64,000 nucleotides of DNA, from the NCBI GenBank assembly GCA_028533045.1, contig JAQQAP010000008.1, forward strand, positions 1-64,000, read 5' to 3'. The translations under genes and the position numbers were made by a program. The notes below the pieces were generated by a model. That model was not told where the DNA came from. It was given only the letters and a program-made list of their open reading frames with translations, and searched no databases. The stretch comes from Spirochaetales bacterium. GTDB lineage: Bacteria; Spirochaetota; Spirochaetia; DSM-2461. Shown piece by piece: positions 1 to 64,000 of the stretch; position 1 is the stretch's first letter; each line of letters starts with the position of its first letter.

Positions 1-1
1 T

Positions 2-895
2 ATGGATGTCATGTTAGAGGCCTATCGAGTTGCAGATGTTACGGTTATTTCTTCGATTGAAGACAATTTACCAAATATTATGCTTGAATCTATTTCTGTA
101 GGGACTCCAGTTGTTGGATTTAAAGTTGGTGGTATAACGGAAACTGTTATTGATGGTAAAACAGGTTTTACTGTTGAGATAAATGATTGCAGAAAGTTAG
201 CAGAATATATTCATAAGGCAATTTATCTTGATCTTTCTAAAGAATGCCGTAGTTATGCTATTAACCACTTTAACTCTGAACTTCAAGCTAAAAAATATAC
301 AGAGATATACAGTGAGCTTCTAAGTAGCGATAAAGCTGATAATAGAACTGTATATACTAAGACTGAATTTGAATTACCAGAACCGATGGTTTTGTTTGAT
401 GTTTTGAATAATAAAATGCAAAATAGTACTGAGGTCATTAAAAATGTTAAGACGAAATTGAATAATGATATTTCAATAGAAAAAATACTTAATAATTCTA
501 TTCTTGAAGAACAAGATGTAGATAAACTTTTATATATAAAAACAATAAGGGATTCTGGATTATTTTATTACACATATTATCTTTCTCAATTTCAAAATAT
601 AGATGATCTTGGATATGATCCAGTTATTCATTATGTTTTAATTGGAGCATTTGAAAATAAGAATCCTAATCCTCTATTTGATAATAACTGGTATAAAGAT
701 AAATATTTGCAAGGTGAAGATGTGTCACTTAATCCATTATATCATTATATTGTTCAAGGGTATAAATTGGGGTATAAGCCATCCTACGATTTTGATGTTG
801 AGCAATATATTAAAGAAAATCCTTGTTTGTATAAAAATAGTAATAAAAACCCACTCAAGCATGCATTGACGGTAAGATTGGAAAGGGATTGCTAA
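2..895 (+). CDS. Glycosyltransferase family 4, C-terminal part, with tail repeats (5' partial)
   Basis: The reading frame is open from the left edge, so the N-terminus lies outside the window. The first ~100 residues are the end of a GT-B fold GT4 domain: the NIMLESISVGTPVVGFKVGG stretch is the family's nucleotide-sugar binding E-x7-E region, followed by the usual GFTVE segment. From about residue 185 the protein changes to copies of a ~35-residue repeat with the pattern Y-Y-x-x-F/Y-D-D/N-L-G-x-x-P-x-x-H-Y-x-x-x-G, also present in the next gene. Such repeats are known as tails on polysaccharide-assembly glycosyltransferases; their function is not established. The acceptor sugar cannot be deduced. 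AT-rich codon use matches the genes up to 5.6 kb. Confidence 0.8.
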   Translation: MDVMLEAYRVADVTVISSIEDNLPNIMLESISVGTPVVGFKVGGITETVIDGKTGFTVEINDCRKLAEYIHKAIYLDLSKECRSYAINHFNSELQAKKYTEIYSELLSSDKADNRTVYTKTEFELPEPMVLFDVLNNKMQNSTEVIKNVKTKLNNDISIEKILNNSILEEQDVDKLLYIKTIRDSGLFYYTYYLSQFQNIDDLGYDPVIHYVLIGAFENKNPNPLFDNNWYKDKYLQGEDVSLNPLYHYIVQGYKLGYKPSYDFDVEQYIKENPCLYKNSNKNPLKHALTVRLERDC

Positions 896-899
896 TCTC

Positions 900-1685
900 A
901 TGGTAAAATTAAAGAATTTGAAACGTAAAATAAAAGTAACTACTTACTATTTTCCTCATATCTTAAGATTTCGAGGATTCATTAGATTTAAAAGGCTAAT
1001 GAAGAAGGAAAATGCATTTGATGCTAATTGGTATCTTGCCAAATATGAAGATATAAAGAATAAAAATATTTCTGCTATTTGGCATTATTATGAATTTGGT
1101 TGGAAGGAGTTAAGGGATCCAAGTGAAGTCTTTTCAACAGAATATTATTTAGATAAATATAAAGATATCAAATCTTTGGGAGTAAATCCTCTTCTTCATT
1201 ATATTAAGAATGGTAAAAACGAAGGAAGATATTCTAACCAAGAAGAGGATGATATTGAGCTTATTTCTAGTTCAGGCTTTTTCGATAGTGATTTTTATTT
1301 AGAGAACAATCCTGATTTAGGAACGAGTAAAGATTTTGCCCTACTTCATTTTTATCGATGGGGAGGTCTTGAAGGACGTAGTCCTAGTATACATTTTAAC
1401 TCGTCTTACTACTTGCATCAATATCCAGATATTTATGAATGTAAAATGAATCCCTTACTTCATTATATTTTGTATGGAAAAGCAGAGGGACGTTATCCTG
1501 ATGTACAACGTGAAAAGATTGATAGGCTGAGATGGGGGGGGATATTTGATGAAAAATTCTATTTAGAATCAAACCCCGATGTTAAAAATTCTGGTCAAGA
1601 TGCAGCCACACACTTTTATTATTATGGGCACAAAGAAGGTAGAGCCCCCTGTCCGAATTTCAACTGGAAATATTATTCCAAATAG
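900..1685 (+). CDS. Repeat protein with WYL/YYL-NPLLHY-EGR modules, possibly truncated
   Basis: Starts 4 bases after the previous stop and consists almost wholly of the repeat seen at the end of that protein: F-D-x-x-Y-Y-L-x-x-Y-x-D-I, a short spacer, then N-P-L-L-H-Y-I-x-x-G-x-x-E-G-R. Five copies can be read (residues ~40-75, 76-112, 125-160, 161-197, 210-247). The protein stops at FNWKYYSK, a few residues into what would be a sixth copy, so it may be a truncated form of a longer glycosyltransferase-associated protein. No catalytic domain, signal peptide or membrane segment is visible. The neighbours suggest a role in surface polysaccharide synthesis, but that is inference. Confidence 0.6.
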   Translation: MVKLKNLKRKIKVTTYYFPHILRFRGFIRFKRLMKKENAFDANWYLAKYEDIKNKNISAIWHYYEFGWKELRDPSEVFSTEYYLDKYKDIKSLGVNPLLHYIKNGKNEGRYSNQEEDDIELISSSGFFDSDFYLENNPDLGTSKDFALLHFYRWGGLEGRSPSIHFNSSYYLHQYPDIYECKMNPLLHYILYGKAEGRYPDVQREKIDRLRWGGIFDEKFYLESNPDVKNSGQDAATHFYYYGHKEGRAPCPNFNWKYYSK

Positions 1686-1714
1686 AGTAGAACGTTGATG
1701 ATTTAATAAAAGAA

Positions 1715-2767
1715 TTAGTTTTTTTCTTCCAATTTGTTAATCATTTCTTGCTTATCATTCCATATATTTGCTATTAAGTTAGCAATTTTATCAAGATCAG
1801 AATCATTAATAGTAATATCTGATTGTTTATTTAATTTGTTCCCAAATAGAGTTTTTCTATTTGGGAAGTACTTATTTCTCACCCATTCGTTGGAGGCTTC
1901 AAATTCTAAATCATAAGCTTCATATAGTTTTTCAGGCATAATATATTTACTGTCGGAGAAATGTCTTTGAATATATGAAACAAGATTAGCTCTGTTTTTA
2001 TTGGGTTTATTTTTGATCCACATAGGAACTATATTATTAAGGCGTCTTAATATTTCTACTCCTAATGCAGAAAGGCTTTCATTTGCATTCTTTGGATATA
2101 TATAGTCTCTATTTGGCATATCAATTATTGATAGGATATCATCTATAATCGAGCCATTAACAAATTCTTTTTTGTCAAATATCCTAGGGATGATGTTTTT
2201 ATCACCAAATACAGTGCTAAATCTTTCTATTGTTCTTCGATGATTACAAACATTATTCCAATAAGGGTTATTAGGGTAATGTGGAGCTTCAATAGTGCTT
2301 CCAGATCTTATTGCTGTCGAGTAAAGTGAGTTGGCTATATCCGCAGGCCGCCTCAAATATAGTATAATTTTAATATCATCTATATTAAACTCATTTAATA
2401 TTTTTTTAAGTTTTATTATTTCGTTTATATCAGTTAGACGGGATTGAAAATGCTCAGATGAAAATATAATAGTTCCTGAATCAGGAAAATCTTTCATTAT
2501 TAAATTAATTTCCTTTTTTAACTTTAAAATCATTTTGTTTTGAAATAATAATAACTCTTGATCCGAATCCAATTTATGTTGTCTTGTAAAGTCATCTCTT
2601 CTAGATAGGTTGTATGCTGCAACGGAAAGCCCCCTATTGTTTGGAGATCCCGTGCTTTGAGTATATATATAGCCATTGTTGAGCATGATTTCTTTATTTA
2701 AATGAAAGAATTTTTGAATAGTCGTTGTTGCTGTTTTTTCTGTACCAATGTGTACGAAACATTTCAT
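1715..2767 (-). CDS. Sulfotransferase-like P-loop protein
   Basis: About 350 residues. The N-terminus MKCFVHIGTEKTATTTIQ fits the 5'-phosphosulfate binding loop of PAPS-dependent sulfotransferases (H-I-G-x-x-K-T-A/G-T-T-x-I/L-Q), and IKIILYLRRPADIANSLYS resembles the 3'-phosphate binding R-x-P-x-x-x-x-S-x-Y segment. It probably transfers sulfate from PAPS to a sugar. I place the start at 2767 rather than the upstream in-frame ATG at 2812 because an AAGGAGG Shine-Dalgarno sits just before 2767 and the P-loop then lies at the N-terminus as is usual. It is transcribed opposite to the flanking genes within an AT-rich polysaccharide locus. The acceptor is unknown. Confidence 0.75.
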   Translation of the reverse strand: MKCFVHIGTEKTATTTIQKFFHLNKEIMLNNGYIYTQSTGSPNNRGLSVAAYNLSRRDDFTRQHKLDSDQELLLFQNKMILKLKKEINLIMKDFPDSGTIIFSSEHFQSRLTDINEIIKLKKILNEFNIDDIKIILYLRRPADIANSLYSTAIRSGSTIEAPHYPNNPYWNNVCNHRRTIERFSTVFGDKNIIPRIFDKKEFVNGSIIDDILSIIDMPNRDYIYPKNANESLSALGVEILRRLNNIVPMWIKNKPNKNRANLVSYIQRHFSDSKYIMPEKLYEAYDLEFEASNEWVRNKYFPNRKTLFGNKLNKQSDITINDSDLDKIANLIANIWNDKQEMINKLEEKN

Positions 2768-2887
2768 AATTTCCTCCTTTGATATGTATGTTTGTTTTGT
2801 ATGAAGGGTCAAGTATAGGGTAACTATACTACAATGATTTGTTTTTTTCAGGTAGAAAAATTAATTAAAATAGATTAGAGTAAAAAT

Positions 2888-3508
2888 ATGAAAAGAGTAA
2901 TGATTGAAACATATCCACGTAGTGGCCATCATTTTTTAATACATAAAATTTTGTATCCAATATGTAATAATCCTTTAAACTACTGTGAGTGTTATGATCA
3001 CTGTAATACTGTACCATGTCCTGATAATAGACGAATTCAAAAAAGTCATGATTTTCTTCTAAAAGATCCAATTTTAGAGAACTTTAAATATTTAATTCAG
3101 TATCGTCATCCCTATGAATCTATTGTTTCATTTTTCAAACTTATGGAAACTGAGAATAATGTAAATTATCAATATGATAGAAAAGGTTGGAATGACTTCT
3201 TAAATAACAAAATTGATTATTGGCTTGCATTTATGGATAAGTGGGCTGGTTCTCAATCATTGTTTAATAATGATGTTATGCATGTACAGTACTCTCAGTT
3301 GATAAATGATTTGGAAGAAACGGTTACAAAAATAACTCATTTTATAGAAATCGATGATTATGATAAAAGTAAGCTGCAAGAGATCAATCCTCGAAAGTTA
3401 ACTAATACCCGGAATTTTGAATATTTCAAATTACGTGATATTTGGAAAGTAGATCGCCGTTGTAAAGAAGCAATTAAGCGTTTGCAAATCGAGAAAGTTA
3501 CAATTTAG
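2888..3508 (+). CDS. Sulfotransferase domain protein
   Basis: A compact 206-residue protein. YPRSGHHFL at residues ~9-17 matches the 5'-PSB P-loop of sulfotransferases (Y-P-R-S-G-T/H-x-x-L), and YLIQYRHPYESIVSFFK at ~61-77 matches the 3'-phosphate binding motif (R-x-P-x-x-x-x-x-S-x-x-x). It differs in sequence from the other sulfotransferase at 1715-2767, so the two probably modify different positions or acceptors. There is no signal peptide, so it acts in the cytosol on precursors before export. The ABC permease follows after 8 bases, which suggests one transcript with the exporter. Confidence 0.72.
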   Translation: MKRVMIETYPRSGHHFLIHKILYPICNNPLNYCECYDHCNTVPCPDNRRIQKSHDFLLKDPILENFKYLIQYRHPYESIVSFFKLMETENNVNYQYDRKGWNDFLNNKIDYWLAFMDKWAGSQSLFNNDVMHVQYSQLINDLEETVTKITHFIEIDDYDKSKLQEINPRKLTNTRNFEYFKLRDIWKVDRRCKEAIKRLQIEKVTI

Positions 3509-3516
3509 GTTATTTT

Positions 3517-4317
3517 GTGTTAGCTTTTTTTACTTTTTTTAGAGATATTTTTAAGAATCGCTTCCTACTTTTTCAATTAGTTCATAGGGATGTTTTTTCA
3601 CAATATAAAAATTCGCGTTTAGGGATTTTTTGGGCCTTTGCAGAACCGCTAGCCTTTATGGGGGTTTTGTATTTGGTGTTTGGTATAGGTTTAAGAGGTG
3701 GAAGAGATATGTCCATCCCATTTATTTGTTATCTTGTAAGTGGTATGAGTGTTGTTAATCTCTTTTCTGCTGGTTTAACAAAATCTGTAAGGACAGTTAA
3801 ATCCCACTCTTTCTTGTTAAAAAAGGTAAACTTTAGATTAAGTTTATTGCCATTTTCCACTGTTATTAGTGAAGTTATCAATCACTTTCTTTTTTTCATT
3901 GCAGTGATTATTATTCTTTTTGTAAATCAACAATTTCCTAATTGGTATTGGTTTCAGTTATTTTACTATTTAATTGCCGTTATCGCTTTTATGGTTGGTC
4001 TGAGTTTTTTTGTTTCTGCCATAGGGGTTTTTGTTAACGACCTTGCCAGTGTAATTTCTATCTTTACCCGTGTTTTGTTTTATTTTACTCCCGTGTTTTG
4101 GGATTATGAAATGTTACCGGAGACAATACAAAAATATGTGAGACTTAATCCTCTTTTTTATATAGCTACGGGATACAGGGATTCTCTCTTTTATAATATA
4201 CCTTTTTGGGAAAAGCCTGGCTTAACTCTTTACTATTGGTGTTGGGTTCTGTTTTTTCTTATATTAGGTGTTTTTACATTTAGAAAGTTAAGTCCACAGT
4301 TCGCCGACTATATTTAG
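3517..4317 (+). CDS. wzm: ABC-2 type polysaccharide exporter permease (Wzm/TagG type)
   Basis: A 266-residue integral membrane protein with about six hydrophobic segments, the family's usual size and layout. The N-terminal stretch before the first helix (RNRFLLFQLVHRDVFSQYKN-type, then LGIFWAFAEPL) is typical of ABC-2 O-antigen, capsule and teichoic-acid permeases. The start is GTG with only a weak ribosome site; translation may depend on the upstream sulfotransferase gene. The ATPase follows after 11 bases. Together they should export lipid-linked polysaccharide across the inner membrane. Confidence 0.88.
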   Translation: MLAFFTFFRDIFKNRFLLFQLVHRDVFSQYKNSRLGIFWAFAEPLAFMGVLYLVFGIGLRGGRDMSIPFICYLVSGMSVVNLFSAGLTKSVRTVKSHSFLLKKVNFRLSLLPFSTVISEVINHFLFFIAVIIILFVNQQFPNWYWFQLFYYLIAVIAFMVGLSFFVSAIGVFVNDLASVISIFTRVLFYFTPVFWDYEMLPETIQKYVRLNPLFYIATGYRDSLFYNIPFWEKPGLTLYYWCWVLFFLILGVFTFRKLSPQFADYI

Positions 4318-4328
4318 GGGATTTAGCA

Positions 4329-5636
4329 ATGATAAAAATTTCAAATGTATCAAAGCATTATAAATTATATGAACGAAATGTTATTGATCGATTTAAAGAT
4401 ACTTTTTTAGGGAAATCAAATTATAATACCTTCAAGGCCATAGAAAATGTAACCTTAGATATTAAAAAAGGTGAGATATTGGGTTTAGTGGGAAGGAATG
4501 GAGCTGGTAAATCTACTCTTCTTAAAATGATAAGTGGTATTACTAAGCCTACAAGTGGCAGTATTGAAGTCAACGGTAGGATTATCCCTCTATTGGAATT
4601 AACCGCCGGTTTCAATATGGAGTATACTGGCCGTGAGAATATATACTTCTATTGTTCCATGCAGGGAATGAAGAAAAAGGAGATTGATAAAATCTATGAT
4701 GAGGTAGTTGCCTTTTCTGAATTGGAAGATTTTATTGATGTTCCATTAAAAAAATATTCCAGTGGTATGAAGTCAAGATTGGGCTTTGCAGTTTCCATTA
4801 ATATAAACCCTGATATTTTAATTTTAGATGAAGTCCTTTCTGTTGGTGACGATTTATTCAGAAGAAAAAGCTTTCAAAAAATGAATGAGTTCTTTGAAAG
4901 TGGTAAAACTATTATTTTTGTTACCCATTCAATGCCAAATATCATCCAGATGTGTAGCCGTGCTGTGTTATTACATAAGGGTGAGATTCTTTATGATGGG
5001 GTTCCTAAAGATGTTGTCCAACAATACAACCGGCTTCTTTCAAGTTCGGATAAAAAAGTCATAGATGATATAAAGGCAGAATCTATGAATAAAAAGAATC
5101 TAGATGGAAAAAAGCAAATTGACAACGAAAAATCTCAAATGGTGCTTCATAATTCAGACAATGACTATTATGTCGAGAAGTTTGGAGAAAAGACATATAA
5201 AGCAGATGTCGACTCTAGTCTAGTCGTTGATGGGTTTAATATTAAAAACTCTTCAGATAAGAAAGTTAACCATCTTGTTTTTAACAAGGAATACTCTTTT
5301 TCTTTTAAGCTAAAAACAAATGTTGATCTTAAGAAATTTAGGGTTATTTGTGTGTTGACGGGATCTAAGGGAGAAGACCTTTCTGTAATTGTTAGGCCGA
5401 ATTCCAAAACTTATTTTGAGGTTTTAGAAAAAGATAAGGATCAACAATTTTCCATAAAATTCAGGACTTTGTTAAAGCAAGGAATATATGGGTTAAAAGT
5501 ATCAATTGTATCGCATGAAAAGACAGAGAATGAGATATTATGTAATATTAATGACGCTGTTGTTTTTAAAGTGTTAGACCATCAATTTAATCATAATCGA
5601 AGTATTGTAAGTCTCCTATATTCAGATGAGAGTTAG
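4329..5636 (+). CDS. wzt: Polysaccharide ABC exporter ATPase with C-terminal sugar-binding-type domain (Wzt type)
   Basis: Residues 1-240 form an ABC ATPase: Walker A GRNGAGKST, signature YSSGMKSRLGF, Walker B ILILDEVLSVGD and switch His in FVTHS. Residues ~290-430 are a beta-rich extra domain like the Wzt C-terminal domain, which in known systems recognises the capped non-reducing end of the O-antigen. 435 residues is normal for Wzt with that domain and longer than a bare KpsT. A modified chain end (for example sulfated, given the sulfotransferases next door) would be a plausible ligand, but this is inference. It overlaps the next gene by 11 bases. Confidence 0.9.
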   Translation: MIKISNVSKHYKLYERNVIDRFKDTFLGKSNYNTFKAIENVTLDIKKGEILGLVGRNGAGKSTLLKMISGITKPTSGSIEVNGRIIPLLELTAGFNMEYTGRENIYFYCSMQGMKKKEIDKIYDEVVAFSELEDFIDVPLKKYSSGMKSRLGFAVSININPDILILDEVLSVGDDLFRRKSFQKMNEFFESGKTIIFVTHSMPNIIQMCSRAVLLHKGEILYDGVPKDVVQQYNRLLSSSDKKVIDDIKAESMNKKNLDGKKQIDNEKSQMVLHNSDNDYYVEKFGEKTYKADVDSSLVVDGFNIKNSSDKKVNHLVFNKEYSFSFKLKTNVDLKKFRVICVLTGSKGEDLSVIVRPNSKTYFEVLEKDKDQQFSIKFRTLLKQGIYGLKVSIVSHEKTENEILCNINDAVVFKVLDHQFNHNRSIVSLLYSDES

Positions 5637-7023
5637 TACTGGACTTTCCAACAACATCGCCATCCTCGGCTGGTCCGACCTTTCCAAAGGAGCCTCATTA
5701 GGAGGTGGTTACAATCTCATAGCCCAACAGCACGCTCTTTATCTTAAAAACCGGGGAAATAACGTCTACTACCTAAAAAGCGGTAGGGATTTTTCATTGG
5801 CAGGGGCTTTCACTCAAAAGACTAAACAAAAGATACGCTTCCATAAGGAGTGGGAAGGGATAGAATGCTATAGTCTCATCAATCCCCATAACTGGGCCCC
5901 GGCCGATAGAAATAGCGCTAACCGGGAGTATCAAATTAGCGATGAAAAACAGGATGGGCTTGTTGTCAATTGGTTAAAAAAGTACCAAATTGATCAAGTC
6001 ATTATCCATTCTCTGGAAGGTCAGTCCTTCTCCCTCATTCCGCGACTTAAGGAAGAGTCAATTTCTACCTTGGTCTTTTGCCATGACTATTATTTTACTT
6101 GCCCCAGGGTTAGTTTCCTTTTTGAAGGGAAGACTCCCTGTTTAGATTGTGAAAGGGGAGAGCGTTGTGATTCCTGCATGTCGGAGGATTTCCGTTTTCC
6201 TCTTAAGCAGTATCTTAAAAGTCGGTTTCCTTTACTTGCTAAAAAAAGTGGCCCGTTGAATACCTTAGCCACGACTTCGAGGACTCAATTAAACGTATCC
6301 AATTCTACCCTTCTTGAGAGTGTTAAAAAGGGATGGGGCGATTCTTCCTGGGGTATGAGAAATTCTCAGGCTATTTCTGCATTGAATCAGGCCGACAGGG
6401 TTCTTTCCCCTTCCTGTTTTTTAGGAGAGATTCTTCTAGCGGGAGGACTTGAGAAGAATAAGCTGGAGCTTGCCCGAATCGGTCTTAACCATCTTGATGA
6501 TTTAAAAAAAAGGCCTTTTATAGAAGGGCCGCAGGATGGGCGGATTCATTTTGCCTTTCACGGTGGTTCCCTGTATCATAAAGGGGTCTCATTACTGTTA
6601 GATGCCATTAGCCTTTTGAAGGAAGAGACTAGGGCTAAAGCTTGCTTCCATCTTTGGGGTGTTTCCTTATCTAATGAAGAGAAGAACATTATTTGTTACC
6701 CCCCATATAAAACTGATGAATTATCCAGTCACGCTTCTCTTTATCATGTGGGAATATTGGCTCACCTCTGGTTTGAAAATTCCCCGGTGGCTATGCTGGA
6801 ACATCTGGCCATGGGGAAAGCTGTTATTACCCCCCGTTTAGGAGGAGTGGAAGACTATATTATTGATGGGAAAAACGGTTGGTTTTTTGAACCGGGAAAG
6901 GGGGAGAGTCTAGCTCAGGTTCTTGAGAGAATCATAAATGATAAAGAGATACCTCAAGTAGAGAGAAGTATTGTTAATAACTCGGAAAACTTCTTCCATT
7001 CTCTCGAATTTATTGATTCGTAG
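5626..7023 (+). CDS. Glycosyltransferase family 4
   Basis: 465 residues, GT-B fold. ILGWSDLSKGASLGGGYNLI near the N-terminus gives the acceptor-side glycine-rich loop. The HDYYFTCPRVSFLF segment followed by a Cys pair cluster (PCLDCERGERCDSC, residues ~167-181) is shared with a known GT4 subgroup that carries conserved cysteines at this position. The C-terminal half has NSPVAMLEHLAMGKAV and GGVEDYIIDGKNGWFF, the E-x7-E sugar-nucleotide site and loop. The start codon overlaps the wzt stop, implying coupled translation. Base composition here is clearly less AT-rich than in wzt, marking a boundary inside the locus. Confidence 0.85.
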   Translation: MRVSTGLSNNIAILGWSDLSKGASLGGGYNLIAQQHALYLKNRGNNVYYLKSGRDFSLAGAFTQKTKQKIRFHKEWEGIECYSLINPHNWAPADRNSANREYQISDEKQDGLVVNWLKKYQIDQVIIHSLEGQSFSLIPRLKEESISTLVFCHDYYFTCPRVSFLFEGKTPCLDCERGERCDSCMSEDFRFPLKQYLKSRFPLLAKKSGPLNTLATTSRTQLNVSNSTLLESVKKGWGDSSWGMRNSQAISALNQADRVLSPSCFLGEILLAGGLEKNKLELARIGLNHLDDLKKRPFIEGPQDGRIHFAFHGGSLYHKGVSLLLDAISLLKEETRAKACFHLWGVSLSNEEKNIICYPPYKTDELSSHASLYHVGILAHLWFENSPVAMLEHLAMGKAVITPRLGGVEDYIIDGKNGWFFEPGKGESLAQVLERIINDKEIPQVERSIVNNSENFFHSLEFIDS

Positions 7024-7041
7024 CTATAAGGGGTTTACAAT
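7013..7041 (+). promoter_or_regulatory. Predicted promoter of glf, leaderless layout
   Basis: TTGATT (7013-7018), 17-base spacer, TACAAT (7036-7041). Six bases separate the -10 hexamer from the ATG at 7048, so the predicted first transcribed base is the A of the start codon. No Shine-Dalgarno precedes the ATG. Confidence 0.5.
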
Positions 7042-7047
7042 AATCCC

Positions 7048-8211
7048 ATGCCAAACATTCTAATAACCGGAGCCGGCCTATCCGGCACCGTAATCGCCCG
7101 CCACTTGGCGGAAAAAGACTACAACCTCACCGTCATTGACGAAAAGGACCACACCGCCGGTCACTGCCGTTCCTACCGGGACGAAAAAACAAACGTCATG
7201 GTCCACCAGTACGGCCCTCACATTTTCCATACCGATATCAAAGAAGTCTGGGACTATGTGAATCAATACGCCCAATTCATGCCCTATACAAACCGCGTTA
7301 AGGCCCATACCGAATTCGGCACCTTCAGTCTCCCCGTCAACCTCCTCACCCTTAGCCAGCGCTTCGGCAGGGAGTTCTCCCCTCGGGAAGCCTACGACTT
7401 TGTTCAGTCTAAGGCGGACAAGTCTATTACAGATCCTAAAAATTTTGAGGAAAAGGGGCTTAGCCTGATGGGTGAAGAGCTTTACCATACCTTCTTCTCC
7501 GGCTACACTCTCAAGCAGTGGGGACGTGATCCCAAGGAACTGCCCGCCTCCGTCCTCTCCCGGCTTCCCTTTCGCTTTAACTACGACGACAACTATTTTA
7601 CCCATCCCTACCAGGGAATGCCCAAAGAGGGCTATTCTACGCTCATAGAGAACATCCTGGACCATCCCAACATCAAAGTCAAACTGAATACGGTCTTTAC
7701 CAAAGAGATGGCCGCTCAGTACGACCATGTTTTCTACTCGGGACAGCTGGACCGCTACTTTGACTTTGAACTGGGCCGCCTGGAATACCGTACCCTGGAC
7801 TTTGAAAAATTCTACCCCGGCAAAGAGGAAACTTTAAACGGCGATTACCAGGGCGGCGCAGTCGTGAATTACTGCAGTCCCAAAATCCCCTATACCCGCA
7901 TTACCGAACACAAGCACTTCGCCCCCTGGGAAGAGCACGAAGGGACCGTCTGCTACAAGGAATTCAGCCGTAACTGCGAGCCTACGGACATACCTTATTA
8001 CCCGGTCCGCCTAAGCGGTAAGAACGACCTCTTGGACAAATACGTGGCCGAAGCAGAAAAATTAACAGGCATCACCTTTGTGGGACGTTTGGGGCTCTAC
8101 CGCTACTTTGACATGGATAAGACCATAGACGCCGCTCTTAAGACAGCCCGTCAGTTTGAAAAGACATTCAAGGCCGGGGAAAACTGTTCAATGCCCTTCG
8201 CAGAGCTGTAG
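7048..8211 (+). CDS. glf: UDP-galactopyranose mutase
   Basis: 387 residues, the normal length. The N-terminal GAGLSGTVIARHLAE is the FAD-binding Rossmann loop, followed by the family's HQYGPHIFHT and the FNYDDNYF and YQGMPKEGY segments of the active site. The enzyme interconverts UDP-Galp and UDP-Galf in the cytosol and supplies galactofuranose donors for surface glycans. It ends the polysaccharide locus; a GT2 enzyme at 31866-32753 resembles galactofuranosyltransferases and could use its product. G+C is near 52% by eye, unlike the AT-rich genes upstream, so it may belong to the older chromosome. Confidence 0.95.
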   Translation: MPNILITGAGLSGTVIARHLAEKDYNLTVIDEKDHTAGHCRSYRDEKTNVMVHQYGPHIFHTDIKEVWDYVNQYAQFMPYTNRVKAHTEFGTFSLPVNLLTLSQRFGREFSPREAYDFVQSKADKSITDPKNFEEKGLSLMGEELYHTFFSGYTLKQWGRDPKELPASVLSRLPFRFNYDDNYFTHPYQGMPKEGYSTLIENILDHPNIKVKLNTVFTKEMAAQYDHVFYSGQLDRYFDFELGRLEYRTLDFEKFYPGKEETLNGDYQGGAVVNYCSPKIPYTRITEHKHFAPWEEHEGTVCYKEFSRNCEPTDIPYYPVRLSGKNDLLDKYVAEAEKLTGITFVGRLGLYRYFDMDKTIDAALKTARQFEKTFKAGENCSMPFAEL

Positions 8212-8219
8212 GGGGGTAA

Positions 8220-8261
8220 AGCTATAGCTATTCTCTTGTTTTGGGTTTATACTTTTCATAA
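8220..8261 (+). repeat. CTATAGCTATT promoter block, copy 1
   Basis: CTATAGCTATT, a T/G-rich spacer, then TATACTTTTC. The same block recurs at 10315-10351 and, mutated in the -10 part, at 9247-9286 and 13276-13315, each time just before a toxin-antitoxin module or its remnant. Here it should drive the antitoxin gene at 8272. Confidence 0.6.
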
Positions 8262-8271
8262 GAGGATACAT

Positions 8272-8484
8272 ATGGTTACAAGGGATGAAATAAAGACTTG
8301 GAATTTTCAAGAAAAAATGCTTGTTATGGAAGAGTTGTGGGATGAAATCGCCCGGGAGCATGAAAATGACCTTTTTCCAGAGTGGCATAATGATATACTG
8401 GAGAAGCGATATAAAAAGAGAAAAAACGGAGAAGAACCTCATTATTCATTAGATGATGTTCGAAAAGCATTTTCTGAGAAGTAG
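8272..8484 (+). CDS. Antitoxin of the Unstab_antitox / addiction-module component family
   Basis: A 70-residue protein of the pattern found in antitoxins paired with ParE/RelE toxins: an N-terminal helix with MEELWDEIA, a middle EWHNDILEKRYKKRKNG and a C-terminal YSLDDVRKAF toxin-binding tail. I start at ATG 8272 rather than 8236 because AAGAGGAT lies 6 bases before it and the family begins near here. Its TAG stop is one base before the ATG of the toxin, so the pair is translationally coupled. It should neutralise the ParE-like toxin and may repress the shared promoter. Confidence 0.78.
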   Translation: MVTRDEIKTWNFQEKMLVMEELWDEIAREHENDLFPEWHNDILEKRYKKRKNGEEPHYSLDDVRKAFSEK

Positions 8485-8485
8485 A

Positions 8486-8776
8486 ATGATTATCCGAATC
8501 ACCAAATCCGCATGGAGTGACTTAGATATTGGTTATGAATACTATGAAGAGAAAAGTAAAGGATTAGGTCGGTATTTTTCAGATACGATATTTTCCGAGA
8601 TAGATTCATTGCAGATTTATGCCGGGATTCATATTAAAATTCAAAATCATTATCGATTTTTAGTAAAGAAATTTCCTTTTGCAATTTACTATACAATTGA
8701 AAATGATATAGTGTTCATTGATGCCATTCTTGATTGTAGGCTTAACCCTGCTTCAATTGATGAAAGGTTAATATAA
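8486..8776 (+). CDS. ParE/RelE-superfamily toxin
   Basis: 96 residues. The N-terminus MIIRITKSAWSDLDIGYEYYEE, the middle YRFLVKKFPFAIYYTIEND and the end VFIDAILDCRLNP fit ParE-like toxins (beta strand, two helices, beta sheet, with the usual F-x-Y-x-I-Y-Y segment and C-terminal R-x-P). The start is chosen just after the antitoxin stop; the longer frame from 8453 would overlap it without reason. Whether it poisons gyrase or cuts mRNA cannot be told from sequence. Confidence 0.78.
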   Translation: MIIRITKSAWSDLDIGYEYYEEKSKGLGRYFSDTIFSEIDSLQIYAGIHIKIQNHYRFLVKKFPFAIYYTIENDIVFIDAILDCRLNPASIDERLI

Positions 8777-8858
8777 AGCACACAGCACCCGGGCAAAAAG
8801 CTTTACCTTACCGCTCACAAAAGCAGGAATAATCTCGTCCTTTGAGCAATTGCCGGTA

Positions 8859-9032
8859 ATTTCCTACGGCAGATTATATGTCAGAATGGGATAGATATTG
8901 TCTTAATGTCCACGGAAATAAATACCGTTTAATCGTACTAATTACATGGGGTGTGACCGTATTTATCGTTGAAGTATTGACCCATGCCGAATATACGAAA
9001 AAGTATGTTGATAAGAGGAAAAGAAAATGAGG
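8859..9032 (+). pseudogene. higB fragment (3' portion)
   Basis: These 174 bases align without gaps to 12707-12880, the last part of the intact higB gene, with only a handful of substitutions. The 5' half of the gene, with its promoter and start, is missing. It is part of the left copy of a duplicated segment. No functional toxin can be made from it. Confidence 0.8.
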
Positions 9033-9238
9033 ACCGGGTATATCCTCTGGAAAACTCGACTCCCGGTAGAATGGTAGCTTTCTTTATGGAACAGCATGGT
9101 CATAAGCAAAAAGACCTTTCCGACATCGCACCTCAGTCGGTAATAAGTGAAATTATCAATGGCCGGAGAGTTCCTACAACTGAGCAGGTTAAAAAGCTGT
9201 CCCTCAAGTATCATACAAACCCGGCTGAATTTTTGTAA
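9027..9238 (+). pseudogene. higA with 181-base internal deletion
   Basis: Compared with the intact higA at 12875, 181 bases are gone between two ATGAGG copies (equivalents of 12875-12880 and 13056-13061), a short-homology deletion. From the original ATG the frame is shifted and stops after 16 codons. The downstream helix-turn-helix frame is still open and is preceded by an unrelated in-frame ATG at 8984, so an 84-residue protein with an intact HTH (residues ~29-84) could still be made. Apart from the deletion the sequence is almost identical to the intact gene. Confidence 0.78.
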
Positions 9239-9349
9239 TTTTCCTCCTATAGCTATTTAGTTTTGGAGTTATTCTTTCCAGGGATCTAATAGATATATAG
9301 AAAAAGATGCTCTTTCCAGAGGGGTTGAATTGTGAAATGAGATCGCCCA
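9027..9349. repeat. Direct repeat of toxin-antitoxin island, left copy (R1)
   Basis: Matches 13056-13379 with about five substitutions and one single-base indel over 323 bases. It contains the higA 3' part, the mutated CTATAGCTATT block and an MNT/HEPN remnant. Homology continues leftwards as the higB fragment, interrupted by the higA deletion. Confidence 0.85.
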
Positions 9350-9464
9350 TGAGTATTCCGATAATCAGGAAGAAATAATTGAAGCTTTGAATGCCATTTT
9401 TGACCAAAGTGTCACTCTTATTGATATTTTTTAGCAAATAGAGATGTTCGTTGGCGAGCAATAG
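9284..9464 (+). pseudogene. Fused remnant of an MNT-HEPN module
   Basis: The left part (about 9284-9335) matches the 3' end of the MNT gene at 10578-10640 and the right part (about 9337-9464) matches the 3' end of the HEPN gene at 10971-11098, with roughly 340 intervening bases missing. Stops and the lost middle make it non-coding in the original sense. The left junction is shared with the remnant at 13308-13379, so the deletion is older than the duplication. The rest of 9239-9536 holds the mutated promoter block and nothing else recognisable. Confidence 0.72.
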
Positions 9465-9536
9465 TTACACTTCATTGATTTCGGAGTAATCCCAAAAAGA
9501 GTGGACAACCGAATCTCGATGGGCTAGTATGAATTT

Positions 9537-9944
9537 ATGGAAGATGTCCGTTGGGTACAGCGTTATAATAATTTCTGCAAGGCTCTTATGGTTCTAGAAG
9601 AGGGGGTAACACTATCTCTGAAAAGAGAGCTCTCCTCGTTAGAAAAACAGGGCGTTATCAAAGCTTTTGAATTCACCCATGAGCTTAGTTGGAATGTTCT
9701 TAAAGATTTCCTTATAGACCGCGGGCAGCATGATATTTACGGTTCCAAAGATGCTATTAGAAAAGCCTACCAGTTGGGTTTGATAAAAGACGGCGATTCC
9801 TGGATGGGAATGGTGCGGGATCGTAACCTTTCTTCCCATACCTATGATGAAATTAGAGCGGATAAGCTGATTTCCCGTATTCAGAAGACCTATTTAGCTG
9901 CTTTTTTAGAAATGAAGCAGGATTTGGGGGAATTGGCTGAATGA
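9537..9944 (+). CDS. HEPN-type protein, nucleotidyltransferase substrate-binding (HI0074) family
   Basis: 135 residues. The all-helical sequence with FEFTHELSWNVLKDFL, SKDAIRKAYQLGLI and MVRDRNLSSHTYDE fits the NTase_sub_bind/HI0074 family. RNLSSH gives the R-N-x-x-x-H catalytic-type motif of HEPN RNases. In the known type VII (HepT-MntA) systems the HEPN protein is the toxin and is AMPylated by the nucleotidyltransferase. The MNT gene overlaps it by 4 bases. The order here is HEPN first, opposite to the next module. Confidence 0.85.
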   Translation: MEDVRWVQRYNNFCKALMVLEEGVTLSLKRELSSLEKQGVIKAFEFTHELSWNVLKDFLIDRGQHDIYGSKDAIRKAYQLGLIKDGDSWMGMVRDRNLSSHTYDEIRADKLISRIQKTYLAAFLEMKQDLGELAE

Positions 9945-10249
9945 GCGGGAACTTTGGCTTATCAGAGGAGATCGTCGAATCACTAAAATCGGTTTTTTTA
10001 CTTTATGAAGAAATAGAGAAAGTTGTGATTTACGGTTCCCGCGCCATGGGGAATTACAGGGAAGGTTCGGATATAGATATAACCTTGATTGGTGATGACC
10101 TTGATTGGCGTGAATTGGTCGCCCTGGAAAATAAGCTGGATGATTTGATGTTGCCCTACGAATTGGATATATCCACCTTTGATGAACTGGAAAACCCCGA
10201 TTTGTTGGAACATATTAACCGGGTGGGTAAGATACTATTTCAACGGTAA
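9941..10249 (+). CDS. MNT-type minimal nucleotidyltransferase (antitoxin)
   Basis: 102 residues. VVIYGSRAMGNYREGSDIDITLIG carries the G-S-x(10-13)-D-x-D signature of polymerase-beta-like minimal nucleotidyltransferases, and a third acidic residue lies in YELDIS. In characterised systems this protein silences its HEPN partner by AMP transfer. It shares an ATGA overlap with the HEPN gene and so is co-translated. Confidence 0.85.
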   Translation: MSGNFGLSEEIVESLKSVFLLYEEIEKVVIYGSRAMGNYREGSDIDITLIGDDLDWRELVALENKLDDLMLPYELDISTFDELENPDLLEHINRVGKILFQR

Positions 10250-10353
10250 ACTTATGCCAGGCGCGAATTCCACAAATATCTAACAAACCCGGGCGATGTT
10301 TTTGTAATTTCCCTCCTATAGCTATTCTGCTGTTTTGAGGTTATACTTTTCCT
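10250..10353 (+). promoter_or_regulatory. Spacer with higA 3'-end scrap and CTATAGCTATT promoter block, copy 3
   Basis: 10291-10313 resembles the last codons of higA (ACAAACCCGG...TTTTTGTAA), so the block seems to travel together with that end. The promoter block follows at 10315, with TATACT at 10342-10347 and six bases to the ATG at 10354, giving a predicted leaderless transcript. Confidence 0.5.
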
Positions 10354-10641
10354 ATGAGATTAACCCAGTTTGAAATAGATGCCATAAAGTCCTCTTTTAA
10401 GAAAATATATCATGAGGGAAAATTATATGTTTTTGGCAGTAGACTGGATGATAATGAAAAAGGGGGCGATATAGACCTTTATCTTTGCCCTGAGCAGAAT
10501 GGCGAATCGTCACTAAAAAAACGGCAGTTTCTTGTGGATTTAAAACAAAAAATCGGCGACCAAAAGATAGATGTTATTCTCTCCAGAGATTCTAATAGAT
10601 ATATAGAAAAAGATGCTCTTTCCAGAGGGGTTGAACTGTGA
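10354..10641 (+). CDS. MNT-type minimal nucleotidyltransferase (antitoxin)
   Basis: 95 residues. LYVFGSRLDDNEKGGDIDLYL shows the G-S-R-x(9)-D-x-D catalytic signature, and KIDVILSRD supplies the third acidic position. It heads the second MNT-HEPN module, in the opposite gene order to the one just upstream, and overlaps its partner by 4 bases. There is no ribosome site; the start sits at the predicted transcription start. Confidence 0.82.
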   Translation: MRLTQFEIDAIKSSFKKIYHEGKLYVFGSRLDDNEKGGDIDLYLCPEQNGESSLKKRQFLVDLKQKIGDQKIDVILSRDSNRYIEKDALSRGVEL

Positions 10642-11099
10642 AGCCTCAATATGACTCTCTAAACGGAAAGATTCTCGAATGTCATAAACATATAGAGAAA
10701 ATTTTTGTTGCCCGAAAGAATCTCAACTCTCTATTCCCGCTAAAAATGGAGAAATATCAGGCGCTGGACGCAGTGGCGGAAAGTTTTATTGACCAGTTGG
10801 TTTTTCGTTTTCTCAAGCTGCAAGATACTATGGGCGAAGGGATTTTCCCCAGAGTTCTGAGTCTTGTTTTGGAAGATATTAAGGGCAAAACATTTCTTGA
10901 TAGGTTAAATCGTTTGGAAGAATTAGATCTTGTTGATAAAAACCAATGGCTTGAATTGCGGGAATTGAGGAATGAAATCGCCCATGAGTACTCCGATAAT
11001 CAGGAAGAAATAATGGAAGCTTTGAATGCTATTTTCGATCAAAGTGTTATTCTTGTTGATATATTTAAGAAAATAGAGATGTTCGTTAGCAAGCAATAG
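10638..11099 (+). CDS. HEPN-family toxin partner
   Basis: 153 residues, helical. ELRNEIAHEYSDN near residue 115 gives the R-N-x-x-x-H motif in the family's usual context L-R-N-x-I-A-H-E-Y. It is the predicted RNase toxin of the module whose nucleotidyltransferase lies immediately upstream. Decayed copies of its 3' end are found at 9337-9464 and 13360-13379. Confidence 0.78.
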   Translation: MKPQYDSLNGKILECHKHIEKIFVARKNLNSLFPLKMEKYQALDAVAESFIDQLVFRFLKLQDTMGEGIFPRVLSLVLEDIKGKTFLDRLNRLEELDLVDKNQWLELRELRNEIAHEYSDNQEEIMEALNAIFDQSVILVDIFKKIEMFVSKQ

Positions 11100-11104
11100 C
11101 CATA

Positions 11105-11134
11105 TTGACAAAACACCCCTTGTAAAAATAAAAT
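11105..11134 (+). promoter_or_regulatory. Predicted promoter of the AAA ATPase gene
   Basis: TTGACA (11105-11110), 18-base spacer, TAAAAT (11129-11134). AACACCCCT just after the -35 and AGGGGGGTGTT before the start codon form an imperfect inverted repeat across the promoter, possibly an operator. Confidence 0.5.
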
Positions 11135-11158
11135 TACGGTATAAAACAGGGGGGTGTT

Positions 11159-12523
11159 ATGTATAGGTTTGCCCTGGAAGATATAAAACAATGGTATAGC
11201 GGGCATAGGCGAAAACCTCTCGTTCTTAGAGGAGCCAGACAGGTGGGCAAATCGACCCTTGTGCGAATGGCTGCCGAATCTATGAACTTGAAACTCATAG
11301 AGATAAATCTGGAGCGATACGTCTATTTGGACGAGGTTTTCAAGACACTCGATATCTCTACTATTATCGATGAGATAGAAGGAATTAAGGGTTCCATAGG
11401 AGAAAGAAGTCAGGCTCTCCTTTTTCTGGATGAAATTCAGGCTACTCCCCATGCGATTCAGGCACTAAGATATTTCTATGAAGATTTGAGCGACCTGGCT
11501 GTCATCGCAGCGGGATCTCTTTTGGAATTTACCCTGGCAAATCATAGCTTTTCCATGCCCGTTGGCCGTATAACCTACTATCATCTGGGGCCTATGTCAT
11601 TTGAAGAATTCCTTATGGCCAGGGATCATGAGCTGTTTGACTGGTATAGAAAAACCGATTTTACCGATTCCTTCCCCGATTCTCGGCACAATAAGCTATT
11701 GGCGATGCAAAGAGAATTCCTATTTACCGGTGGAATGCCTGAATCGGTATTAGCGTGGATTAGAACGTCATCTCCCCAAAAGGTACAGGATGCCCAAAGG
11801 GATATTCTTAATACCTATACGGATGACTTTGCCAAATATGCCAATCGAGCAGATTTGGCACGACTGCAAAAAGTGTTTCGCCGTATACCTCAGCTGGCCG
11901 GCAAAAAAATCAAATATTCCCATATTTCTCCCGAAGACAAGGCTGCCAAGGTTAAAGATGTCATTGACTTGTTAAGTAAAGCCAGAATCTGTTCAAAAGT
12001 GCATCATAGTGATTGTTCCGGTTTGCCCCTGGCGGCAGGTGTGAATGACAAAGTATTTAAATTGCTATTCATAGATGTGGGCCTAATGAATTGTCTCCTG
12101 GGGCTAAGCTGGATCGATGTTAAAAACATGGATGAGAGAAATCTTATTAATGAAGGCTCCCTTGCGGAGCAGTTCATTGGACAGGAACTTCTCTATCTGG
12201 GAGGAGGGAAGGTGACTCCGGAACTTTTTTATTGGCTACGTGAAGGAAAGGGTAATAATGCGGAAGTGGACTATGTCATCTCTTTAAAGGGAAAAATCCT
12301 TCCTGTGGAAGTAAAATCCGGCGCCAGCGGATCAATGAAATCCCTCCATCAATTTACCCTGCTAAAAAACAACAAGAGGGCTATACGGTTCGATTTAAAC
12401 AAACCGAGCAACCAGAAAGTTCAGGCTAAGACCGCTCAAAAATCAAATATTGTTCCCGTCGAATTCGATCTAACCTCATTGCCGCTCTATGGGGTGGGGA
12501 AGTTGCTTAATAAGAGAATATAA
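11159..12523 (+). CDS. AAA_14 ATPase with C-terminal DUF4143 domain
   Basis: 454 residues. Walker A is RGARQVGKST at ~20-29 and Walker B is ALLFLDEIQ, typical of the AAA_14 family. Residues ~200-400 are a DUF4143 module with the nuclease-like YWLREGKGNNAEVDYVI and GKILPVEVKSG strands, reminiscent of a PD-(D/E)xK core (D..E-x-K). A GGGGGGTG ribosome site precedes the ATG. Such proteins are common in accessory regions of bacteria and archaea with unproven function. It is not in the same frame of organisation as a toxin pair and has its own promoter. Confidence 0.85.
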   Translation: MYRFALEDIKQWYSGHRRKPLVLRGARQVGKSTLVRMAAESMNLKLIEINLERYVYLDEVFKTLDISTIIDEIEGIKGSIGERSQALLFLDEIQATPHAIQALRYFYEDLSDLAVIAAGSLLEFTLANHSFSMPVGRITYYHLGPMSFEEFLMARDHELFDWYRKTDFTDSFPDSRHNKLLAMQREFLFTGGMPESVLAWIRTSSPQKVQDAQRDILNTYTDDFAKYANRADLARLQKVFRRIPQLAGKKIKYSHISPEDKAAKVKDVIDLLSKARICSKVHHSDCSGLPLAAGVNDKVFKLLFIDVGLMNCLLGLSWIDVKNMDERNLINEGSLAEQFIGQELLYLGGGKVTPELFYWLREGKGNNAEVDYVISLKGKILPVEVKSGASGSMKSLHQFTLLKNNKRAIRFDLNKPSNQKVQAKTAQKSNIVPVEFDLTSLPLYGVGKLLNKRI

Positions 12524-12528
12524 CAATC

Positions 12529-12569
12529 TGCGATATTTTTTTGACTAAAATATCGCATTATGCTATAAT
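12529..12569 (+). promoter_or_regulatory. higBA promoter with overlapping perfect inverted repeat
   Basis: TGCGATATTTT (12529-12539) and AAAATATCGCA (12547-12557) are perfect 11-base arms around a 7-base centre that includes the -35 hexamer TTGACT (12541-12546). Seventeen bases later is TATAAT (12564-12569) with an extended -10 TG. This is the likely HigA/HigBA operator. The predicted transcription start is the A of the ATG at 12576. Confidence 0.72.
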
Positions 12570-12575
12570 TAGGCT

Positions 12576-12878
12576 ATGACAATAATCAGCAAAAAGCGCT
12601 TGAAAGAGTACTGGACAGAGCATCCGGATTCCAAAAAGCCCTTGGAAGACTGGTATTCTGCTATGAAGAATAACTCTTTTAACACTATGCCGGACTTGAA
12701 GTTAAGATTTCCTACGGCAGATTATATGTCAGAATGGGATAGATACTGTTTTAATGTCCATGGAAATAAATACCGTTTAATCGTACGAATTACATGGGGT
12801 GTGACCGTATTTATCGTTGAAGTATTGACCCATACCGAATATACGAAAAAGTATGTTGATAAGAGGAAAAGAAAATGA
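12576..12878 (+). CDS. higB: HigB-type mRNA interferase toxin
   Basis: 100 residues. ISKKRLKEYWTEHPDSKKPL, the central LRFPTADYM and the C-terminal GNKYRLIVRI...VEVLTHTEY fit the HigB_toxin family well, including the conserved final H-x-E-Y. HigB enzymes cleave mRNA on the ribosome. The gene comes first, as is typical of higBA, and overlaps the antitoxin by 4 bases. The start codon coincides with the predicted transcription start. Confidence 0.88.
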   Translation: MTIISKKRLKEYWTEHPDSKKPLEDWYSAMKNNSFNTMPDLKLRFPTADYMSEWDRYCFNVHGNKYRLIVRITWGVTVFIVEVLTHTEYTKKYVDKRKRK

Positions 12879-13267
12879 GGGCGCAATTTAAAGAAGAAAT
12901 AAATGTAAGCACTTTTATGGGTAATTTGACTATTTCAAATGAACAGGAATATGAAGAACGATTAAAATATGTAGAACACCTTATGGATAGAGCGAATGGG
13001 GGGGAAGAGGCCATTCTTCCTTTGTTACGTTTTGTTTCCGGGCTTATAGAAGAGTATGAGGACCGGGTATATCCCCTGGAAAACTCGACTCCCGGTAGAA
13101 TGGTAGCTTTCTTTATGGAACAGCATGGTCATAAGCAAAAAGACCTTTCCGACATCGCACCTCAGTCGGTAATAAGTGAAATTATCAATGGCCGGAGAGT
13201 TCCTACCACTGAGCAGGTTAAAAAGCTGTCCCTCAAGTATCATACAAACCCGGCTGTATTTTTGTAA
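12875..13267 (+). CDS. higA: HigA-type HTH antitoxin
   Basis: 130 residues. The C-terminal half (TPGRMVAFFMEQHGHKQKDL then APQSVISEIINGRR) is an XRE-type helix-turn-helix; the N-terminal half is acidic, helical and probably binds HigB. It should neutralise HigB and repress the promoter at 12529-12569. The 3' half is duplicated at 9031-9238. Confidence 0.87.
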   Translation: MRAQFKEEINVSTFMGNLTISNEQEYEERLKYVEHLMDRANGGEEAILPLLRFVSGLIEEYEDRVYPLENSTPGRMVAFFMEQHGHKQKDLSDIAPQSVISEIINGRRVPTTEQVKKLSLKYHTNPAVFL

Positions 13268-13379
13268 TTTTCCTCCTATAGCTATTTAGTTTTGGAGTTA
13301 TTCTCTCCAGGGATTCTAATAGATATATAGAAAAAGATGCTCTTTCCAGAGGGGTTGAATTGTGAAATGAGATCGCCCA
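13056..13379. repeat. Direct repeat of toxin-antitoxin island, right copy (R2)
   Basis: Partner of 9027-9349. It contains the 3' part of intact higA, the mutated promoter block (13276-13315) and an MNT/HEPN remnant that is cut off at 13379. The two copies enclose about 3.7 kb with the two HEPN/MNT modules and the ATPase. Confidence 0.85.
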
Positions 13380-13422
13380 AGACGAGCCGAGCCGAGCCAT
13401 CGATTAAGTCGCAAATCCCCCT

Positions 13423-13446
13423 AAAACGCCCTTTCGGAGGGTTTTT
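13423..13446 (+). terminator. Rho-independent terminator after higBA
   Basis: CCCT-TTCGG-AGGG stem-loop followed by five T, flanked by an A-run. It lies at the right edge of the toxin-antitoxin island, just after a triple GAGCC repeat (13384-13398). Confidence 0.6.
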
Positions 13447-13546
13447 AACCCCTATGGGGTACATTTCTTCTCCTCTCGGATTATTTCTGACAGCCTCCTT
13501 TTGCAGTACATTTTGAGCACATCACAACATAAAGGAGGTTAGTCAT

Positions 13547-13990
13547 ATGGGACTAATCAATGGTTTGGCACTGATCCTTCTGGGAGCGTTTTGCGTTCCC
13601 GGTCTGGTAGCCAAGAAGAATGAAAAAGCAAAAGAGTTATTGGATCGTGTGACCCCTTATCAGGGAACTTTTGGATTAATCGTTTTCGCCTGGGGTATAT
13701 GGGGAATTATTTCCGCTGTGCTTTCTATTAGCTGGCTTGGCACGTGGCCACTCTGGTGGGCGACTCGTCTTGCCGGAAATCTTCTTAACGCGGCGGGCGG
13801 TATGATTCTGGGGTTCTCTATGATACAGAGTCTTATGCTCTCCCGTTTACCCGAGGAGGCTCAGGAAAAAGCGGCGAATCTGCGGGAAAAGCTTATCGGT
13901 TATCAAGGAAAAATCGGAATATGGGCCATTATCGTGGGAATCTGGGTTCTGGCTTATGAAATCGTGCTGCAGGGCTTACTGAATATCTAA
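13547..13990 (+). CDS. Small membrane protein, four predicted helices
   Basis: 147 residues, not recognised. Four hydrophobic stretches are visible (about 3-21, 43-64, 80-98 and 121-145). Two internally similar halves each have the pattern K-x-x-x-x-Y-Q-G-x-x-G followed by a W-G/V-I-W helix (residues ~28-60 and ~110-145), suggesting an internal duplication. A strong AAAGGAGG site precedes the ATG. The LipL32-like gene follows after 19 bases, so they are probably one operon. Confidence 0.7.
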   Translation: MGLINGLALILLGAFCVPGLVAKKNEKAKELLDRVTPYQGTFGLIVFAWGIWGIISAVLSISWLGTWPLWWATRLAGNLLNAAGGMILGFSMIQSLMLSRLPEEAQEKAANLREKLIGYQGKIGIWAIIVGIWVLAYEIVLQGLLNI

Positions 13991-14009
13991 TAGGGAAAGA
14001 GAGGGATAT

Positions 14010-14729
14010 ATGAAAATGAATAGAATTAAAAGAGCTGTTATTGGCGGACTCCTGCTGGGTGCTATGTTTTTGACCGGATGTTCCACTACGGACATGGGAA
14101 AGTTTGGAGCGGAAATGGGCAGCAAATCCATTCCCGTTGTGGGAACCCAGCGGATTCCCTATACAAGTACGGTAAAGTACTTTGGTTATGTTAAACCCGG
14201 TTCCGAGCCGGATGCGGTGGTAGACGGCAAGAAGTTTAGCTACCTTTATGTCTGGATTCCTTTGGTCGCCCCCGAACTGGGAGTGCGCATGGCTTCCCCC
14301 GTGCTCGATTTGGCTGTACCGGAAGAGGGTGACATGGTCGATCCCCTTTGGGAAGAGAACAAGGAAGATCAGGATAACTTCTTTGATACCTATATTGTGC
14401 TGGAAAGGGCGGCAACCATTATTTCTCCCGACCAGATCCTGGATCAGGCGGACAGTACCGAATGGATCACCTATGCACAGAACGACGATAGCAGCGAAAT
14501 GCCCGATGATCCGGAAGGCAGAAGCTACAACTCACTTATGAGAGTGGTCAGCGAACCTTCCAACCCGACAAAAGCCCTGGTGGCCGGTCTCTACAGAATC
14601 GGTTTTACCACCTATAAAGTGGGAGAAGTACAGGGGTCCTTTTATGCCGAAGTGGGCGCTCCGGTTAATATGCCCGGGACTTTTATAGCCCGGGATTTGG
14701 ATAGCCTTGTTGAAATGATTAAAGAATAA
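14010..14729 (+). CDS. LipL32-family surface lipoprotein
   Basis: 239 residues with a lipoprotein signal (LTGC, Cys24). The mature part matches Leptospira LipL32 from memory over several blocks: GYVKPGSEPDAVVDGKK, YLYVWIPLV followed by GVRMASP, FFDTYIVLERAATI, SYNSLMRV, and GLYRIGFTTYKVGEVQGSF. The acidic Ca-binding stretch of LipL32 is represented only by a shorter acidic loop (NDDSSEMPDDPEG). It should be an abundant surface or outer-membrane lipoprotein. LipL32 is the major outer-membrane protein of pathogenic Leptospira and has few known homologues elsewhere. A terminator follows directly. Confidence 0.9.
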   Translation: MKMNRIKRAVIGGLLLGAMFLTGCSTTDMGKFGAEMGSKSIPVVGTQRIPYTSTVKYFGYVKPGSEPDAVVDGKKFSYLYVWIPLVAPELGVRMASPVLDLAVPEEGDMVDPLWEENKEDQDNFFDTYIVLERAATIISPDQILDQADSTEWITYAQNDDSSEMPDDPEGRSYNSLMRVVSEPSNPTKALVAGLYRIGFTTYKVGEVQGSFYAEVGAPVNMPGTFIARDLDSLVEMIKE

Positions 14730-14738
14730 TATACTAAT

Positions 14739-14766
14739 GCTCCGGTTCCTGCCGGAGCTTTTTTTT
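14739..14766 (+). terminator. Rho-independent terminator after the LipL32-like gene
   Basis: GCTCCGG, 6-base loop, CCGGAGC, then eight T. It separates the lipoprotein gene from the regulator downstream and overlaps an in-frame ATG (14737) that is therefore not the regulator's start. Confidence 0.9.
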
Positions 14767-14778
14767 AGGAGAATACCA

Positions 14779-16230
14779 TTGAAACGTTTATTATGGCTCC
14801 CCCTATTTTTTTTATTAACACAGCTTTGCGCTCAGGACCTTGTTCTTTCGGCAAAGAAAGATTGGGCCTATTACGTGGAGATTCTGGAGTTGACTCTCCA
14901 GCTTCCGGGGGAAGAGAAGAGTCGAATAAGCGGGATAGAACTGGAAGTGGAAGGGGATCTTCACCTCTTCGATCAAAAAAGGGAAAGCAGCTATAGCTTT
15001 AATGTATCCGACAATGAAGGGGTAGATACGTCCAAGGAAATATTCCTGGTTATTCCCCTGTCCGAAGCCCCCCTTCAGGTTAAGGCGCGGGTCGACCTAA
15101 AAGACGGTGTCTCATTGTATAGCAATACCTTGGATCTTTCCGTCCTGCCCCATCCGATAAAAGAGAAGGATCTTTTTGTTTATGTTCACAACATGACCGA
15201 AGACTGGATTCCCGGACAGGCGGGTAACGTCCTGGTAGAGGTTTTTAGTATAGACCGATTCAAAGGGGAATCTTTGCCCTTTGAACTGTCGGGGAAGTCT
15301 CGGGTAAGAGCTTTGGAGGGATTGGATGAAGAGACAGTCTATCTGAATCAGCTTTATCACCGGATGGCCAGCTTTCCCTACCGGCTAATTTTTGATGAAC
15401 CCGGGGAATATACCCTTTTGCCGGACGAATTGGAGCTGCCCTTTCTCTCTAGCGAAGGTAACCAGCCCTATACCGCGTTGGTACCGGTGATACAAGATCC
15501 CTTGACCGTTTCTGTCTCCCCGGTGGGTGAGTCTCCCCTTTTAAGCTGGGAGGTTGAGGCTGAACCGGAGATCTGGAATAAGGGAGAAGAGGTTAAACTG
15601 ACTATTGAACTGACTTCTGACGGGGACCTATCATCCCTCTCTTCCCTGCTGCCTTATGGTGACTGGCCTGCTTTTCTTGAAGAAAGTGAAAATTTGACAG
15701 TCTATACCTGGGAACAAAACCGGGTATGGGAAAAGCGTAGCTTTGTATATAGGGGTACGGTGCCCGGTTCTATGGGAGTGAACCTTAAAAGTATAACCCT
15801 TCCCCCTGAAGCGGGAGGGGTCCCACTTACCATAGAATTAGGCCGTATGAAAGGGAATTTTCATCCCGCTGCGGTTGGTACTTTTTTCGGAGTGATGTTA
15901 TTAACAGCCATCGGCCTGGTTCTTTTTATCCTACTGACCATTCGGAAAAGCCGCAAAAACTATCCCGAGGGCCCTGAGAAAGCGAATCTTCAGGATATCT
16001 ACCTGTTTTCCGACGAATTTAAGTTGACTAACAGGGAGCGGGATGTTTTGAAAATCCTTGTGAACGGGAAATCGACTAAGGAGATTGCCGACGAGCTCTT
16101 TATCTCTCCCGATACGGCTAAAAAGCACATCAATAACATTATGAGCAAAACCGAAACCCACTCACGCCTGGAGATATATGTCCTGATGGATAAGTATGTA
16201 AAAAAGAGCGAAACCGGGGAAAATCTTTAA
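14779..16230 (+). CDS. Membrane-anchored LuxR-type regulator with a BatD-like extracytoplasmic domain
   Basis: 483 residues from TTG 14779, chosen because AGGAG lies 7 bases before it and the upstream ATG is inside the terminator. Order: signal peptide (to ~20), a ~340-residue beta-rich extracytoplasmic region resembling BatD-type Ig modules (the WNKGEEVKLTIEL strand pair is typical), one membrane helix (~370-390), then a cytosolic LuxR helix-turn-helix (LTNRERDVLKILVNGKSTKE followed by IADELFISPDTAKKHINNIM). This is a one-component membrane regulator that could sense an envelope signal and bind DNA directly. Targets unknown; the lipoprotein operon upstream is a natural candidate. Confidence 0.82.
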   Translation: MKRLLWLPLFFLLTQLCAQDLVLSAKKDWAYYVEILELTLQLPGEEKSRISGIELEVEGDLHLFDQKRESSYSFNVSDNEGVDTSKEIFLVIPLSEAPLQVKARVDLKDGVSLYSNTLDLSVLPHPIKEKDLFVYVHNMTEDWIPGQAGNVLVEVFSIDRFKGESLPFELSGKSRVRALEGLDEETVYLNQLYHRMASFPYRLIFDEPGEYTLLPDELELPFLSSEGNQPYTALVPVIQDPLTVSVSPVGESPLLSWEVEAEPEIWNKGEEVKLTIELTSDGDLSSLSSLLPYGDWPAFLEESENLTVYTWEQNRVWEKRSFVYRGTVPGSMGVNLKSITLPPEAGGVPLTIELGRMKGNFHPAAVGTFFGVMLLTAIGLVLFILLTIRKSRKNYPEGPEKANLQDIYLFSDEFKLTNRERDVLKILVNGKSTKEIADELFISPDTAKKHINNIMSKTETHSRLEIYVLMDKYVKKSETGENL

Positions 16231-16299
16231 TTCCTTCTTTTCTTACTATTTTCTCGCTTAAGTTTTAGGAATGCCCTGAAAAAGAAGGGAACATAGGGT

Positions 16300-16305
16300 T
16301 ATACT
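16300..16305 (+). promoter_or_regulatory. -10 hexamer of the alkaline phosphatase gene, leaderless layout
   Basis: TATACT six bases before the ATG at 16312; a weak -35 (CTGAAA) lies 18 bases upstream. No ribosome site. Confidence 0.45.
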
Positions 16306-16311
16306 TTTATT

Positions 16312-17595
16312 ATGGGACTCGCTAATTTCTCGAATAATGTAATTTTCTGCTTTCTTGTGTTTCTTTCCTGTTTTCTTAGGGGGAATTATTGTTATGGGGA
16401 AGAGAAGAGCCCCGATTGTATTATCATTATGATCTCCGACGGCTGCGGTTACGAGACCTTAAAGGCCGCCGATTTATTTGACGGAAAAAAGCAGGTCTAT
16501 GAGGAATGGGAGCATCAATGGGCCGTGAGTACCTACCCTTACGGCGGTTCCTATTCTTCCGATTTGGCCTGGACCGATTCTTCCTATCTTGATTCCGGTT
16601 ATACCGACTCTGCCGCCGCTGCCACAGCCCTTTCCACGGGTTCCAAGACCTCTTTGGGAACCATAGGTCGTGATTCTCTTCATCAATCGGACTATACCCA
16701 TCTTATGGAAAAGGCCAAGGCACAAGGATTTGCCACCGGTGTTGTTACTTCCGTCGAATGGAGCCATGCAACACCGGCGGGCTTTACGGCTCATAACAAT
16801 AGCCGCCAAAATTACCGGGAGATTGCCCGGGAGATTCTGGAGGGTGATACGGATGTTGTCATGGGCTGCGGCCATCCGGAATTCAATAATGAGGGAAAAG
16901 CCCGTTCTCCTCTGGGATTATTGGGGCACTACCGCTATGTGGGCGGTAAAAAAACATGGGACAGACTGAATTCTGCTTATGACGGGTATTATAATAACTG
17001 GAGTCTTATAGAGACTTTGAGCGATTTTAACACTCTGGCGGAGGGCTCAGGACCGTACCCGGAAAAAGTTTTGGCCATCCCTCAGGTTTATGAGACTCTT
17101 CAGTATAGAAGAAGAGGAGAGGCTTCCGGTGGGCTTAATCAGTCCGTTCCCAGCTTGGCGACCATGGCCAGGGGGGCCTTGAATGTCCTTTCTTCCCGGG
17201 ATTCCCGCTTTGTTTTGATGATAGAAGGGGGCGCTGTCGATTGGGCGGCCCATGATAATAAGGGCGACCGGCTTATAGAGGAGGAGAGGGCCTTTAATGA
17301 CGCTGTGGAAGAGGTTGTTTCATGGATAGAAGAGAGGTCCGGTTGGGATAATTCCCTGCTTATTGTGACGGCCGATCATGAGACGGGACATGTCGGCGGT
17401 ATTGGTCCGGAGGGTGAGCCGGGGGTGATTTTTAATTCAAAGAATCATACGAATCAGCTAGTTCCCCTATTTGCCCGTGGGGTGGGTGCCGAGGGGTTTA
17501 ATGATTATGTAGTAGGCCGGGATAAGGTAAGAGGGGCTTATATTGACAATACCGCCGTCGGGCAGTATTTGAGCTCTTTTCTTTCCGGGGAATAA
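16312..17595 (+). CDS. Alkaline phosphatase family protein (periplasmic)
   Basis: 427 residues with an N-terminal signal peptide. MISDGCGYET gives the first metal-binding Asp, TDSAAAATALSTGSKT carries the catalytic Ser (about residue 100), GGAVDWAAHDN and TADHETGHVGG supply the other Zn/Mg ligands, and a late H lies in the SKNHTNQ segment. This is the classic PhoA-type metal site. It should hydrolyse phosphate monoesters in the periplasm. No pho-box was identified. The hybrid kinase follows after 18 bases, so co-transcription is possible. Confidence 0.9.
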   Translation: MGLANFSNNVIFCFLVFLSCFLRGNYCYGEEKSPDCIIIMISDGCGYETLKAADLFDGKKQVYEEWEHQWAVSTYPYGGSYSSDLAWTDSSYLDSGYTDSAAAATALSTGSKTSLGTIGRDSLHQSDYTHLMEKAKAQGFATGVVTSVEWSHATPAGFTAHNNSRQNYREIAREILEGDTDVVMGCGHPEFNNEGKARSPLGLLGHYRYVGGKKTWDRLNSAYDGYYNNWSLIETLSDFNTLAEGSGPYPEKVLAIPQVYETLQYRRRGEASGGLNQSVPSLATMARGALNVLSSRDSRFVLMIEGGAVDWAAHDNKGDRLIEEERAFNDAVEEVVSWIEERSGWDNSLLIVTADHETGHVGGIGPEGEPGVIFNSKNHTNQLVPLFARGVGAEGFNDYVVGRDKVRGAYIDNTAVGQYLSSFLSGE

Positions 17596-17613
17596 TATAC
17601 AAGGTGGCGGATA

Positions 17614-20283
17614 TTGGCTAATATTATTAATATGGGTAATAAATATAGGACAGGGGTCTTTGTTTTCTTCATCGGCTTTTTGTTATTTCTGAATCTTTCC
17701 TGCCGTCAAGGGGGGGAGCTGTCGGAAGAAAATACCGGAATTACCAATGAAGCCGTTTTATTGGAACCGAAGCGGGTACTCTTCATTAGTTCCTATTCGC
17801 CGGGGCTTTTTACCTTTGATTCCCAGATAAAGGGGATTCGGAGGTGTTTTAAGTATCTGCCAGTGCGTTTGGACGTGGACTTTATGGATACGAAGAACTT
17901 TCCCACCAAAGAAAGCCTGGATAACTTTAAAAGGAGTCTTAAATATAAGCTGGAGAACGGGGAAGCTTATGATGCGGTTATTGTGGGGGATGATAACGGT
18001 CTTGTTTACCTAATGGATCACAAGGAGGAGCTGTTTCCCAAGACGCCTCTCTTTTTTTTGGGGATCAACGATCTTAAAACGGCTTTGGAGAGTCAGATTG
18101 ATCCTATGGTAACCGGGGTGGTTGAGGCAAAGTCAGTCTATAAAACTCTTGAGATGTCTTACGGGCTTAATCCCAAGGCCCGGCGGGTTGTGTGTCTTAT
18201 AGATAATACGGTGAGCAGCCAGGCCGAATTCCGGGATCTCATGAGTTTTGCTCCTCAATTCCCCGATTTGGAATTTATTTCCCTTAACCTTTCCGAAGGA
18301 AGTCTGGATGAGTTTCTTGGTAAGGTGGCCGCCCTGGATGAAACGGATATTTTGCACTGGCTTTCTGCGGTTAGGGATGAATCGGGACGGGTTTTAAGTT
18401 ATGGGGAGATGCGTCGTTATTTGGTGGATGTGGTAAATTCCCCTCTTTACGGTCTTACCAGTTCCGGTATTGGCGAAGGGATTATGGGGGGCTGTGTTAT
18501 CCGCCATGAGGACCAGGGCTATGCGGCGGCGGATATGGTTATGCAGTATTTTACAGGTACCCCCGTGGCGGATATTCCCTTTTCCACGGAAAGTCCCAAT
18601 GCCTATATGGTAGACTACGAAATATTCAGCCGCTTCGGTTATTCTCTGGATGATTTGCCGCCCGATACGATTCTTGTTAATCGAACTTATACTTTTTGGG
18701 AGCTCCATGGTAAGAAGGTGCTTTTTGGGGTTTTTGTTTTTCTGTTGCAAGGTGTGATAATCTTTTATCTGGTTATTAATATTCGTAAAAGAAGGGAAAA
18801 TGAAGAGAAATTCCGCTCCTATATCGAATATGCGCCGGACGGGATTTTTGTTGTAGATGAAAAGGGTGTCATACTTGATGTAAATATTTCGGCCTGTCGT
18901 TTTTCTGAATTTAACCGGGAAGAGCTTATTGGTCAGCCTATAGGGTTTTTATTTCAAAGGGATGTGGCGGAACAGGCTGAAGCTATTATGAATGGTGTTT
19001 CCCGGGATGGTTATCTGGGGTATGAAATTTCTTATATGACTAAGTCGGGCCGGTTAAAATATGGCCGTATTGAGGCGGTAAAGCTCTCCCATAACAGGTA
19101 TTTGGGCTTTGCCAAGGATATTACCGATTGGAAGGAGTCGGAAGAAGAGAAGGTCCAACTGTCCAATCAGCTTCACCAGAGTCAAAAGATGGATGCGGTG
19201 GGCCAGTTGGCCGGAGGTGTGGCTCATGACTTTAATAATATACTGGGCGCCATTATGGGGGCGGCGGAGATTCTTAAATCTTCTCCCAAGGACAGGGAGG
19301 AAGAAAAAGAAACCTACCTGGATATGATTATCAAGGCTTCCAAAAGGGCTGCCGATTTGAATAAAAAATTGCTGGCCTTTAGCAGAAAGGGGAGCTTTAC
19401 CTCTTCCGACGTGAATATGAACGAAATTATTGATGATATTTTGGTCATTCTGAATCAGACTATAGATAAGAACATAGAGATAATAACCGAATGGGAAGCG
19501 CAGGCAGTTATGGTAACCGGAGACGATTCGGCTTTGCAAAGCTCTCTTTTAAACCTGTGTATTAATGCGGTCCAGGCCATGACCCATGGGGGATCTTTGA
19601 GTCTTGTTACCAGGAATGTGATCCTTGATGAAGATTACTGTTCTCGGAGCAGCTTTGATATTGAGCCCGGGCTGTATCTGGATATTGAAGTAAACGATAC
19701 GGGCAGAGGGATTCCCGATGACGTGCTGGATAAAATTTTTGAACCCTTTTTTACAACGAAAGAAGAAGGAACAGGCTTGGGACTCTCTGCGGTTTTCGGT
19801 ACGGTTCAGGACCATAGGGGAGCCGTTTTAGTTTCTAGCAAAGAGAGCCGGGGTTCCCTTTTTCATATGATTTTGCCCTGTTTCGAAGGGGAAGCTTACG
19901 AAGAGGGGCGTGTTGAGCCGGTAGTTCCCGCTTCGGGGGTCGTTCTCTTGGCCGATAAGGATGATATTTCCCGTATTATAGGGAAATCTACCCTGGAAGG
20001 GATGGGCTACACCGTACATTCCGCAGCAACCGGCCTCGAGGCTGTAGAGCTGTATCAGTATAATTATGAGAAAATAGATCTGGTAATTCTTGAGGGGGTT
20101 ATGCCCAGGATGAACGGCGAGGAAGTTCTAAAACTGATGAAGGAGACCAAGAGCAGCTGCCGGGTTATCATCTCCTGTCCCTTCGGAGGAGAGGAGAACC
20201 GAAGGGTTTGGGAAGCCAAAGGGGCGGTAGGTTTTGTGCGGAAACCTCTTAGGCGCAAAGAGCTGCTAAAGGTTTTGGGATGA
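17614..20283 (+). CDS. Hybrid sensor histidine kinase with ABC_sub_bind-like sensor, PAS and a degenerate receiver
   Basis: 889 residues from TTG 17614 (AAGGTGG 7 bases upstream). Order: signal/lipoprotein-like N-terminus (LNLSC), ABC_sub_bind-like periplasmic domain (~45-340), membrane helix (~370-392), PAS (~400-505), HisKA with His538 in GGVAHDFNN, HATPase (NDTGRGIPDD, TGLGLS), and a C-terminal receiver (~770-889). In the receiver the phospho-acceptor position is Glu827 (LVILEGVMPRMNG) in place of Asp, while the late Lys in VRKPL is kept. The receiver is therefore probably not phosphorylated in the normal way. The ligand is unknown. Confidence 0.9.
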   Translation: MANIINMGNKYRTGVFVFFIGFLLFLNLSCRQGGELSEENTGITNEAVLLEPKRVLFISSYSPGLFTFDSQIKGIRRCFKYLPVRLDVDFMDTKNFPTKESLDNFKRSLKYKLENGEAYDAVIVGDDNGLVYLMDHKEELFPKTPLFFLGINDLKTALESQIDPMVTGVVEAKSVYKTLEMSYGLNPKARRVVCLIDNTVSSQAEFRDLMSFAPQFPDLEFISLNLSEGSLDEFLGKVAALDETDILHWLSAVRDESGRVLSYGEMRRYLVDVVNSPLYGLTSSGIGEGIMGGCVIRHEDQGYAAADMVMQYFTGTPVADIPFSTESPNAYMVDYEIFSRFGYSLDDLPPDTILVNRTYTFWELHGKKVLFGVFVFLLQGVIIFYLVINIRKRRENEEKFRSYIEYAPDGIFVVDEKGVILDVNISACRFSEFNREELIGQPIGFLFQRDVAEQAEAIMNGVSRDGYLGYEISYMTKSGRLKYGRIEAVKLSHNRYLGFAKDITDWKESEEEKVQLSNQLHQSQKMDAVGQLAGGVAHDFNNILGAIMGAAEILKSSPKDREEEKETYLDMIIKASKRAADLNKKLLAFSRKGSFTSSDVNMNEIIDDILVILNQTIDKNIEIITEWEAQAVMVTGDDSALQSSLLNLCINAVQAMTHGGSLSLVTRNVILDEDYCSRSSFDIEPGLYLDIEVNDTGRGIPDDVLDKIFEPFFTTKEEGTGLGLSAVFGTVQDHRGAVLVSSKESRGSLFHMILPCFEGEAYEEGRVEPVVPASGVVLLADKDDISRIIGKSTLEGMGYTVHSAATGLEAVELYQYNYEKIDLVILEGVMPRMNGEEVLKLMKETKSSCRVIISCPFGGEENRRVWEAKGAVGFVRKPLRRKELLKVLG

Positions 20284-20285
20284 CC

Positions 20286-20675
20286 CTAATCCTCTTTTTC
20301 CTGGTTGGGCATATTGAATTTTCGGCTGTCGAAACGGTCGCCGCCCAGCCAGAGGTCAATCTTTATGCCGCTTCCCGTTCGGGTTACGTCGGCATGTTTC
20401 ATTTGCCAGCCCAGCAGGTTCAATCGTGATGAACCAAGAAGGTCGTGGCCGGTCATGGCGCCGTAGTAGCTGGCCAGTTCGGGCCGCTTGCGGCTGTTGA
20501 GGGCTTTTTCCATTTTTTTGATTTCCTGGTCCGAATGTTCGTTGTCATCTATGACGCAGAGGTGCATTCCGTCCTGTTCCTGGTGGAGGGAGATGACCAT
20601 GCGCATGGGGTCTTCCTCGAGTATGTAGCTGGATATTTCTCCAATGAGCTGGAGTATGAGATCTTTTCTTTTCAT
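20286..20675 (-). CDS. Conserved hypothetical protein, possibly a degenerate HATPase-like domain
   Basis: 129 residues, not confidently recognised. The arrangement VIDDNEHSDQEI, a helix, then GSSRLNLLGWQMKHADVTRT and SGIKIDLWLG recalls the second half of GHKL ATPases of the anti-sigma type, but the nucleotide-binding residues are not clearly present. It overlaps the start of its 5' neighbour's stop by one base (20675), so it is co-transcribed with the DUF1576 protein and may act with it. Confidence 0.6.
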   Translation of the reverse strand: MKRKDLILQLIGEISSYILEEDPMRMVISLHQEQDGMHLCVIDDNEHSDQEIKKMEKALNSRKRPELASYYGAMTGHDLLGSSRLNLLGWQMKHADVTRTGSGIKIDLWLGGDRFDSRKFNMPNQEKED

Positions 20676-21937
20676 TAGAATTCTTCCTTGTTGGTTTTAT
20701 GCCACTGAATGACAGAGATGAGGAGGGCTGCGGTGAGTCCTCCGGCGAATCCGTTGTTATAGAGGTTCATTCCTCCGAACCAGGCTCCTGTTTGCATTAC
20801 CATGAGCAGGTGGACCGCTCCGGCGGTTATGCCGACGGGTATGCCGAATTCTCCCGCCAGGGGAGCGAGGGTGGTGGAGAAGAAGAAGGCCAATATTGGG
20901 CCTGCTGCGCTGAGGGAGTTTCCCGTAAGCAGTGTGGCGGCCACAACTCCGGCCAGTATAGGCCAGGCATTCTTTATGTGTGTACCGAATGCACCGAAAC
21001 CCATGACCGTCATTATTCCCCCGATGACGGGGCCGTTAAAGGGGGCGCCCACAAAGTAGACGTAGGCCGAACCGAGTAGACCCAAAAGGCCGCTGTTTAT
21101 GAGGGCTGCCGGGAGGGAAGGGTAGTCGGTAAAGTCCGATGGCAGTCGTCCCGGAAGGGTAAGTAGCTCTTTGAAGTCGGGCCAGCACTCTTTTTTGCCT
21201 TTTGCGATACCCACTACGATGAGGAAGAGGGAGAGGCAGGGAATGAGCAGAGTAAGGAGAAGGGACGAACCGGTATACCACTCATAGGCCGTGGCGAATT
21301 CGTGGCCCAGTCCTTTTATGAGGGCGGCGGCAAAGAGGCCCAGAAAGCCGCAGGTGAGGCCCATGTTGTAAAGGTTGTATCCCTGGTGAAGGTGCAGCAT
21401 AGAGATGGCCGCCGAGGGAAGGAGGAAGCCGATTCCCACTCCGCCGGCTATTCCAAGGGCTATGGCCGCCGCAGGATTGATGGCCACTTCCCAGGCAATG
21501 GTACTTACGAGGGGGCCCAGGGCCGTTCCGAAGAGGGCGATAATGAGGTAGTCCTTAAAGGTCTTTCCCGCTACTTTGGCGGCAATGAAAACGCCCAGTA
21601 CGATGGGGAGGATATTGAGCGGTGTCTTTCCAAAGAGGCCGAATCCTACCATGGTAAAGATAGCCGCATAGGTGGGCCCCGAATGCTGGATGCCCGCCAG
21701 TTTAATCAGTGTAAGTCCTACCAAGCCCACGAGGGCCGCATTCAACATGGCTCCCCCCACACCGGCGATGGCCACATAGTCATTTATGAGACGGGCCGGG
21801 TGGGTCTGGATGTGCCAGAGTCCTTCCAGTGCGGTCCTAAGGCCCGAATGGAGGAAGGGGGAGATGAAAAAGGTTGTGAGTAAGACGGTTAGAGCAAAAA
21901 GGATGATATCCTTGTCTTTCATATCTTTTAATAACAT
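20675..21937 (-). CDS. DUF1576 family multi-pass membrane protein
   Basis: 420 residues with about ten to twelve hydrophobic segments arranged as two similar halves: AAIFTMVGFGLFGKTPLNILPIVLG in the first and IGGIMTVMGFGAFGTHIKNA-WPILAG in the second (each read as a short motif repeated about 240 residues apart). This fits DUF1576. Function is unknown; the internal repeat and glycine-rich helices suggest a transporter. A second ATG at 21922 is possible; neither start has a clear ribosome site. Confidence 0.8.
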   Translation of the reverse strand: MLLKDMKDKDIILFALTVLLTTFFISPFLHSGLRTALEGLWHIQTHPARLINDYVAIAGVGGAMLNAALVGLVGLTLIKLAGIQHSGPTYAAIFTMVGFGLFGKTPLNILPIVLGVFIAAKVAGKTFKDYLIIALFGTALGPLVSTIAWEVAINPAAAIALGIAGGVGIGFLLPSAAISMLHLHQGYNLYNMGLTCGFLGLFAAALIKGLGHEFATAYEWYTGSSLLLTLLIPCLSLFLIVVGIAKGKKECWPDFKELLTLPGRLPSDFTDYPSLPAALINSGLLGLLGSAYVYFVGAPFNGPVIGGIMTVMGFGAFGTHIKNAWPILAGVVAATLLTGNSLSAAGPILAFFFSTTLAPLAGEFGIPVGITAGAVHLLMVMQTGAWFGGMNLYNNGFAGGLTAALLISVIQWHKTNKEEF

Positions 21938-21993
21938 GGCTTAATTTTCACCGAATAATCCCTATGCGTCAAGTTAGATTTATAAAGTAAACG

Positions 21994-22022
21994 TTGCGCC
22001 CTCGTAAAAGCAGTGTTAGAAT
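21994..22022 (+). promoter_or_regulatory. Possible promoter of a small RNA
   Basis: TTGCGC (21994-21999), 17-base spacer, TAGAAT (22017-22022), reading away from the DUF1576 gene into a region with no ORF that ends in a good terminator. Confidence 0.4.
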
Positions 22023-22028
22023 AAACTT

Positions 22029-22099
22029 ACGTAAGATTATTAGCTCTTTATGACTAATATCTCCTGCCCCGTTACCCTTTGGGCCAACGGGGCTTTTTT
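22029..22099 (+). ncRNA. Candidate small RNA (about 70 nt)
   Basis: Lies between the predicted promoter and a strong terminator (22066-22099: GCCCCGTT stem, 12-base loop, AACGGGGC, six T). A first small hairpin TATTAG/CTAATA is visible at about 22039-22060. No plus-strand gene would otherwise use this terminator; the T-run is on the plus strand only, so it does not serve the minus-strand gene that ends here. Function unknown. Confidence 0.35.
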
Positions 22100-23099
22100 A
22101 GTTGGTCTTTATTTGAATCCCGGCGTAAAGGGCTAAGGTGTAGATATCTTCGTCACCGGAGAGGTCCAGATAGGGGCGTTCGTGTTCCAGGAAAAAGTCG
22201 GCAAAGAGTTTGGCGTCTTCCGAGAGATAGAGCTGGTTGGCCAGAACAAAGCGCTGGGTGAAGTATTCCCCATAGGCCGCGTCGGGCATGATGAGGGAGT
22301 AGCGCAGTCCGGGGATCCATTCCAGTTCAAAGAGTTCCTTTTTATAGGCTATGAGACCGTCGGCCCCAAAGAAGTAGCTCCTGTCCCCGTCCTCTGTAGG
22401 AAGGGTCATGTAGCTGATGGGGGAGGAGATGTTGGAGCCAGTGGCCAGTTCTACCGAGTAGAGCCAGGGGCCGGTGGTATCGGCGGCATGGAGGGTGAAG
22501 GCAAAGTGGTGGGAACTGTCTTCCGTATCGTCGTAGATTTTACGCCAGTTTCCCAAATAGAGGGCCGAAAGGCCGTAAAAGCTGTTCTTGCCAAAGGGGT
22601 GGAAAAAATAACTCCCGTTGAATTGAGGTTCGTAGGGGAATACATTGGAAACGCCTCCTTTGAAGTACCAGTCGTTTTTGTCATAGAGCTCCAGGCTCGT
22701 GTAGCGGGCCACATAACCCAGGTAGTCGTAGTATTCCGTTATGAGGCCTGTTTCGTTTATTATACGGTCAAAGGAGGAGTCGAACTCGTCCATGGTAAGG
22801 AAATTTTCCTTGTATCCCGCCCGGGCTCTGAGTTTATCTCCCAGTTTCATGGTGACCGTTATTTCATCCGGGTTTACTTCAAATTCGTCCATGTAGAGGG
22901 CTATATCGCTTGTCATGCCCTTTGCCAGGTCCAGTTCTACTCCCAGTTTTCCCTTGAGCATGAACCACTCCTCCCAATATTCGGCGGAGTTAAAGTACAT
23001 GGTCATGCTTCCGTTGATTTCGTGTTGTCCAAAGAGGGGAAGGCAGAAGAAAAGGGCCAGAAAAAAGGCGGCGGCTATTTTTGAGGGGGCGTGGGACAT
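22098..23099 (-). CDS. Predicted outer-membrane or periplasmic beta-rich protein
   Basis: 333 residues, not recognised by family. A signal peptide (to ~25, ending LFGQ) is followed by alternating aromatic/polar strands: YFNSAEYWEEWFMLKGKLG, LGYVARYTSLELY, LALYAGIQIKTN at the end. The pattern is that of a beta-barrel of about 14-16 strands. It follows the CotH-type gene after 10 bases and should be in the same transcript. Confidence 0.65.
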   Translation of the reverse strand: MSHAPSKIAAAFFLALFFCLPLFGQHEINGSMTMYFNSAEYWEEWFMLKGKLGVELDLAKGMTSDIALYMDEFEVNPDEITVTMKLGDKLRARAGYKENFLTMDEFDSSFDRIINETGLITEYYDYLGYVARYTSLELYDKNDWYFKGGVSNVFPYEPQFNGSYFFHPFGKNSFYGLSALYLGNWRKIYDDTEDSSHHFAFTLHAADTTGPWLYSVELATGSNISSPISYMTLPTEDGDRSYFFGADGLIAYKKELFELEWIPGLRYSLIMPDAAYGEYFTQRFVLANQLYLSEDAKLFADFFLEHERPYLDLSGDEDIYTLALYAGIQIKTN

Positions 23100-23109
23100 G
23101 GCGGTTCTC

Positions 23110-24234
23110 CTAGAAGTTGGCTTCGATGTAGTCGAGGCGGTTGTTTATGTTATTGATAAGATAATCTTCCTGTTCCAGGAAATCGTCGTAATCGAAGGCT
23201 CTAAAAAGGTCGTAGTAGACGGCGCTGTCTACTTGGGCCAGGTATTCGCTTACCCGGTCCAACAGATTTTGGGGGTATTCGGAATAGGCCGAAGAGTCAT
23301 CCACAAAGGCTGCCATTATTTCGTCGTAACGGCTTTTGACAGGTGAGCCGTCTTGAAGAAGGCGTTTATGGAGGGTGCCCAGTTCGTTTTCCGAATAGTC
23401 GTCAAAAAGGCACTGTTCGTTATCCCAGGGAAGAAAAGTGTAGAGGCCGTCCACTATGAGCAGGTAGTGGTTGAACAGTTCCGTCTCCTGGGCCTGGAGA
23501 AGTTTATGGGCGGCGCAGTAGGAGGCGGTGGCCTCCACATCAAAATTATCCTCTACCCAGTCGTACCATTCTTCATCATCCAGCTCAAGGAATGTGATGA
23601 TCATACTGTTAAGCCCTTCATAATCGTCGTCATCGGGATATTTTTTTTCTGTGAGGCTTTGCAGGGGGTGTTCGTCTCCAAAGGCATTGTTCCCTTCGTA
23701 TTCGCAGAAGTGGGCTTTGTAGAGCTCCAGGGAGTCGGCATTATAAAAGTCCATGAGATCTTCCCCATCGTAAAGGGGAACGATGTCGTAGTAACCAAGG
23801 TATTCGTCATTGAGAAAAAGGGCGCTTGCCGTAATTTCCGGAGCGGGAATTCCCAGGTCCTGATAGGTTTCAAAGGCCAGGCGGTTTCTGATGCAGGACG
23901 GTTCATAGTAACAGGCGTTAAAAGCATACTTGGTTTCATTTCCCTCGCTATCTTCGAACATAATGGTATAGGAGCGTTTGTAGGCCTGCCGTGAGGAAAA
24001 TCCCCGGGCTTTTATCCAGGCGTTTTGAGTAATACCATCTTCTTCGTAGTAGCAGTGGGTGTAGTCCCCGTCATAGGCGTTGGATTCTTTGAGGAATTGG
24101 ACCGCGTCATCGCTCATGGAGAGATAAACGTTCCTAACCCCTTCTACTTCCGGTGTTTCCTTAATGAAGAGGTCGCAGCCTAAGAGCAGCAATAGTAGAA
24201 AAACAAGGTAAAAAGGGGCCCGGGGGATTTTCAT
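23110..24234 (-). CDS. CotH-family kinase-like lipoprotein
   Basis: 374 residues from ATG 24234, which gives a lipoprotein signal ending in LLLGC; the longer frame to 24270 adds residues before it for no reason. KARGFSSRQAYKRSYTIMF matches the CotH R-G-x-S-S-x-x-x-x-K-S-Y motif, and FNHYLLIVDGLYTFLPWDNE matches the N-x-Y-x...P-W-D/N-x-D/E segment of this atypical protein-kinase fold. CotH proteins phosphorylate coat proteins in Bacillus; the role in this phylum is not known. It is divergent from the DUF4956 gene with only 40 bases between start codons. Confidence 0.82.
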   Translation of the reverse strand: MKIPRAPFYLVFLLLLLLGCDLFIKETPEVEGVRNVYLSMSDDAVQFLKESNAYDGDYTHCYYEEDGITQNAWIKARGFSSRQAYKRSYTIMFEDSEGNETKYAFNACYYEPSCIRNRLAFETYQDLGIPAPEITASALFLNDEYLGYYDIVPLYDGEDLMDFYNADSLELYKAHFCEYEGNNAFGDEHPLQSLTEKKYPDDDDYEGLNSMIITFLELDDEEWYDWVEDNFDVEATASYCAAHKLLQAQETELFNHYLLIVDGLYTFLPWDNEQCLFDDYSENELGTLHKRLLQDGSPVKSRYDEIMAAFVDDSSAYSEYPQNLLDRVSEYLAQVDSAVYYDLFRAFDYDDFLEQEDYLINNINNRLDYIEANF

Positions 24235-24274
24235 AATTGAATTGTAAAGAAATATCCCATAGAATAGCAAGTGT

Positions 24275-24733
24275 ATGAATATTCAATCTTTTGGGTTAAA
24301 TTCCTTTGATGTTAATTTTAATGTCCACCTTCTTGTTCGCTTTCTTGTAAATGTCGTTTGCCTTGTCTTTCTGGTGGGCTTTGTTTATCCCGGGAGTAAA
24401 AAAAAGAAGAAAACGAAGGAGTTTCTCTTTGTTTTTTTCAATTTTAATATTCTGGTATTTTTTATCGCCAGCTTTTTGAGCAAAATAGAAATGCAGACCG
24501 GTTTTGCCTTTGGGTTGTTCGCTATTTTTTCTATTATCCGCTACAGGACAGAGCAGATTCCCATTAAGGAGATGACCTTCCTTTTTATTTCCATTATTCT
24601 GGCCACGATTAACTCAACCGTAACTCTTAAGATTGATTTTATAACGATTCTTATTGCCGATGTGGTTATTTTGGGTTCCAGTTATCTTATGGAGAAGATT
24701 TGGCTGCCCGCAGATAGTAAAGAGGACAAATAG
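24275..24733 (+). CDS. DUF4956 membrane protein
   Basis: 152 residues with about four membrane helices. GFAFGLFAIFSIIRYRTEQIPIKEMTFLF, split across two helices, is the signature of DUF4956. In many bacteria DUF4956 genes sit beside a VTC-type polyphosphate polymerase and a CotH gene; here the CotH gene is divergent and the VTC gene is absent from the window. A TAGAAT -10 (24260-24265) leaves only a few bases of leader. Confidence 0.82.
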   Translation: MNIQSFGLNSFDVNFNVHLLVRFLVNVVCLVFLVGFVYPGSKKKKKTKEFLFVFFNFNILVFFIASFLSKIEMQTGFAFGLFAIFSIIRYRTEQIPIKEMTFLFISIILATINSTVTLKIDFITILIADVVILGSSYLMEKIWLPADSKEDK

Positions 24734-24738
24734 GTTTT

Positions 24739-25827
24739 TTAAGTAGGGAGAGCCATGGTCAGAGCCGCCCCTCCCAGGTCGGAACTCCCGGCCTGTATGT
24801 TGCCGCCGTGGCGCATCATGATATTGTAGGATATATTGAGTCCCAGGCCGGTGCCTTCCCCTGGAGCTTTTGTCGTATAGAAGGGGTCGAAAATCTTGTT
24901 TTGGTTTTCCCAGGGAATCCCCGGGCCGTTATCTTCAATCCGGCAGAAGACGGTTCCTTCCTCTGCCCACGTGCTGATTTTGATGTTTCCCGATTCACGG
25001 GGAGCGTAGAATTTGGCGTTTAAAAGCAAGTTCAGAAGAACCTGTTCTATTTGACTTTTGCGGGCGTTTACTTCCGGCAGGGGGGTAAGATTAAGGTCAA
25101 TTATTACCTTTGGCTCTTTCATGAAGCCCGTAAGGTTAAGGGTCTCTTTAATCAGGCTATTCAAATCTATAGGTGCCGGGACACTGTGGTGTTCCCCATG
25201 GGAAAAGCTGTTCATGCTCTTTACTATTTTGTGAATCTTCTCTATCCCGTTCTTATTGTCTTCCAGAAGCTCTTCCAGGTCTTCCAGAATATTATTAATT
25301 TTCAATTGATTCCGGTCTTCTGCCGGGAGCAGCTCCAGGCCTTGCTTGATTTTTTCCATGTATTTTTCGAAGCTGCGTTGGTTGCTTTGTATATAGCCGA
25401 TGGGATTATTTATTTCATGGGCGATTCCTGCAGCCATAAGTCCCAGGGATTTAAGTTTCTCTTCCTGTACGGTAAGATTTTGTTGCTCTTCCAGGCTCTC
25501 TATCATTTCCCTGATAGATTGGGAAAGAGAGGATATTTCATCAACCGCTTTGAGAGGCAGAGGGAAAATCTTGTTTTCCGTTCGATAGAGACGGGCCGAT
25601 TCTTCCAGCATTTCCAGGGGGCGCAGTATTTTCTTTCGTGAAAAAAAGAAGAGGGAAGGAAAAAAAATTAGTATGGTTATGAATATTGTACGGGTGAAGA
25701 GCAGATATAATGGGTAGTGAACAAGATTTTTATTACTCTGGAGGAGATAAAAGATGAGTATGTTTTGGGAGCATATTATAAAAATGAGAAACAGGAAGAA
25801 AATGAGACTTTTTCTTCTAAGTTTCAT
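24739..25827 (-). CDS. Sensor histidine kinase
   Basis: 362 residues. Two closely spaced N-terminal membrane helices (~8-30, ~38-60), a HAMP-like segment, HisKA with His137 in GIAHEINNPIGY, then HATPase with the N box NLLLNAKF, ENDNGPGIP-type G1 and TGLGLNIS. There is almost no periplasmic loop, so it likely senses membrane or cytosolic signals. It overlaps the upstream receiver-phosphatase gene by 4 bases (ATGA), and the two should form one signalling unit. Confidence 0.9.
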   Translation of the reverse strand: MKLRRKSLIFFLFLIFIICSQNILIFYLLQSNKNLVHYPLYLLFTRTIFITILIFFPSLFFFSRKKILRPLEMLEESARLYRTENKIFPLPLKAVDEISSLSQSIREMIESLEEQQNLTVQEEKLKSLGLMAAGIAHEINNPIGYIQSNQRSFEKYMEKIKQGLELLPAEDRNQLKINNILEDLEELLEDNKNGIEKIHKIVKSMNSFSHGEHHSVPAPIDLNSLIKETLNLTGFMKEPKVIIDLNLTPLPEVNARKSQIEQVLLNLLLNAKFYAPRESGNIKISTWAEEGTVFCRIEDNGPGIPWENQNKIFDPFYTTKAPGEGTGLGLNISYNIMMRHGGNIQAGSSDLGGAALTMALPT

Positions 25828-26963
25828 TTAAGCAGCTCCAGGGTAAGAAGAGTTTTGTCGTCCGGGAGGGAATCGGGACTATCTCTTTTTCTCAGTTCCT
25901 CTAAGATAACGGAACTGAAGTAAGGATTGTCCCTGTAGAAAAGAATCAGGTCTTTAAAGGCTTTTATTCCCCCTTCCGTCTCTGTAAGCCCGTCGGTGTA
26001 GAGTAGTATTTTATCCTTTGTTTGCAAGGGGAAGTTATATTCTGAATAATCCAGGTCACTATATACTCCCAACGCCGTACCGGTCACATCCATTTGAATC
26101 AGTTGGTCCTTGCGAAGTATGTAGGGGAACATATGACCGGCATTAACGATGGAGAGTTTTTTGTTCTTTAGATCGATGCGACAAAGGCAGAGGGACACAA
26201 TGAGAGGCTGGATTTGTTTGAGTTCCTGGTATAGCCTCATATTAATCCAGCTAAGCACTCTGGAAAGGGACCGTGTTTCGTAAATGTAATATTTAAAGAC
26301 GGAGTCGTTAAAAAGAGTTTTGAGAATAAAGGTGACAAAGGCTGCTGTCATGCCGTGACCGGCCACATCGCCGATAACAGCCAGGTAGTTATCCTTATCC
26401 ATTTTGATTATATCGTAATAATCGCCGCCGCAAGAGAGGACAGGCTGGTACTCTACAGAGCATTTTATGCGCTCATCCCGGGGGAGTTGGGTTTGGAGAA
26501 AATTCTTTTGCATTTCCCCACCGTTGTTAAATTCTGTTTTGAAGAGATTAAGTTTAGTGGAAGCCTCTCTTGTCTGACGGTATTCTTCACAAGCCCTTTT
26601 TAATTCGGCCAATAAATCCTCCTCATTCCAGGGTTTGAGGACAAAAGAACTGAGCCCGGCACGAACGGTTTTAATTATGTCTTCGATATCGGTATAGGCG
26701 GTGAGGAGAATAGCCTGAATTTGATTGTTTATTTCCTTTGCCCGGGTAATCAGGTCGGAGCCTTTCATCTCCGGCATTCGCTGGTCCGATACCACTACGG
26801 CCACGTCATTGGGGTATTCTTTTATGAAATCCAGGGCTTTTTCAGGGTTTTGGAAGGTTCGTAAGATACAATGCAGGTTTTCCGCCAGTTGGCTGAGTTC
26901 TCTTTTAAGGGCTCTGACAACGGGACCTTCGTCATCCACTAGAAGGATGGAAAGTTCTTTCAT
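25824..26963 (-). CDS. Response regulator with SpoIIE-type PP2C phosphatase output
   Basis: 379 residues. Receiver at 1-125: LLVDDE, phospho-acceptor Asp in VVVSDQRMPEM, LLTAYTD and VLKPW. PP2C/SpoIIE domain at ~170-375 with SCGGDYYDI, GDVAGHGMTAAF and LLYTDGLTE, the metal-binding motifs. Such proteins usually dephosphorylate an anti-anti-sigma factor; no STAS or anti-sigma gene is present nearby. GGAG before the ATG is the ribosome site. The cognate kinase is the next gene. Confidence 0.92.
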   Translation of the reverse strand: MKELSILLVDDEGPVVRALKRELSQLAENLHCILRTFQNPEKALDFIKEYPNDVAVVVSDQRMPEMKGSDLITRAKEINNQIQAILLTAYTDIEDIIKTVRAGLSSFVLKPWNEEDLLAELKRACEEYRQTREASTKLNLFKTEFNNGGEMQKNFLQTQLPRDERIKCSVEYQPVLSCGGDYYDIIKMDKDNYLAVIGDVAGHGMTAAFVTFILKTLFNDSVFKYYIYETRSLSRVLSWINMRLYQELKQIQPLIVSLCLCRIDLKNKKLSIVNAGHMFPYILRKDQLIQMDVTGTALGVYSDLDYSEYNFPLQTKDKILLYTDGLTETEGGIKAFKDLILFYRDNPYFSSVILEELRKRDSPDSLPDDKTLLTLELLK

Positions 26964-27121
26964 GGTATTCTCCGTGTTTTTATTTTTAACTAAGTTATGT
27001 ATAGCACGGTGATTATGTGTTTATCAATAAGGGGTTTATAAACTTAGGGCGTAAATGAGGCCGGTCCGGCTTTTCTACCTCTTTCTGGATTTTTTCCCCA
27101 ATCTATAATACACTCAAGCTA

Positions 27122-28549
27122 ATGACCGTCAAACTCGCCCTGCGCAATGCCTTCCGCCACGGTAAAAGCTCCCTGCTCATTCTCTTTTTTATGACCCTGA
27201 CCGGTATGGTGTTTATGACGGGGAATTCTCTTCTCGTTTCGGTAAACCGAGCCATGCGGGAGGGTTTCCGCGATAACATTACCGCCGATGCTGTCATAAT
27301 GGCCCCTTCCCGGGAAAGGATGAGTCTTTTTGGGGCTACCGTTCCCTCCTTGGGAGAATTCTTTAGTCTTCCTTCCCTAAAAAACAAAGGTGATCTGGAG
27401 GGTTTGATTTCCGAGGCCGGTTATTCTTCCACCCCGCTTATTTCGGGAAACGCTTTGATGGAAGGCGGAGGCCACAGCCGTGGCATACCCTTCTTCGGGA
27501 TAGAAAACAGCTCCTATTTTGCCCTTTTTCCGGAGGTGGAGATTTTGGAGGGCAAGGCCGACTGGACCGGTCCGGGAGCCCTTGTGTCTCAAAGCCTGGC
27601 TATGGAGTGGGAAAAGGAGACGGGCCGTTCTTTGACAGTGGGGGACTCTATAAAGTTTACCACCGCCGGAGATATTGGTTTTACCATTCGCCGGGTTTCG
27701 ATCAAAGGGATCTATCGCTACCCCTATGAGCATCGCTTAACCGATTCCCTTGTCCTTTTAGATGACGGAACGGCCCGGGACCTGGTGAGGGTTCTGGCAG
27801 ACCAGACTCAGGAGAGCTCACCGGAAGAGGCGAGTGACCTTTTGGATATAGACCTGGGTTCCCTTTTTGAGATGGATGATACATCGGCTGACGGAGGGAG
27901 TGAGGATATTCTCTCTTCCCTGGATGCCCTCTTTGACGAGCCCCTCCCCGAGGTTAAGAGTGACGGGAGCTGGCACTTTTTATTGGTCCGTTTTCCCCGC
28001 ACCGCCTACAACAAACAGCTCGAACAATTACGATCGCTTTTAAACAAAGAAACCACACAGCTTCTTGACTGGCGTCAGGCGGCGGGATCGGCGGCCCAAT
28101 ACGCCCGCTTTATGCAGCTCTTCTTCTACGCCGGTTTCTTTCTTATTTTCCTGGCCGCCGTTTTGGGCATAGTGAATATTATGCTCATTAGCCTTTTCCA
28201 GCGGACTGTGGAAATCGGGACGATTCAGGCTCTGGGCGGGACTTCCTCATTTGTCCGCCGTCTCCTTAGCTTCGAATACCTTTTTATTTCGCTTTGCGGG
28301 GGGCTCTTGAGTCTCATATTTTCTGCCGGGTTATTTGCACTGGTGAATCGTTTAGATGTGGTGCTGGCTAACCCGGTGTTAAGTATGGTCTTTGGAGGAA
28401 AACCTTTGTATTTTCCCTTTTCCCTCCCCATGTGCGGGATAACCCTTCTGGTTTGTATAGGCACCGGCTGGATGTCTTCTCTTTATCCTGTGGGAAAGGC
28501 CCTGGCCCTGGAACCTGTGTCGGCTCTAAAAGGAGGAAACCATGAATAG
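27122..28549 (+). CDS. FtsX-family ABC permease
   Basis: 475 residues. N-terminal helix (~18-40), a large periplasmic MacB_PCD-like region (~41-330), then three C-terminal helices around the FtsX motif EIGTIQALGGTSSFVRRLL. The family includes LolCE and MacB. An acidic low-complexity stretch (about 240-285) interrupts the periplasmic domain. It heads a tight five-gene operon and overlaps the second permease by 8 bases. No ATPase gene is in the operon. Confidence 0.88.
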   Translation: MTVKLALRNAFRHGKSSLLILFFMTLTGMVFMTGNSLLVSVNRAMREGFRDNITADAVIMAPSRERMSLFGATVPSLGEFFSLPSLKNKGDLEGLISEAGYSSTPLISGNALMEGGGHSRGIPFFGIENSSYFALFPEVEILEGKADWTGPGALVSQSLAMEWEKETGRSLTVGDSIKFTTAGDIGFTIRRVSIKGIYRYPYEHRLTDSLVLLDDGTARDLVRVLADQTQESSPEEASDLLDIDLGSLFEMDDTSADGGSEDILSSLDALFDEPLPEVKSDGSWHFLLVRFPRTAYNKQLEQLRSLLNKETTQLLDWRQAAGSAAQYARFMQLFFYAGFFLIFLAAVLGIVNIMLISLFQRTVEIGTIQALGGTSSFVRRLLSFEYLFISLCGGLLSLIFSAGLFALVNRLDVVLANPVLSMVFGGKPLYFPFSLPMCGITLLVCIGTGWMSSLYPVGKALALEPVSALKGGNHE

Positions 28550-29837
28550 GAAGAATCTTCTTACTTTGGGTTTGCGAAACCTCTATAGGCACCGGAACAG
28601 GCAGATTTTCCTTTTGGCCGCATTGACCCTTTGCTTTGCTATGATTTCCCTTCTTTCCCTTGTGTCCGCAGGGATGAGCCGGAATGTGAACGACTCGTCC
28701 CGGGTGCATTACGGAGGAGATTTTTTCCTGGTGGGGTTCTATGGTGATAACCGGGATAAACCGGCCTGGGTGAAGAGCCCGGAAGATCTACAGTCCCTTA
28801 TAGATGATGTGCCCGGACTGGCCGCACCCCGGAGTCAGCTTTTTAAATCAGCCTATATCTACTTTAACGGGAAGCCCCAGCTCGTTAAGAATACGGTAGG
28901 CCTGGATTACGATAAAGAGGGGCAGTTGCTAAGCCGCTACGAAGTAGTTGAGGGCGATTTGGACAGCCTGTCAGAGGGGGGCGCCGTTGTTGTCTCCTCT
29001 GCTTTGGGAGAGATTATGGGGCTCCGGGCGGGGGACCAAATTACCCTCAAAACGACCAATCCCAAGGGTCAGGTGAACACGGGGCAGTTTACCGTGGGTG
29101 CCCTGATTGGGGACGATACCCTTCTGGGCTACTACCGGCTTTTTATGGACCGGGGCGATTTGAACGGTCTTCTCGCCTGGGATGAAGGGGATTTTAGTTC
29201 CCTGGGAATCTATTTGGATGATAGGAAAGAGCGGGATTACTGGGTAGAGAAACTCTATGACCGGCTAAGCCAAGGGCTTTCTGTGGGCGGAGAAATCCAC
29301 ACCCGGGATGACTACTACAGAGAAACGGAAAAGGGCTGGACCGGTATTCGTTACTTTATCTACGCCCTGGATATGTATGTTTCCGATGTGGATGATCTGT
29401 TAAGGGCTATGGACCTGCTCTCTTATTTTATTTATTTGATGATGCTGCTTATTACTTTTGTTTCCGTGCTGGTCACCTACCGCATTTTGCTTCATGACCG
29501 GAGCCGGGAATTGGCCGTGTTCCAGGCCATGGGGATGACCGGGAGACAGGTGGAGATCATGCTTCTCGTAGAGGCGGGGCTCCTTCTTTTTCTGGCCTTG
29601 CTTGGGGGAACTGTTTTCTCTTTTCTAATGGTGCCGGGCTTGCGGATATTCTCCTTTGAGAATATTCAGGGCTTTGGAATCTTTTTAAAAAAAGGTAGGC
29701 TGAGCGGTGCATTTATTCTTTCCCGATATTGTTTTAATATAGGGGTGATTCTCATTGGCGTCGTACCCGCTGTCTGGTGGCAAATTCGTCGAGAGCTGGG
29801 GCGTCCCCTGGCCCTCACCCTCAAAGGAGAAACATGA
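28542..29837 (+). CDS. FtsX-family ABC permease, second subunit
   Basis: 431 residues, same layout as the first permease: one N-terminal helix, periplasmic domain, three C-terminal helices with RSRELAVFQAMGMTGRQVEI. The two would make a LolCE-like heterodimer. AGGAGG lies directly before the ATG. Its stop overlaps the LolA-like gene (ATGA), which strengthens the link to lipoprotein or lipid transfer to the outer membrane. Confidence 0.88.
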   Translation: MNRKNLLTLGLRNLYRHRNRQIFLLAALTLCFAMISLLSLVSAGMSRNVNDSSRVHYGGDFFLVGFYGDNRDKPAWVKSPEDLQSLIDDVPGLAAPRSQLFKSAYIYFNGKPQLVKNTVGLDYDKEGQLLSRYEVVEGDLDSLSEGGAVVVSSALGEIMGLRAGDQITLKTTNPKGQVNTGQFTVGALIGDDTLLGYYRLFMDRGDLNGLLAWDEGDFSSLGIYLDDRKERDYWVEKLYDRLSQGLSVGGEIHTRDDYYRETEKGWTGIRYFIYALDMYVSDVDDLLRAMDLLSYFIYLMMLLITFVSVLVTYRILLHDRSRELAVFQAMGMTGRQVEIMLLVEAGLLLFLALLGGTVFSFLMVPGLRIFSFENIQGFGIFLKKGRLSGAFILSRYCFNIGVILIGVVPAVWWQIRRELGRPLALTLKGET

Positions 29838-30595
29838 AAAAGTCAGTCTTTATAATAATTAGTTTTACCATAGCAACTCTGCTTTCCGCTCTGGACCATC
29901 AGGCTTTGTTAGCCGAGGCGGACAGTTTGGTGAATTATCCCGCCACGGACTTTCAGGCCCGCTATACCATTGTGCAGGATATTCCGGCGGAGGGGCGTAT
30001 TACTACGGTGGCTTCCGTTTTTCGTCGTGATCGGGATGAAGCCTATACCATTGTGATTGAGGACCCGGCGGAAAATCGGGGCCAGGGGTATCTCAAAAAC
30101 CGGGAGACCCTGTGGATTTACGACCCCGACTCAAGGGAATTCAACTCCACCAGTTCCTCCGATCGATTCCAGAACAGCAATGCTCGAAACTCGGATTTTA
30201 CCAATTCCACCCTGGCCCGGGATTACGAAGTTGTAGCGGCCGAAGAAGTGACTCTGGGGCGATACGAATGCTGGCTTTTGGAGCTGGAGGGCCGCACCGA
30301 CGATTTAACCTACCCCAAAATGAAAATCTGGATAGACCAGGATAGACTGGTTCGGAAAACGGAGGATTACAGCCTCTCCGGCCAGCTCCTTCGTACATCG
30401 GTCTTTGCCTCCTATCATCAGCTTGATTCCGGTTTTGTTCTGCATAAGGTGATTTATGTGGATCACCTGGAAGGGGCTGTGGTAGACGGGGAATTCATAA
30501 ATGAAAAGACTCAGGTGACTATAGACAGTCCCTCCCTGGTTGACCTGCCCGATTCGGTCTTCTCCAAGTCCTTTTTGGAGAGGGTGAGTCAGTGA
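29834..30595 (+). CDS. LolA-like outer-membrane lipoprotein-sorting protein
   Basis: 253 residues from ATG 29834 (AAAGGAG upstream; overlap ATGA with the permease). A signal peptide (to ~19) is followed by the beta-rich fold of the LolA-like sorting family: VASVFRRDRDEAYTIVI, ETLWIYDPDSREFN, LELEGRTDDLTYPKMKIWID. Proteins of this kind accompany RND or FtsX-type permeases and are thought to carry a lipidic cargo through the periplasm. Confidence 0.85.
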   Translation: MKKSVFIIISFTIATLLSALDHQALLAEADSLVNYPATDFQARYTIVQDIPAEGRITTVASVFRRDRDEAYTIVIEDPAENRGQGYLKNRETLWIYDPDSREFNSTSSSDRFQNSNARNSDFTNSTLARDYEVVAAEEVTLGRYECWLLELEGRTDDLTYPKMKIWIDQDRLVRKTEDYSLSGQLLRTSVFASYHQLDSGFVLHKVIYVDHLEGAVVDGEFINEKTQVTIDSPSLVDLPDSVFSKSFLERVSQ

Positions 30596-31878
30596 TAAAG
30601 CCGATGAGGCTGATGGGGGTTGCGGGGTTCTTCCTGGCTTCCTTTATTTTGTGGGGGGAGTCTGACCTTCTTGATGCGGAGGGTTCCCTTGACGACCTGT
30701 TAGGGCTGGGAGATGAGACCGTAGAACCGGTTGAGCCTGTAGAGACTCCCAAGCAGGAAGCGGCATCCGTTATAGACGATTTGATTGGCCATAAGAGCCT
30801 GGATATTCGCATTAAGACGAAAATTACACTGGGATATACCCCCGGCTTTGAGGATGGGACCGATACAGGGACCTTTGAGGATTCCCCCATTTTGGAAATG
30901 AAGAATACCCTGATTTTGGATTATGTCGATTCGGACAAGCTGCGGGTTTATCAAAAATACTCCGTAGAGGCTCCCGACTTTGAAGGTGAGCTGGACGAGA
31001 TGTTTGCCGACTACTACCCGGCGGACTTCGTCAATTTCCGGGCGGGTCGCTTTACCGAAACCTGGGGGGAGTCAAAAAACTTTCGCCACACCAACCTGGT
31101 GGCCCGGGAGCCGGATGATTTTTCCGGCGGTACCGATACGCTGGCCTTTCGTGTCCTTTTTCCCTGGAAGACCGGTTCCATTGAAGCTCTGGCCCTTTCC
31201 CGGGAAGGCTACTGGGAGGATGAAGATTATCCGGCTATGGATGAATTTGGCTGGGGGCTTCGCATTAATCCCCCCGTTCCCAATACGGATTTAACCGCCG
31301 CCTTCTATGCCCACCGGGAGATGAATACCCGCATGACCCTAAGCCTTAAGAAGACCCTCTTCGGTTCCTGGGAGACCTATGGTGAAGGGCTCATGGCCAT
31401 TGATAAGGCTATCTTTGACGGAAGCTACGATGAGGATGAAGAGACCGAAGACGACCCCTATGACTTTGCCCTAAACCTGGGAGTCTACCGGGACTTTTTT
31501 GCCAATCGATTGACCCTGGGAGGAGAGTATCTCTACAACGGGGAAGAGAGCGAGATGACCCTGGCCGCCGGTACCTGGGATATCCTTTACCACGGCCATA
31601 ACCTGGCCCTATACGCCAAGTGGAAGCAGAACGACTGGGAAGTATACTCCTACGGACGCTACAACTCCTATGAGGATACGGGCATTATCGGTCCCGGTGT
31701 TAACTGGTACTTCTCCGACGAGGCCAAGCTGCAGGCCGGAGGGGGCTACGCCTGGGGTACCGATTCATATGATGACGACTATGCCGACAGTAACCCGGAC
31801 GACTTTGACCGGGAGCTGTTCTTTTTTGTACAGCTTGTCATTAACGGCAGCTGGGAGAAAACCCTATGGCCGGGGTAA
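30592..31878 (+). CDS. Predicted outer-membrane beta-barrel protein
   Basis: 428 residues from GTG 30592 overlapping the LolA-like gene by 4. Signal peptide (to ~22), then an acidic, proline-rich linker (GSLDDLLGLGDETVEPVEPV), then alternating beta strands with aromatic girdles to a strand ending FFVQLVINGSWEKTLWPG. It is likely the outer-membrane member of the permease/LolA-like system. No family name can be given. Confidence 0.7.
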   Translation: MIKPMRLMGVAGFFLASFILWGESDLLDAEGSLDDLLGLGDETVEPVEPVETPKQEAASVIDDLIGHKSLDIRIKTKITLGYTPGFEDGTDTGTFEDSPILEMKNTLILDYVDSDKLRVYQKYSVEAPDFEGELDEMFADYYPADFVNFRAGRFTETWGESKNFRHTNLVAREPDDFSGGTDTLAFRVLFPWKTGSIEALALSREGYWEDEDYPAMDEFGWGLRINPPVPNTDLTAAFYAHREMNTRMTLSLKKTLFGSWETYGEGLMAIDKAIFDGSYDEDEETEDDPYDFALNLGVYRDFFANRLTLGGEYLYNGEESEMTLAAGTWDILYHGHNLALYAKWKQNDWEVYSYGRYNSYEDTGIIGPGVNWYFSDEAKLQAGGGYAWGTDSYDDDYADSNPDDFDRELFFFVQLVINGSWEKTLWPG

Positions 31879-32753
31879 GTGCGGTAATTGTTACCTATAA
31901 CAACAAAGAACTTGTTTTAAAACAGATAGATCGCCTTTTAAAGACTGATCGTGAGAACTTCCATATTATCGTGGTGGATAACGCGTCCTCCGACGGGACG
32001 GCTGAGGCTATTGAATCCCGTTGGGGAGAGAACCCCCGGCTTAGTCTGGTGCGTCAAGAGGAGAACCGGGGGGGCGCCGGTGGATTCCGCCGTGGTGTGG
32101 AAGAAGCCCTAAAGGGGCCTTTTGACTACTTCTGGCTCCTCGATGATGACGCAGTTCCCCGGGAGGACGCTCTGGATGAGCTTCTCAAGGCGGCGGAAGA
32201 AATTCCCGGTCCCTGGGGTGCCTTGGGGTCTCTTGTGGCACAGGAGGAACAGCCCGAACTGGTTACGGAAACGGGGGGAGGTATCTTGTGGCTAAGGGGC
32301 AAATTAACCGCCCATAACCAGAATTCCCTTATAAAAGATGTTTCCCCCGAGCCATTCATCGTGGGCCATGCGGCGGCGGCCTCCCTGCTTACCCGCCGGG
32401 ATGTGGTGGAAAACTTAGGTTTCTTTGAAGATATCTTTATACACTTTGACGATGTGGAGTGGTGTTACCGCATTGGCCGGGCCGGTTATCCCGTCTATTC
32501 CGTTCCCCGGTCCATCGTGCATCATCCCTTTAAAAAAGGTGCCGCCCCCGGTTGGATTCGTTACTACGACGCCCGGAATATTCTTCTGGTTTACCGGAGA
32601 AATCGCCCCTGGCTCATGGCTGTCCCCTTTTTGAGGTTTAGACTTATGGCTTTGGTCTTTTTTCTACGGGGGGAAAGACAAACGGCCCATTATATTCTTA
32701 GGGGCCAAAGAGACTATTTTAAGGGAAAGCTTCGTTTACGGAGTGAGCTGTAG
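31866..32753 (+). CDS. Glycosyltransferase family 2, galactofuranosyl/rhamnosyltransferase-like
   Basis: 295 residues. SAVIVTYNNKELVLKQI is the GT2 start, NRGGAGGFRRGVEEAL and WLLDDDAVPREDALDEL give the D-D-D-A form of the DxD motif that is typical of GlfT-like enzymes, and DDVEWCYRIGRAGY is the catalytic-base region. UDP-galactopyranose mutase is encoded at 7048, so galactofuranose is a plausible donor. It overlaps the barrel gene by 13 bases and is the last gene of the operon. Confidence 0.82.
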   Translation: MAGVSAVIVTYNNKELVLKQIDRLLKTDRENFHIIVVDNASSDGTAEAIESRWGENPRLSLVRQEENRGGAGGFRRGVEEALKGPFDYFWLLDDDAVPREDALDELLKAAEEIPGPWGALGSLVAQEEQPELVTETGGGILWLRGKLTAHNQNSLIKDVSPEPFIVGHAAAASLLTRRDVVENLGFFEDIFIHFDDVEWCYRIGRAGYPVYSVPRSIVHHPFKKGAAPGWIRYYDARNILLVYRRNRPWLMAVPFLRFRLMALVFFLRGERQTAHYILRGQRDYFKGKLRLRSEL

Positions 32754-34286
32754 TCATTCCTTGAGAGAGCAGGGAAGGTAAATGTGAAAGCTGGTCCCTT
32801 TTCCCACTTCCGAGAAAAGTTCAATAGCCCCTTTATGTTCCTGTATGGTGGCGTAAACCATGGAGAGGCCCAGCCCGGTTCCTTTGCCCAGCTCTTTTGA
32901 GGTAAAGAAGGGCTCAAAGATTTTATCCATTATTTTCGGATCGATTCCCGTGCCCGTATCGGAAACCATGAGTTTTATATAGAGGCCCGGTTTGATATCA
33001 AAAGGGCTGTATAGGCAAAAGTCCCGGTCTAGTTTCTTGTTTTCCGTTTCTATGGATAGGGTTCCCCCCCGGGGCATGGCGTGGGCTGAGTTAATGGCCA
33101 GGTTCATAATGCTGTTTTGAATGGCAGAGAAGTCGCCTATGAAGACGCTTTCACGGGCTTTGTCCTGCAGGTTGATTGTTATCTTTTTATTCAGAGTTCT
33201 TCCCAGAAGGTTTAGTGAGTCCCGTATGGCCATATGAAGATCGATACGGGATGAGCTTATTTGTTTCTTCCTGCCAAAAGCCAGGAGTTTGGCTGTTAAC
33301 TCCGCCGCTCTGTCGGTGGTTTCCAGTATCATTTCTACAAAGTGTCGGTTCTCTTCCGAAAGGCTTTCATCCAGGGTCAGGAGCTGAGTGGCCGATGATA
33401 TTCCCGCCAACATATTGTTAAAGTCATGGGCCACCCCTCCGGCCAATTTACCTATGGCGTCCATCTTTCTCGCCTGCACGAGCTGCTCTTCCATTTTGGT
33501 CTTTTCTGCCATTTCCCGGTTTAGGGATTCTATTTTTTCCTTAATCGAATTTTGCATGAGAGCGACACTCTGGGAGAGGGTTCCCACCTCATCGTCTCCC
33601 CCTTCCGGAATGGTTTGATCCAGGTCTCCCCGGGCTATTTGCGTCGTTATTTTCGTTAGTTTAATAATGGGCGCAGTAAGATTGTTGGATAACCAGATGA
33701 GGCTGGGAATGAAGAGGAGGGACAGAATCACCATGGTAAGAAGGAGTATTCCTATGAACTCCCGCATGTGGGCATATTTGTGTTCCAGAGGTATAGAGTA
33801 GATGATATACCACTCCCAAGAGGGATAATACCTGTACACATACCAGAGATTTGATCCTCCGTAGGAAGAGTAAAGTTCTCCTTCCTTGACCTGTTTTAGA
33901 CTTTGAAACGCCTCTATGGCCTGTAAGGATGTATCCCCTTGCGGAAGGAGGGGGTGGAGAATCATGGCCAGATCTTTATCCGTGATAAAAGGGTAGAGCT
34001 CTATATTTTCCGAATCATAATAGGTTGTCCTGAGTTCCTTGAGGAGGGCTTCCTGGAAATCATCCACATAGATCTCTCTAAGTCCGGTTTTGTTTAATCT
34101 GTCCTCCGCTTTATCCAGATCTTTGATAATAATGCTGATTTTTTCCTCGTAAATGGTTATCTGGCTGACATCTACTATGTGTTTAAGCTGGAGTCGGGAT
34201 ACGATGGTTATGGCAAACAGCTGGAAAATAAAGGTGCCCACTGTAAGGATAATCAGTTTTGTCTTGATAGATTTTATGAAATTCAT
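32754..34286 (-). CDS. Sensor histidine kinase with Cache-like periplasmic domain and HAMP
   Basis: 510 residues from ATG 34286, which overlaps the stop of the upstream lipoprotein gene (ATGA). First membrane helix ~10-30, a ~160-residue periplasmic region of Cache type (SSYGGSNLWYVYRYYPSWEW is its last strand pair), second helix ~178-200, HAMP, coiled coil, HisKA with His287 in GGVAHDFNN, and HATPase. The translational coupling to a periplasmic binding lipoprotein suggests that the two sense together. Confidence 0.9.
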   Translation of the reverse strand: MNFIKSIKTKLIILTVGTFIFQLFAITIVSRLQLKHIVDVSQITIYEEKISIIIKDLDKAEDRLNKTGLREIYVDDFQEALLKELRTTYYDSENIELYPFITDKDLAMILHPLLPQGDTSLQAIEAFQSLKQVKEGELYSSYGGSNLWYVYRYYPSWEWYIIYSIPLEHKYAHMREFIGILLLTMVILSLLFIPSLIWLSNNLTAPIIKLTKITTQIARGDLDQTIPEGGDDEVGTLSQSVALMQNSIKEKIESLNREMAEKTKMEEQLVQARKMDAIGKLAGGVAHDFNNMLAGISSATQLLTLDESLSEENRHFVEMILETTDRAAELTAKLLAFGRKKQISSSRIDLHMAIRDSLNLLGRTLNKKITINLQDKARESVFIGDFSAIQNSIMNLAINSAHAMPRGGTLSIETENKKLDRDFCLYSPFDIKPGLYIKLMVSDTGTGIDPKIMDKIFEPFFTSKELGKGTGLGLSMVYATIQEHKGAIELFSEVGKGTSFHIYLPCSLKE

Positions 34287-35389
34287 TCTCCTTCCCCTTC
34301 GGCCGGCCATAGTTGAGCTTCCTCTATTAATTCATAGGGGAATTTGTAGCCGAGTTTGTTGGCCATTGTTGTATTTAGTACAAGTTTGGATTCCCTGTTT
34401 ATAGACATCGGAATGGAATCCGGGGGAGTTCCTTCAAGGATTTTTATCGTATTTTGAGCCAGCCACCAGGCAAACTCTCTGCTGACCTTCGTTTCTCCCA
34501 AGAGAGCCAGGTGAATGTTTTGCACCATAGAGACGGCCACGGGGACTCTTGTTTCTTCTTCTATAAAGCGAAGGGCTTCTTCTTCATTCCAGTCTTTGAG
34601 GCCGACCGTGTTGAAAAGGACAAGCATATCCGTCTCATTTTGCATGATTTGATAGTATTTTTTCCATTCCGAAAAGGACGGGGCAAAGCGGGCCATTTCT
34701 ACGGGGAGCTCAAGTCTATTTACCAGGCTTTTGTAAATGGTATGGTTCATTTCTTCTTCCTGGAATAACAGGCCCAGGCGATTACCCTCTGTGAAGAGGC
34801 TCAGGTGTGCCACGGTATTCTCCATGGGATCTACTTCTACCATGCCTCTGATGTGCGATAGGGGCAGGCCGTACTGAGAGGCATCCCAGTTTACTGCACA
34901 AAAAAGGACGGGTATGTCTTTGTCTTTGAGATAGGGGACCACAAGGTATTTGACAAAGCTGTCGTCGCTGCCCAGTATGATGTCCGGCTGAAACTCTTCT
35001 ATAATCTCCAGGGCTTCCCCGGCTTTGATTCTGGCATGTTCGTCACTTTTGTTAAGCTTTGTATCCATACGAAAGAGGCGCAGTTCATAATTCAAACCTG
35101 ATTTATCAAGGGAATGGAAAAGGGTTTCCTCTATGTCGTCGCTCCAGGCATATCCCTCATGGTAGGAGTTTACATAGAAGATCTTTTTTTGCTCCTTTTC
35201 TACGAGGGTGGATCTCTCCCGGAGCTCTTCTATTATGAGGTCGGGATTGTCGGAATTGATATTAAGAACCCCGGGGTTTCCTTCCTCGGACAGGATGTTT
35301 TCGCCTCTCATCTCTTTATGGCAGCCGGTGAATGGTACAAAAAGAGTCAGAAAAAGGAGAATTTGGACCGTTTTGTTAAGATGGGGCAC
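34283..35389 (-). CDS. ABC_sub_bind-like sensor lipoprotein
   Basis: 368 residues from GTG 35389. Lipobox FTGC at ~22, then a domain like that of the sensor kinases in this window: [20 protein letters not shown] corresponds to [19 protein letters not shown] of the kinase at 59326. Here the domain has no kinase attached and the gene is coupled to the separate kinase downstream. It probably binds a small solute at the membrane surface and passes the signal to that kinase. Confidence 0.85.
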
Positions 35390-35395
35390 TTAGTT

Positions 35396-35401
35396 ATTTT
35401 A
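35396..35401 (-). promoter_or_regulatory. -10 hexamer of the sensor lipoprotein gene, leaderless layout
   Basis: TAAAAT on the minus strand, six bases before the GTG at 35389. No ribosome site. Confidence 0.4.
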
Positions 35402-35536
35402 GTCCGGGTAAGGACTTTTTTCAAATTTACTTGCTGTTTATTAAAAAAGGATATACCGGGATTGAAAAGGCTTTTGTCCTATATATACTTTAATACAGAG
35501 TTTTATAAAAAAGCTGTATATGTGAGGTGCTGCATC

Positions 35537-37969
35537 ATGAGAGACAAGAAAACTATTGGTTTTATGACCCGTTCTATCGGAACTCCCGTTGGATTTACCA
35601 TTTGGCAGGGGGTCAAAAAAGCGGCCCAAAAACATGGTGTGAATTTAATAACTATTGACGGGGATAATGTGGGGCGGCACAGGACTTTGATTTTTGAGTT
35701 AATGAAGAAGAATAATGTGGACGGAGTTCTTACATGGGCTTCCAACACGGCCGATGAAAAAACCGTCTTTTACAGTAAAAGGATTGGGGATATTCCCATT
35801 GTTACCCTGACTCTTCCCATTGATTCCTATCCGGTAGTTCAAATTGACTCCTATACGGGAATGAAGCTGGCCGTTAAGCACCTGATTGAGGTTCATGGCC
35901 GGGATAAAATCGTTTTTATTCCCGGGAATGAGACAAATAACTATTACAATGAGAGATTTCAGGGGTATAAGGATGCTCTGAAAGAGGCCGGGGTAGCGGT
36001 AAATCCCCAACTGATAGGAAACCGGATTCCTCCCGATTCCCCCTATGATGAATATTATGACATATCTACGATTCTGGACGATATTATTAATGTCAGGAAA
36101 CTGGTGCCCGGTAAGGACTTTAACGGGATTATCACAGTGACCGAAGGGTATTCTCTGGTTCTCTTTGATTACTTTCGCAAGAAGGGGATTTCTGTTCCCG
36201 AGGATGTTTCCATCATCAGTTATGATAACTCTACCAAAGGGCGTTACGAAAAGCCCACACCCACGGCCATGATTCTTCCTTTTGATGAACAGTCGGAACA
36301 GGGGTTCCATATTTTGATGGACCAGATAAACGGCAAGCCTGTAGAACGATTTAACAAGATTCCCAGTCATCTTCAAGTGAACTTGAGCTGTGGATGCGAG
36401 GAAAAGTCCCTAGACCTGGCGGCTACTTCCAGCGAATACAAGATTGTTCAGAACTGCGGGTTGTTCAAGAAGGCCTCCGAAGGAAAAGAGCCCACAAAGG
36501 AAGAGCTTGAGTTAACCGTTCAGGAGTGTGTTAATGCCTTTTTGGCTCAAATTGACCGTAATACGGCGCAGCACACCAAGCTAATGAAGAGCATTGAAGA
36601 CTACAGCCGCGATGTTGTTTCTTCCTTGATAAATGAACTTATCCATGACGGCTCTGAAGAAACGATGAAAAGCCTGGACCGATTGATTGAGCTTTTTGTC
36701 GAGAGAAAGGTGCCTTTGAAGCAGCTTCAAAACCTTGTTTCTATCTTCCGAAATATTTTTATTCTTGAGATTGACCGAATAGACACGGTTAACCGGGCGG
36801 AAAATATTTTTCATAAGCTCCGTACCAATATTAGCGTGTCCATTGATTATTTCGAAGGGAAAAAACTTTCCGACAGGGATAAAGATGCGGAGGAGCTTAA
36901 CAGTTTTTCTCGAATTTTGGCCGGTAAGTACAGCCATAAGGATATTTTTGAAGTTATAACCAAGAGAACGCCCCTTTTGAATATTGGGGAGCTCTACCTT
37001 GTGATGTATCCGGAACGGGTAAAATATGAGTTTCTTGATCCCATGCCGGAGAAGTCAACTTTGATTTACGGAGTTAAAAAGGGAAAGGCTCTGACTATTT
37101 CCGAAAAGGAGCGTGAATTTAGCACCCTGGATATTCTTCCCTCTTCCGTGATGGCGCAAAGCTCAAAGGAAAATGTTGTGATCATGCCTCTCTTCTCCAA
37201 TATGAGACATATGGGCTTTCTTGTATTTATGGACAGTCCCAATGACCGCCATCTTTATGCGGCGGTGCGGGATTTTATCTCCAGTGCCCTCCAGGGGGCC
37301 TATATGATGACCGAAATGGAAAAGGCCGAAAAGGAAAGCGCGGAAAACCTGGTGAATCTGAAGCAGAAAGCGGAAGTTATCACCGTAAATACGGAGAGTA
37401 TTAATACCCTTATTCAGTCTATTACGGAGGCCATGGAGAATATCGGACGGAATGTCAAACTCATTTCCGACGATATCACATCGGTGGCCCGGGAAAGTAA
37501 TACGGTTGTAAAGGTTACCGATGAAGCCAATGGTTTTGTGGATAAGCTGAATAAGAAGGCCAACGATATCTCTGCGATTACCAATCTGATTTCCGATCTC
37601 TCCGAGAAGACCGACGTTCTTTCCATTAATGCCCGTATCGAAGCGGCCCGGGCCGGAGCGGATGGTAAGGGATTCTCCGTGGTGGCCAATGAGATTAAGG
37701 AATTGAGCCAGCAGACCAATGAATCGACCCAGAAGATTAATGAGATGATTGGGGAGATACAGAGCGGGTCCGGAGAGACTCTTAGCTCCATGTCCAGCAT
37801 TCATTCTATTATTCAGAAGATCTATTCGCTTACGGAAGATATTAACGTGCGTATTGATGAGCATCTTAAGGCGACTCAGGATATTTCTTCCCAGCTGATT
37901 GAGGCTTCCCAAGGAAGTAGGGAAATTTATTCGGCTATCTCCCAGGTGGCCGGTGAAGCCGATTTATAG
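35537..37969 (+). CDS. Soluble receptor: LacI-type ligand domain fused to an MCP signalling domain
   Basis: 810 residues from ATG 35537 (TGAGGTG 7 bases before). The frame is open 141 codons further upstream, but that part is antisense to the lipoprotein gene. Residues ~5-285 are a LacI/GalR periplasmic-binding fold ([20 protein letters not shown]) without the HTH; ~290-580 is helical plus a GAF-like region; ~610-800 is an MCP domain with the hairpin tip [20 protein letters not shown]. There is no signal peptide or membrane helix. It is likely a cytosolic chemoreceptor or taxis input for an internal sugar signal. Confidence 0.85.
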
Positions 37970-37975
37970 TAAACT
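37970..37975 (+). promoter_or_regulatory. -10 hexamer of the RlmK-like gene, leaderless layout
   Basis: TAAACT six bases before the ATG at 37982. The -35 region is weak. No ribosome site. Confidence 0.35.
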
Positions 37976-37981
37976 TGGCCC

Positions 37982-38899
37982 ATGTATGAATTCTTTGAAC
38001 CTCCTGTTCCCCTGGGAGAAGACGGCGTACCCCTTGAACCGGCCCGCCTGCTCCATCTTCCCGGGGAAATGAATATTGATATTTATCCGCCCCTTATCTT
38101 TGTGACCCTCTACCGGGAAATGTTAGCGGAAGAAGTGAGTTCTTTGTCGGAGGTGCTGGAGAAGCGCTTCCCCGCCTGCCCCCTTTATGTTCAGGATCGA
38201 TCGGTGCGTCCATTTACTGTTGTGCTGGAACGGGGTGAGATTCCCGAAGAGATGACCGTGAAAGAGGGGGAACTTGAGTTTTTCCTTCATCCCAAAAGGG
38301 GACAGAATGCGGGCTTTTTTATTGATATGCGCGATGGCCGCCGTGTTATTGGTGAGATTGTCGTAGAGCAGAAGGCGAAGGGAAACGGGAAGGTTTTGAA
38401 TCTGTTTTCCTATACCTGCTCTCTTTCCGTCGCAGCTTTGGCTGCCGGGGCGGAGAGGGTTGTGAATATAGATATGAACCGGAAATCTCTGGATGTGGGA
38501 AAGAGGAACCACCGGCTGAACCATGGAAACATTCCCGGCGGCTACGGGACACAGGCTCTCTTTCTTCCCCACGATATCTTTAAGTCTTTGGGAAAGCTGA
38601 GGCGGGAAGGCCCCTATGGCTTGATTATTGCCGATCCTCCCCCCAGTCAGAAGGGAAGCTTTGATTTGCGCAAGGATTATCCCCGCTTGTTAAAGCGGCT
38701 TCCGGAGATGTTAGCTCCCGGCGGTGAGATGCTCTTGAGCTTAAACAGCCCCGTGGCGGACTGGGAGGATTTTGAACGGTTGGTTTTTGATAACCTGGGC
38801 CCCGAATGGGATGTTCAAAGAATCGCTCCGCCCGCCGACTTCCGCCCGGCCGAAGAGGGGCGGGGGCTTAAGCTTCTTAGGGTTAAACAATCTCTCTAG
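37982..38899 (+). CDS. SAM-dependent rRNA methyltransferase, RlmK/RlmI type
   Basis: 305 residues. VLNLFSYTCSLSVAALAAGA is the SAM-binding loop of the Methyltrans_SAM family and ADPPPSQKGSFDL the D-P-P active-site motif seen in RlmK/RlmI enzymes. N-terminal PUA is not evident. It probably methylates 23S rRNA; the exact base is not readable. Its 3' end overlaps the convergent gene by 4 bases. Confidence 0.85.
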   Translation: MYEFFEPPVPLGEDGVPLEPARLLHLPGEMNIDIYPPLIFVTLYREMLAEEVSSLSEVLEKRFPACPLYVQDRSVRPFTVVLERGEIPEEMTVKEGELEFFLHPKRGQNAGFFIDMRDGRRVIGEIVVEQKAKGNGKVLNLFSYTCSLSVAALAAGAERVVNIDMNRKSLDVGKRNHRLNHGNIPGGYGTQALFLPHDIFKSLGKLRREGPYGLIIADPPPSQKGSFDLRKDYPRLLKRLPEMLAPGGEMLLSLNSPVADWEDFERLVFDNLGPEWDVQRIAPPADFRPAEEGRGLKLLRVKQSL

Positions 38900-39570
38900 G
38901 CAAAAGCCGGTGCGTAAACCAGCTGCTTTTGTTCCAGCAATTCGTCTATGTAGAAAACCGTCCGGTCCACGAAATCGTCCATTTCCTTGAGGCTCAGGTA
39001 GGTGTATTTCCTATCCAGATTCTTCGGGGGATTCAGGTAGAAATCAGTGATAAATCGGACTTGATTCATAATCGCGCCCCGTTCGTAGTAGTGCAGGTAG
39101 TTGGGGAACTCGTCGATGTACTGAAAGATGCGAAAGAAGATGTTATCCGGATTGTCTCTCATGTAAAGGTGATCCAGGCAGTACCAATCTTTCTTGATGA
39201 TGCGGATAAGCGATTTGTCCTCTTTGAGAGAGGCGTAGGCGGGATCGCTCTTTTTTTTCCGCTCGATGAATTTACGCCACTCCTTATCTACGAAGAGGTG
39301 GGTGTAGTAGCCGATGTAGAAGGAGCGTTTTTCTTTGTCTCCCACTTTTTCGGCCAGGTAGGCGTCGAAGAAGCGATCCGGGTAGATATATTTCTTTCCC
39401 TTGTCGCTCCAGTGTGTTACTTCTGCGGGAGGATCGAACTTTGTTCTGTCCTCGTTGGGCACGCCGCAGTCGGGCCCGATGTTACCAACAATAAACTTTA
39501 CCGGATCCAGGTCATAACCCCTATCCAGTATTTCTTCTGCAATTCTTAAATGAAGACCCCATGTAGCCAT
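38896..39570 (-). CDS. Zn-dependent phospholipase C-like (Zn_dep_PLPC) protein
   Basis: 224 residues. WGLHLRIAEEIL, VGNIGPDCG, VTHWSDKG and GYYTHLFVDKEW place His and Asp residues like the metal ligands of the Zn_dep_PLPC family, whose bacterial members are often uncharacterised hydrolases. There is no signal peptide, unlike secreted phospholipase C. AAGGAG precedes the ATG. The role is not known. Confidence 0.7.
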   Translation of the reverse strand: MATWGLHLRIAEEILDRGYDLDPVKFIVGNIGPDCGVPNEDRTKFDPPAEVTHWSDKGKKYIYPDRFFDAYLAEKVGDKEKRSFYIGYYTHLFVDKEWRKFIERKKKSDPAYASLKEDKSLIRIIKKDWYCLDHLYMRDNPDNIFFRIFQYIDEFPNYLHYYERGAIMNQVRFITDFYLNPPKNLDRKYTYLSLKEMDDFVDRTVFYIDELLEQKQLVYAPAFA

Positions 39571-39700
39571 AATATAGTCTCCTTTTCCTGTTCCCTTAAA
39601 TATAGCACGGATTTGTAGGATTTAAAGAACTTTTCTTTCCCGGCATGATTTTAATATAATCCATGACAGGAGAGGCTTTGATTATTTTTTGATGAAAAAG

Positions 39701-40573
39701 TCAGTTTATGTGCCAAATACAGAGGGCGGCGTAGGAACGCCAGGGGCGCCATTTTTCCGCTTGCCTTTCTATATCCTTTGTGGTCGGTCTTTTGCCGTTG
39801 ACCGCAAGAGCTTTGATAATACCCAGGTCGGAGGCGGGAAAGGCGTCGGCCATTCCCAAGCCTCTCATGGCTACGTAGTTCACCGTCCAGGGACCGATTC
39901 CTTTAAGGGCTAAAAAGGAGTTGTTGAATTCTTCGAAGCTCTGTTCCGGAGAGAGGGATATGCGGTTTTCCAGTACGGCCCCGGTTACGGTTTTGATGGT
40001 TTTTTGTCTTGTGGCTGTAATTCCCAGGCCGGTCAGGTCTGTTTTATTGAGTTCTTCCGCCGTTGGAAAGAAGTATTTTAAGTCATCCGGGAAAGATATT
40101 CCTGTATGATGGGCGGATCTTTCGGCAATACGTCCCGCCAGGGTGGTGGCTGCCTGTACGGTTATTTGCTGTCCCAGAATAGCGCGAACGGTAAATTCAA
40201 AGGGGTCGAAGGCGACCGGGAGTCCGGGTACACGGCCCCGGGGCATTCCCCGAGAGAGGAGAGGGTCACCGGCAAAGCGTTTATTTATTTCACTTTTGTC
40301 CCTGTCCAGGTCGAACATGCGGCGAATTATCTTAAGAAGTTCTCCCGTTGATCCCTTTGAGTCGGAGTAAATCTTTCCTTCCAAGGACGATTCTTTTTCA
40401 TTATTCCAAAGGGAGAGCCACCCCCGGCCGTCGGGAAAACGGAATGTTCTGCTGTATACGCCGTCACAGGCTGACTCCACTCCCCTTATTAAACGGGGGG
40501 TCATAAAAGAGAGAACCGACCGGTAGTCAAATGAGGGATCGTAGGGCAGGGTGAAGTCAGTTTTGCTTATCAT
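39701..40573 (-). CDS. alkA: DNA-3-methyladenine glycosylase II
   Basis: 290 residues. An AlkA N-terminal beta domain (~1-100) is followed by the HhH-GPD fold: ILGQQITVQAA, the hairpin LKGIGPWTVNYVAMRGLG and the catalytic Asp (about residue 249) in FPASDLGII. The enzyme removes alkylated bases. No ada gene is near. The gene is divergent from the lipase-like gene, with an inverted repeat between them. Confidence 0.93.
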   Translation of the reverse strand: MISKTDFTLPYDPSFDYRSVLSFMTPRLIRGVESACDGVYSRTFRFPDGRGWLSLWNNEKESSLEGKIYSDSKGSTGELLKIIRRMFDLDRDKSEINKRFAGDPLLSRGMPRGRVPGLPVAFDPFEFTVRAILGQQITVQAATTLAGRIAERSAHHTGISFPDDLKYFFPTAEELNKTDLTGLGITATRQKTIKTVTGAVLENRISLSPEQSFEEFNNSFLALKGIGPWTVNYVAMRGLGMADAFPASDLGIIKALAVNGKRPTTKDIERQAEKWRPWRSYAALCIWHIN

Positions 40574-40579
40574 AGAAAA

Positions 40580-40633
40580 ATTATAGCATAAAAGGGGTTA
40601 ACGCTCACAATCGTTGTGATAAATGATTATAAT
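40580..40633. promoter_or_regulatory. Divergent promoters of alkA and the lipoprotein hydrolase, with inverted repeat
   Basis: Minus strand: extended -10 TGCTATAAT with TATAAT at 40585-40580, six bases from the alkA ATG. Plus strand: TATAAT at 40628-40633, seven bases from ATG 40641. Between them TCACAA-TCG-TTGTGA (40605-40619) is a perfect inverted repeat and a possible operator for both genes. Confidence 0.5.
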
Positions 40634-40640
40634 GGTAATG

Positions 40641-41567
40641 ATGGATAAACGATTTGCTATAATTTTGCTGCTTCTACCCCTCCTGGCTTCCTGTGTGACC
40701 CGTCAGGATCCTAAGGTTTTTGAGAATGATGAGGGCCATTATCGCAGCTATTATGCCCTTGATGGATTGGAGTCAGCCTTTAAGGGGACTCTTATTGAAG
40801 GGGATATTCCCCTCTGGACATGGTCTTCCACCCCGGCTGACTACGAACTGACCGTTCTGTTCATTCACGGTTATTTGGACCATTCCGCCCTAACCGCACC
40901 GCTCATTCAATTTTTGGATGGGAAGAGCTGTCGCATTATTGCCTTTGATTTACCCGGCCACGGTCGTTCGGGAGGCAAAAGAGCTTCCCTGGAAGACTTT
41001 GAAGAGTACCGGGAGGCCCTGGAACGGGTGATGGTTTATTGGGATTTAACCTACGAGGAGACCCTGTTTATCGGCCATAGTACGGGGGGCGCTCTAATAC
41101 TGGACCGGCTGGTCGAAGGGGCGGATATGAAAGGGGCCGTATTGGCGGCTCCTCTGGTTCAGTTTCGCTGGTACAGACTCTCTTCCACCCTTCTTTCGAT
41201 TTTCGCCAAAGGGGAAGTCCCGGTCAGCCGGAGAAGAAGCAGTCACAATAGAGAGTTCAACCGAATGAAAGTTCACGATCCTCTGTTTATTAAGCGGATG
41301 CCCCTTAACTGGCCCCTGGCCATTATGGATTGGTATGAAGGGCTGCCTTCCGGGGCGATCGATTATGACGGCCCGGTTCTGATTTTACAGGGAGAAAAGG
41401 ATCATGTGGTTTACTATGAAAAAAACGTTCCCCGGGTTATGGAGTGGTACCCCCATGCGGATGTACACTATTACTCCCAGTTTATGCACCATATCCTTAA
41501 TGAGAAAGAGACAAGCCGATTATATGCTGACTTGGGCCGCTGGTTGGATCAAAGCTTTTTTTCGTAG
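40641..41567 (+). CDS. Alpha/beta-hydrolase lipoprotein (lysophospholipase/monoglyceride lipase type)
   Basis: 308 residues. Lipobox LLASC at ~18. FIHGYLDHS gives the oxyanion region, GHSTGG the nucleophile elbow, and the late D and H lie in QGEKDHVVYY and QFMHHIL. The family is the serine aminopeptidase S33 / monoglyceride lipase group. The start is placed at 40641 because upstream ATGs (40623, 40638) fall in or right after the -10 hexamer; they remain possible. Confidence 0.8.
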   Translation: MDKRFAIILLLLPLLASCVTRQDPKVFENDEGHYRSYYALDGLESAFKGTLIEGDIPLWTWSSTPADYELTVLFIHGYLDHSALTAPLIQFLDGKSCRIIAFDLPGHGRSGGKRASLEDFEEYREALERVMVYWDLTYEETLFIGHSTGGALILDRLVEGADMKGAVLAAPLVQFRWYRLSSTLLSIFAKGEVPVSRRRSSHNREFNRMKVHDPLFIKRMPLNWPLAIMDWYEGLPSGAIDYDGPVLILQGEKDHVVYYEKNVPRVMEWYPHADVHYYSQFMHHILNEKETSRLYADLGRWLDQSFFS

Positions 41568-42064
41568 CAGTAGTATTCCCGGTGGCCGGGGGGCTTATAG
41601 GCAAGGCTGACCTTTCCCCGTTGTAGATAGCCATATTTTTCGTAAAGCCTCAAGGCGGCCGGATTGCCGGGATACACATCGAGCCGCATGAATTGGTAAC
41701 CCTCTTGCCGGGCGAAGTCCTCACAGGCGGTGAGGACCTTTTTACCGTAGCCCTGTCCCTGGGCTTCCGGGGCGATGACCAGGGCGTGAATGACCAGAGG
41801 GGTTTTGTCGTTAAACTGCCAATCAACCGCAGCCCACTCCTCTGCCTGGGTTTCATTAAGGACTACGGCGCCGATGAGCCGGTCTTCGTCGCCTATGCGG
41901 TATTGATGTCCTCTTTTAATTGAGGCAGATTGGGTTTGTCGGTTGGGGTAAACCTCCTTGTCCCACTGACGTATGCCGCGGCTGTTCAGGTCGTCGACAC
42001 AGCGATGGTAGAGGGTTGTTAGTTCGTCCAGATCCGATTCCCGGGCTTTTATTAACTTAATCAT
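41549..42064 (-). CDS. GNAT family N-acetyltransferase
   Basis: 171 residues. LVIAPEAQGQGYGKKVL is the acetyl-CoA pyrophosphate loop (Q-x-x-G-x-G/A), followed by MRLDVYPGNPAALRLYEKYGY, the usual C-terminal strand and helix. Substrate unknown. It overlaps the convergent lipase gene by 19 bases at the 3' ends. TATACT lies six bases before the ATG (42076-42071), a leaderless layout. Confidence 0.9.
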   Translation of the reverse strand: MIKLIKARESDLDELTTLYHRCVDDLNSRGIRQWDKEVYPNRQTQSASIKRGHQYRIGDEDRLIGAVVLNETQAEEWAAVDWQFNDKTPLVIHALVIAPEAQGQGYGKKVLTACEDFARQEGYQFMRLDVYPGNPAALRLYEKYGYLQRGKVSLAYKPPGHREYYCYEKKL

Positions 42065-42096
42065 GGAGACAGTATAACATGAGAGCTGGGGGGCTT

Positions 42097-42555
42097 CTAT
42101 TCTTTAGGGCTATTTCTGCCGGAAAGGTAGCCGTTGAGCTTATCCAGGCTTGATTTAAGGGCGTTTAATTCTTCCCTGTCGAAGGGTCCTTCCATAATAC
42201 GGCGGGAAAGGGCTTCCGGGATTTTGAGGGCCCTTTCCTGTAAATCCCGGCCTTTGGTCGTCAGGCTTATAATCACCCTTCTTTCATCCTTTTTGGATCT
42301 CTTACGCTCAATCAGCTCCTGTTTTTCCATTCTTTTAAGGAGAGGCGTCACGGTATTGGTGTTCAAAATCAGCCTTTCTCCCATTTCGTTTACGGTGAGG
42401 CCGTCCTTTTCCCAGAGAACCATGAGGGCGATGTACTGGGGGTAGGTGATTTCCAGTTCGTCCAAATAGGGCTGGTACTCCCGGATGATGAGCCGGGAGG
42501 CGGCGTAAACGGGGAAGCAGAGCTGATTTTGAAGTAAAAGGCTATCCTCTTTCAT
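42097..42555 (-). CDS. ohrR: MarR-family peroxide sensor, OhrR type
   Basis: 152 residues, winged HTH (LTVNEMGERLILNTNTVTPLLKRMEKQELIER and the wing KKDERRV, in parts). Cys13 in QNQLCFPVYA is the only cysteine and sits where OhrR has its redox-active Cys, so it is a one-Cys type. The gene overlaps the peroxidase gene by 4 bases and is downstream of it. It likely represses the operon through the palindrome at 43084-43105. Confidence 0.88.
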   Translation of the reverse strand: MKEDSLLLQNQLCFPVYAASRLIIREYQPYLDELEITYPQYIALMVLWEKDGLTVNEMGERLILNTNTVTPLLKRMEKQELIERKRSKKDERRVIISLTTKGRDLQERALKIPEALSRRIMEGPFDREELNALKSSLDKLNGYLSGRNSPKE

Positions 42556-43037
42556 TGGGCGAGCTGCTTTTCTATGTGTTTAGTCAGTTTTTCCGGCTTG
42601 AAGGTGGGGGCGAAGCGTTTTACCGGATTACCCTCCTTGTCGATGAGGAATTTGGTGAAATTCCATTTGATTTTACTTCCGCCGAACCCTTTTTTCTTGT
42701 TTCTGAGGTATTTAAAAATGGGGTGGGCATCGTCGCCGTTTACATCGATTTTGGAAAAGACCGGGAAGCTGACACCGTAGTTGATGAGGCATCCTTCGGA
42801 GATGGATTTGCTGTCCCCCGGTTCCTGATTGGCGAACTGGTTACAGGGGAAGCCCAGGATTACCAGGCCCTGGTCCTTATAGGTTTTATAGAGTTCTTCC
42901 AGCCCTTTGTATTTGGGGGTCAGGCCGCATTTGCTTGCTGTATTTACTACCAGGACAACTTTGCCTTTGTAGTCTTCCATGGATATTTCTTTTCCCTGGA
43001 GGGAGTCCGCTTTAAATTGATGGAAATTGTTACTCAT
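42552..43037 (-). CDS. gpx: Glutathione peroxidase family (thiol peroxidase)
   Basis: 161 residues. The peroxidatic Cys37 is in VNTASKCGLTPKY, a second conserved Cys65 in GFPCNQFANQEPG, and WNFTKFL supplies the Trp/Asn of the tetrad. Cys replaces selenocysteine. Bacterial forms usually use thioredoxin. It reduces hydroperoxides in the cytosol, which fits the coupled OhrR gene. AAGGAG precedes the ATG. Confidence 0.93.
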   Translation of the reverse strand: MSNNFHQFKADSLQGKEISMEDYKGKVVLVVNTASKCGLTPKYKGLEELYKTYKDQGLVILGFPCNQFANQEPGDSKSISEGCLINYGVSFPVFSKIDVNGDDAHPIFKYLRNKKKGFGGSKIKWNFTKFLIDKEGNPVKRFAPTFKPEKLTKHIEKQLAQ

Positions 43038-43083
43038 TTCGTTGCTCCTTAAGCTTTGATAACTGGAATATAACTCATAAACG

Positions 43084-43105
43084 ATTATATCGCAAGCGAT
43101 ATAAT
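43084..43105. promoter_or_regulatory. Perfect palindrome, probable OhrR operator
   Basis: ATTATATCGC-AA-GCGATATAAT, 10-base arms, 47 bases upstream of the peroxidase start. The size fits a MarR-family dimer site. Confidence 0.6.
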
Positions 43106-43133
43106 GAGAATTTCTCTTAAAAATTCGTATTTT

Positions 43134-43802
43134 TTAGTTATTTCGGAAGATTTTCCAGTGCTGCAAAGGCTTGCCCGCTGTAAACCAGGCTGTTCCAAAG
43201 GAGATGAGCGCTGCCGATTCACAGAAGAAGAGGAGGTGGATCTGATTGAGCTGTTCCTGGGAAAAAGGGAGAATGAGCCAGCCGATGGGGTAAGTAAGTA
43301 GACTCACGGTCATGATGCCGGAGCATATGAGATAGATAGTTCTTCTTTGGTTTGAGTATTTGTCTGTTTTGATTCTCGCTCTTCTGGCAAAGCAGAGACA
43401 GAGGAAAATCAGCATGGCAAAAAGGGTGATGGAAAAGATATAATGGAGGATTTCCGCTTCTTTGATGGTTGCTTTGAGGCAGTCGGCATTCTTTGTTATG
43501 TCTGAGGGAAAGCCGGTGGGAGAGAGGGCGGTTCCCACGGCACAGAGGGCGGCCAGTTTGCTTATGAGCGCTTCGTAGTAGTAGCGTCCGTTGTAAAAAA
43601 AGAGGAAAAAACCTGTTACTGATAAAAGCCCCACGAAGATGTTGCGGCTTATGGTGAAGTAGTAAGCGCTTATGGAGGAGATGATTCGACCGTAGATGAG
43701 AGTGACGAGAAGGGGGAGAAGAAAGGCTGTCAGGCCGATGATGAAGCGCTGCGATTCATAGTTGTGGATTTCATGGGTCTCTTTTTTTAGCCAGTTTTTC
43801 AT
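43134..43802 (-). CDS. Multi-pass membrane protein, six predicted helices
   Basis: 222 residues, not recognised. Hydrophobic stretches at about 22-40, 52-72, 80-98, 118-138, 152-172 and 188-208. It starts 2 bases after the sensor kinase stop and so is probably in that operon. It could be an accessory to the kinase, but nothing in the sequence shows this. Confidence 0.65.
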   Translation of the reverse strand: MKNWLKKETHEIHNYESQRFIIGLTAFLLPLLVTLIYGRIISSISAYYFTISRNIFVGLLSVTGFFLFFYNGRYYYEALISKLAALCAVGTALSPTGFPSDITKNADCLKATIKEAEILHYIFSITLFAMLIFLCLCFARRARIKTDKYSNQRRTIYLICSGIMTVSLLTYPIGWLILPFSQEQLNQIHLLFFCESAALISFGTAWFTAGKPLQHWKIFRNN

Positions 43803-43804
43803 GA

Positions 43805-46024
43805 TTATTCCTTCTTATATTGCGAGCAGGGGAGCATGATGGAAAAGGTTGTACCTTCGTCAACTATGCTGTCCACATCTACCGTGCCCTGATGGTTTTC
43901 TATTGCTTTAAAGACGGTGGTAAGCCCCAAACCGGTTCCTTTTCCCGCTTCTTTTGTTGTGAAAAAGGGGTCGAAAATTCGGTCCAGTGATTCGGGGGAT
44001 ATTCCGCAGCCCGTGTCGCTAACGGTTATTTTTATATATTCCCCAGATATAAGGGAGCCTTCTTTCTCAGTTCTTATCACATTTCTTGTCGCAAAGGTGA
44101 GCTCTCCTCCTCCCTCCATGGCATGTGAGGCGTTGATCCCCAGGTTTATAAAGGCGTTTTGAAGGTGATTTTTATCTCCCGTGAGGTGGGTATGTTCCGC
44201 GCCGGCGACAAAAGTGGTGTGAATGCTCTTATCCAGAGTTCTGTTGAGGATAATTACGACGTCTTCCAGGAGCTGGTGCAGATCGAGGGGGGCTTTTTCC
44301 ACTTTTTCCTTTCTTCCGAAGACGAGGAGTTTTCTGATCATTTCTGCGGAAGACCGGGAGGTGGAGAGAATTACGTCCAGGAGTTGGTCCGCCTGGGGCG
44401 TGTTCCGGTCTTTTTTGTTATTCAGGAGCTGGGTAGCGCTGATAATTCCTGCCAGAGTGTTGTTAAAGTCGTGGGCCAGTCCTGCGGCCAGTTCTCCCAG
44501 GGAATTGATGCGGTTTTTATGATTTAGTCTTTCCTGCATCTCCCTTTCCGCCGTAACGTCGTCTATGCGGTAAATTGCTCCTACAGAACCTTCGGAGATA
44601 ATGGGATAAATGGTTATATTCTCGTAACAGAATTCCTGCTTACATCGTGTTTTTCGGAATGATATACTTTGGATTTTTTGTGAATCGATACTCTCGCGAA
44701 TGAGGGCCATGTCGTTGGTTTCCTCTTTTAGGATATCTGGGAAAAATCGATTCAGAGCTTCTTCTTGAGTCATTTTGAATTTGTCGGCAGCCATATTGTT
44801 CCAGAGATTGATTCTCCCATTTCTGTCCACGCCAATGAGAACGGAAGGCATGGTATTAACTATGCTTAAGAGATAGCTTTGAACTTTGCGAATTTCCTTT
44901 TGAGACTTTTTTCGTACCAGAAGCAGAGATGAAAGAAGGATAAGGGCGGTAAACAGGAGTATTATGGCTAGAAGGAAAGTAAGAATGAGTGGTTTGTGGT
45001 CTTCGTAGATAGTTTTAGGGTCGTTGAGGATTATAGCTCCTTCCGGAACTCGATTACGGGGAATGTGAAAGCGCTTGAGAACTTTATAGTCGAGAGTCAG
45101 TTTATAGTGGTCTTCCATATCTATTTCTATTTCTGAGGGGATTTCTCCCCGAAGAGTCCTTATAGCCATTTCTCCGGCAATGTGGCCGTCTACGGTGGGA
45201 CTGGCAAGGTAGCCTCCGACAAAACCCAGGTCCGGAGCTATCTCGTGAAGTTGGTAAATTGGCAGGGGAGATTTTTGGGCGAGCTCTCTGTATTGGTCAT
45301 AGGTTTCCCCTACGCTATTGTGCCGGTCTGAATACACCGGAAAGATAAGGGCTATACTATGCTTATTCGCATTTTTTAGTATATCTATGAGTTCGGGGAG
45401 GGGAAGTTGGGTAAAAGTATGTACTTCGACTCGGGAGGATATCGCTTCTATCGCTTCTGAAAAGTAGGGAAGGGGCCCGATGTCTTTTTCGTTTATGCGC
45501 TCGTTTCCTATTATGTAGATATGCTCTGTTTCGGGCTGCAGAAGCAGGGCGGCTTCCAGAGTTTCCAATATTTCCAAGGGAGATTGGACAAAACCTATTT
45601 CCGGGGGCCAGGGTGGTTCATTCATATTTTGATGTTTTATCCCCACTGCTAAAACGGGAGTTGAACCTAAGAGGTCGTATTTGATGTCGTGCACATAATT
45701 AAAAGCCTGGAGATGATTCGTTATGACTAGGTCCGGTGGGAAAAGTTCCGTCTTTTCCCGTATCATTTGGGTATAGGATTCATGGGAAAAATCTTTAATG
45801 CGCACTCTCTTCAAATCAAGATAAAAACTAAAAAAATTGGCCCGGGGAAAGACTTTGAGAATCTCTTCTTTTTCCGCCTCCAGTAAATGTTGGGTATCTT
45901 GAACATTTTCGTTAAAGGAGCAGATAAAATAGATATTGGGACTGTCCTGAGAGCTTTGTCCGTAAACTTGAGAAAGGGATAGCAGGAGTAGAAGGGGGAT
46001 ACCCAAGGATTTTATAAATTTCAC
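43805..46024 (-). CDS. Sensor histidine kinase with ABC_sub_bind-like sensor and PAS
   Basis: 739 residues from GTG 46024. Signal peptide (to ~22, VYGQ), ABC_sub_bind-like domain (~30-335), membrane helix (~355-380), PAS (~385-500), HisKA with His518 in GLAHDFNN, HATPase ending in TTFSIML. The longer frame begins at TTG 46063, but that codon is part of a TTGCCC -35 hexamer whose -10 TATACT (46040-46035) lies 10 bases before the GTG, so the shorter start is preferred. No response regulator is adjacent. Confidence 0.88.
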   Translation of the reverse strand: MKFIKSLGIPLLLLLSLSQVYGQSSQDSPNIYFICSFNENVQDTQHLLEAEKEEILKVFPRANFFSFYLDLKRVRIKDFSHESYTQMIREKTELFPPDLVITNHLQAFNYVHDIKYDLLGSTPVLAVGIKHQNMNEPPWPPEIGFVQSPLEILETLEAALLLQPETEHIYIIGNERINEKDIGPLPYFSEAIEAISSRVEVHTFTQLPLPELIDILKNANKHSIALIFPVYSDRHNSVGETYDQYRELAQKSPLPIYQLHEIAPDLGFVGGYLASPTVDGHIAGEMAIRTLRGEIPSEIEIDMEDHYKLTLDYKVLKRFHIPRNRVPEGAIILNDPKTIYEDHKPLILTFLLAIILLFTALILLSSLLLVRKKSQKEIRKVQSYLLSIVNTMPSVLIGVDRNGRINLWNNMAADKFKMTQEEALNRFFPDILKEETNDMALIRESIDSQKIQSISFRKTRCKQEFCYENITIYPIISEGSVGAIYRIDDVTAEREMQERLNHKNRINSLGELAAGLAHDFNNTLAGIISATQLLNNKKDRNTPQADQLLDVILSTSRSSAEMIRKLLVFGRKEKVEKAPLDLHQLLEDVVIILNRTLDKSIHTTFVAGAEHTHLTGDKNHLQNAFINLGINASHAMEGGGELTFATRNVIRTEKEGSLISGEYIKITVSDTGCGISPESLDRIFDPFFTTKEAGKGTGLGLTTVFKAIENHQGTVDVDSIVDEGTTFSIMLPCSQYKKE

Positions 46025-46133
46025 TTTTAAATTCAGTATAGGCCGTTTTGAGGGACGGGGCAATTATTTTTTTAAGTGACTATTCCCTTTACTGATTTGG
46101 TGTGAGTGGTAGAATTGACGGGAGAGGATTGTC

Positions 46134-46874
46134 ATGGAATATGAAATCATATCTCTGGAAGAGAGGTTTGATCTTTTTCAAGCCCAGGATGGCCTATGTG
46201 ATGAGGCCTGGCCGGAATTCATGATGCATGACCCGGTGACCAAAGAGTGGATGACCTTCATTCAGGGCTATAAAGAGTACCAGCTCCTTATGATGGAAGG
46301 TGAGGAAATTCTGGGTATCATAAATACCATTCCCGTGAAATTCAACAGTGCCGATGCAGAGGGTCTGCCCGAGGAAGGGTGGGACGCCGGTTTCCTTTCC
46401 GGTCTTAAATGTTTGAAAGAGGGAACTGAGCCCACTATGTTGATGGGCGTTCAAATCGTTATTAATAAGAAATATCAGGGCTGCGGTTTAAGCCTCCCCG
46501 CCGTGAAAGAGATGGCCGCTCTGGCCCGAAGAAAGGGGTTCAAGGACTTGGTTATTCCCGTGCGGCCCAGTGAGAAGCATAAATTTCCCCTTATTCCTAT
46601 GGAGGAGTATTTAAGCTGGGAAAAGGAGCCGGGGTTACCCTATGACGGGTGGCTTAGGGGGCATGTGAGGGCCGGAGGGGAGATTGTCAATATTTGCCCC
46701 CGGGCCATGTATATTCCCGGGACGATTGAGGAGTGGGAGACGTGGACCGGGCTGGAAATCCCCGGGTCCGGTTCCTATGTCGTGCCCGGGGCGTTGAACC
46801 CGGTGGAGATGGACGTGGAGAAGGACCTGGGGGTGTATGGGGAGCCTAATGTCTGGGTGAGGCATAGGGTTTGA
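46134..46874 (+). CDS. GNAT-like acetyltransferase, uncharacterised
   Basis: 246 residues. MGVQIVINKKYQGCGLSLPAV resembles the acetyl-CoA loop of GNAT enzymes (a Q-G-x-G/S-L-S variant), and the C-terminal part (SYVVPGALNPVEMDVEKD then YGEPNVWVRH) recurs in a group of annotated acetyltransferases. GAGAGG precedes the ATG. Substrate unknown; it stands alone between convergent neighbours. Confidence 0.65.
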   Translation: MEYEIISLEERFDLFQAQDGLCDEAWPEFMMHDPVTKEWMTFIQGYKEYQLLMMEGEEILGIINTIPVKFNSADAEGLPEEGWDAGFLSGLKCLKEGTEPTMLMGVQIVINKKYQGCGLSLPAVKEMAALARRKGFKDLVIPVRPSEKHKFPLIPMEEYLSWEKEPGLPYDGWLRGHVRAGGEIVNICPRAMYIPGTIEEWETWTGLEIPGSGSYVVPGALNPVEMDVEKDLGVYGEPNVWVRHRV

Positions 46875-46895
46875 GTGAATAAGTTTTTTTGATCT

Positions 46896-47267
46896 TCACC
46901 ATAACGCCAACGAGCAGTTTTCAAGAATAGTTCTATCCCGGGTAAGCAGTCGTTCTCCCTCCACCAGGGCCTGTGCTGTAATGATTCTATCGAAGGGATC
47001 TCTGGTCCAGTCCAGCTCCCAGGCTTTTCTGGTTACGGCGAACCAATCCCTCTGGAGTATTTCCAGGCCTATATCCACCAGCAGATCGTCCCTGATTTGA
47101 TCGGCCGTGTATTTGATACGCTTTATCTCATACAGGTATTGCAGTTCAAGCAGTGCCATGGGGCCTATGTAAATAGTCTCCTTCTCCAGCAGCCGTTTTC
47201 CTAATTCGGAAAACTCTTCAAGTCTCCCGGCATGAAGGAATACGGCCGCATGGGTATCAAGTATCAT
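46896..47267 (-). CDS. vapC: PIN-domain toxin, VapC type
   Basis: 123 residues. Acidic residues of the PIN active site are in MILDTHAAVFL (Asp4), ALLELQYL (Glu) and DPFDRIITAQA (two Asp), with TRDRTI near the end. The known activity is RNA cleavage, often of tRNA. It overlaps the antitoxin gene by 11 bases. Confidence 0.9.
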   Translation of the reverse strand: MILDTHAAVFLHAGRLEEFSELGKRLLEKETIYIGPMALLELQYLYEIKRIKYTADQIRDDLLVDIGLEILQRDWFAVTRKAWELDWTRDPFDRIITAQALVEGERLLTRDRTILENCSLALW

Positions 47268-47496
47268 GATTATCCTCCGGACTCCATTGGGCAGACCAAT
47301 CCATGTGAATTATCTCCTCCGGATTGACCAGAAGGGTATCACGTGTTTTCAAGCGACGTAATTTAGACGGGGGTATCTCCGGCATGATCAGAATCCTCTG
47401 TCCCTTCCGTTCAATTTCCAGAGATTCTCCCGATTCCAGAACTTTATCCAGGTATGAGTAGAGATTCGCACGTAAATTGGTGGCCGTTGTTTTCAT
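47257..47496 (-). CDS. Phd/YefM-type antitoxin
   Basis: 79 residues from ATG 47496 (GTGAGGTG before it); the longer frame to 47541 runs through the operator. KTTATNLRANLYSYLDKVLESGE and ERKGQRILIMPE match the Phd/YefM DNA-binding domain; the tail binds the toxin. Pairs of this antitoxin class with a VapC-type PIN toxin are common. Confidence 0.85.
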   Translation of the reverse strand: MKTTATNLRANLYSYLDKVLESGESLEIERKGQRILIMPEIPPSKLRRLKTRDTLLVNPEEIIHMDWSAQWSPEDNHDT

Positions 47497-47505
47497 AAAC
47501 ACCTC

Positions 47506-47538
47506 ACGTACGATCATACATCCAGTCCGTACGTACGT
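47506..47538. promoter_or_regulatory. Probable operator of the VapBC-type pair
   Basis: ACGTACG (47506-47512) and CGTACGTACGT (47528-47538). The palindromic CGTACG cores are 21 bases apart, two helical turns, which suits cooperative binding by an antitoxin dimer pair. Confidence 0.55.
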
Positions 47539-47594
47539 CAAGAAATCATTCTTTAAAAAAGCGAAGTTTGCATGTCCTGTCTCCAGAGGTTCTC

Positions 47595-48320
47595 TTACTC
47601 TTTAATGGCTCCAAATGCCGCAAAGCAATTGGTCTTGTGAAGAACCACCACCTCGGAAAAGCCGACTTTCTTTAAAAGGTCCAGTTGGAAAGTCAAAGGC
47701 CGGGGGGTATCTTCCATTTCTATGGCGGCCAGAACTTTGTCCCTGTAGCCTTCCCCATCAACACTTATAAGGTAGTCCGAATAGTGGGATTCCATAATCT
47801 CCTGTATATGGGGAGATTCATGACTGATGAGGTCGCTGATCCAGACTGACCCGCCGGGGGCTGTTATCTCGTATAGCTTAGAGAAGGCCCTTTCCCAGTC
47901 TTCTTCGTCTCGGAGATGGTGGAGTACGGCGGCGGCCATGATGATGTCGTAGCTTTCTTCTTTGAGGGGAAGTTCTCGGAAGTCGCCCCGGTGGGTTGTT
48001 ACTTCTCCGTCCGTTACTGCGCTGACGCGCTCCCGGGCCTTCGTGAGCATGTTGGCACTCAAGTCCAGAAGGTCGCAATTTAGGTTGGGCTTGCTCTGGA
48101 GGAGTTTGAGCGTGTTGTTCCCCGCTCCGCAGCCAATGTCCAGGGTGTGCTTCATACCCGGCGTAGTGACGCAGGCAGCCCGGGTAATGAGGGACATCAT
48201 GAGGGCCGCATCGGGAATGGAGGTCTGCCCCGTTTCCAGTTTGGTGAACCGTTCCACATCGTTTTCGAAGCGGTTCCTGATCTCTTCCACGGTCATTTTG
48301 TTGGCGTAGGTTTTTGTCAC
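47595..48320 (-). CDS. Class I SAM-dependent methyltransferase
   Basis: 241 residues from GTG 48320 (GGAGAG upstream). LDIGCGAGNNTLKLL is motif I, YDIIMAAAVLHHL motif IV region, GGSVWISDLI motif VI. Substrate not readable. It is the last of four minus-strand genes (50661 to 47595) that look like one operon with an epimerase, another methyltransferase and an SDR enzyme. Confidence 0.85.
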   Translation of the reverse strand: MTKTYANKMTVEEIRNRFENDVERFTKLETGQTSIPDAALMMSLITRAACVTTPGMKHTLDIGCGAGNNTLKLLQSKPNLNCDLLDLSANMLTKARERVSAVTDGEVTTHRGDFRELPLKEESYDIIMAAAVLHHLRDEEDWERAFSKLYEITAPGGSVWISDLISHESPHIQEIMESHYSDYLISVDGEGYRDKVLAAIEMEDTPRPLTFQLDLLKKVGFSEVVVLHKTNCFAAFGAIKE

Positions 48321-48330
48321 ATCTCTCTCC

Positions 48331-49194
48331 TTATATGGTTTTCTCTATAAGTCTATCCAGTAGGGGATAGATCCATTCATCGAGTCTAAGAAATTGAAAT
48401 CCCAGACCTTCGGCCCTGTCGATGTTGATGCTGTAAGCGGGCTCTCCGTTGTAGGGGGCCGGGTCTCCCTGCTCTGAGTAGACCGGTTTGCGGCCGGTTT
48501 TCTTTTCTATGTAGTCGGCTATTTCCCGAATGGATTTGGTTCCGTGGCTGCACCCGTTGATGGGGCCGCGATAATCCTTGTCCGCCAGAAAAGCAAGAAA
48601 CCTTCCCGCCTCGTCGGAACGGATAAAGCCCATTTGATTCTCTACGTTATCCACATGCATGGGGATGCCCTTTAGAATGTGCTCCACATAGAATTCCAAA
48701 CGTTTCGTGTAGTCATCGTCACCCAGAACAAAGGGGTAGCGGGCGGCGACTGAATCTTGGGAGGCGTATTTTTGCGTTAAGGCGCATTCGGCCTGTCTTT
48801 TTACCTCCTCATAGGAGAAGTCGGGCCGGGAACACCAGGTTAATTCATATGAGGCGGGATCGAAGTCTTCCTCCCGGGTATCCATATGCTTTTGGTAGAC
48901 CGCTGTGGAGGACATGAGGATGTATCGCTGGCAAGTCACATTGTCCAGGGTGTGCTTTACGTCGTTGGAGGCGTAGGCCAGGTTGTCATAGACTAGATCG
49001 TACTCCTTTTCCGCGAAGGTTTCTTTAAGAGATTGGGGATCGGTCTTTTCTATGGTGAGCCGCTTGACCCTGTCGCCGAACTCATCCCGGGCTTTGCCTC
49101 TTGTGGCAATGGTGACTTTGTGACCCATGGCTAATAGTTCACGGACAAGGTGGATTCCGAAAAATCTTGTGCCGCCGAAAACGAGAATGTTCAT
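48331..49194 (-). CDS. NAD-dependent epimerase/dehydratase (extended SDR)
   Basis: 287 residues. MNILVFGGTRFFGIHLVREL is the G-x-x-G-x-x-G nucleotide loop; the catalytic region is atypical, with SSTAVYQ and FSYEEVKRQAE giving Ser and Tyr-x-x-x-Lys-like positions. It probably acts on a nucleotide sugar or a similar substrate. Overlaps its upstream gene by 4 bases. Confidence 0.82.
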   Translation of the reverse strand: MNILVFGGTRFFGIHLVRELLAMGHKVTIATRGKARDEFGDRVKRLTIEKTDPQSLKETFAEKEYDLVYDNLAYASNDVKHTLDNVTCQRYILMSSTAVYQKHMDTREEDFDPASYELTWCSRPDFSYEEVKRQAECALTQKYASQDSVAARYPFVLGDDDYTKRLEFYVEHILKGIPMHVDNVENQMGFIRSDEAGRFLAFLADKDYRGPINGCSHGTKSIREIADYIEKKTGRKPVYSEQGDPAPYNGEPAYSINIDRAEGLGFQFLRLDEWIYPLLDRLIEKTI

Positions 49195-49949
49195 GAGTCT
49201 TGCTCCTTACAAAATGAAATATTTACCACGTCTTCAGAAATGAAAACCTCATTGTTGATCACTTCCACCTCATATAATTCGAGTATTGCTGGTGTTGTCT
49301 TATTAATCAGTGTTGAATATTTATCAGACTTTATTCTTGGGAATTGTATTTTGGTTAATGTATGGCTTTCTTCATGGAAGCCATATTGTCTTGCCAACGA
49401 AGTGAATTCATGGACCGTATAGAATTTGATATGTCCATCATCTTTCATTTGCATAAATTTATCTACAAATCGTTCTTTATCGGATTTGTGGGGTGTGGGA
49501 TCGGAGATCCAAAGCTGTCCCTGTGACTTTATTACCCTAGATAGTTCACTAAAACAACTTTGTATATCGGGAAAGTGATGCAGGGCATATCTGGTTACAA
49601 CTATATCAAAATAATCGTCTGGAAAAGGAAATGAATCACCCTCGTATGAAAGGAACTCAAGATTTGTAATTTCCTCTTCTTGGGCTTTGGCTTTATTTCT
49701 TTCAATTGTCTGCTTTACTATATCGATACCTATAATTCTCATTTCTGAATTTTTTCTGGCTAAGGGAAAGGCCAAATAGCCGGTTCCTGTTCCCAAGTCA
49801 AGGATTCTCTTCCCTGGCGCTAATCTTAAATTGTTAATAATAACTTCAAGATGGTCTTTGTCCTGAGTCTGGGAATCATAGAAAGAACTATCAAGGAAGC
49901 TCTTTTCAAAACTTTCTGCTGTTTTTCTTATACTTTCTGGAGCATTCAT
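49191..49949 (-). CDS. Class I SAM-dependent methyltransferase (UbiE/Methyltransf_11 type)
   Basis: 252 residues. ILDLGTGTGYLAFPLA is motif I, YFDIVVTRYALHHFPD motif IV and GQLWISDPTP motif VI. It is unlike the other methyltransferase of this operon in the C-terminal half. More AT-rich by eye than its neighbours, so it may have been acquired. Substrate unknown. Confidence 0.85.
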   Translation of the reverse strand: MNAPESIRKTAESFEKSFLDSSFYDSQTQDKDHLEVIINNLRLAPGKRILDLGTGTGYLAFPLARKNSEMRIIGIDIVKQTIERNKAKAQEEEITNLEFLSYEGDSFPFPDDYFDIVVTRYALHHFPDIQSCFSELSRVIKSQGQLWISDPTPHKSDKERFVDKFMQMKDDGHIKFYTVHEFTSLARQYGFHEESHTLTKIQFPRIKSDKYSTLINKTTPAILELYEVEVINNEVFISEDVVNISFCKEQDS

Positions 49950-49959
49950 TGCTTTCTCC

Positions 49960-50661
49960 TTAAATCCTATGCCCTTTGGGCAGTATCATATAACGGGGTA
50001 TTCTAATATGGCTCGGTTTGGAGATGATCTCTTTAACCGCATCGGCTATATCTTCCGGTGTTAGGGTATTTGTTATGTTAAGTAATTCGGCGGGCTGAAT
50101 CTCCCAATCCCGGTGAAGCCCGGTTGAAACAAGGCCCGGTTCAAGGCAGGTTATCTGTATATCCGTAGGGGAAAGTTCCATGCGCAACGCTTCGGCCAGG
50201 GCTTCTAGGGCGTAGTTGCATCCGGCGTAGGCTCCGGCGGTTTCGCGGACTTTTGTCCCCAAAATGCTGGATGTAATGAATATGTGGCCGGTGCCTTGCT
50301 TTTTGAATTCCTTAAGGAAGGTGTAGATGAGTCTGTAGGATGATTCGACTTTGAGTCTTGCCATTTGGCAGACTTTATCTATGTCTATTTCTTCTATGGT
50401 TCCTGTGGCAAGGGTTCCAGCGTTTACAAAGAGATAGTCGCATTTGCCAAAGTTATCCAGGCAATGGGCGAGTAATTGGCCGGGCGTTTTTTCATCGAGT
50501 AAATCCTTGTTGTTAATAACCAGATTGGGGGACGTGTCATAGTGCTCCTGACAGGTCCGGCCGTTAAGGACTAATTGGTATCCTTCCGACTGGAGGGATT
50601 GGGCTATGGCTTTACCAATTCCGCTGCTTGCACCGGTGACGACGGCCACTTTGTTTTCCAT
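49960..50661 (-). CDS. Short-chain dehydrogenase/reductase
   Basis: 233 residues. VVTGASSGIGKAIAQSL is the T-G-x-x-x-G-x-G cofactor loop, NAG the structural motif (VNAGTL), catalytic Ser in ITSSIL and Y-x-x-x-N/K region at YAGCNYALEALAEAL, where the expected Lys after Tyr is replaced by Asn (Y-A-G-C-N). That would be an odd SDR active site, or the Tyr of CNYALEA may shift the reading. AAGGAG precedes the ATG. Confidence 0.8.
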   Translation of the reverse strand: MENKVAVVTGASSGIGKAIAQSLQSEGYQLVLNGRTCQEHYDTSPNLVINNKDLLDEKTPGQLLAHCLDNFGKCDYLFVNAGTLATGTIEEIDIDKVCQMARLKVESSYRLIYTFLKEFKKQGTGHIFITSSILGTKVRETAGAYAGCNYALEALAEALRMELSPTDIQITCLEPGLVSTGLHRDWEIQPAELLNITNTLTPEDIADAVKEIISKPSHIRIPRYMILPKGHRI

Positions 50662-50736
50662 TCTGGTCTCCTTGTGAGTTGCTATTTTCGTTTTAAATAT
50701 AATGAACTTATGGCAAAAGAGGGGGTACCGTAAGAC

Positions 50737-50796
50737 TGCCCCGTACGGCCCGGCAGAGCGTGAGCGGCGCCGGATTAAGCCGTACGGAAAAGGCAG
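50737..50796. repeat. Intergenic hairpin element with two CCGTACGG palindromes
   Basis: CTGCC...CCGTACGG...CGGC pairs with GCCG...CCGTACGG...GGCAG over ~60 bases, between the SDR gene and cimA. Another G/C hairpin (GGGGGA/TCCCCC, 50807-50822) follows. Neither has a T-run on the minus strand. Nothing else is seen in 50662-50836. Confidence 0.5.
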
Positions 50797-50836
50797 GCTG
50801 CAGGTAGGGGGAGTCTTCCCCCCTCTTACAAATTAA

Positions 50837-53495
<2,659 letters not shown>

Positions 53496-53518
53496 TTACT
53501 CCTTTGTACGGAGGCGCC

Positions 53519-53619
53519 TTTGGCCCAAATCCTGCGTTAAGAAAATGCTCGGAATGCTCACGTACAGCCTGTACGCTCCGCTTCCTGTGCTTTTCTTGCC
53601 TTGACTTTGGCCCAAATCC
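53519..53619. repeat. Intergenic palindromic element in the leu operon
   Basis: A long imperfect hairpin, about 53539-53597, runs from AAGAAAA to TTTTCTT with the centre CGTACAG-C-CTGTACG. It is bracketed by exact 14-base copies of TTTGGCCCAAATCC (53519-53532 and 53606-53619). It has the look of a REP/BIME-like mobile repeat. In mRNA it could be a processing or stability element between tam and leuB. Confidence 0.65.
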
Positions 53620-53650
53620 ATCCTCCGAGAATGTCCGTGGACAATCCTCG

Positions 53651-54424
53651 TTACTTTGCTATAAAAAACAGTCTTTTGAAGGGGTAGAGAACTTTATTGT
53701 TCCCCCGGGCGGGATAGTCCCGTTTTATTCCCTCCAATATCTCCCTTTCGTAATCCCCTCTCTCCTTTTCGTGGTCCAGTTGGGCCAGGAAGGGTTTGAG
53801 GGCGGTGCTTTTCATCATCTCAAGAATCGCTTCGTGTGATTCCATAACATGAATATAGCTGGTTACCCACATTTCCACATGCTCGAAGAGCCCGGAAAGG
53901 ATATCGTAGTATTCCTCCCGGCTATGGGTTGGGTAGTGTTCGTTTTGCGGGCTAAAACCCCAACGGGATTGAAGCCCGACTTCCACGATAATCCGGCTCA
54001 TGGGCATCTCGCGAAAGAGAGGAATCTGGGCTGCCATGATTCCTCCCGGCTTTAGATTTGCCTTGAGCTTATGGAACAGTTCCGACTGCCGTGGAATCCA
54101 CTGGTAAGCGGCATTGGAAAAAATAAGATCCCATGTTCCCGGGAACTGGGCGGTGGAAGCGTCGGCGGTTATCCAATCCGCTTCTATTCCGCTCTCCCGG
54201 GCCCGCTCTATCATGGCGGGGGAGCTGTCCAGGCCGGTAATCCGGCTTTTCGGCCAGCGACCGGCCAGAACGGCGGTACTGTTCCCCGGACCGCACCCTA
54301 TATCAATGATGCGTTCCGGAGTATTCAGCTCGATCCGTGAGACCAGATCGATGACCGGCTGGGTTCTCTCTCTACCGTACTTCATGTAGAGAGAGGGATT
54401 CCAATCAGTATTTGGCGTCCGCAT
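53651..54424 (-). CDS. tam: Trans-aconitate methyltransferase family protein
   Basis: 257 residues. IIDIGCGPGNSTAVLAGRWP is motif I, WDLIFSNAAYQWIP and LKPGGIMAAQIP are Tam-type motifs, and the N-terminus WNPSLYMKYGRERTQP is diagnostic of Tam. Tam esterifies trans-aconitate, an inhibitor of aconitase-fold enzymes; a yeast counterpart also methylates 3-isopropylmalate. It overlaps leuD by 20 bases and lies inside the leu operon, next to the IPM isomerase genes. Confidence 0.88.
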   Translation of the reverse strand: MRTPNTDWNPSLYMKYGRERTQPVIDLVSRIELNTPERIIDIGCGPGNSTAVLAGRWPKSRITGLDSSPAMIERARESGIEADWITADASTAQFPGTWDLIFSNAAYQWIPRQSELFHKLKANLKPGGIMAAQIPLFREMPMSRIIVEVGLQSRWGFSPQNEHYPTHSREEYYDILSGLFEHVEMWVTSYIHVMESHEAILEMMKSTALKPFLAQLDHEKERGDYEREILEGIKRDYPARGNNKVLYPFKRLFFIAK

Positions 54425-54941
54425 ATTCCAGCCATCCGCCGGCTTTTACCAGGTCCTTGTCGTAGGAACTCAGGTCAAAGCTGTAGGTTTTTTCACCCTT
54501 GTCGCTTTTGATGGTTACCGTCTGGGCTTCCACATCTACGGCGGCTGTCACGCCAGTTGTCTCGGGGCCGGAGGAGAGGGCGAAGATCTCATTCACTTCC
54601 TCTTCCTTCAGCTCGATGGCCATACAGCCGTTGTTGTACATGTTCCCCCGGAAAATACGGGCGAAGTTGGGGGCGATGACTACGGTGTAACCGTTCTCTT
54701 CCAGGGCCCAGGGAGCGTGCTCACGGCTGGATCCGCAGCCGAAGTTCTCCCGGGAGACAACTACGGTGGAGTCCTGCATGGGCTGGCTCATGTGGGTAAA
54801 ACCGTCCATTTTGAGGTCTTCCAGAAGGTGGGGACCCATGGCGGCCCGCTCTACCTCGGTGAGGTACTTGGCGGGGATGATCTCATCGGTGTTGATGTCG
54901 CTTCTATCCAGAAAAAGGATCTGTCCTCCAAAACTCTTCAT
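54405..54941 (-). CDS. leuD: 3-isopropylmalate dehydratase small subunit
   Basis: 178 residues. RSDINTDEIIPAKYL and GCGSSREHAPWAL are the conserved swivelling-domain motifs of LeuD/aconitase. With LeuC it isomerises 2- to 3-isopropylmalate and also citramalate to 3-methylmalate. It overlaps leuC by one base. Confidence 0.95.
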   Translation of the reverse strand: MKSFGGQILFLDRSDINTDEIIPAKYLTEVERAAMGPHLLEDLKMDGFTHMSQPMQDSTVVVSRENFGCGSSREHAPWALEENGYTVVIAPNFARIFRGNMYNNGCMAIELKEEEVNEIFALSSGPETTGVTAAVDVEAQTVTIKSDKGEKTYSFDLSSYDKDLVKAGGWLEYADAKY

Positions 54942-56224
54942 TACATGTACCTCCTGGGGTCGGCAAGTTTGCCTTCGATGGCCGATGCGGCGGCGGTGGC
55001 GGGGCTGCAGAGGTGAACCATTCCGCCCTTACCCATTCGGCCGTTAAAGTTACGGTTGGTGGTGGCTGCGGCGGCTTCTCCTTCGGCCAATACACCGTTG
55101 GACATGCCCAAACAGGCACCGCAGGTGGGGTTGGTCAGACAGGCGCCGGCTTCCATAAAGGTTTTGATGTAACCCGCTTCCAGAGCGTCGGAGTAAATCT
55201 TGGGGGTGGCGGGAGAGACGATCATTCGCACGGTGTCGGCAATCTTCTTTCCTTCCAGGATTTTGGCGGCAATAGCCAAGTCTTCCAGACGTCCGTTGGT
55301 ACAGGAACCAAGGTAAATCTGCTGGAGCGGCTTGCCTTCCATTTCGTTGATATCCTTAACCACGTCCGGTCGGTACTCGTCGGTAACCTGGGGAACCAGG
55401 TCGGAGATGTCGATGGTTCTTTCTTCGGCGTAAACCGCATCGTCGTCGGACTTCCACTTGCTAAAATCAGCCAGAGCTTCTTCCTTGCTTGCGTAGTCGC
55501 CGGCGATAAAGGGCCAGAGGTACTCTACTGTGGTCATATCGGGCATACAAACACCGCTTGTAGCGCCCATTTCGACGGCCATGTTACAGAGAGTCATTCT
55601 GTCGTCCATGGGAAGGTTATCCACAAATTCGCCTCGGAATTCGGCTACCCGGTTGGTTACTCCGTTGGTTGTCATCATCTTTATGACCGCGAGGATGACG
55701 TCCTTGGGGTATACTCCCTTGGCAGGCTTTCCGGTAATGGTGATTTTGGTGCTGGCCGGTGACTTGAAGGCGCAGATCCCCTTGAGGATTCCCACTTCCA
55801 GGTCGGTGGTTCCTACACCGGCTGCGAAGGCCCCGAAGGCTCCGTGGGTACAGGTATGGGAGTCGCCCATGATAATGGTAAAACCGGGGCGTACAAAACC
55901 TTTTTCCGGAAAGATCGCATGGCAAACGCCGTTTCGGCCGATATCGAAATAGTCTTTTATTCCGTTCTCGTTGGCCCAGTCCCGAAGGATTTTTCCCTGG
56001 GTGGCTGTGAGTGAGTCCTTGGCGGGTGTTACGTGGTCGATAACCGCCTTGATCTTGGTGGGGTCGAATACTTTATTCTTGCCCCGTCTTTTCAGGTCCA
56101 GAATGGCCGGGGGAGTGGTTACCTCGTGGCAAAACACCCGATCCAGATTCAGAACGTGAACACCCTCGCAGGGGTTGTCCACCAGATGGGATTCGAAAAT
56201 CTTCTCAACTAATGTTTTTCCCAT
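54941..56224 (-). CDS. leuC: 3-isopropylmalate dehydratase large subunit
   Basis: 427 residues, the short LeuC class. The [4Fe-4S] ligands are in LGSCTNGR and PTCGACLG; GDSHTCTHGAFGAFAAGVGT is the substrate loop. The last codon of leuA and the first of leuC share one base, so translation is coupled. Confidence 0.96.
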   Translation of the reverse strand: MGKTLVEKIFESHLVDNPCEGVHVLNLDRVFCHEVTTPPAILDLKRRGKNKVFDPTKIKAVIDHVTPAKDSLTATQGKILRDWANENGIKDYFDIGRNGVCHAIFPEKGFVRPGFTIIMGDSHTCTHGAFGAFAAGVGTTDLEVGILKGICAFKSPASTKITITGKPAKGVYPKDVILAVIKMMTTNGVTNRVAEFRGEFVDNLPMDDRMTLCNMAVEMGATSGVCMPDMTTVEYLWPFIAGDYASKEEALADFSKWKSDDDAVYAEERTIDISDLVPQVTDEYRPDVVKDINEMEGKPLQQIYLGSCTNGRLEDLAIAAKILEGKKIADTVRMIVSPATPKIYSDALEAGYIKTFMEAGACLTNPTCGACLGMSNGVLAEGEAAAATTNRNFNGRMGKGGMVHLCSPATAAASAIEGKLADPRRYM

Positions 56225-57765
56225 TACGCTCTATTCTCCTTTATTTTCTCAATGCCCTCCATACGGGCAACCTTATTGATTACGTTTAAATAGGCCAAGG
56301 CAGAGGCTTCCACTATGTCCGTGCTGGAGCCGGAGCCGTGGTAGCGCCGTTCCTTATGCTCGGCGATAATTTTTACTTCACCCAGGGCGTTGCGGCCCCC
56401 GGTCATACCGGTGAGGTTGTAGTCTACCATTTTTACGGAGTATCCTACCACACGGTCTATGGCTTTACAGGCGGCGTCTACCGGCCCGTCTCCGGTGGCG
56501 GCTTCCTGAATCTCTTTTTCTTCCTCGTTGGCGTCAATAATCTTTATCGTAGCTGTGGGTACCGATCCGGTTCCGGAGGTGGTGTTGAGGAAGGTCATTT
56601 TAAATCGGTCCGAATCCTCCCCGTCAATCTCCATCATCGCTTCCAAATCGTCATCGTAAACGGTTCCCTTCTTGTCGGCCAGGGCGAGGAACTTTACGTA
56701 GAAAGCGTCCAGGTCGTAGCTGTTCTCTTCGTAGCCGAGCAGGCTCAAGCGGTGCTTGATGATGTGACGGCCGGAGCGGCTGGTCAGGTGGAACTGGTTG
56801 GCCGAGAGTCCTACCGATTCGGGAGTCATGATTTCGTAGTTGTTCCGGCTTTTGAGAACCCCGTCCTGGTGGATACCGGAGGAGTGGGCAAAAGCGGTGG
56901 CCCCAACGATGGCCTTGTTGGGCTGAACCGGGGTGTTACAGATCTTGCTGATGAGCCGGCTGGCGGGAACAATCTCTTCGGTGATGATGTTGGTCTCCAC
57001 CCCAAAGATATCTTTACGGGTGTTCATCGCCATAACCACCTCTTCCATGGCACAGTTCCCGGCCCGTTCGCCCAAGCCGTTAACGGTACATTCAATCTGA
57101 CGGGCTCCGTTCAGAACGGCCATGAGGGAGTTGGCCGAAGCCTGGCCCAGGTCGTTGTGACAGTGGACGGAAATAGTAGCCTGGTCAATGTTGGGTACCC
57201 GGTTAAAAACATCTTTGATAATGTCGCCGAACTCGTATCCCACGGTGTAACCCACCGTATCGGGGATGTTGATGGTTTTGGCGCCCGCCTTAATGGCCTC
57301 TTCCACAACCCGGCAGAGCATATCCCGGTCGGTTCGCCCTGCGTCCTCGCAGGAGAACTCCACGTCGTCCACAAAGTTTCTAGCGTATTTTACCGCGTCT
57401 ACCGCCATGTTAACCACTTCGTCGTAGCCTTTGCGAAGCTTGCTTTCCACATGGACGTTGGAGGTGGCGATGAAGGTGTGAATACGGGGGCGGGGGCAAT
57501 CCTTAAGGGCCTCCGCACAGGCGTCGATATCCGCTTTGACGGCCCGGGCCAAACCGGCGATAATCGGTCCTTCCACGTTGTTGGCGATCTGCCGGACGCT
57601 CTCCAGGTCTCCCGGGGAACTAACGGGGAATCCGGCCTCGATGATGTCGATTTTCAATTTGGCCAGGGTATGGGCTATGACTAACTTTTCCTTTACCGAA
57701 AGGCTGGAGGAGAGGGCCTGTTCGCCGTCTCGCAATGTGGTATCAAAAATCAGTACTTTATCCAT
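56224..57765 (-). CDS. leuA: 2-isopropylmalate synthase
   Basis: 513 residues, full length with regulatory domain. [18 protein letters not shown] is the HMGL-like start, [14 protein letters not shown] the metal site and the C-terminal LeuA dimer domain (~390-513) the leucine-feedback site. It condenses acetyl-CoA with 2-ketoisovalerate. AAGGAG precedes the ATG. It is the first structural gene after the attenuator. Confidence 0.96.
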
Positions 57766-57851
57766 TTCCTTACTCCTTGCTGTGACTGTCGGGCAGCCAT
57801 CGTATTAGTTTTTCTCCCCGGGATATTCCCATGGGGTTTTGTTTTTCTCAT

Positions 57852-57881
57852 AAAAAAAGCCCGTTCTCCAGGAGAACGGGC
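57852..57881 (-). terminator. leu operon attenuator (terminator)
   Basis: On the minus strand GCCCGTTCTCC pairs exactly with GGAGAACGGGC across a one-base centre (the loop will open to about five), followed by seven T. It lies about 85 bases before leuA, inside the leader transcript. Its 5' arm (57881-57871) is also complementary to GGAGAACGG at 57921-57913 in the leader-peptide gene. Confidence 0.9.
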
Positions 57882-57903
57882 CGTTTAGCCGTTTTAACGC
57901 TTT

Positions 57904-57993
57904 TTACAGCGACCGTTCTCCGCAGATTTCTTTCCCTAGTAGTAGAATAAATAGAGTAATAATCGTAATGGCGAAGTTCGGTGTGTTGTTCAT
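57904..57993 (-). CDS. leuL: leu operon leader peptide
   Basis: A 29-codon ORF starting MNNTPNFAITIITLFILLLG and ending CGERSL. It has five Leu codons, three of them consecutive CTA (residues 17-19), and five Ile codons (9, 11, 12, 16, 23). A ribosome stalled at the CTA run would leave GGAGAACGG (codons 25-27) free to pair with the terminator arm; one that reaches the stop would cover it. This is the classic layout of ribosome-mediated attenuation. The rest of 57766-58120 holds only the attenuator, promoter and start sites. Confidence 0.85.
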   Translation of the reverse strand: MNNTPNFAITIITLFILLLGKEICGERSL

Positions 57994-58001
57994 ATGAGAC
58001 C

Positions 58002-58030
58002 AAGCTAAGCCTTTAATTAAAAAAGGTCAA
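58002..58030 (-). promoter_or_regulatory. Possible leu operon promoter
   Basis: TTGACC (58030-58025), 17-base spacer, weak TAGCTT (58007-58002). Predicted start lies about two bases before the leuL ATG, so the leader peptide would be almost leaderless. Confidence 0.4.
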
Positions 58031-58120
58031 GCGAATTTGCCCCGGGGTAGATGAAAAAAGATCATAGTAGTACTATCATGGTATCAGATGACTAATTTAG
58101 GCTGAATCAGGAGGCGGATT

Positions 58121-58927
58121 ATGGATAATTGGCAGGGGGGACGAATCTTTCAGGTTGACTCTTTTACATCGGAACCGTTTAAGGGAAACCCGGCGGGAGT
58201 GGTATTTTTGCAGGGCCATGAGACAGAGGAGTGGATGCAGAATATGGCGGGAGAGATGAATCTTTCGGAAACAGCTTTTCTTTTGCCCCGGGAAGGGGGA
58301 TATGCCATACGTTTCTTCACTCCCACCACGGAAGTTCCTCTTTGCGGCCATGCGACCCTGGCATCGGCCCATATCCTCTATGAGCAGCAGGTGGTAAAAG
58401 AGGGGGATAGGCTGAATTTTTTTGCCGCCGCCGGTGAGCTGGTCATTCAAAAGGAAGCTGACTGGATAGAGATGGATTTTCCTGTCTACGGAATTCGGCC
58501 TGTCCCTGTAGATCCCGTTTTCGCCGGGCTGGTGGGATTCAAGCCTCTGGAGATGTACAAGACCGATTATAGCTTTACCATTGCCGTAGCCGAATCGGAG
58601 TCACAGGTCCTTGAAGCCTCTCCCCGGCTGGGTGAACTGGAGGCTCACGATATGGGAGACCTTTTAATCACTGCCAAAAGCGACCGGGAAGGAAGCGATT
58701 TTGTTCTGCGCTGCTTTGCTCCTATGCACGGGATAGACGAAGACCCCGTAACCGGTTCGGCCCACTGCGTATTGGTTCCCCTGTGGCATGAGAAAACGGG
58801 GGAAAGGGAATTTGTTTCCCGCCAACTCTCCTCCCGGGGCGGCGTGCTGCGGACCGAGATGACAGGGGAGCGGGTAAAGATTTCCGGCCAGGGGGTGACT
58901 GTTTTTGAAGGCCGATTGAGTCGATGA
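58121..58927 (+). CDS. PhzF-family isomerase/epimerase-like protein
   Basis: 268 residues. FQVDSFTSEPFKGNPAGVV is the family start, with the catalytic Glu in NLSETAF; EVPLCGHATLASA and DEDPVTGSAHCVL are the two symmetrical active-site loops. PhzF enzymes isomerise small metabolites; most homologues have no assigned substrate. AGGAGG precedes the ATG. The next gene overlaps by 4 bases. Confidence 0.92.
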   Translation: MDNWQGGRIFQVDSFTSEPFKGNPAGVVFLQGHETEEWMQNMAGEMNLSETAFLLPREGGYAIRFFTPTTEVPLCGHATLASAHILYEQQVVKEGDRLNFFAAAGELVIQKEADWIEMDFPVYGIRPVPVDPVFAGLVGFKPLEMYKTDYSFTIAVAESESQVLEASPRLGELEAHDMGDLLITAKSDREGSDFVLRCFAPMHGIDEDPVTGSAHCVLVPLWHEKTGEREFVSRQLSSRGGVLRTEMTGERVKISGQGVTVFEGRLSR

Positions 58928-59265
58928 AAAAGAGCGATAATTACCTTAAGATCGTAGAGTGGTCCGAGGAGCATCAATGTTATGTGGGGACCTGCCCGGG
59001 GCTTTTTTCCGGGGGCGGTATCTACGGGGATGACGAGGCGGCCCTCTACCGGGATTTGTGCAAGTACGCCCAAGAGTGGGTGGATATTCTTGAGCGGGAC
59101 GGGGTGCCCCTGCCGGAGCCTACGGTGCGCCGGGAGTATTCGGGGAAATTTCTCTTGCGAACCGGGCCGGAACTGCATAAGGAGCTGGTGGCCCGTTCCC
59201 TCCACAGGGGCATGAGCCTGAATACCTTTTGCCTTGAGATGATTCGGAAGGGACTGGGGAAGTAG
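58924..59265 (+). CDS. HicB-like antitoxin, no HicA partner seen
   Basis: 113 residues. The N-terminal half (YLKIVEWSEEHQCYVGTCPGL) is the HicB RNase H-like fold and the C-terminal half (GKFLLRTGPELHKELVARSL then RGMSLNTFCLEMI) an Arc/ribbon-helix-helix DNA-binding domain. No HicA (~60-80 residues, dsRBD-like) is encoded on either side; instead it is coupled by ATGA to the PhzF gene. It may now be a plain regulator. Confidence 0.8.
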   Translation: MKKSDNYLKIVEWSEEHQCYVGTCPGLFSGGGIYGDDEAALYRDLCKYAQEWVDILERDGVPLPEPTVRREYSGKFLLRTGPELHKELVARSLHRGMSLNTFCLEMIRKGLGK

Positions 59266-59313
59266 CTTGCATAGGAAATAGTCTTTTTAGGTGGAAATCT
59301 TCCCCCCGATAAC

Positions 59314-59319
59314 TATACT
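59314..59319 (+). promoter_or_regulatory. -10 hexamer of the first tandem kinase gene, leaderless layout
   Basis: TATACT, six bases before the ATG at 59326. No good -35 and no ribosome site. Confidence 0.4.
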
Positions 59320-59325
59320 TAAGTT

Positions 59326-61506
59326 ATGAAGAAGAATCGCTTTGTATCTTTATTCATGTGCCTCTTCATGGGCGTCTCACTTTGGGGCGAAGGGGAGGAT
59401 ATCCTGATTCTCCACTCCTATCACGAAGGATTTAACTGGACCGACTCTATTAACGAATCCTTGAAAGCCCGTCTCCTTTCCGAAAAGGAGAGCTTTGACC
59501 TTCATGTGGAGTATATGGATACGAAGCGGGTTGCGCCGGAGGAGTTGTTCCCCAAACTGGAAACGATTCTGAAGCATAAATATGAAAACAATCTTCCCGA
59601 CGTAATTATCTGTTCCGATAACAATGCCTTTAACTTTCTTAAAACTTACCGGGATGGTATATTCGGTCCGGTGCCGGTGGTCTTTTCCGGGGTAAATGAT
59701 TTTACTTCTGACATGCTGGACGGTTTTCCCTATGTTACGGGGGTTACGGAAAAAGCGGACCACCGGGGAACCATAGAGATGATTCTTCAGCTGCAGCCCG
59801 AGGTTACCCACATCGCGGCTATTTCCGACTCGGTGCCCACGGGGATTCTCCACGAGAAGGATTTCTCCCGCCAGCAGGAGTATTTCAACGGCCGGGTTGA
59901 ACTGGTTTCCCTGGCCCAATTAAGTCGTTCCGAGCTGGAAGAGGAGCTTTCCCTGCTTCCCAAAACTACGGCTGTTATTTTTCTTTCCTACTATGAAGAC
60001 GGATCGGGTGTCCGCATGTCCGGCCGGGAGTCGGTGATTTTCTTTAGTCAGCTTTGCGATTTTCCCGTATATGCTCTATGGGACTGGATGATTGGCTGGG
60101 GTACGGTGGGGGGAATGGTTATTTCCGGGGAGGCCCAGGGAAGGATTGCGGCGGATCTTACCATTCAGATATTGCGGGGCACTCCGGCCGATTCTATTCC
60201 TGTTGTGACTGAAAATACCACACTTCCCCTTTTTGATTACTTTCCCCTTTCGGAGATCTCCGGAGCCATGGATCGTATTCCCTATGACAGCGTTATTATG
60301 AATAGGCCTACCGGATTTTATGAAGAAAACAAACTTCTTGTCTGGTTTGTTATTTCCATATTCTCCTTTATGGTGCTTTTTATCATTACCCTTCTCTTTG
60401 ACCGGGCCCGGCGAAGAAAAATGAGTGAGGACCTGGCCGAACAGAGGAATATCCTCAAAAGCACTTTGGATAATATTCCCCTTTTTGTTTACTGGAAAGA
60501 TGTAAAAGGCAAAACGATTGGGGGGAACAAAGCCTATTACAGCCGGTTCTGCAAGGGCGGAACCTGTGTGGACGGCTGTGAATTTTCCGAGGAAGAGAAT
60601 TCTATAATCAAAGGGCTGGAAGAGGAGACGGTGAAGGGGGCTGTTCTTTTTAGGGAAGTACAGGCCCTGGACCGCGAGGGAAAGCAGCGGGACTATATTA
60701 TTTCTGTGCTTCCCCTCCATCAGGATACCATGCTGGACAAGGTTATCTTGATTCAGGATATCAGCGCCAGACGATCCTTGGAAAATCAGCTTAAACAGTC
60801 CCAGCGTATGGAAGCCCTGGGGCGGATTTCCAGCGGGATTGCCCACGATTTTAATAACCTTCTTACGGGAATTCTTGGAGCGGCCGAACTTCTCAGACCC
60901 AAGGATGTGGGAGAAGAGGAGAAAGATTCCTACCTTGATATGATTACCGAGAGCTGCGACCAGGCCCACGGGCTTATTAAAGGGCTTCTTTCCTACTCCC
61001 GCAAGAGGCCGACCGAGTTTACTGAAGTGGATGTGGACAAGTTGCTTGAGGGGACCGAGAGTATCCTGAATAGAACCTTAAAGAAGACCGTTGTCATAAG
61101 GATAGCCATTCTGCATAAGGGGCTTAAGCTGATGGGGGATCGCTCCATGCTTCAAAGCGCCTTGATAAATTTGGGGGTTAACGCTTCCGACGCCATGCCC
61201 GAGGGAGGGGAAATCGATCTTGTCCTGGAAAAAGTTGGCTGCGGTGACCTGCCCGTAAATGAAAATTTTACTCCTCTTAAAAGGGATTATCTGATGCTCC
61301 GCTTCTGCGATTCGGGTGAAGGGATACCGGCGGACATTGTGGACCATCTTTTTGATCCTTTCTTTACCACGAAGGCCCCCGGGAAGGGTACCGGGTTGGG
61401 ATTAGCCGGAGTCTATGGCACGGTGAAGTCTCACAAAGGGCTTATTACGGTTAACAGCACCCCCGGGGAAGGAAGTTGTTTTACCCTGTACTTTCCCCTG
61501 ATATAA
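59326..61506 (+). CDS. Sensor histidine kinase with ABC_sub_bind-like sensor and PAS (tandem copy 1)
   Basis: 726 residues. Signal peptide (to ~22), ABC_sub_bind-like domain (~25-310, beginning [20 protein letters not shown]), membrane helix (~338-362), PAS (~375-485), HisKA with His507 in [10 protein letters not shown], HATPase ending in [11 protein letters not shown]-like beta strands. The PAS domain has a Cys cluster [11 protein letters not shown] not found in the next gene. No receiver is attached and no response regulator lies nearby. Confidence 0.9.
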
Positions 61507-61511
61507 ATGAA

Positions 61512-61540
61512 ATGACATATTTTAATTTTTATCCTATAAT
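61512..61540 (+). promoter_or_regulatory. Promoter of the second tandem kinase gene
   Basis: ATGACA (61512-61517), 17-base spacer, TATAAT (61535-61540). ATG 61548 is seven bases after the hexamer, so the leader is at most one or two bases. Confidence 0.6.
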
Positions 61541-61547
61541 CAGAAAT

Positions 61548-63758
61548 ATGAGGAAATTATTCACGATTCTTCTCCTTTTGTCGCTTTTTGCGTTCTCCCT
61601 GTATAGTGAGGGAAGGGATGTGCTGATTCTCCACTCATACCATGAAGGTTTTGCCTGGACCGACGATATTAACGAAGCTATAAGAGCTCGTTTTGCTTTG
61701 GAAGAGGAAGAATTCGACCTTCATGTGGAGTATATGGATACGAAACGGGTTTCTCCCGATGAGATTACACTCCGTCTTAAAGATCTTTTGGACGCGAAAT
61801 ACCAAAATATTGAGCCTGAATTAATCATCTGTTCCGATAACAATGCCTTTACCTTTCTGCGTCAGTACCGGGATGAATTGTTTGGCCCGGTGCCTCTCAT
61901 CTTTTGCGGGGTAAACGATTATTCCCCCTATATGCTTGCCGGGTTCCCTTATGTGACAGGTGTGGTAGAGGAGATTGATTGCACTGGAACAATTGATCTT
62001 ATTACAACCTTACAACCCGATGTAACGCATATTGCCGCTATTTCTGACTGGGCCGTAACCGGGGAGCTTCATGAAAAGGCTTTTCTTGATGCCGGGGAGG
62101 AGTATGCCGGTGATGTGGAACTTGTTTCTTTAGCCCGCTTGAGTCGTATAGAGCTCGAAGGGGAGTTAAAGAAACTTCCTCCCCGTTCTGCTTTGATTCT
62201 CCTTTCCTACTATGACGACGGCTCCGATGTTCGCCTCTCCCATGTGGAGGCGGTAGAGTTGATTAAGGGGTATAGCGACTTGCCTTTATATAGTCTTTGG
62301 GACTGGAAAATAGGCTCCGGTATTGCGGGAGGCATGGTTATTTCCGGTACGAATCAGGGGAGAATCGTCGCGAATATGGCCCTGCAGGTTCTATGGGGAA
62401 CTCCCATAACGAGCATTCCGGTCATGACGGAGGATACGAATCTGCCCCTTTTTGATTATGAAGGTTTACGGGAGATAAATGGGGCAAAAGACCGTATCCC
62501 CAAGGAGTCTTTAGTTATTAATCAGCCCTATAGCTTTTATGAAGACCATAAAGGGCTGGTTTGGTTCTATTTGGGAATTCTGGGGATTCTGGTTTTTCTC
62601 ATTGTGACACTTCTGATTGATATTCACCAAAGGCGCAAACTTAGTTCCGACCTTAGGGAGCAGAAGAATATTCTCAAATCAACTTTGGATCATATTCCGC
62701 TCTATGTTTTCTGGAAGAATGGGGACGGCCATATTCTGGGGGGGAATCACGCTTTTTACGAGCGGTTTGGAACTTCGGAGGGGGAGCTTCTTTTTTCCCG
62801 GGAGGAATATGACCTGTTGACTTGTCTTGAGAAGAGGTCTTTAGATGAGCCGGTTCTTTTTTGGGAGGAACAGACGGTGGATGTAAAGGGGCGGCTCCGG
62901 GATTACATTATTTCCGTTGTTCCCCTGGATAAGGAAACCCCGATGGAAAAACTTATCCTTATTCAGGATATCAGCCATAGCCGTTCTTTGGAAAAGCAGC
63001 TGCGCCACGCCCAGAAGATGGAAGCCCTGGGGCGGATCTCCGGAGGGATTGCTCACGATGTAAATAACACCCTTACGGGAATTATGACTGCCGCCGAACT
63101 CATGACTCCCGATTCCGTAGAAGGTGTGGAAAAAGCCGGTTATATAGAAATGATTATCGAAAGCTGTGAGCAGGCTCATAATCTGGTTAAGAGCCTTTTA
63201 GCCTATTCCAGAAAGGCTCCGCTCAGTTTCTCTAAAATCGATCTGAGAGTTCTTTTGAATACCACAGAGACCATACTTCGCAGAACGATCAAGAAGTCTG
63301 TAAGGCTGAATATAAAGGTTTTGGCAGAAGACCTGACTATGATGGGGGACAAGTCTCTCATACAAAGCGCCCTTCTTAATATGGGGGTCAACTCTTCCGA
63401 TGCCATGCCCAACGGGGGCGAGATATTCATAGGGGCAGAAAAGATTTTGGCCCCTATGATTCCGGATAAGGATATTCCCGAAGGGGAGAGGCCGGAGGAG
63501 GACAGGCCGTTCGTCCGTGTGGAATTCCGGGATAACGGGGAAGGAATCCCGCCGGAAATCCTTGATCGCCTTTATGATCCTTTCTTTACAACCAAAGAGC
63601 AGGGACGGGGTACCGGCCTGGGATTGGCCGGCGTGTACGGTACGGTAAAATCCCACAAAGGTTTTATTTCCGTAGAAAGTACCCCGGGCGCAGGAACGAC
63701 TTTTATGATTTACCTTCCCCTTGTGGAAGAGTTTGTTTGCTCCGCCGCTTCGTCTTGA
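61548..63758 (+). CDS. Sensor histidine kinase with ABC_sub_bind-like sensor and PAS (tandem copy 2)
   Basis: 736 residues from ATG 61548, where a signal peptide starts (MRKLFTILLLLSLFAFSLYS); the longer frame to 61476 lies inside the previous gene and across the promoter. Sensor domain, helix (~340-362), PAS, HisKA with His503 in SGGIAHDVNN and HATPase follow the same order as the gene before it. The two proteins are alike over most of their length, including [11 protein letters not shown] and [13 protein letters not shown], so they arose by tandem duplication. Its 3' end overlaps the convergent transporter gene by 56 bases. Confidence 0.9.
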   Translation: MRKLFTILLLLSLFAFSLYSEGRDVLILHSYHEGFAWTDDINEAIRARFALEEEEFDLHVEYMDTKRVSPDEITLRLKDLLDAKYQNIEPELIICSDNNAFTFLRQYRDELFGPVPLIFCGVNDYSPYMLAGFPYVTGVVEEIDCTGTIDLITTLQPDVTHIAAISDWAVTGELHEKAFLDAGEEYAGDVELVSLARLSRIELEGELKKLPPRSALILLSYYDDGSDVRLSHVEAVELIKGYSDLPLYSLWDWKIGSGIAGGMVISGTNQGRIVANMALQVLWGTPITSIPVMTEDTNLPLFDYEGLREINGAKDRIPKESLVINQPYSFYEDHKGLVWFYLGILGILVFLIVTLLIDIHQRRKLSSDLREQKNILKSTLDHIPLYVFWKNGDGHILGGNHAFYERFGTSEGELLFSREEYDLLTCLEKRSLDEPVLFWEEQTVDVKGRLRDYIISVVPLDKETPMEKLILIQDISHSRSLEKQLRHAQKMEALGRISGGIAHDVNNTLTGIMTAAELMTPDSVEGVEKAGYIEMIIESCEQAHNLVKSLLAYSRKAPLSFSKIDLRVLLNTTETILRRTIKKSVRLNIKVLAEDLTMMGDKSLIQSALLNMGVNSSDAMPNGGEIFIGAEKILAPMIPDKDIPEGERPEEDRPFVRVEFRDNGEGIPPEILDRLYDPFFTTKEQGRGTGLGLAGVYGTVKSHKGFISVESTPGAGTTFMIYLPLVEEFVCSAASS

Positions 63759-63999
63759 AGGAAAGAAATCCGGGTAGAAAGACAAGACAGCCGATGGTGG
63801 TGTTAAAGAGGGCTATTCCTATGAGGAGCCCAAAGTAGCCGATAGGGCGGAAGGTCGAGAAGAGCAGCAGGATGAGTCCGGCTATAATGGAGAGGCTTGT
63901 GAGGATAATCGGTCTGCCGGTCAGTTCCATGGTGTGTTTGAGGTCTTCATCCTGACGGTAATGGAGAAGGAAGTGAATGGAGTCGTCCACGCCGATTCC
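63703..63999 (-). CDS. RND/MMPL-type transporter, C-terminal end (5' partial)
   Basis: The frame is open to the right edge. GIGVDDSIHFLLHYR is the conserved motif of the second half of RND/MMPL exporters, followed by two helices (LTSLSIIAGLILLLF, LLIGIALFNTTIGCLVFLPG) and a basic tail. Only about 98 residues are in the window. Cargo unknown. Confidence 0.82.
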   Translation of the reverse strand, partial: GIGVDDSIHFLLHYRQDEDLKHTMELTGRPIILTSLSIIAGLILLLFSTFRPIGYFGLLIGIALFNTTIGCLVFLPGFLSFKTKRRSKQTLPQGEGKS

Positions 64000-64000
64000 T

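Follow-up and report, generated by a model that had tools for sequence, protein, structure and literature searches.

A putative leucine/isoleucine leader-peptide attenuator upstream of the leuA operon and related leaders in the class Spirochaetia

Does a ribosome translating a short leader peptide decide whether the leucine genes of this Spirochaetales bacterium are transcribed and, if it does, which amino acids would it sense? The question arises from an element on the minus strand of the window (the whole 64,000-nucleotide stretch of DNA analysed here), which lies between a divergent phzF-like gene and a leuA-leuC-leuD-methyltransferase-leuB-cimA operon (Table 1). The operon genes were identified with NCBIfam, whose matches confirm leuA, leuC, leuD, leuB and cimA as named in an earlier sequence-only reading of the same DNA. 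The methyltransferase gene is conserved at the same place in a congener (G002, 76% identity); by analogy with yeast Tmt1, its product might methylate isopropylmalate. Very probably, the element controls the leuACD-(methyltransferase)-leuB-cimA operon by ribosome-mediated transcription attenuation: a leader ORF, its codon bias, competing RNA pairings that co-vary across genera and the gene context all point to this mechanism.

Table 1. Coordinates of the predicted attenuator and of the operon downstream of it
Feature	Position	Strand	Basis and remarks
Probable leader promoter	58002..58030	minus	TTGACC 58030-58025, 17-nt spacer, TAGCTT 58007-58002; inferred
Leader ORF	57993-57904	minus	29 codons and stop, encodes MNNTPNFAITIITLFILLLGKEICGERSL*; read from the sequence
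Possible segment 1 (protector strand)	57971..57982	minus	pairs with GCGGAGAACGG; MFE folds of the full leader, window and both congeners; tentative
Control codons	57937..57969	minus	ATT 57969-57967, 57963-57958, 57948-57946; CTA 57954-57952, 57945-57937
Segment 2, antiterminator 5' strand GGAGAACGGTCGCTGT	57906..57921	minus	fold and modelled stall/stop states; overlaps last codons and stop of leader ORF
Segment 3, antiterminator 3' strand ACGGCCCGTTCTCC	57871..57884	minus	fold of freed region; overlaps terminator 5' arm
Intrinsic terminator	57852..57882	minus	GC-rich hairpin, then T7; conserved in both congeners
leuA, 2-isopropylmalate synthase, first regulated gene	56224..57765	minus	TIGR00973, 731 bits (cut-off 599)
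leuC-type 3-isopropylmalate dehydratase large subunit	54941..56224	minus	NF001614, 551 bits (cut-off 385)
leuD, 3-isopropylmalate dehydratase small subunit	54405..54941	minus	TIGR00171, above cut-off
Methyltransferase, trans-aconitate-methyltransferase type	53651..54424	minus	NF002463, 234 bits, below cut-off of 297
leuB, 3-isopropylmalate dehydrogenase	52413..53492	minus	TIGR00169, 527 bits (cut-off 353)
cimA, citramalate synthase (isoleucine precursor route)	50837..52420	minus	TIGR00977, 685 bits (cut-off 450)

The leader ORF, noted from the start for three consecutive CTA and five Ile codons, is indeed present on the minus strand and reads ATG AAC AAC ACA CCG AAC TTC GCC ATT ACG ATT ATT ACT CTA TTT ATT CTA CTA CTA GGG AAA GAA ATC TGC GGA GAA CGG TCG CTG TAA. 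Five Leu codons and five Ile codons stand among the 28 that follow the start, in a conserved frame, and leucine is encoded by CTA four times (three in succession) and by CTG once. CTA makes up 4/5 of the Leu codons of the leader as against 8/390 (2%) in ten genes of the 64-kb window. The same bias appears across 21 leaders: CTA accounts for 31% of their Leu codons, and the long ORFs at those loci have 3.5% (P = 1e-21). Such a codon choice has a precedent: the leu attenuator of S. typhimurium carries three CUA codons, and their replacement by CUG lowered its sensitivity (PMC1183508).

An intrinsic terminator separates this ORF from the first structural gene. The sequence-only reading had described a perfect 11-base stem followed by seven T; the T-run stands, the stem is shorter, because the centre of an 11-base inverted repeat leaves only 1 nt, and the hairpin comprises a basal G-U pair and 10 Watson-Crick pairs around a 3-nt loop. 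A 9-base complementarity between the leader and the 5' arm had also been claimed. It exists, GGAGAACGG in the final leader codons (57921-57913) being perfectly complementary to the arm CCGTTCTCC (57879-57871), though its length was understated: when freed, the segment folds into a 14-bp antiterminator (GGAGAACGG..GCUGU with ACGGC-CCGUUCUCC; -22.5 kcal/mol, z = -3.5). The 3' arm of the terminator also reads GGAGAACGG, so that the leader copy, the 5' arm and the 3' arm are in a three-way competition, the arrangement that attenuation requires. The leader might instead act mainly on leuA translation or on mRNA stability, as some Actinobacteria have leuA leaders without terminators for which a different mechanism was proposed (PMC1262725). 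Here, however, a canonical T7 terminator precedes the leuA start codon by 86 nt, the leuA Shine-Dalgarno sequence (AAGGAG, 57778-57773) lies outside the switching helices, and we regard an action other than on termination as improbable.

The two states of the predicted attenuator were modelled in 20 leaders with an assumed 13-nt ribosome leading edge, a value in line with what is generally known of ribosome footprints. When the last CTA occupies the A site, the RNA of the window leader would be free from UCUGCGGAGAACGG onward, and the antiterminator takes up all 10 arm bases at -23.6 kcal/mol; once the ribosome is at the stop codon, the competing structure is worth only -4.8 kcal/mol as against -17.0 kcal/mol for the terminator. 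This contrast is also found in the other 19 leaders, L155 being the weakest. A stall at the control codons is thus predicted to free the antiterminator strand and a ribosome at the stop codon to mask it, which bears out the stall and masked positions initially proposed. At equilibrium, the window terminator arm is found in the terminator with P = 1.00 when the ribosome is at the stop codon and 0.46 when it stalls at the last CTA. In both congeners equilibrium folding prefers the terminator even when the ribosome is stalled, and the model therefore relies on the antiterminator forming first; this would be as expected for a kinetic switch, folding energies alone being no proof. A further hairpin, between an early leader segment and the antiterminator strand, may resemble the classical 1:2 protector. 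We keep this likeness tentative because a ribosome positioned over the CTA run would occupy the hairpin loop and cover neither strand.

We infer translation of the ORF, its start site, stalling, termination and a response to leucine and isoleucine, which would be connected as follows. Transcription would begin on the leader ATG or a few bases upstream, and a ribosome would translate the 29-codon leader closely behind the RNA polymerase. When charged Leu-tRNA (above all the CUA-reading isoacceptor) or Ile-tRNA is scarce, the ribosome would stall in the ATT/CTA run; GGAGAACGGUCGCUGU would then be exposed and pair with ACGGCCCGUUCUCC, blocking the terminator, and transcription would proceed into leuA and onward. 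When both Leu-tRNA and Ile-tRNA are plentiful, the ribosome would reach the stop codon and cover GGAGAACGGUCGCUGU, so that the terminator forms and transcription ends.

Is the arrangement conserved or could it be fortuitous? Aligning related leuA upstream regions, as the sequence-only reading had suggested, reveals that the ORF and its Leu/Ile run persist together with both the terminator and the antiterminator pairing. The two closest leuA relatives share 86-87% identity and belong to records titled Spirochaetaceae and Spirochaetales. Both available congeners retain all of these elements, with the leader peptides MKGKSVISSITISLIILLGRDMCGERSL in G001 and MKNKSVINSIIISLILLLGRDLCRERSL in G002. 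Comparison with G001 and G002 shows that the sole indel within the leader ORF is one codon (3 nt, in-frame) and that the spacer between the stop codon and the terminator varies in length irrespective of frame. The antiterminator strand remains complementary to the 5' arm in the congeners, G002 losing one end pair through changes on both sides; the 3' arm of the terminator tolerates G-U pairs, and changes to G-U occur there only.

The arrangement also recurs at a larger scale. A search for LeuA covered 98 relatives and 297 genomes of the class; the upstream DNA was retrieved and 122 leuA loci were scanned for a terminator, a short ORF with at least 5/7 Ile/Leu/Val and an antiterminator. The scanner matched 41/122 loci in the sense orientation and 5/122 in antisense, an eight-fold excess, and with no other residue group in the same scan did the matches exceed 6 in sense or 9 in antisense. 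Two doubtful matches (L138 and L152) were dropped, and the 39 leaders kept span 12 families. The device is widespread in the class and not universal, since a leader is detected at 20 loci where leuA heads an operon and none is detected at 19 others. An earlier scan, extended to named leuA loci of other phyla, gave mostly chance matches there. Among records of Deltaproteobacteria and uncultured proteobacteria, three loci (L029 1940-2021, L035 22-142 and L048 4747-4828) have similar LLPELLLSLALTGAHA-type leaders before leuA, with a GC hairpin and a T-run.

A further examination of the pairing comes from co-variation, in line with the search for compensatory changes proposed at the outset. In 19 representatives, duplex energies of the leader 3' region with its own terminator arm and with the arms of others were compared over 20,000 permutations. 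The own-arm energies sum to -360.3, the permuted mean being -269.0 (sd 13.5), and 0/20,000 permutations were as good; individually, L062, L087, L089, L095, L136 and L172 are non-significant. The antiterminator pairing hence co-varies across genera, and the mutually exclusive antiterminator and terminator are conserved by this co-variation. Within a single genus, L120 and L121 illustrate how both strands change together (GTGGAAGGAT/GTCCTTCCAC versus GTGGGAGGAT/GTCTTCCCAC). That a small ORF and a terminator were simply juxtaposed by chance, as small ORFs and hairpins are common and the antisense controls match at 5/122 loci, has a negligible probability in our view: it is contradicted by conservation in the congeners and opposed by the sense excess and the co-variation across genera. 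From the CTA excess in the leader, conservation in two congeners and the class-wide recurrence, the arrangement is more than chance on sequence grounds.

A strong intrinsic terminator in a 5' region could nevertheless be constitutive, or be controlled by a T-box, a riboswitch or an antitermination protein, the ORF being incidental. Many bacteria control their leu and ilv genes by T-boxes or proteins. Against such control, no Rfam riboswitch, leader family or T-box scores above the gathering threshold in the window or in 19 related loci, and the ORF frame, its rare CTA codons and the antiterminator are conserved together with the terminator; there is little to recommend it over leader-peptide attenuation.

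If the leader is an attenuator, does it sense leucine only or both amino acids? In genus representatives the leuA leader runs contain 69 Ile, 84 Leu and 6 Val, and the leader of an ilvB gene (L182) has a run of Val codons. A generic hydrophobic ORF was considered and rejected, Val being rare in the runs and CTA strongly over-represented. Most leaders precede a leuA with an adjacent cimA and have both Leu and Ile in the run, although cimA linkage is not visible in three genomes of the operon class (G109, G112 and G284; contig breaks or no cimA match). The f9 case examined (G091, its ilvD and leu genes named from the sequence by eye) has a leader with both residues before a leuA accompanied by leuC, leuB, an ilvD-like gene and ilvB. 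In contrast, the leaders of solitary leuA genes (L087, L103 and L172), together with L102 (in G013, classed as solitary and ending near a contig edge), have Leu runs with 0-1 Ile (4/4). In L172, LLNLLLTLLSGLLS is the run that precedes the antiterminator and IEII stands at the tail; with L172 scored on this tail, and with solitary cases as few as four, the comparison of Ile in solitary and operon leaders gives Fisher P = 0.005 and Mann-Whitney P = 0.08. The mixed Leu/Ile peptide of the sequence-only reading fits this near-absence of Ile before solitary leuA, and it is likely that both Leu and Ile are sensed. The same attenuator could still respond to leucine only, the Ile codons acting as hydrophobic filler: the rare CTA run is the last control site of the window leader and the nearest to the antiterminator, and the Ile codons are the common ATT/ATC. 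Yet the runs contain almost as much Ile as Leu and hardly any Val, and Ile occurs when the operon includes cimA or ilv genes and hardly at all in front of solitary leuA, making leucine-only sensing rather unlikely.

How translation of the leader would begin is suggested by the promoter region. The transcription start is predicted to lie within a few nucleotides of the leader ATG: a TTGAyy-N17-TAnCkT sequence is aligned in both congeners, the -10 hexamer of the window (TAGCTT) being weak with a 3/6 match. The window leader has no clear Shine-Dalgarno sequence, and none is seen in most non-f9 leaders, 22/28 of which have a TTGACA-like hexamer (at least 5/6) 35-39 nt before the ATG. This combination would imply a leaderless start, and the peptide is probably translated from a transcript that begins at or near its ATG. 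The f9 leaders differ, with an AGGAGG-type Shine-Dalgarno sequence and a TTGACA-like hexamer 60-75 nt before the ATG; at f9 loci (L089, L134, L146, L151, L155 and others) the antiterminator strand CCACGG is located just past the leader stop, outside the ORF. The f1/g2 leaders also carry AGGAG. Leaderless attenuator peptides are known from C. glutamicum ilvBNC (PMC11857589), S. lividans (PMC8079986) and S. meliloti trpL (PMC7298713). Between the phzF-like gene and the leader promoter, there is a palindrome-like sequence (AGTACTAT..TAGTACT, window 58055-58080 region), a possible operator that both congeners, G001 and G002, have as well.

The predicted mechanism is classical ribosome-mediated attenuation. 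Like enterobacterial leuL (Salmonella and E. coli), the element combines a short Leu-rich ORF, rare CUA codons and an exclusive antiterminator/terminator pair before leuA. There are also a number of differences: (i), there is no Rfam match, Ile codons are mixed in and cimA is part of the operon; (ii), the final codons of the ORF contain the antiterminator strand and the leader probably has no Shine-Dalgarno sequence. In the C. glutamicum ilvBNC attenuator, the transcription start and the leader start codon are a single nucleotide apart (PMC11857589); our element has, like it, a branched-chain amino acid (BCAA) leader peptide and would probably also be leaderless, whereas operon, peptide and phylum differ, with leuA and Leu/Ile codons here. 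A Leu-codon leader upstream of leuA is also transcribed leaderless in S. lividans (PMC8079986), and the actinobacterial LEU element (leuL) is a pseudoknot that pairs with the leuA Shine-Dalgarno sequence and lacks a typical terminator (PMC1262725, PMC8079986). The Leu-codon leader before leuA is common to both, but in its terminator/antiterminator pair and in a leuA Shine-Dalgarno sequence outside the switching helices our element departs from that type. In spirochaetes, a candidate regulatory RNA precedes a BCAA gene, the Leptospira ilvB (WRC-14-1) motif (PMC8632094); by its description, it is set apart by its occurrence only before Leptospira ilvB and by its discussion with riboswitch-type ligand candidates.

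A 2010 survey considered leader-peptide systems to be known only in Proteobacteria and Actinobacteria and itself added Firmicutes (PMC2965389). The sequence-only reading knew of no described case in the phylum, and the literature searched, with a coverage too incomplete to claim priority, likewise yielded no description of leader-peptide attenuation in Spirochaetes; the mechanism is known and apparently undescribed in the class Spirochaetia. We lean towards BCAA leader attenuation being an old and widespread control of leu, cimA and ilv genes in Spirochaetia, mostly leaderless with a fixed promoter-to-ATG distance, with control codons matched to the genes of the operon (Leu alone, both Leu and Ile, or Val as well) and a preference for rare CTA as in enterobacteria. 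That 12 families of another phylum share this architecture bears on whether attenuators have an ancient or a repeated origin, a question to which the rare-codon choice shared with Salmonella and the apparently leaderless starts shared with Corynebacterium also belong. The attenuator would provide a predicted regulator of leucine and isoleucine synthesis for a group in which none was found described, and the Leu-only and Leu/Ile leaders offer a natural test of whether control codons follow operon content.

The ilvB operons of some genomes are also preceded by leaders. In L209 (G000:C5:82000-86500, minus) and L210 (G001), a conserved ORF with a Shine-Dalgarno sequence lies upstream of ilvN-ilvB; it begins with ATGACCGGAAAGTCATGG and ends in ...LLVVIS*, and the hairpins that come after it are weaker and have no strong T-run. 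This ORF may be a second BCAA attenuator, possibly a translational one.
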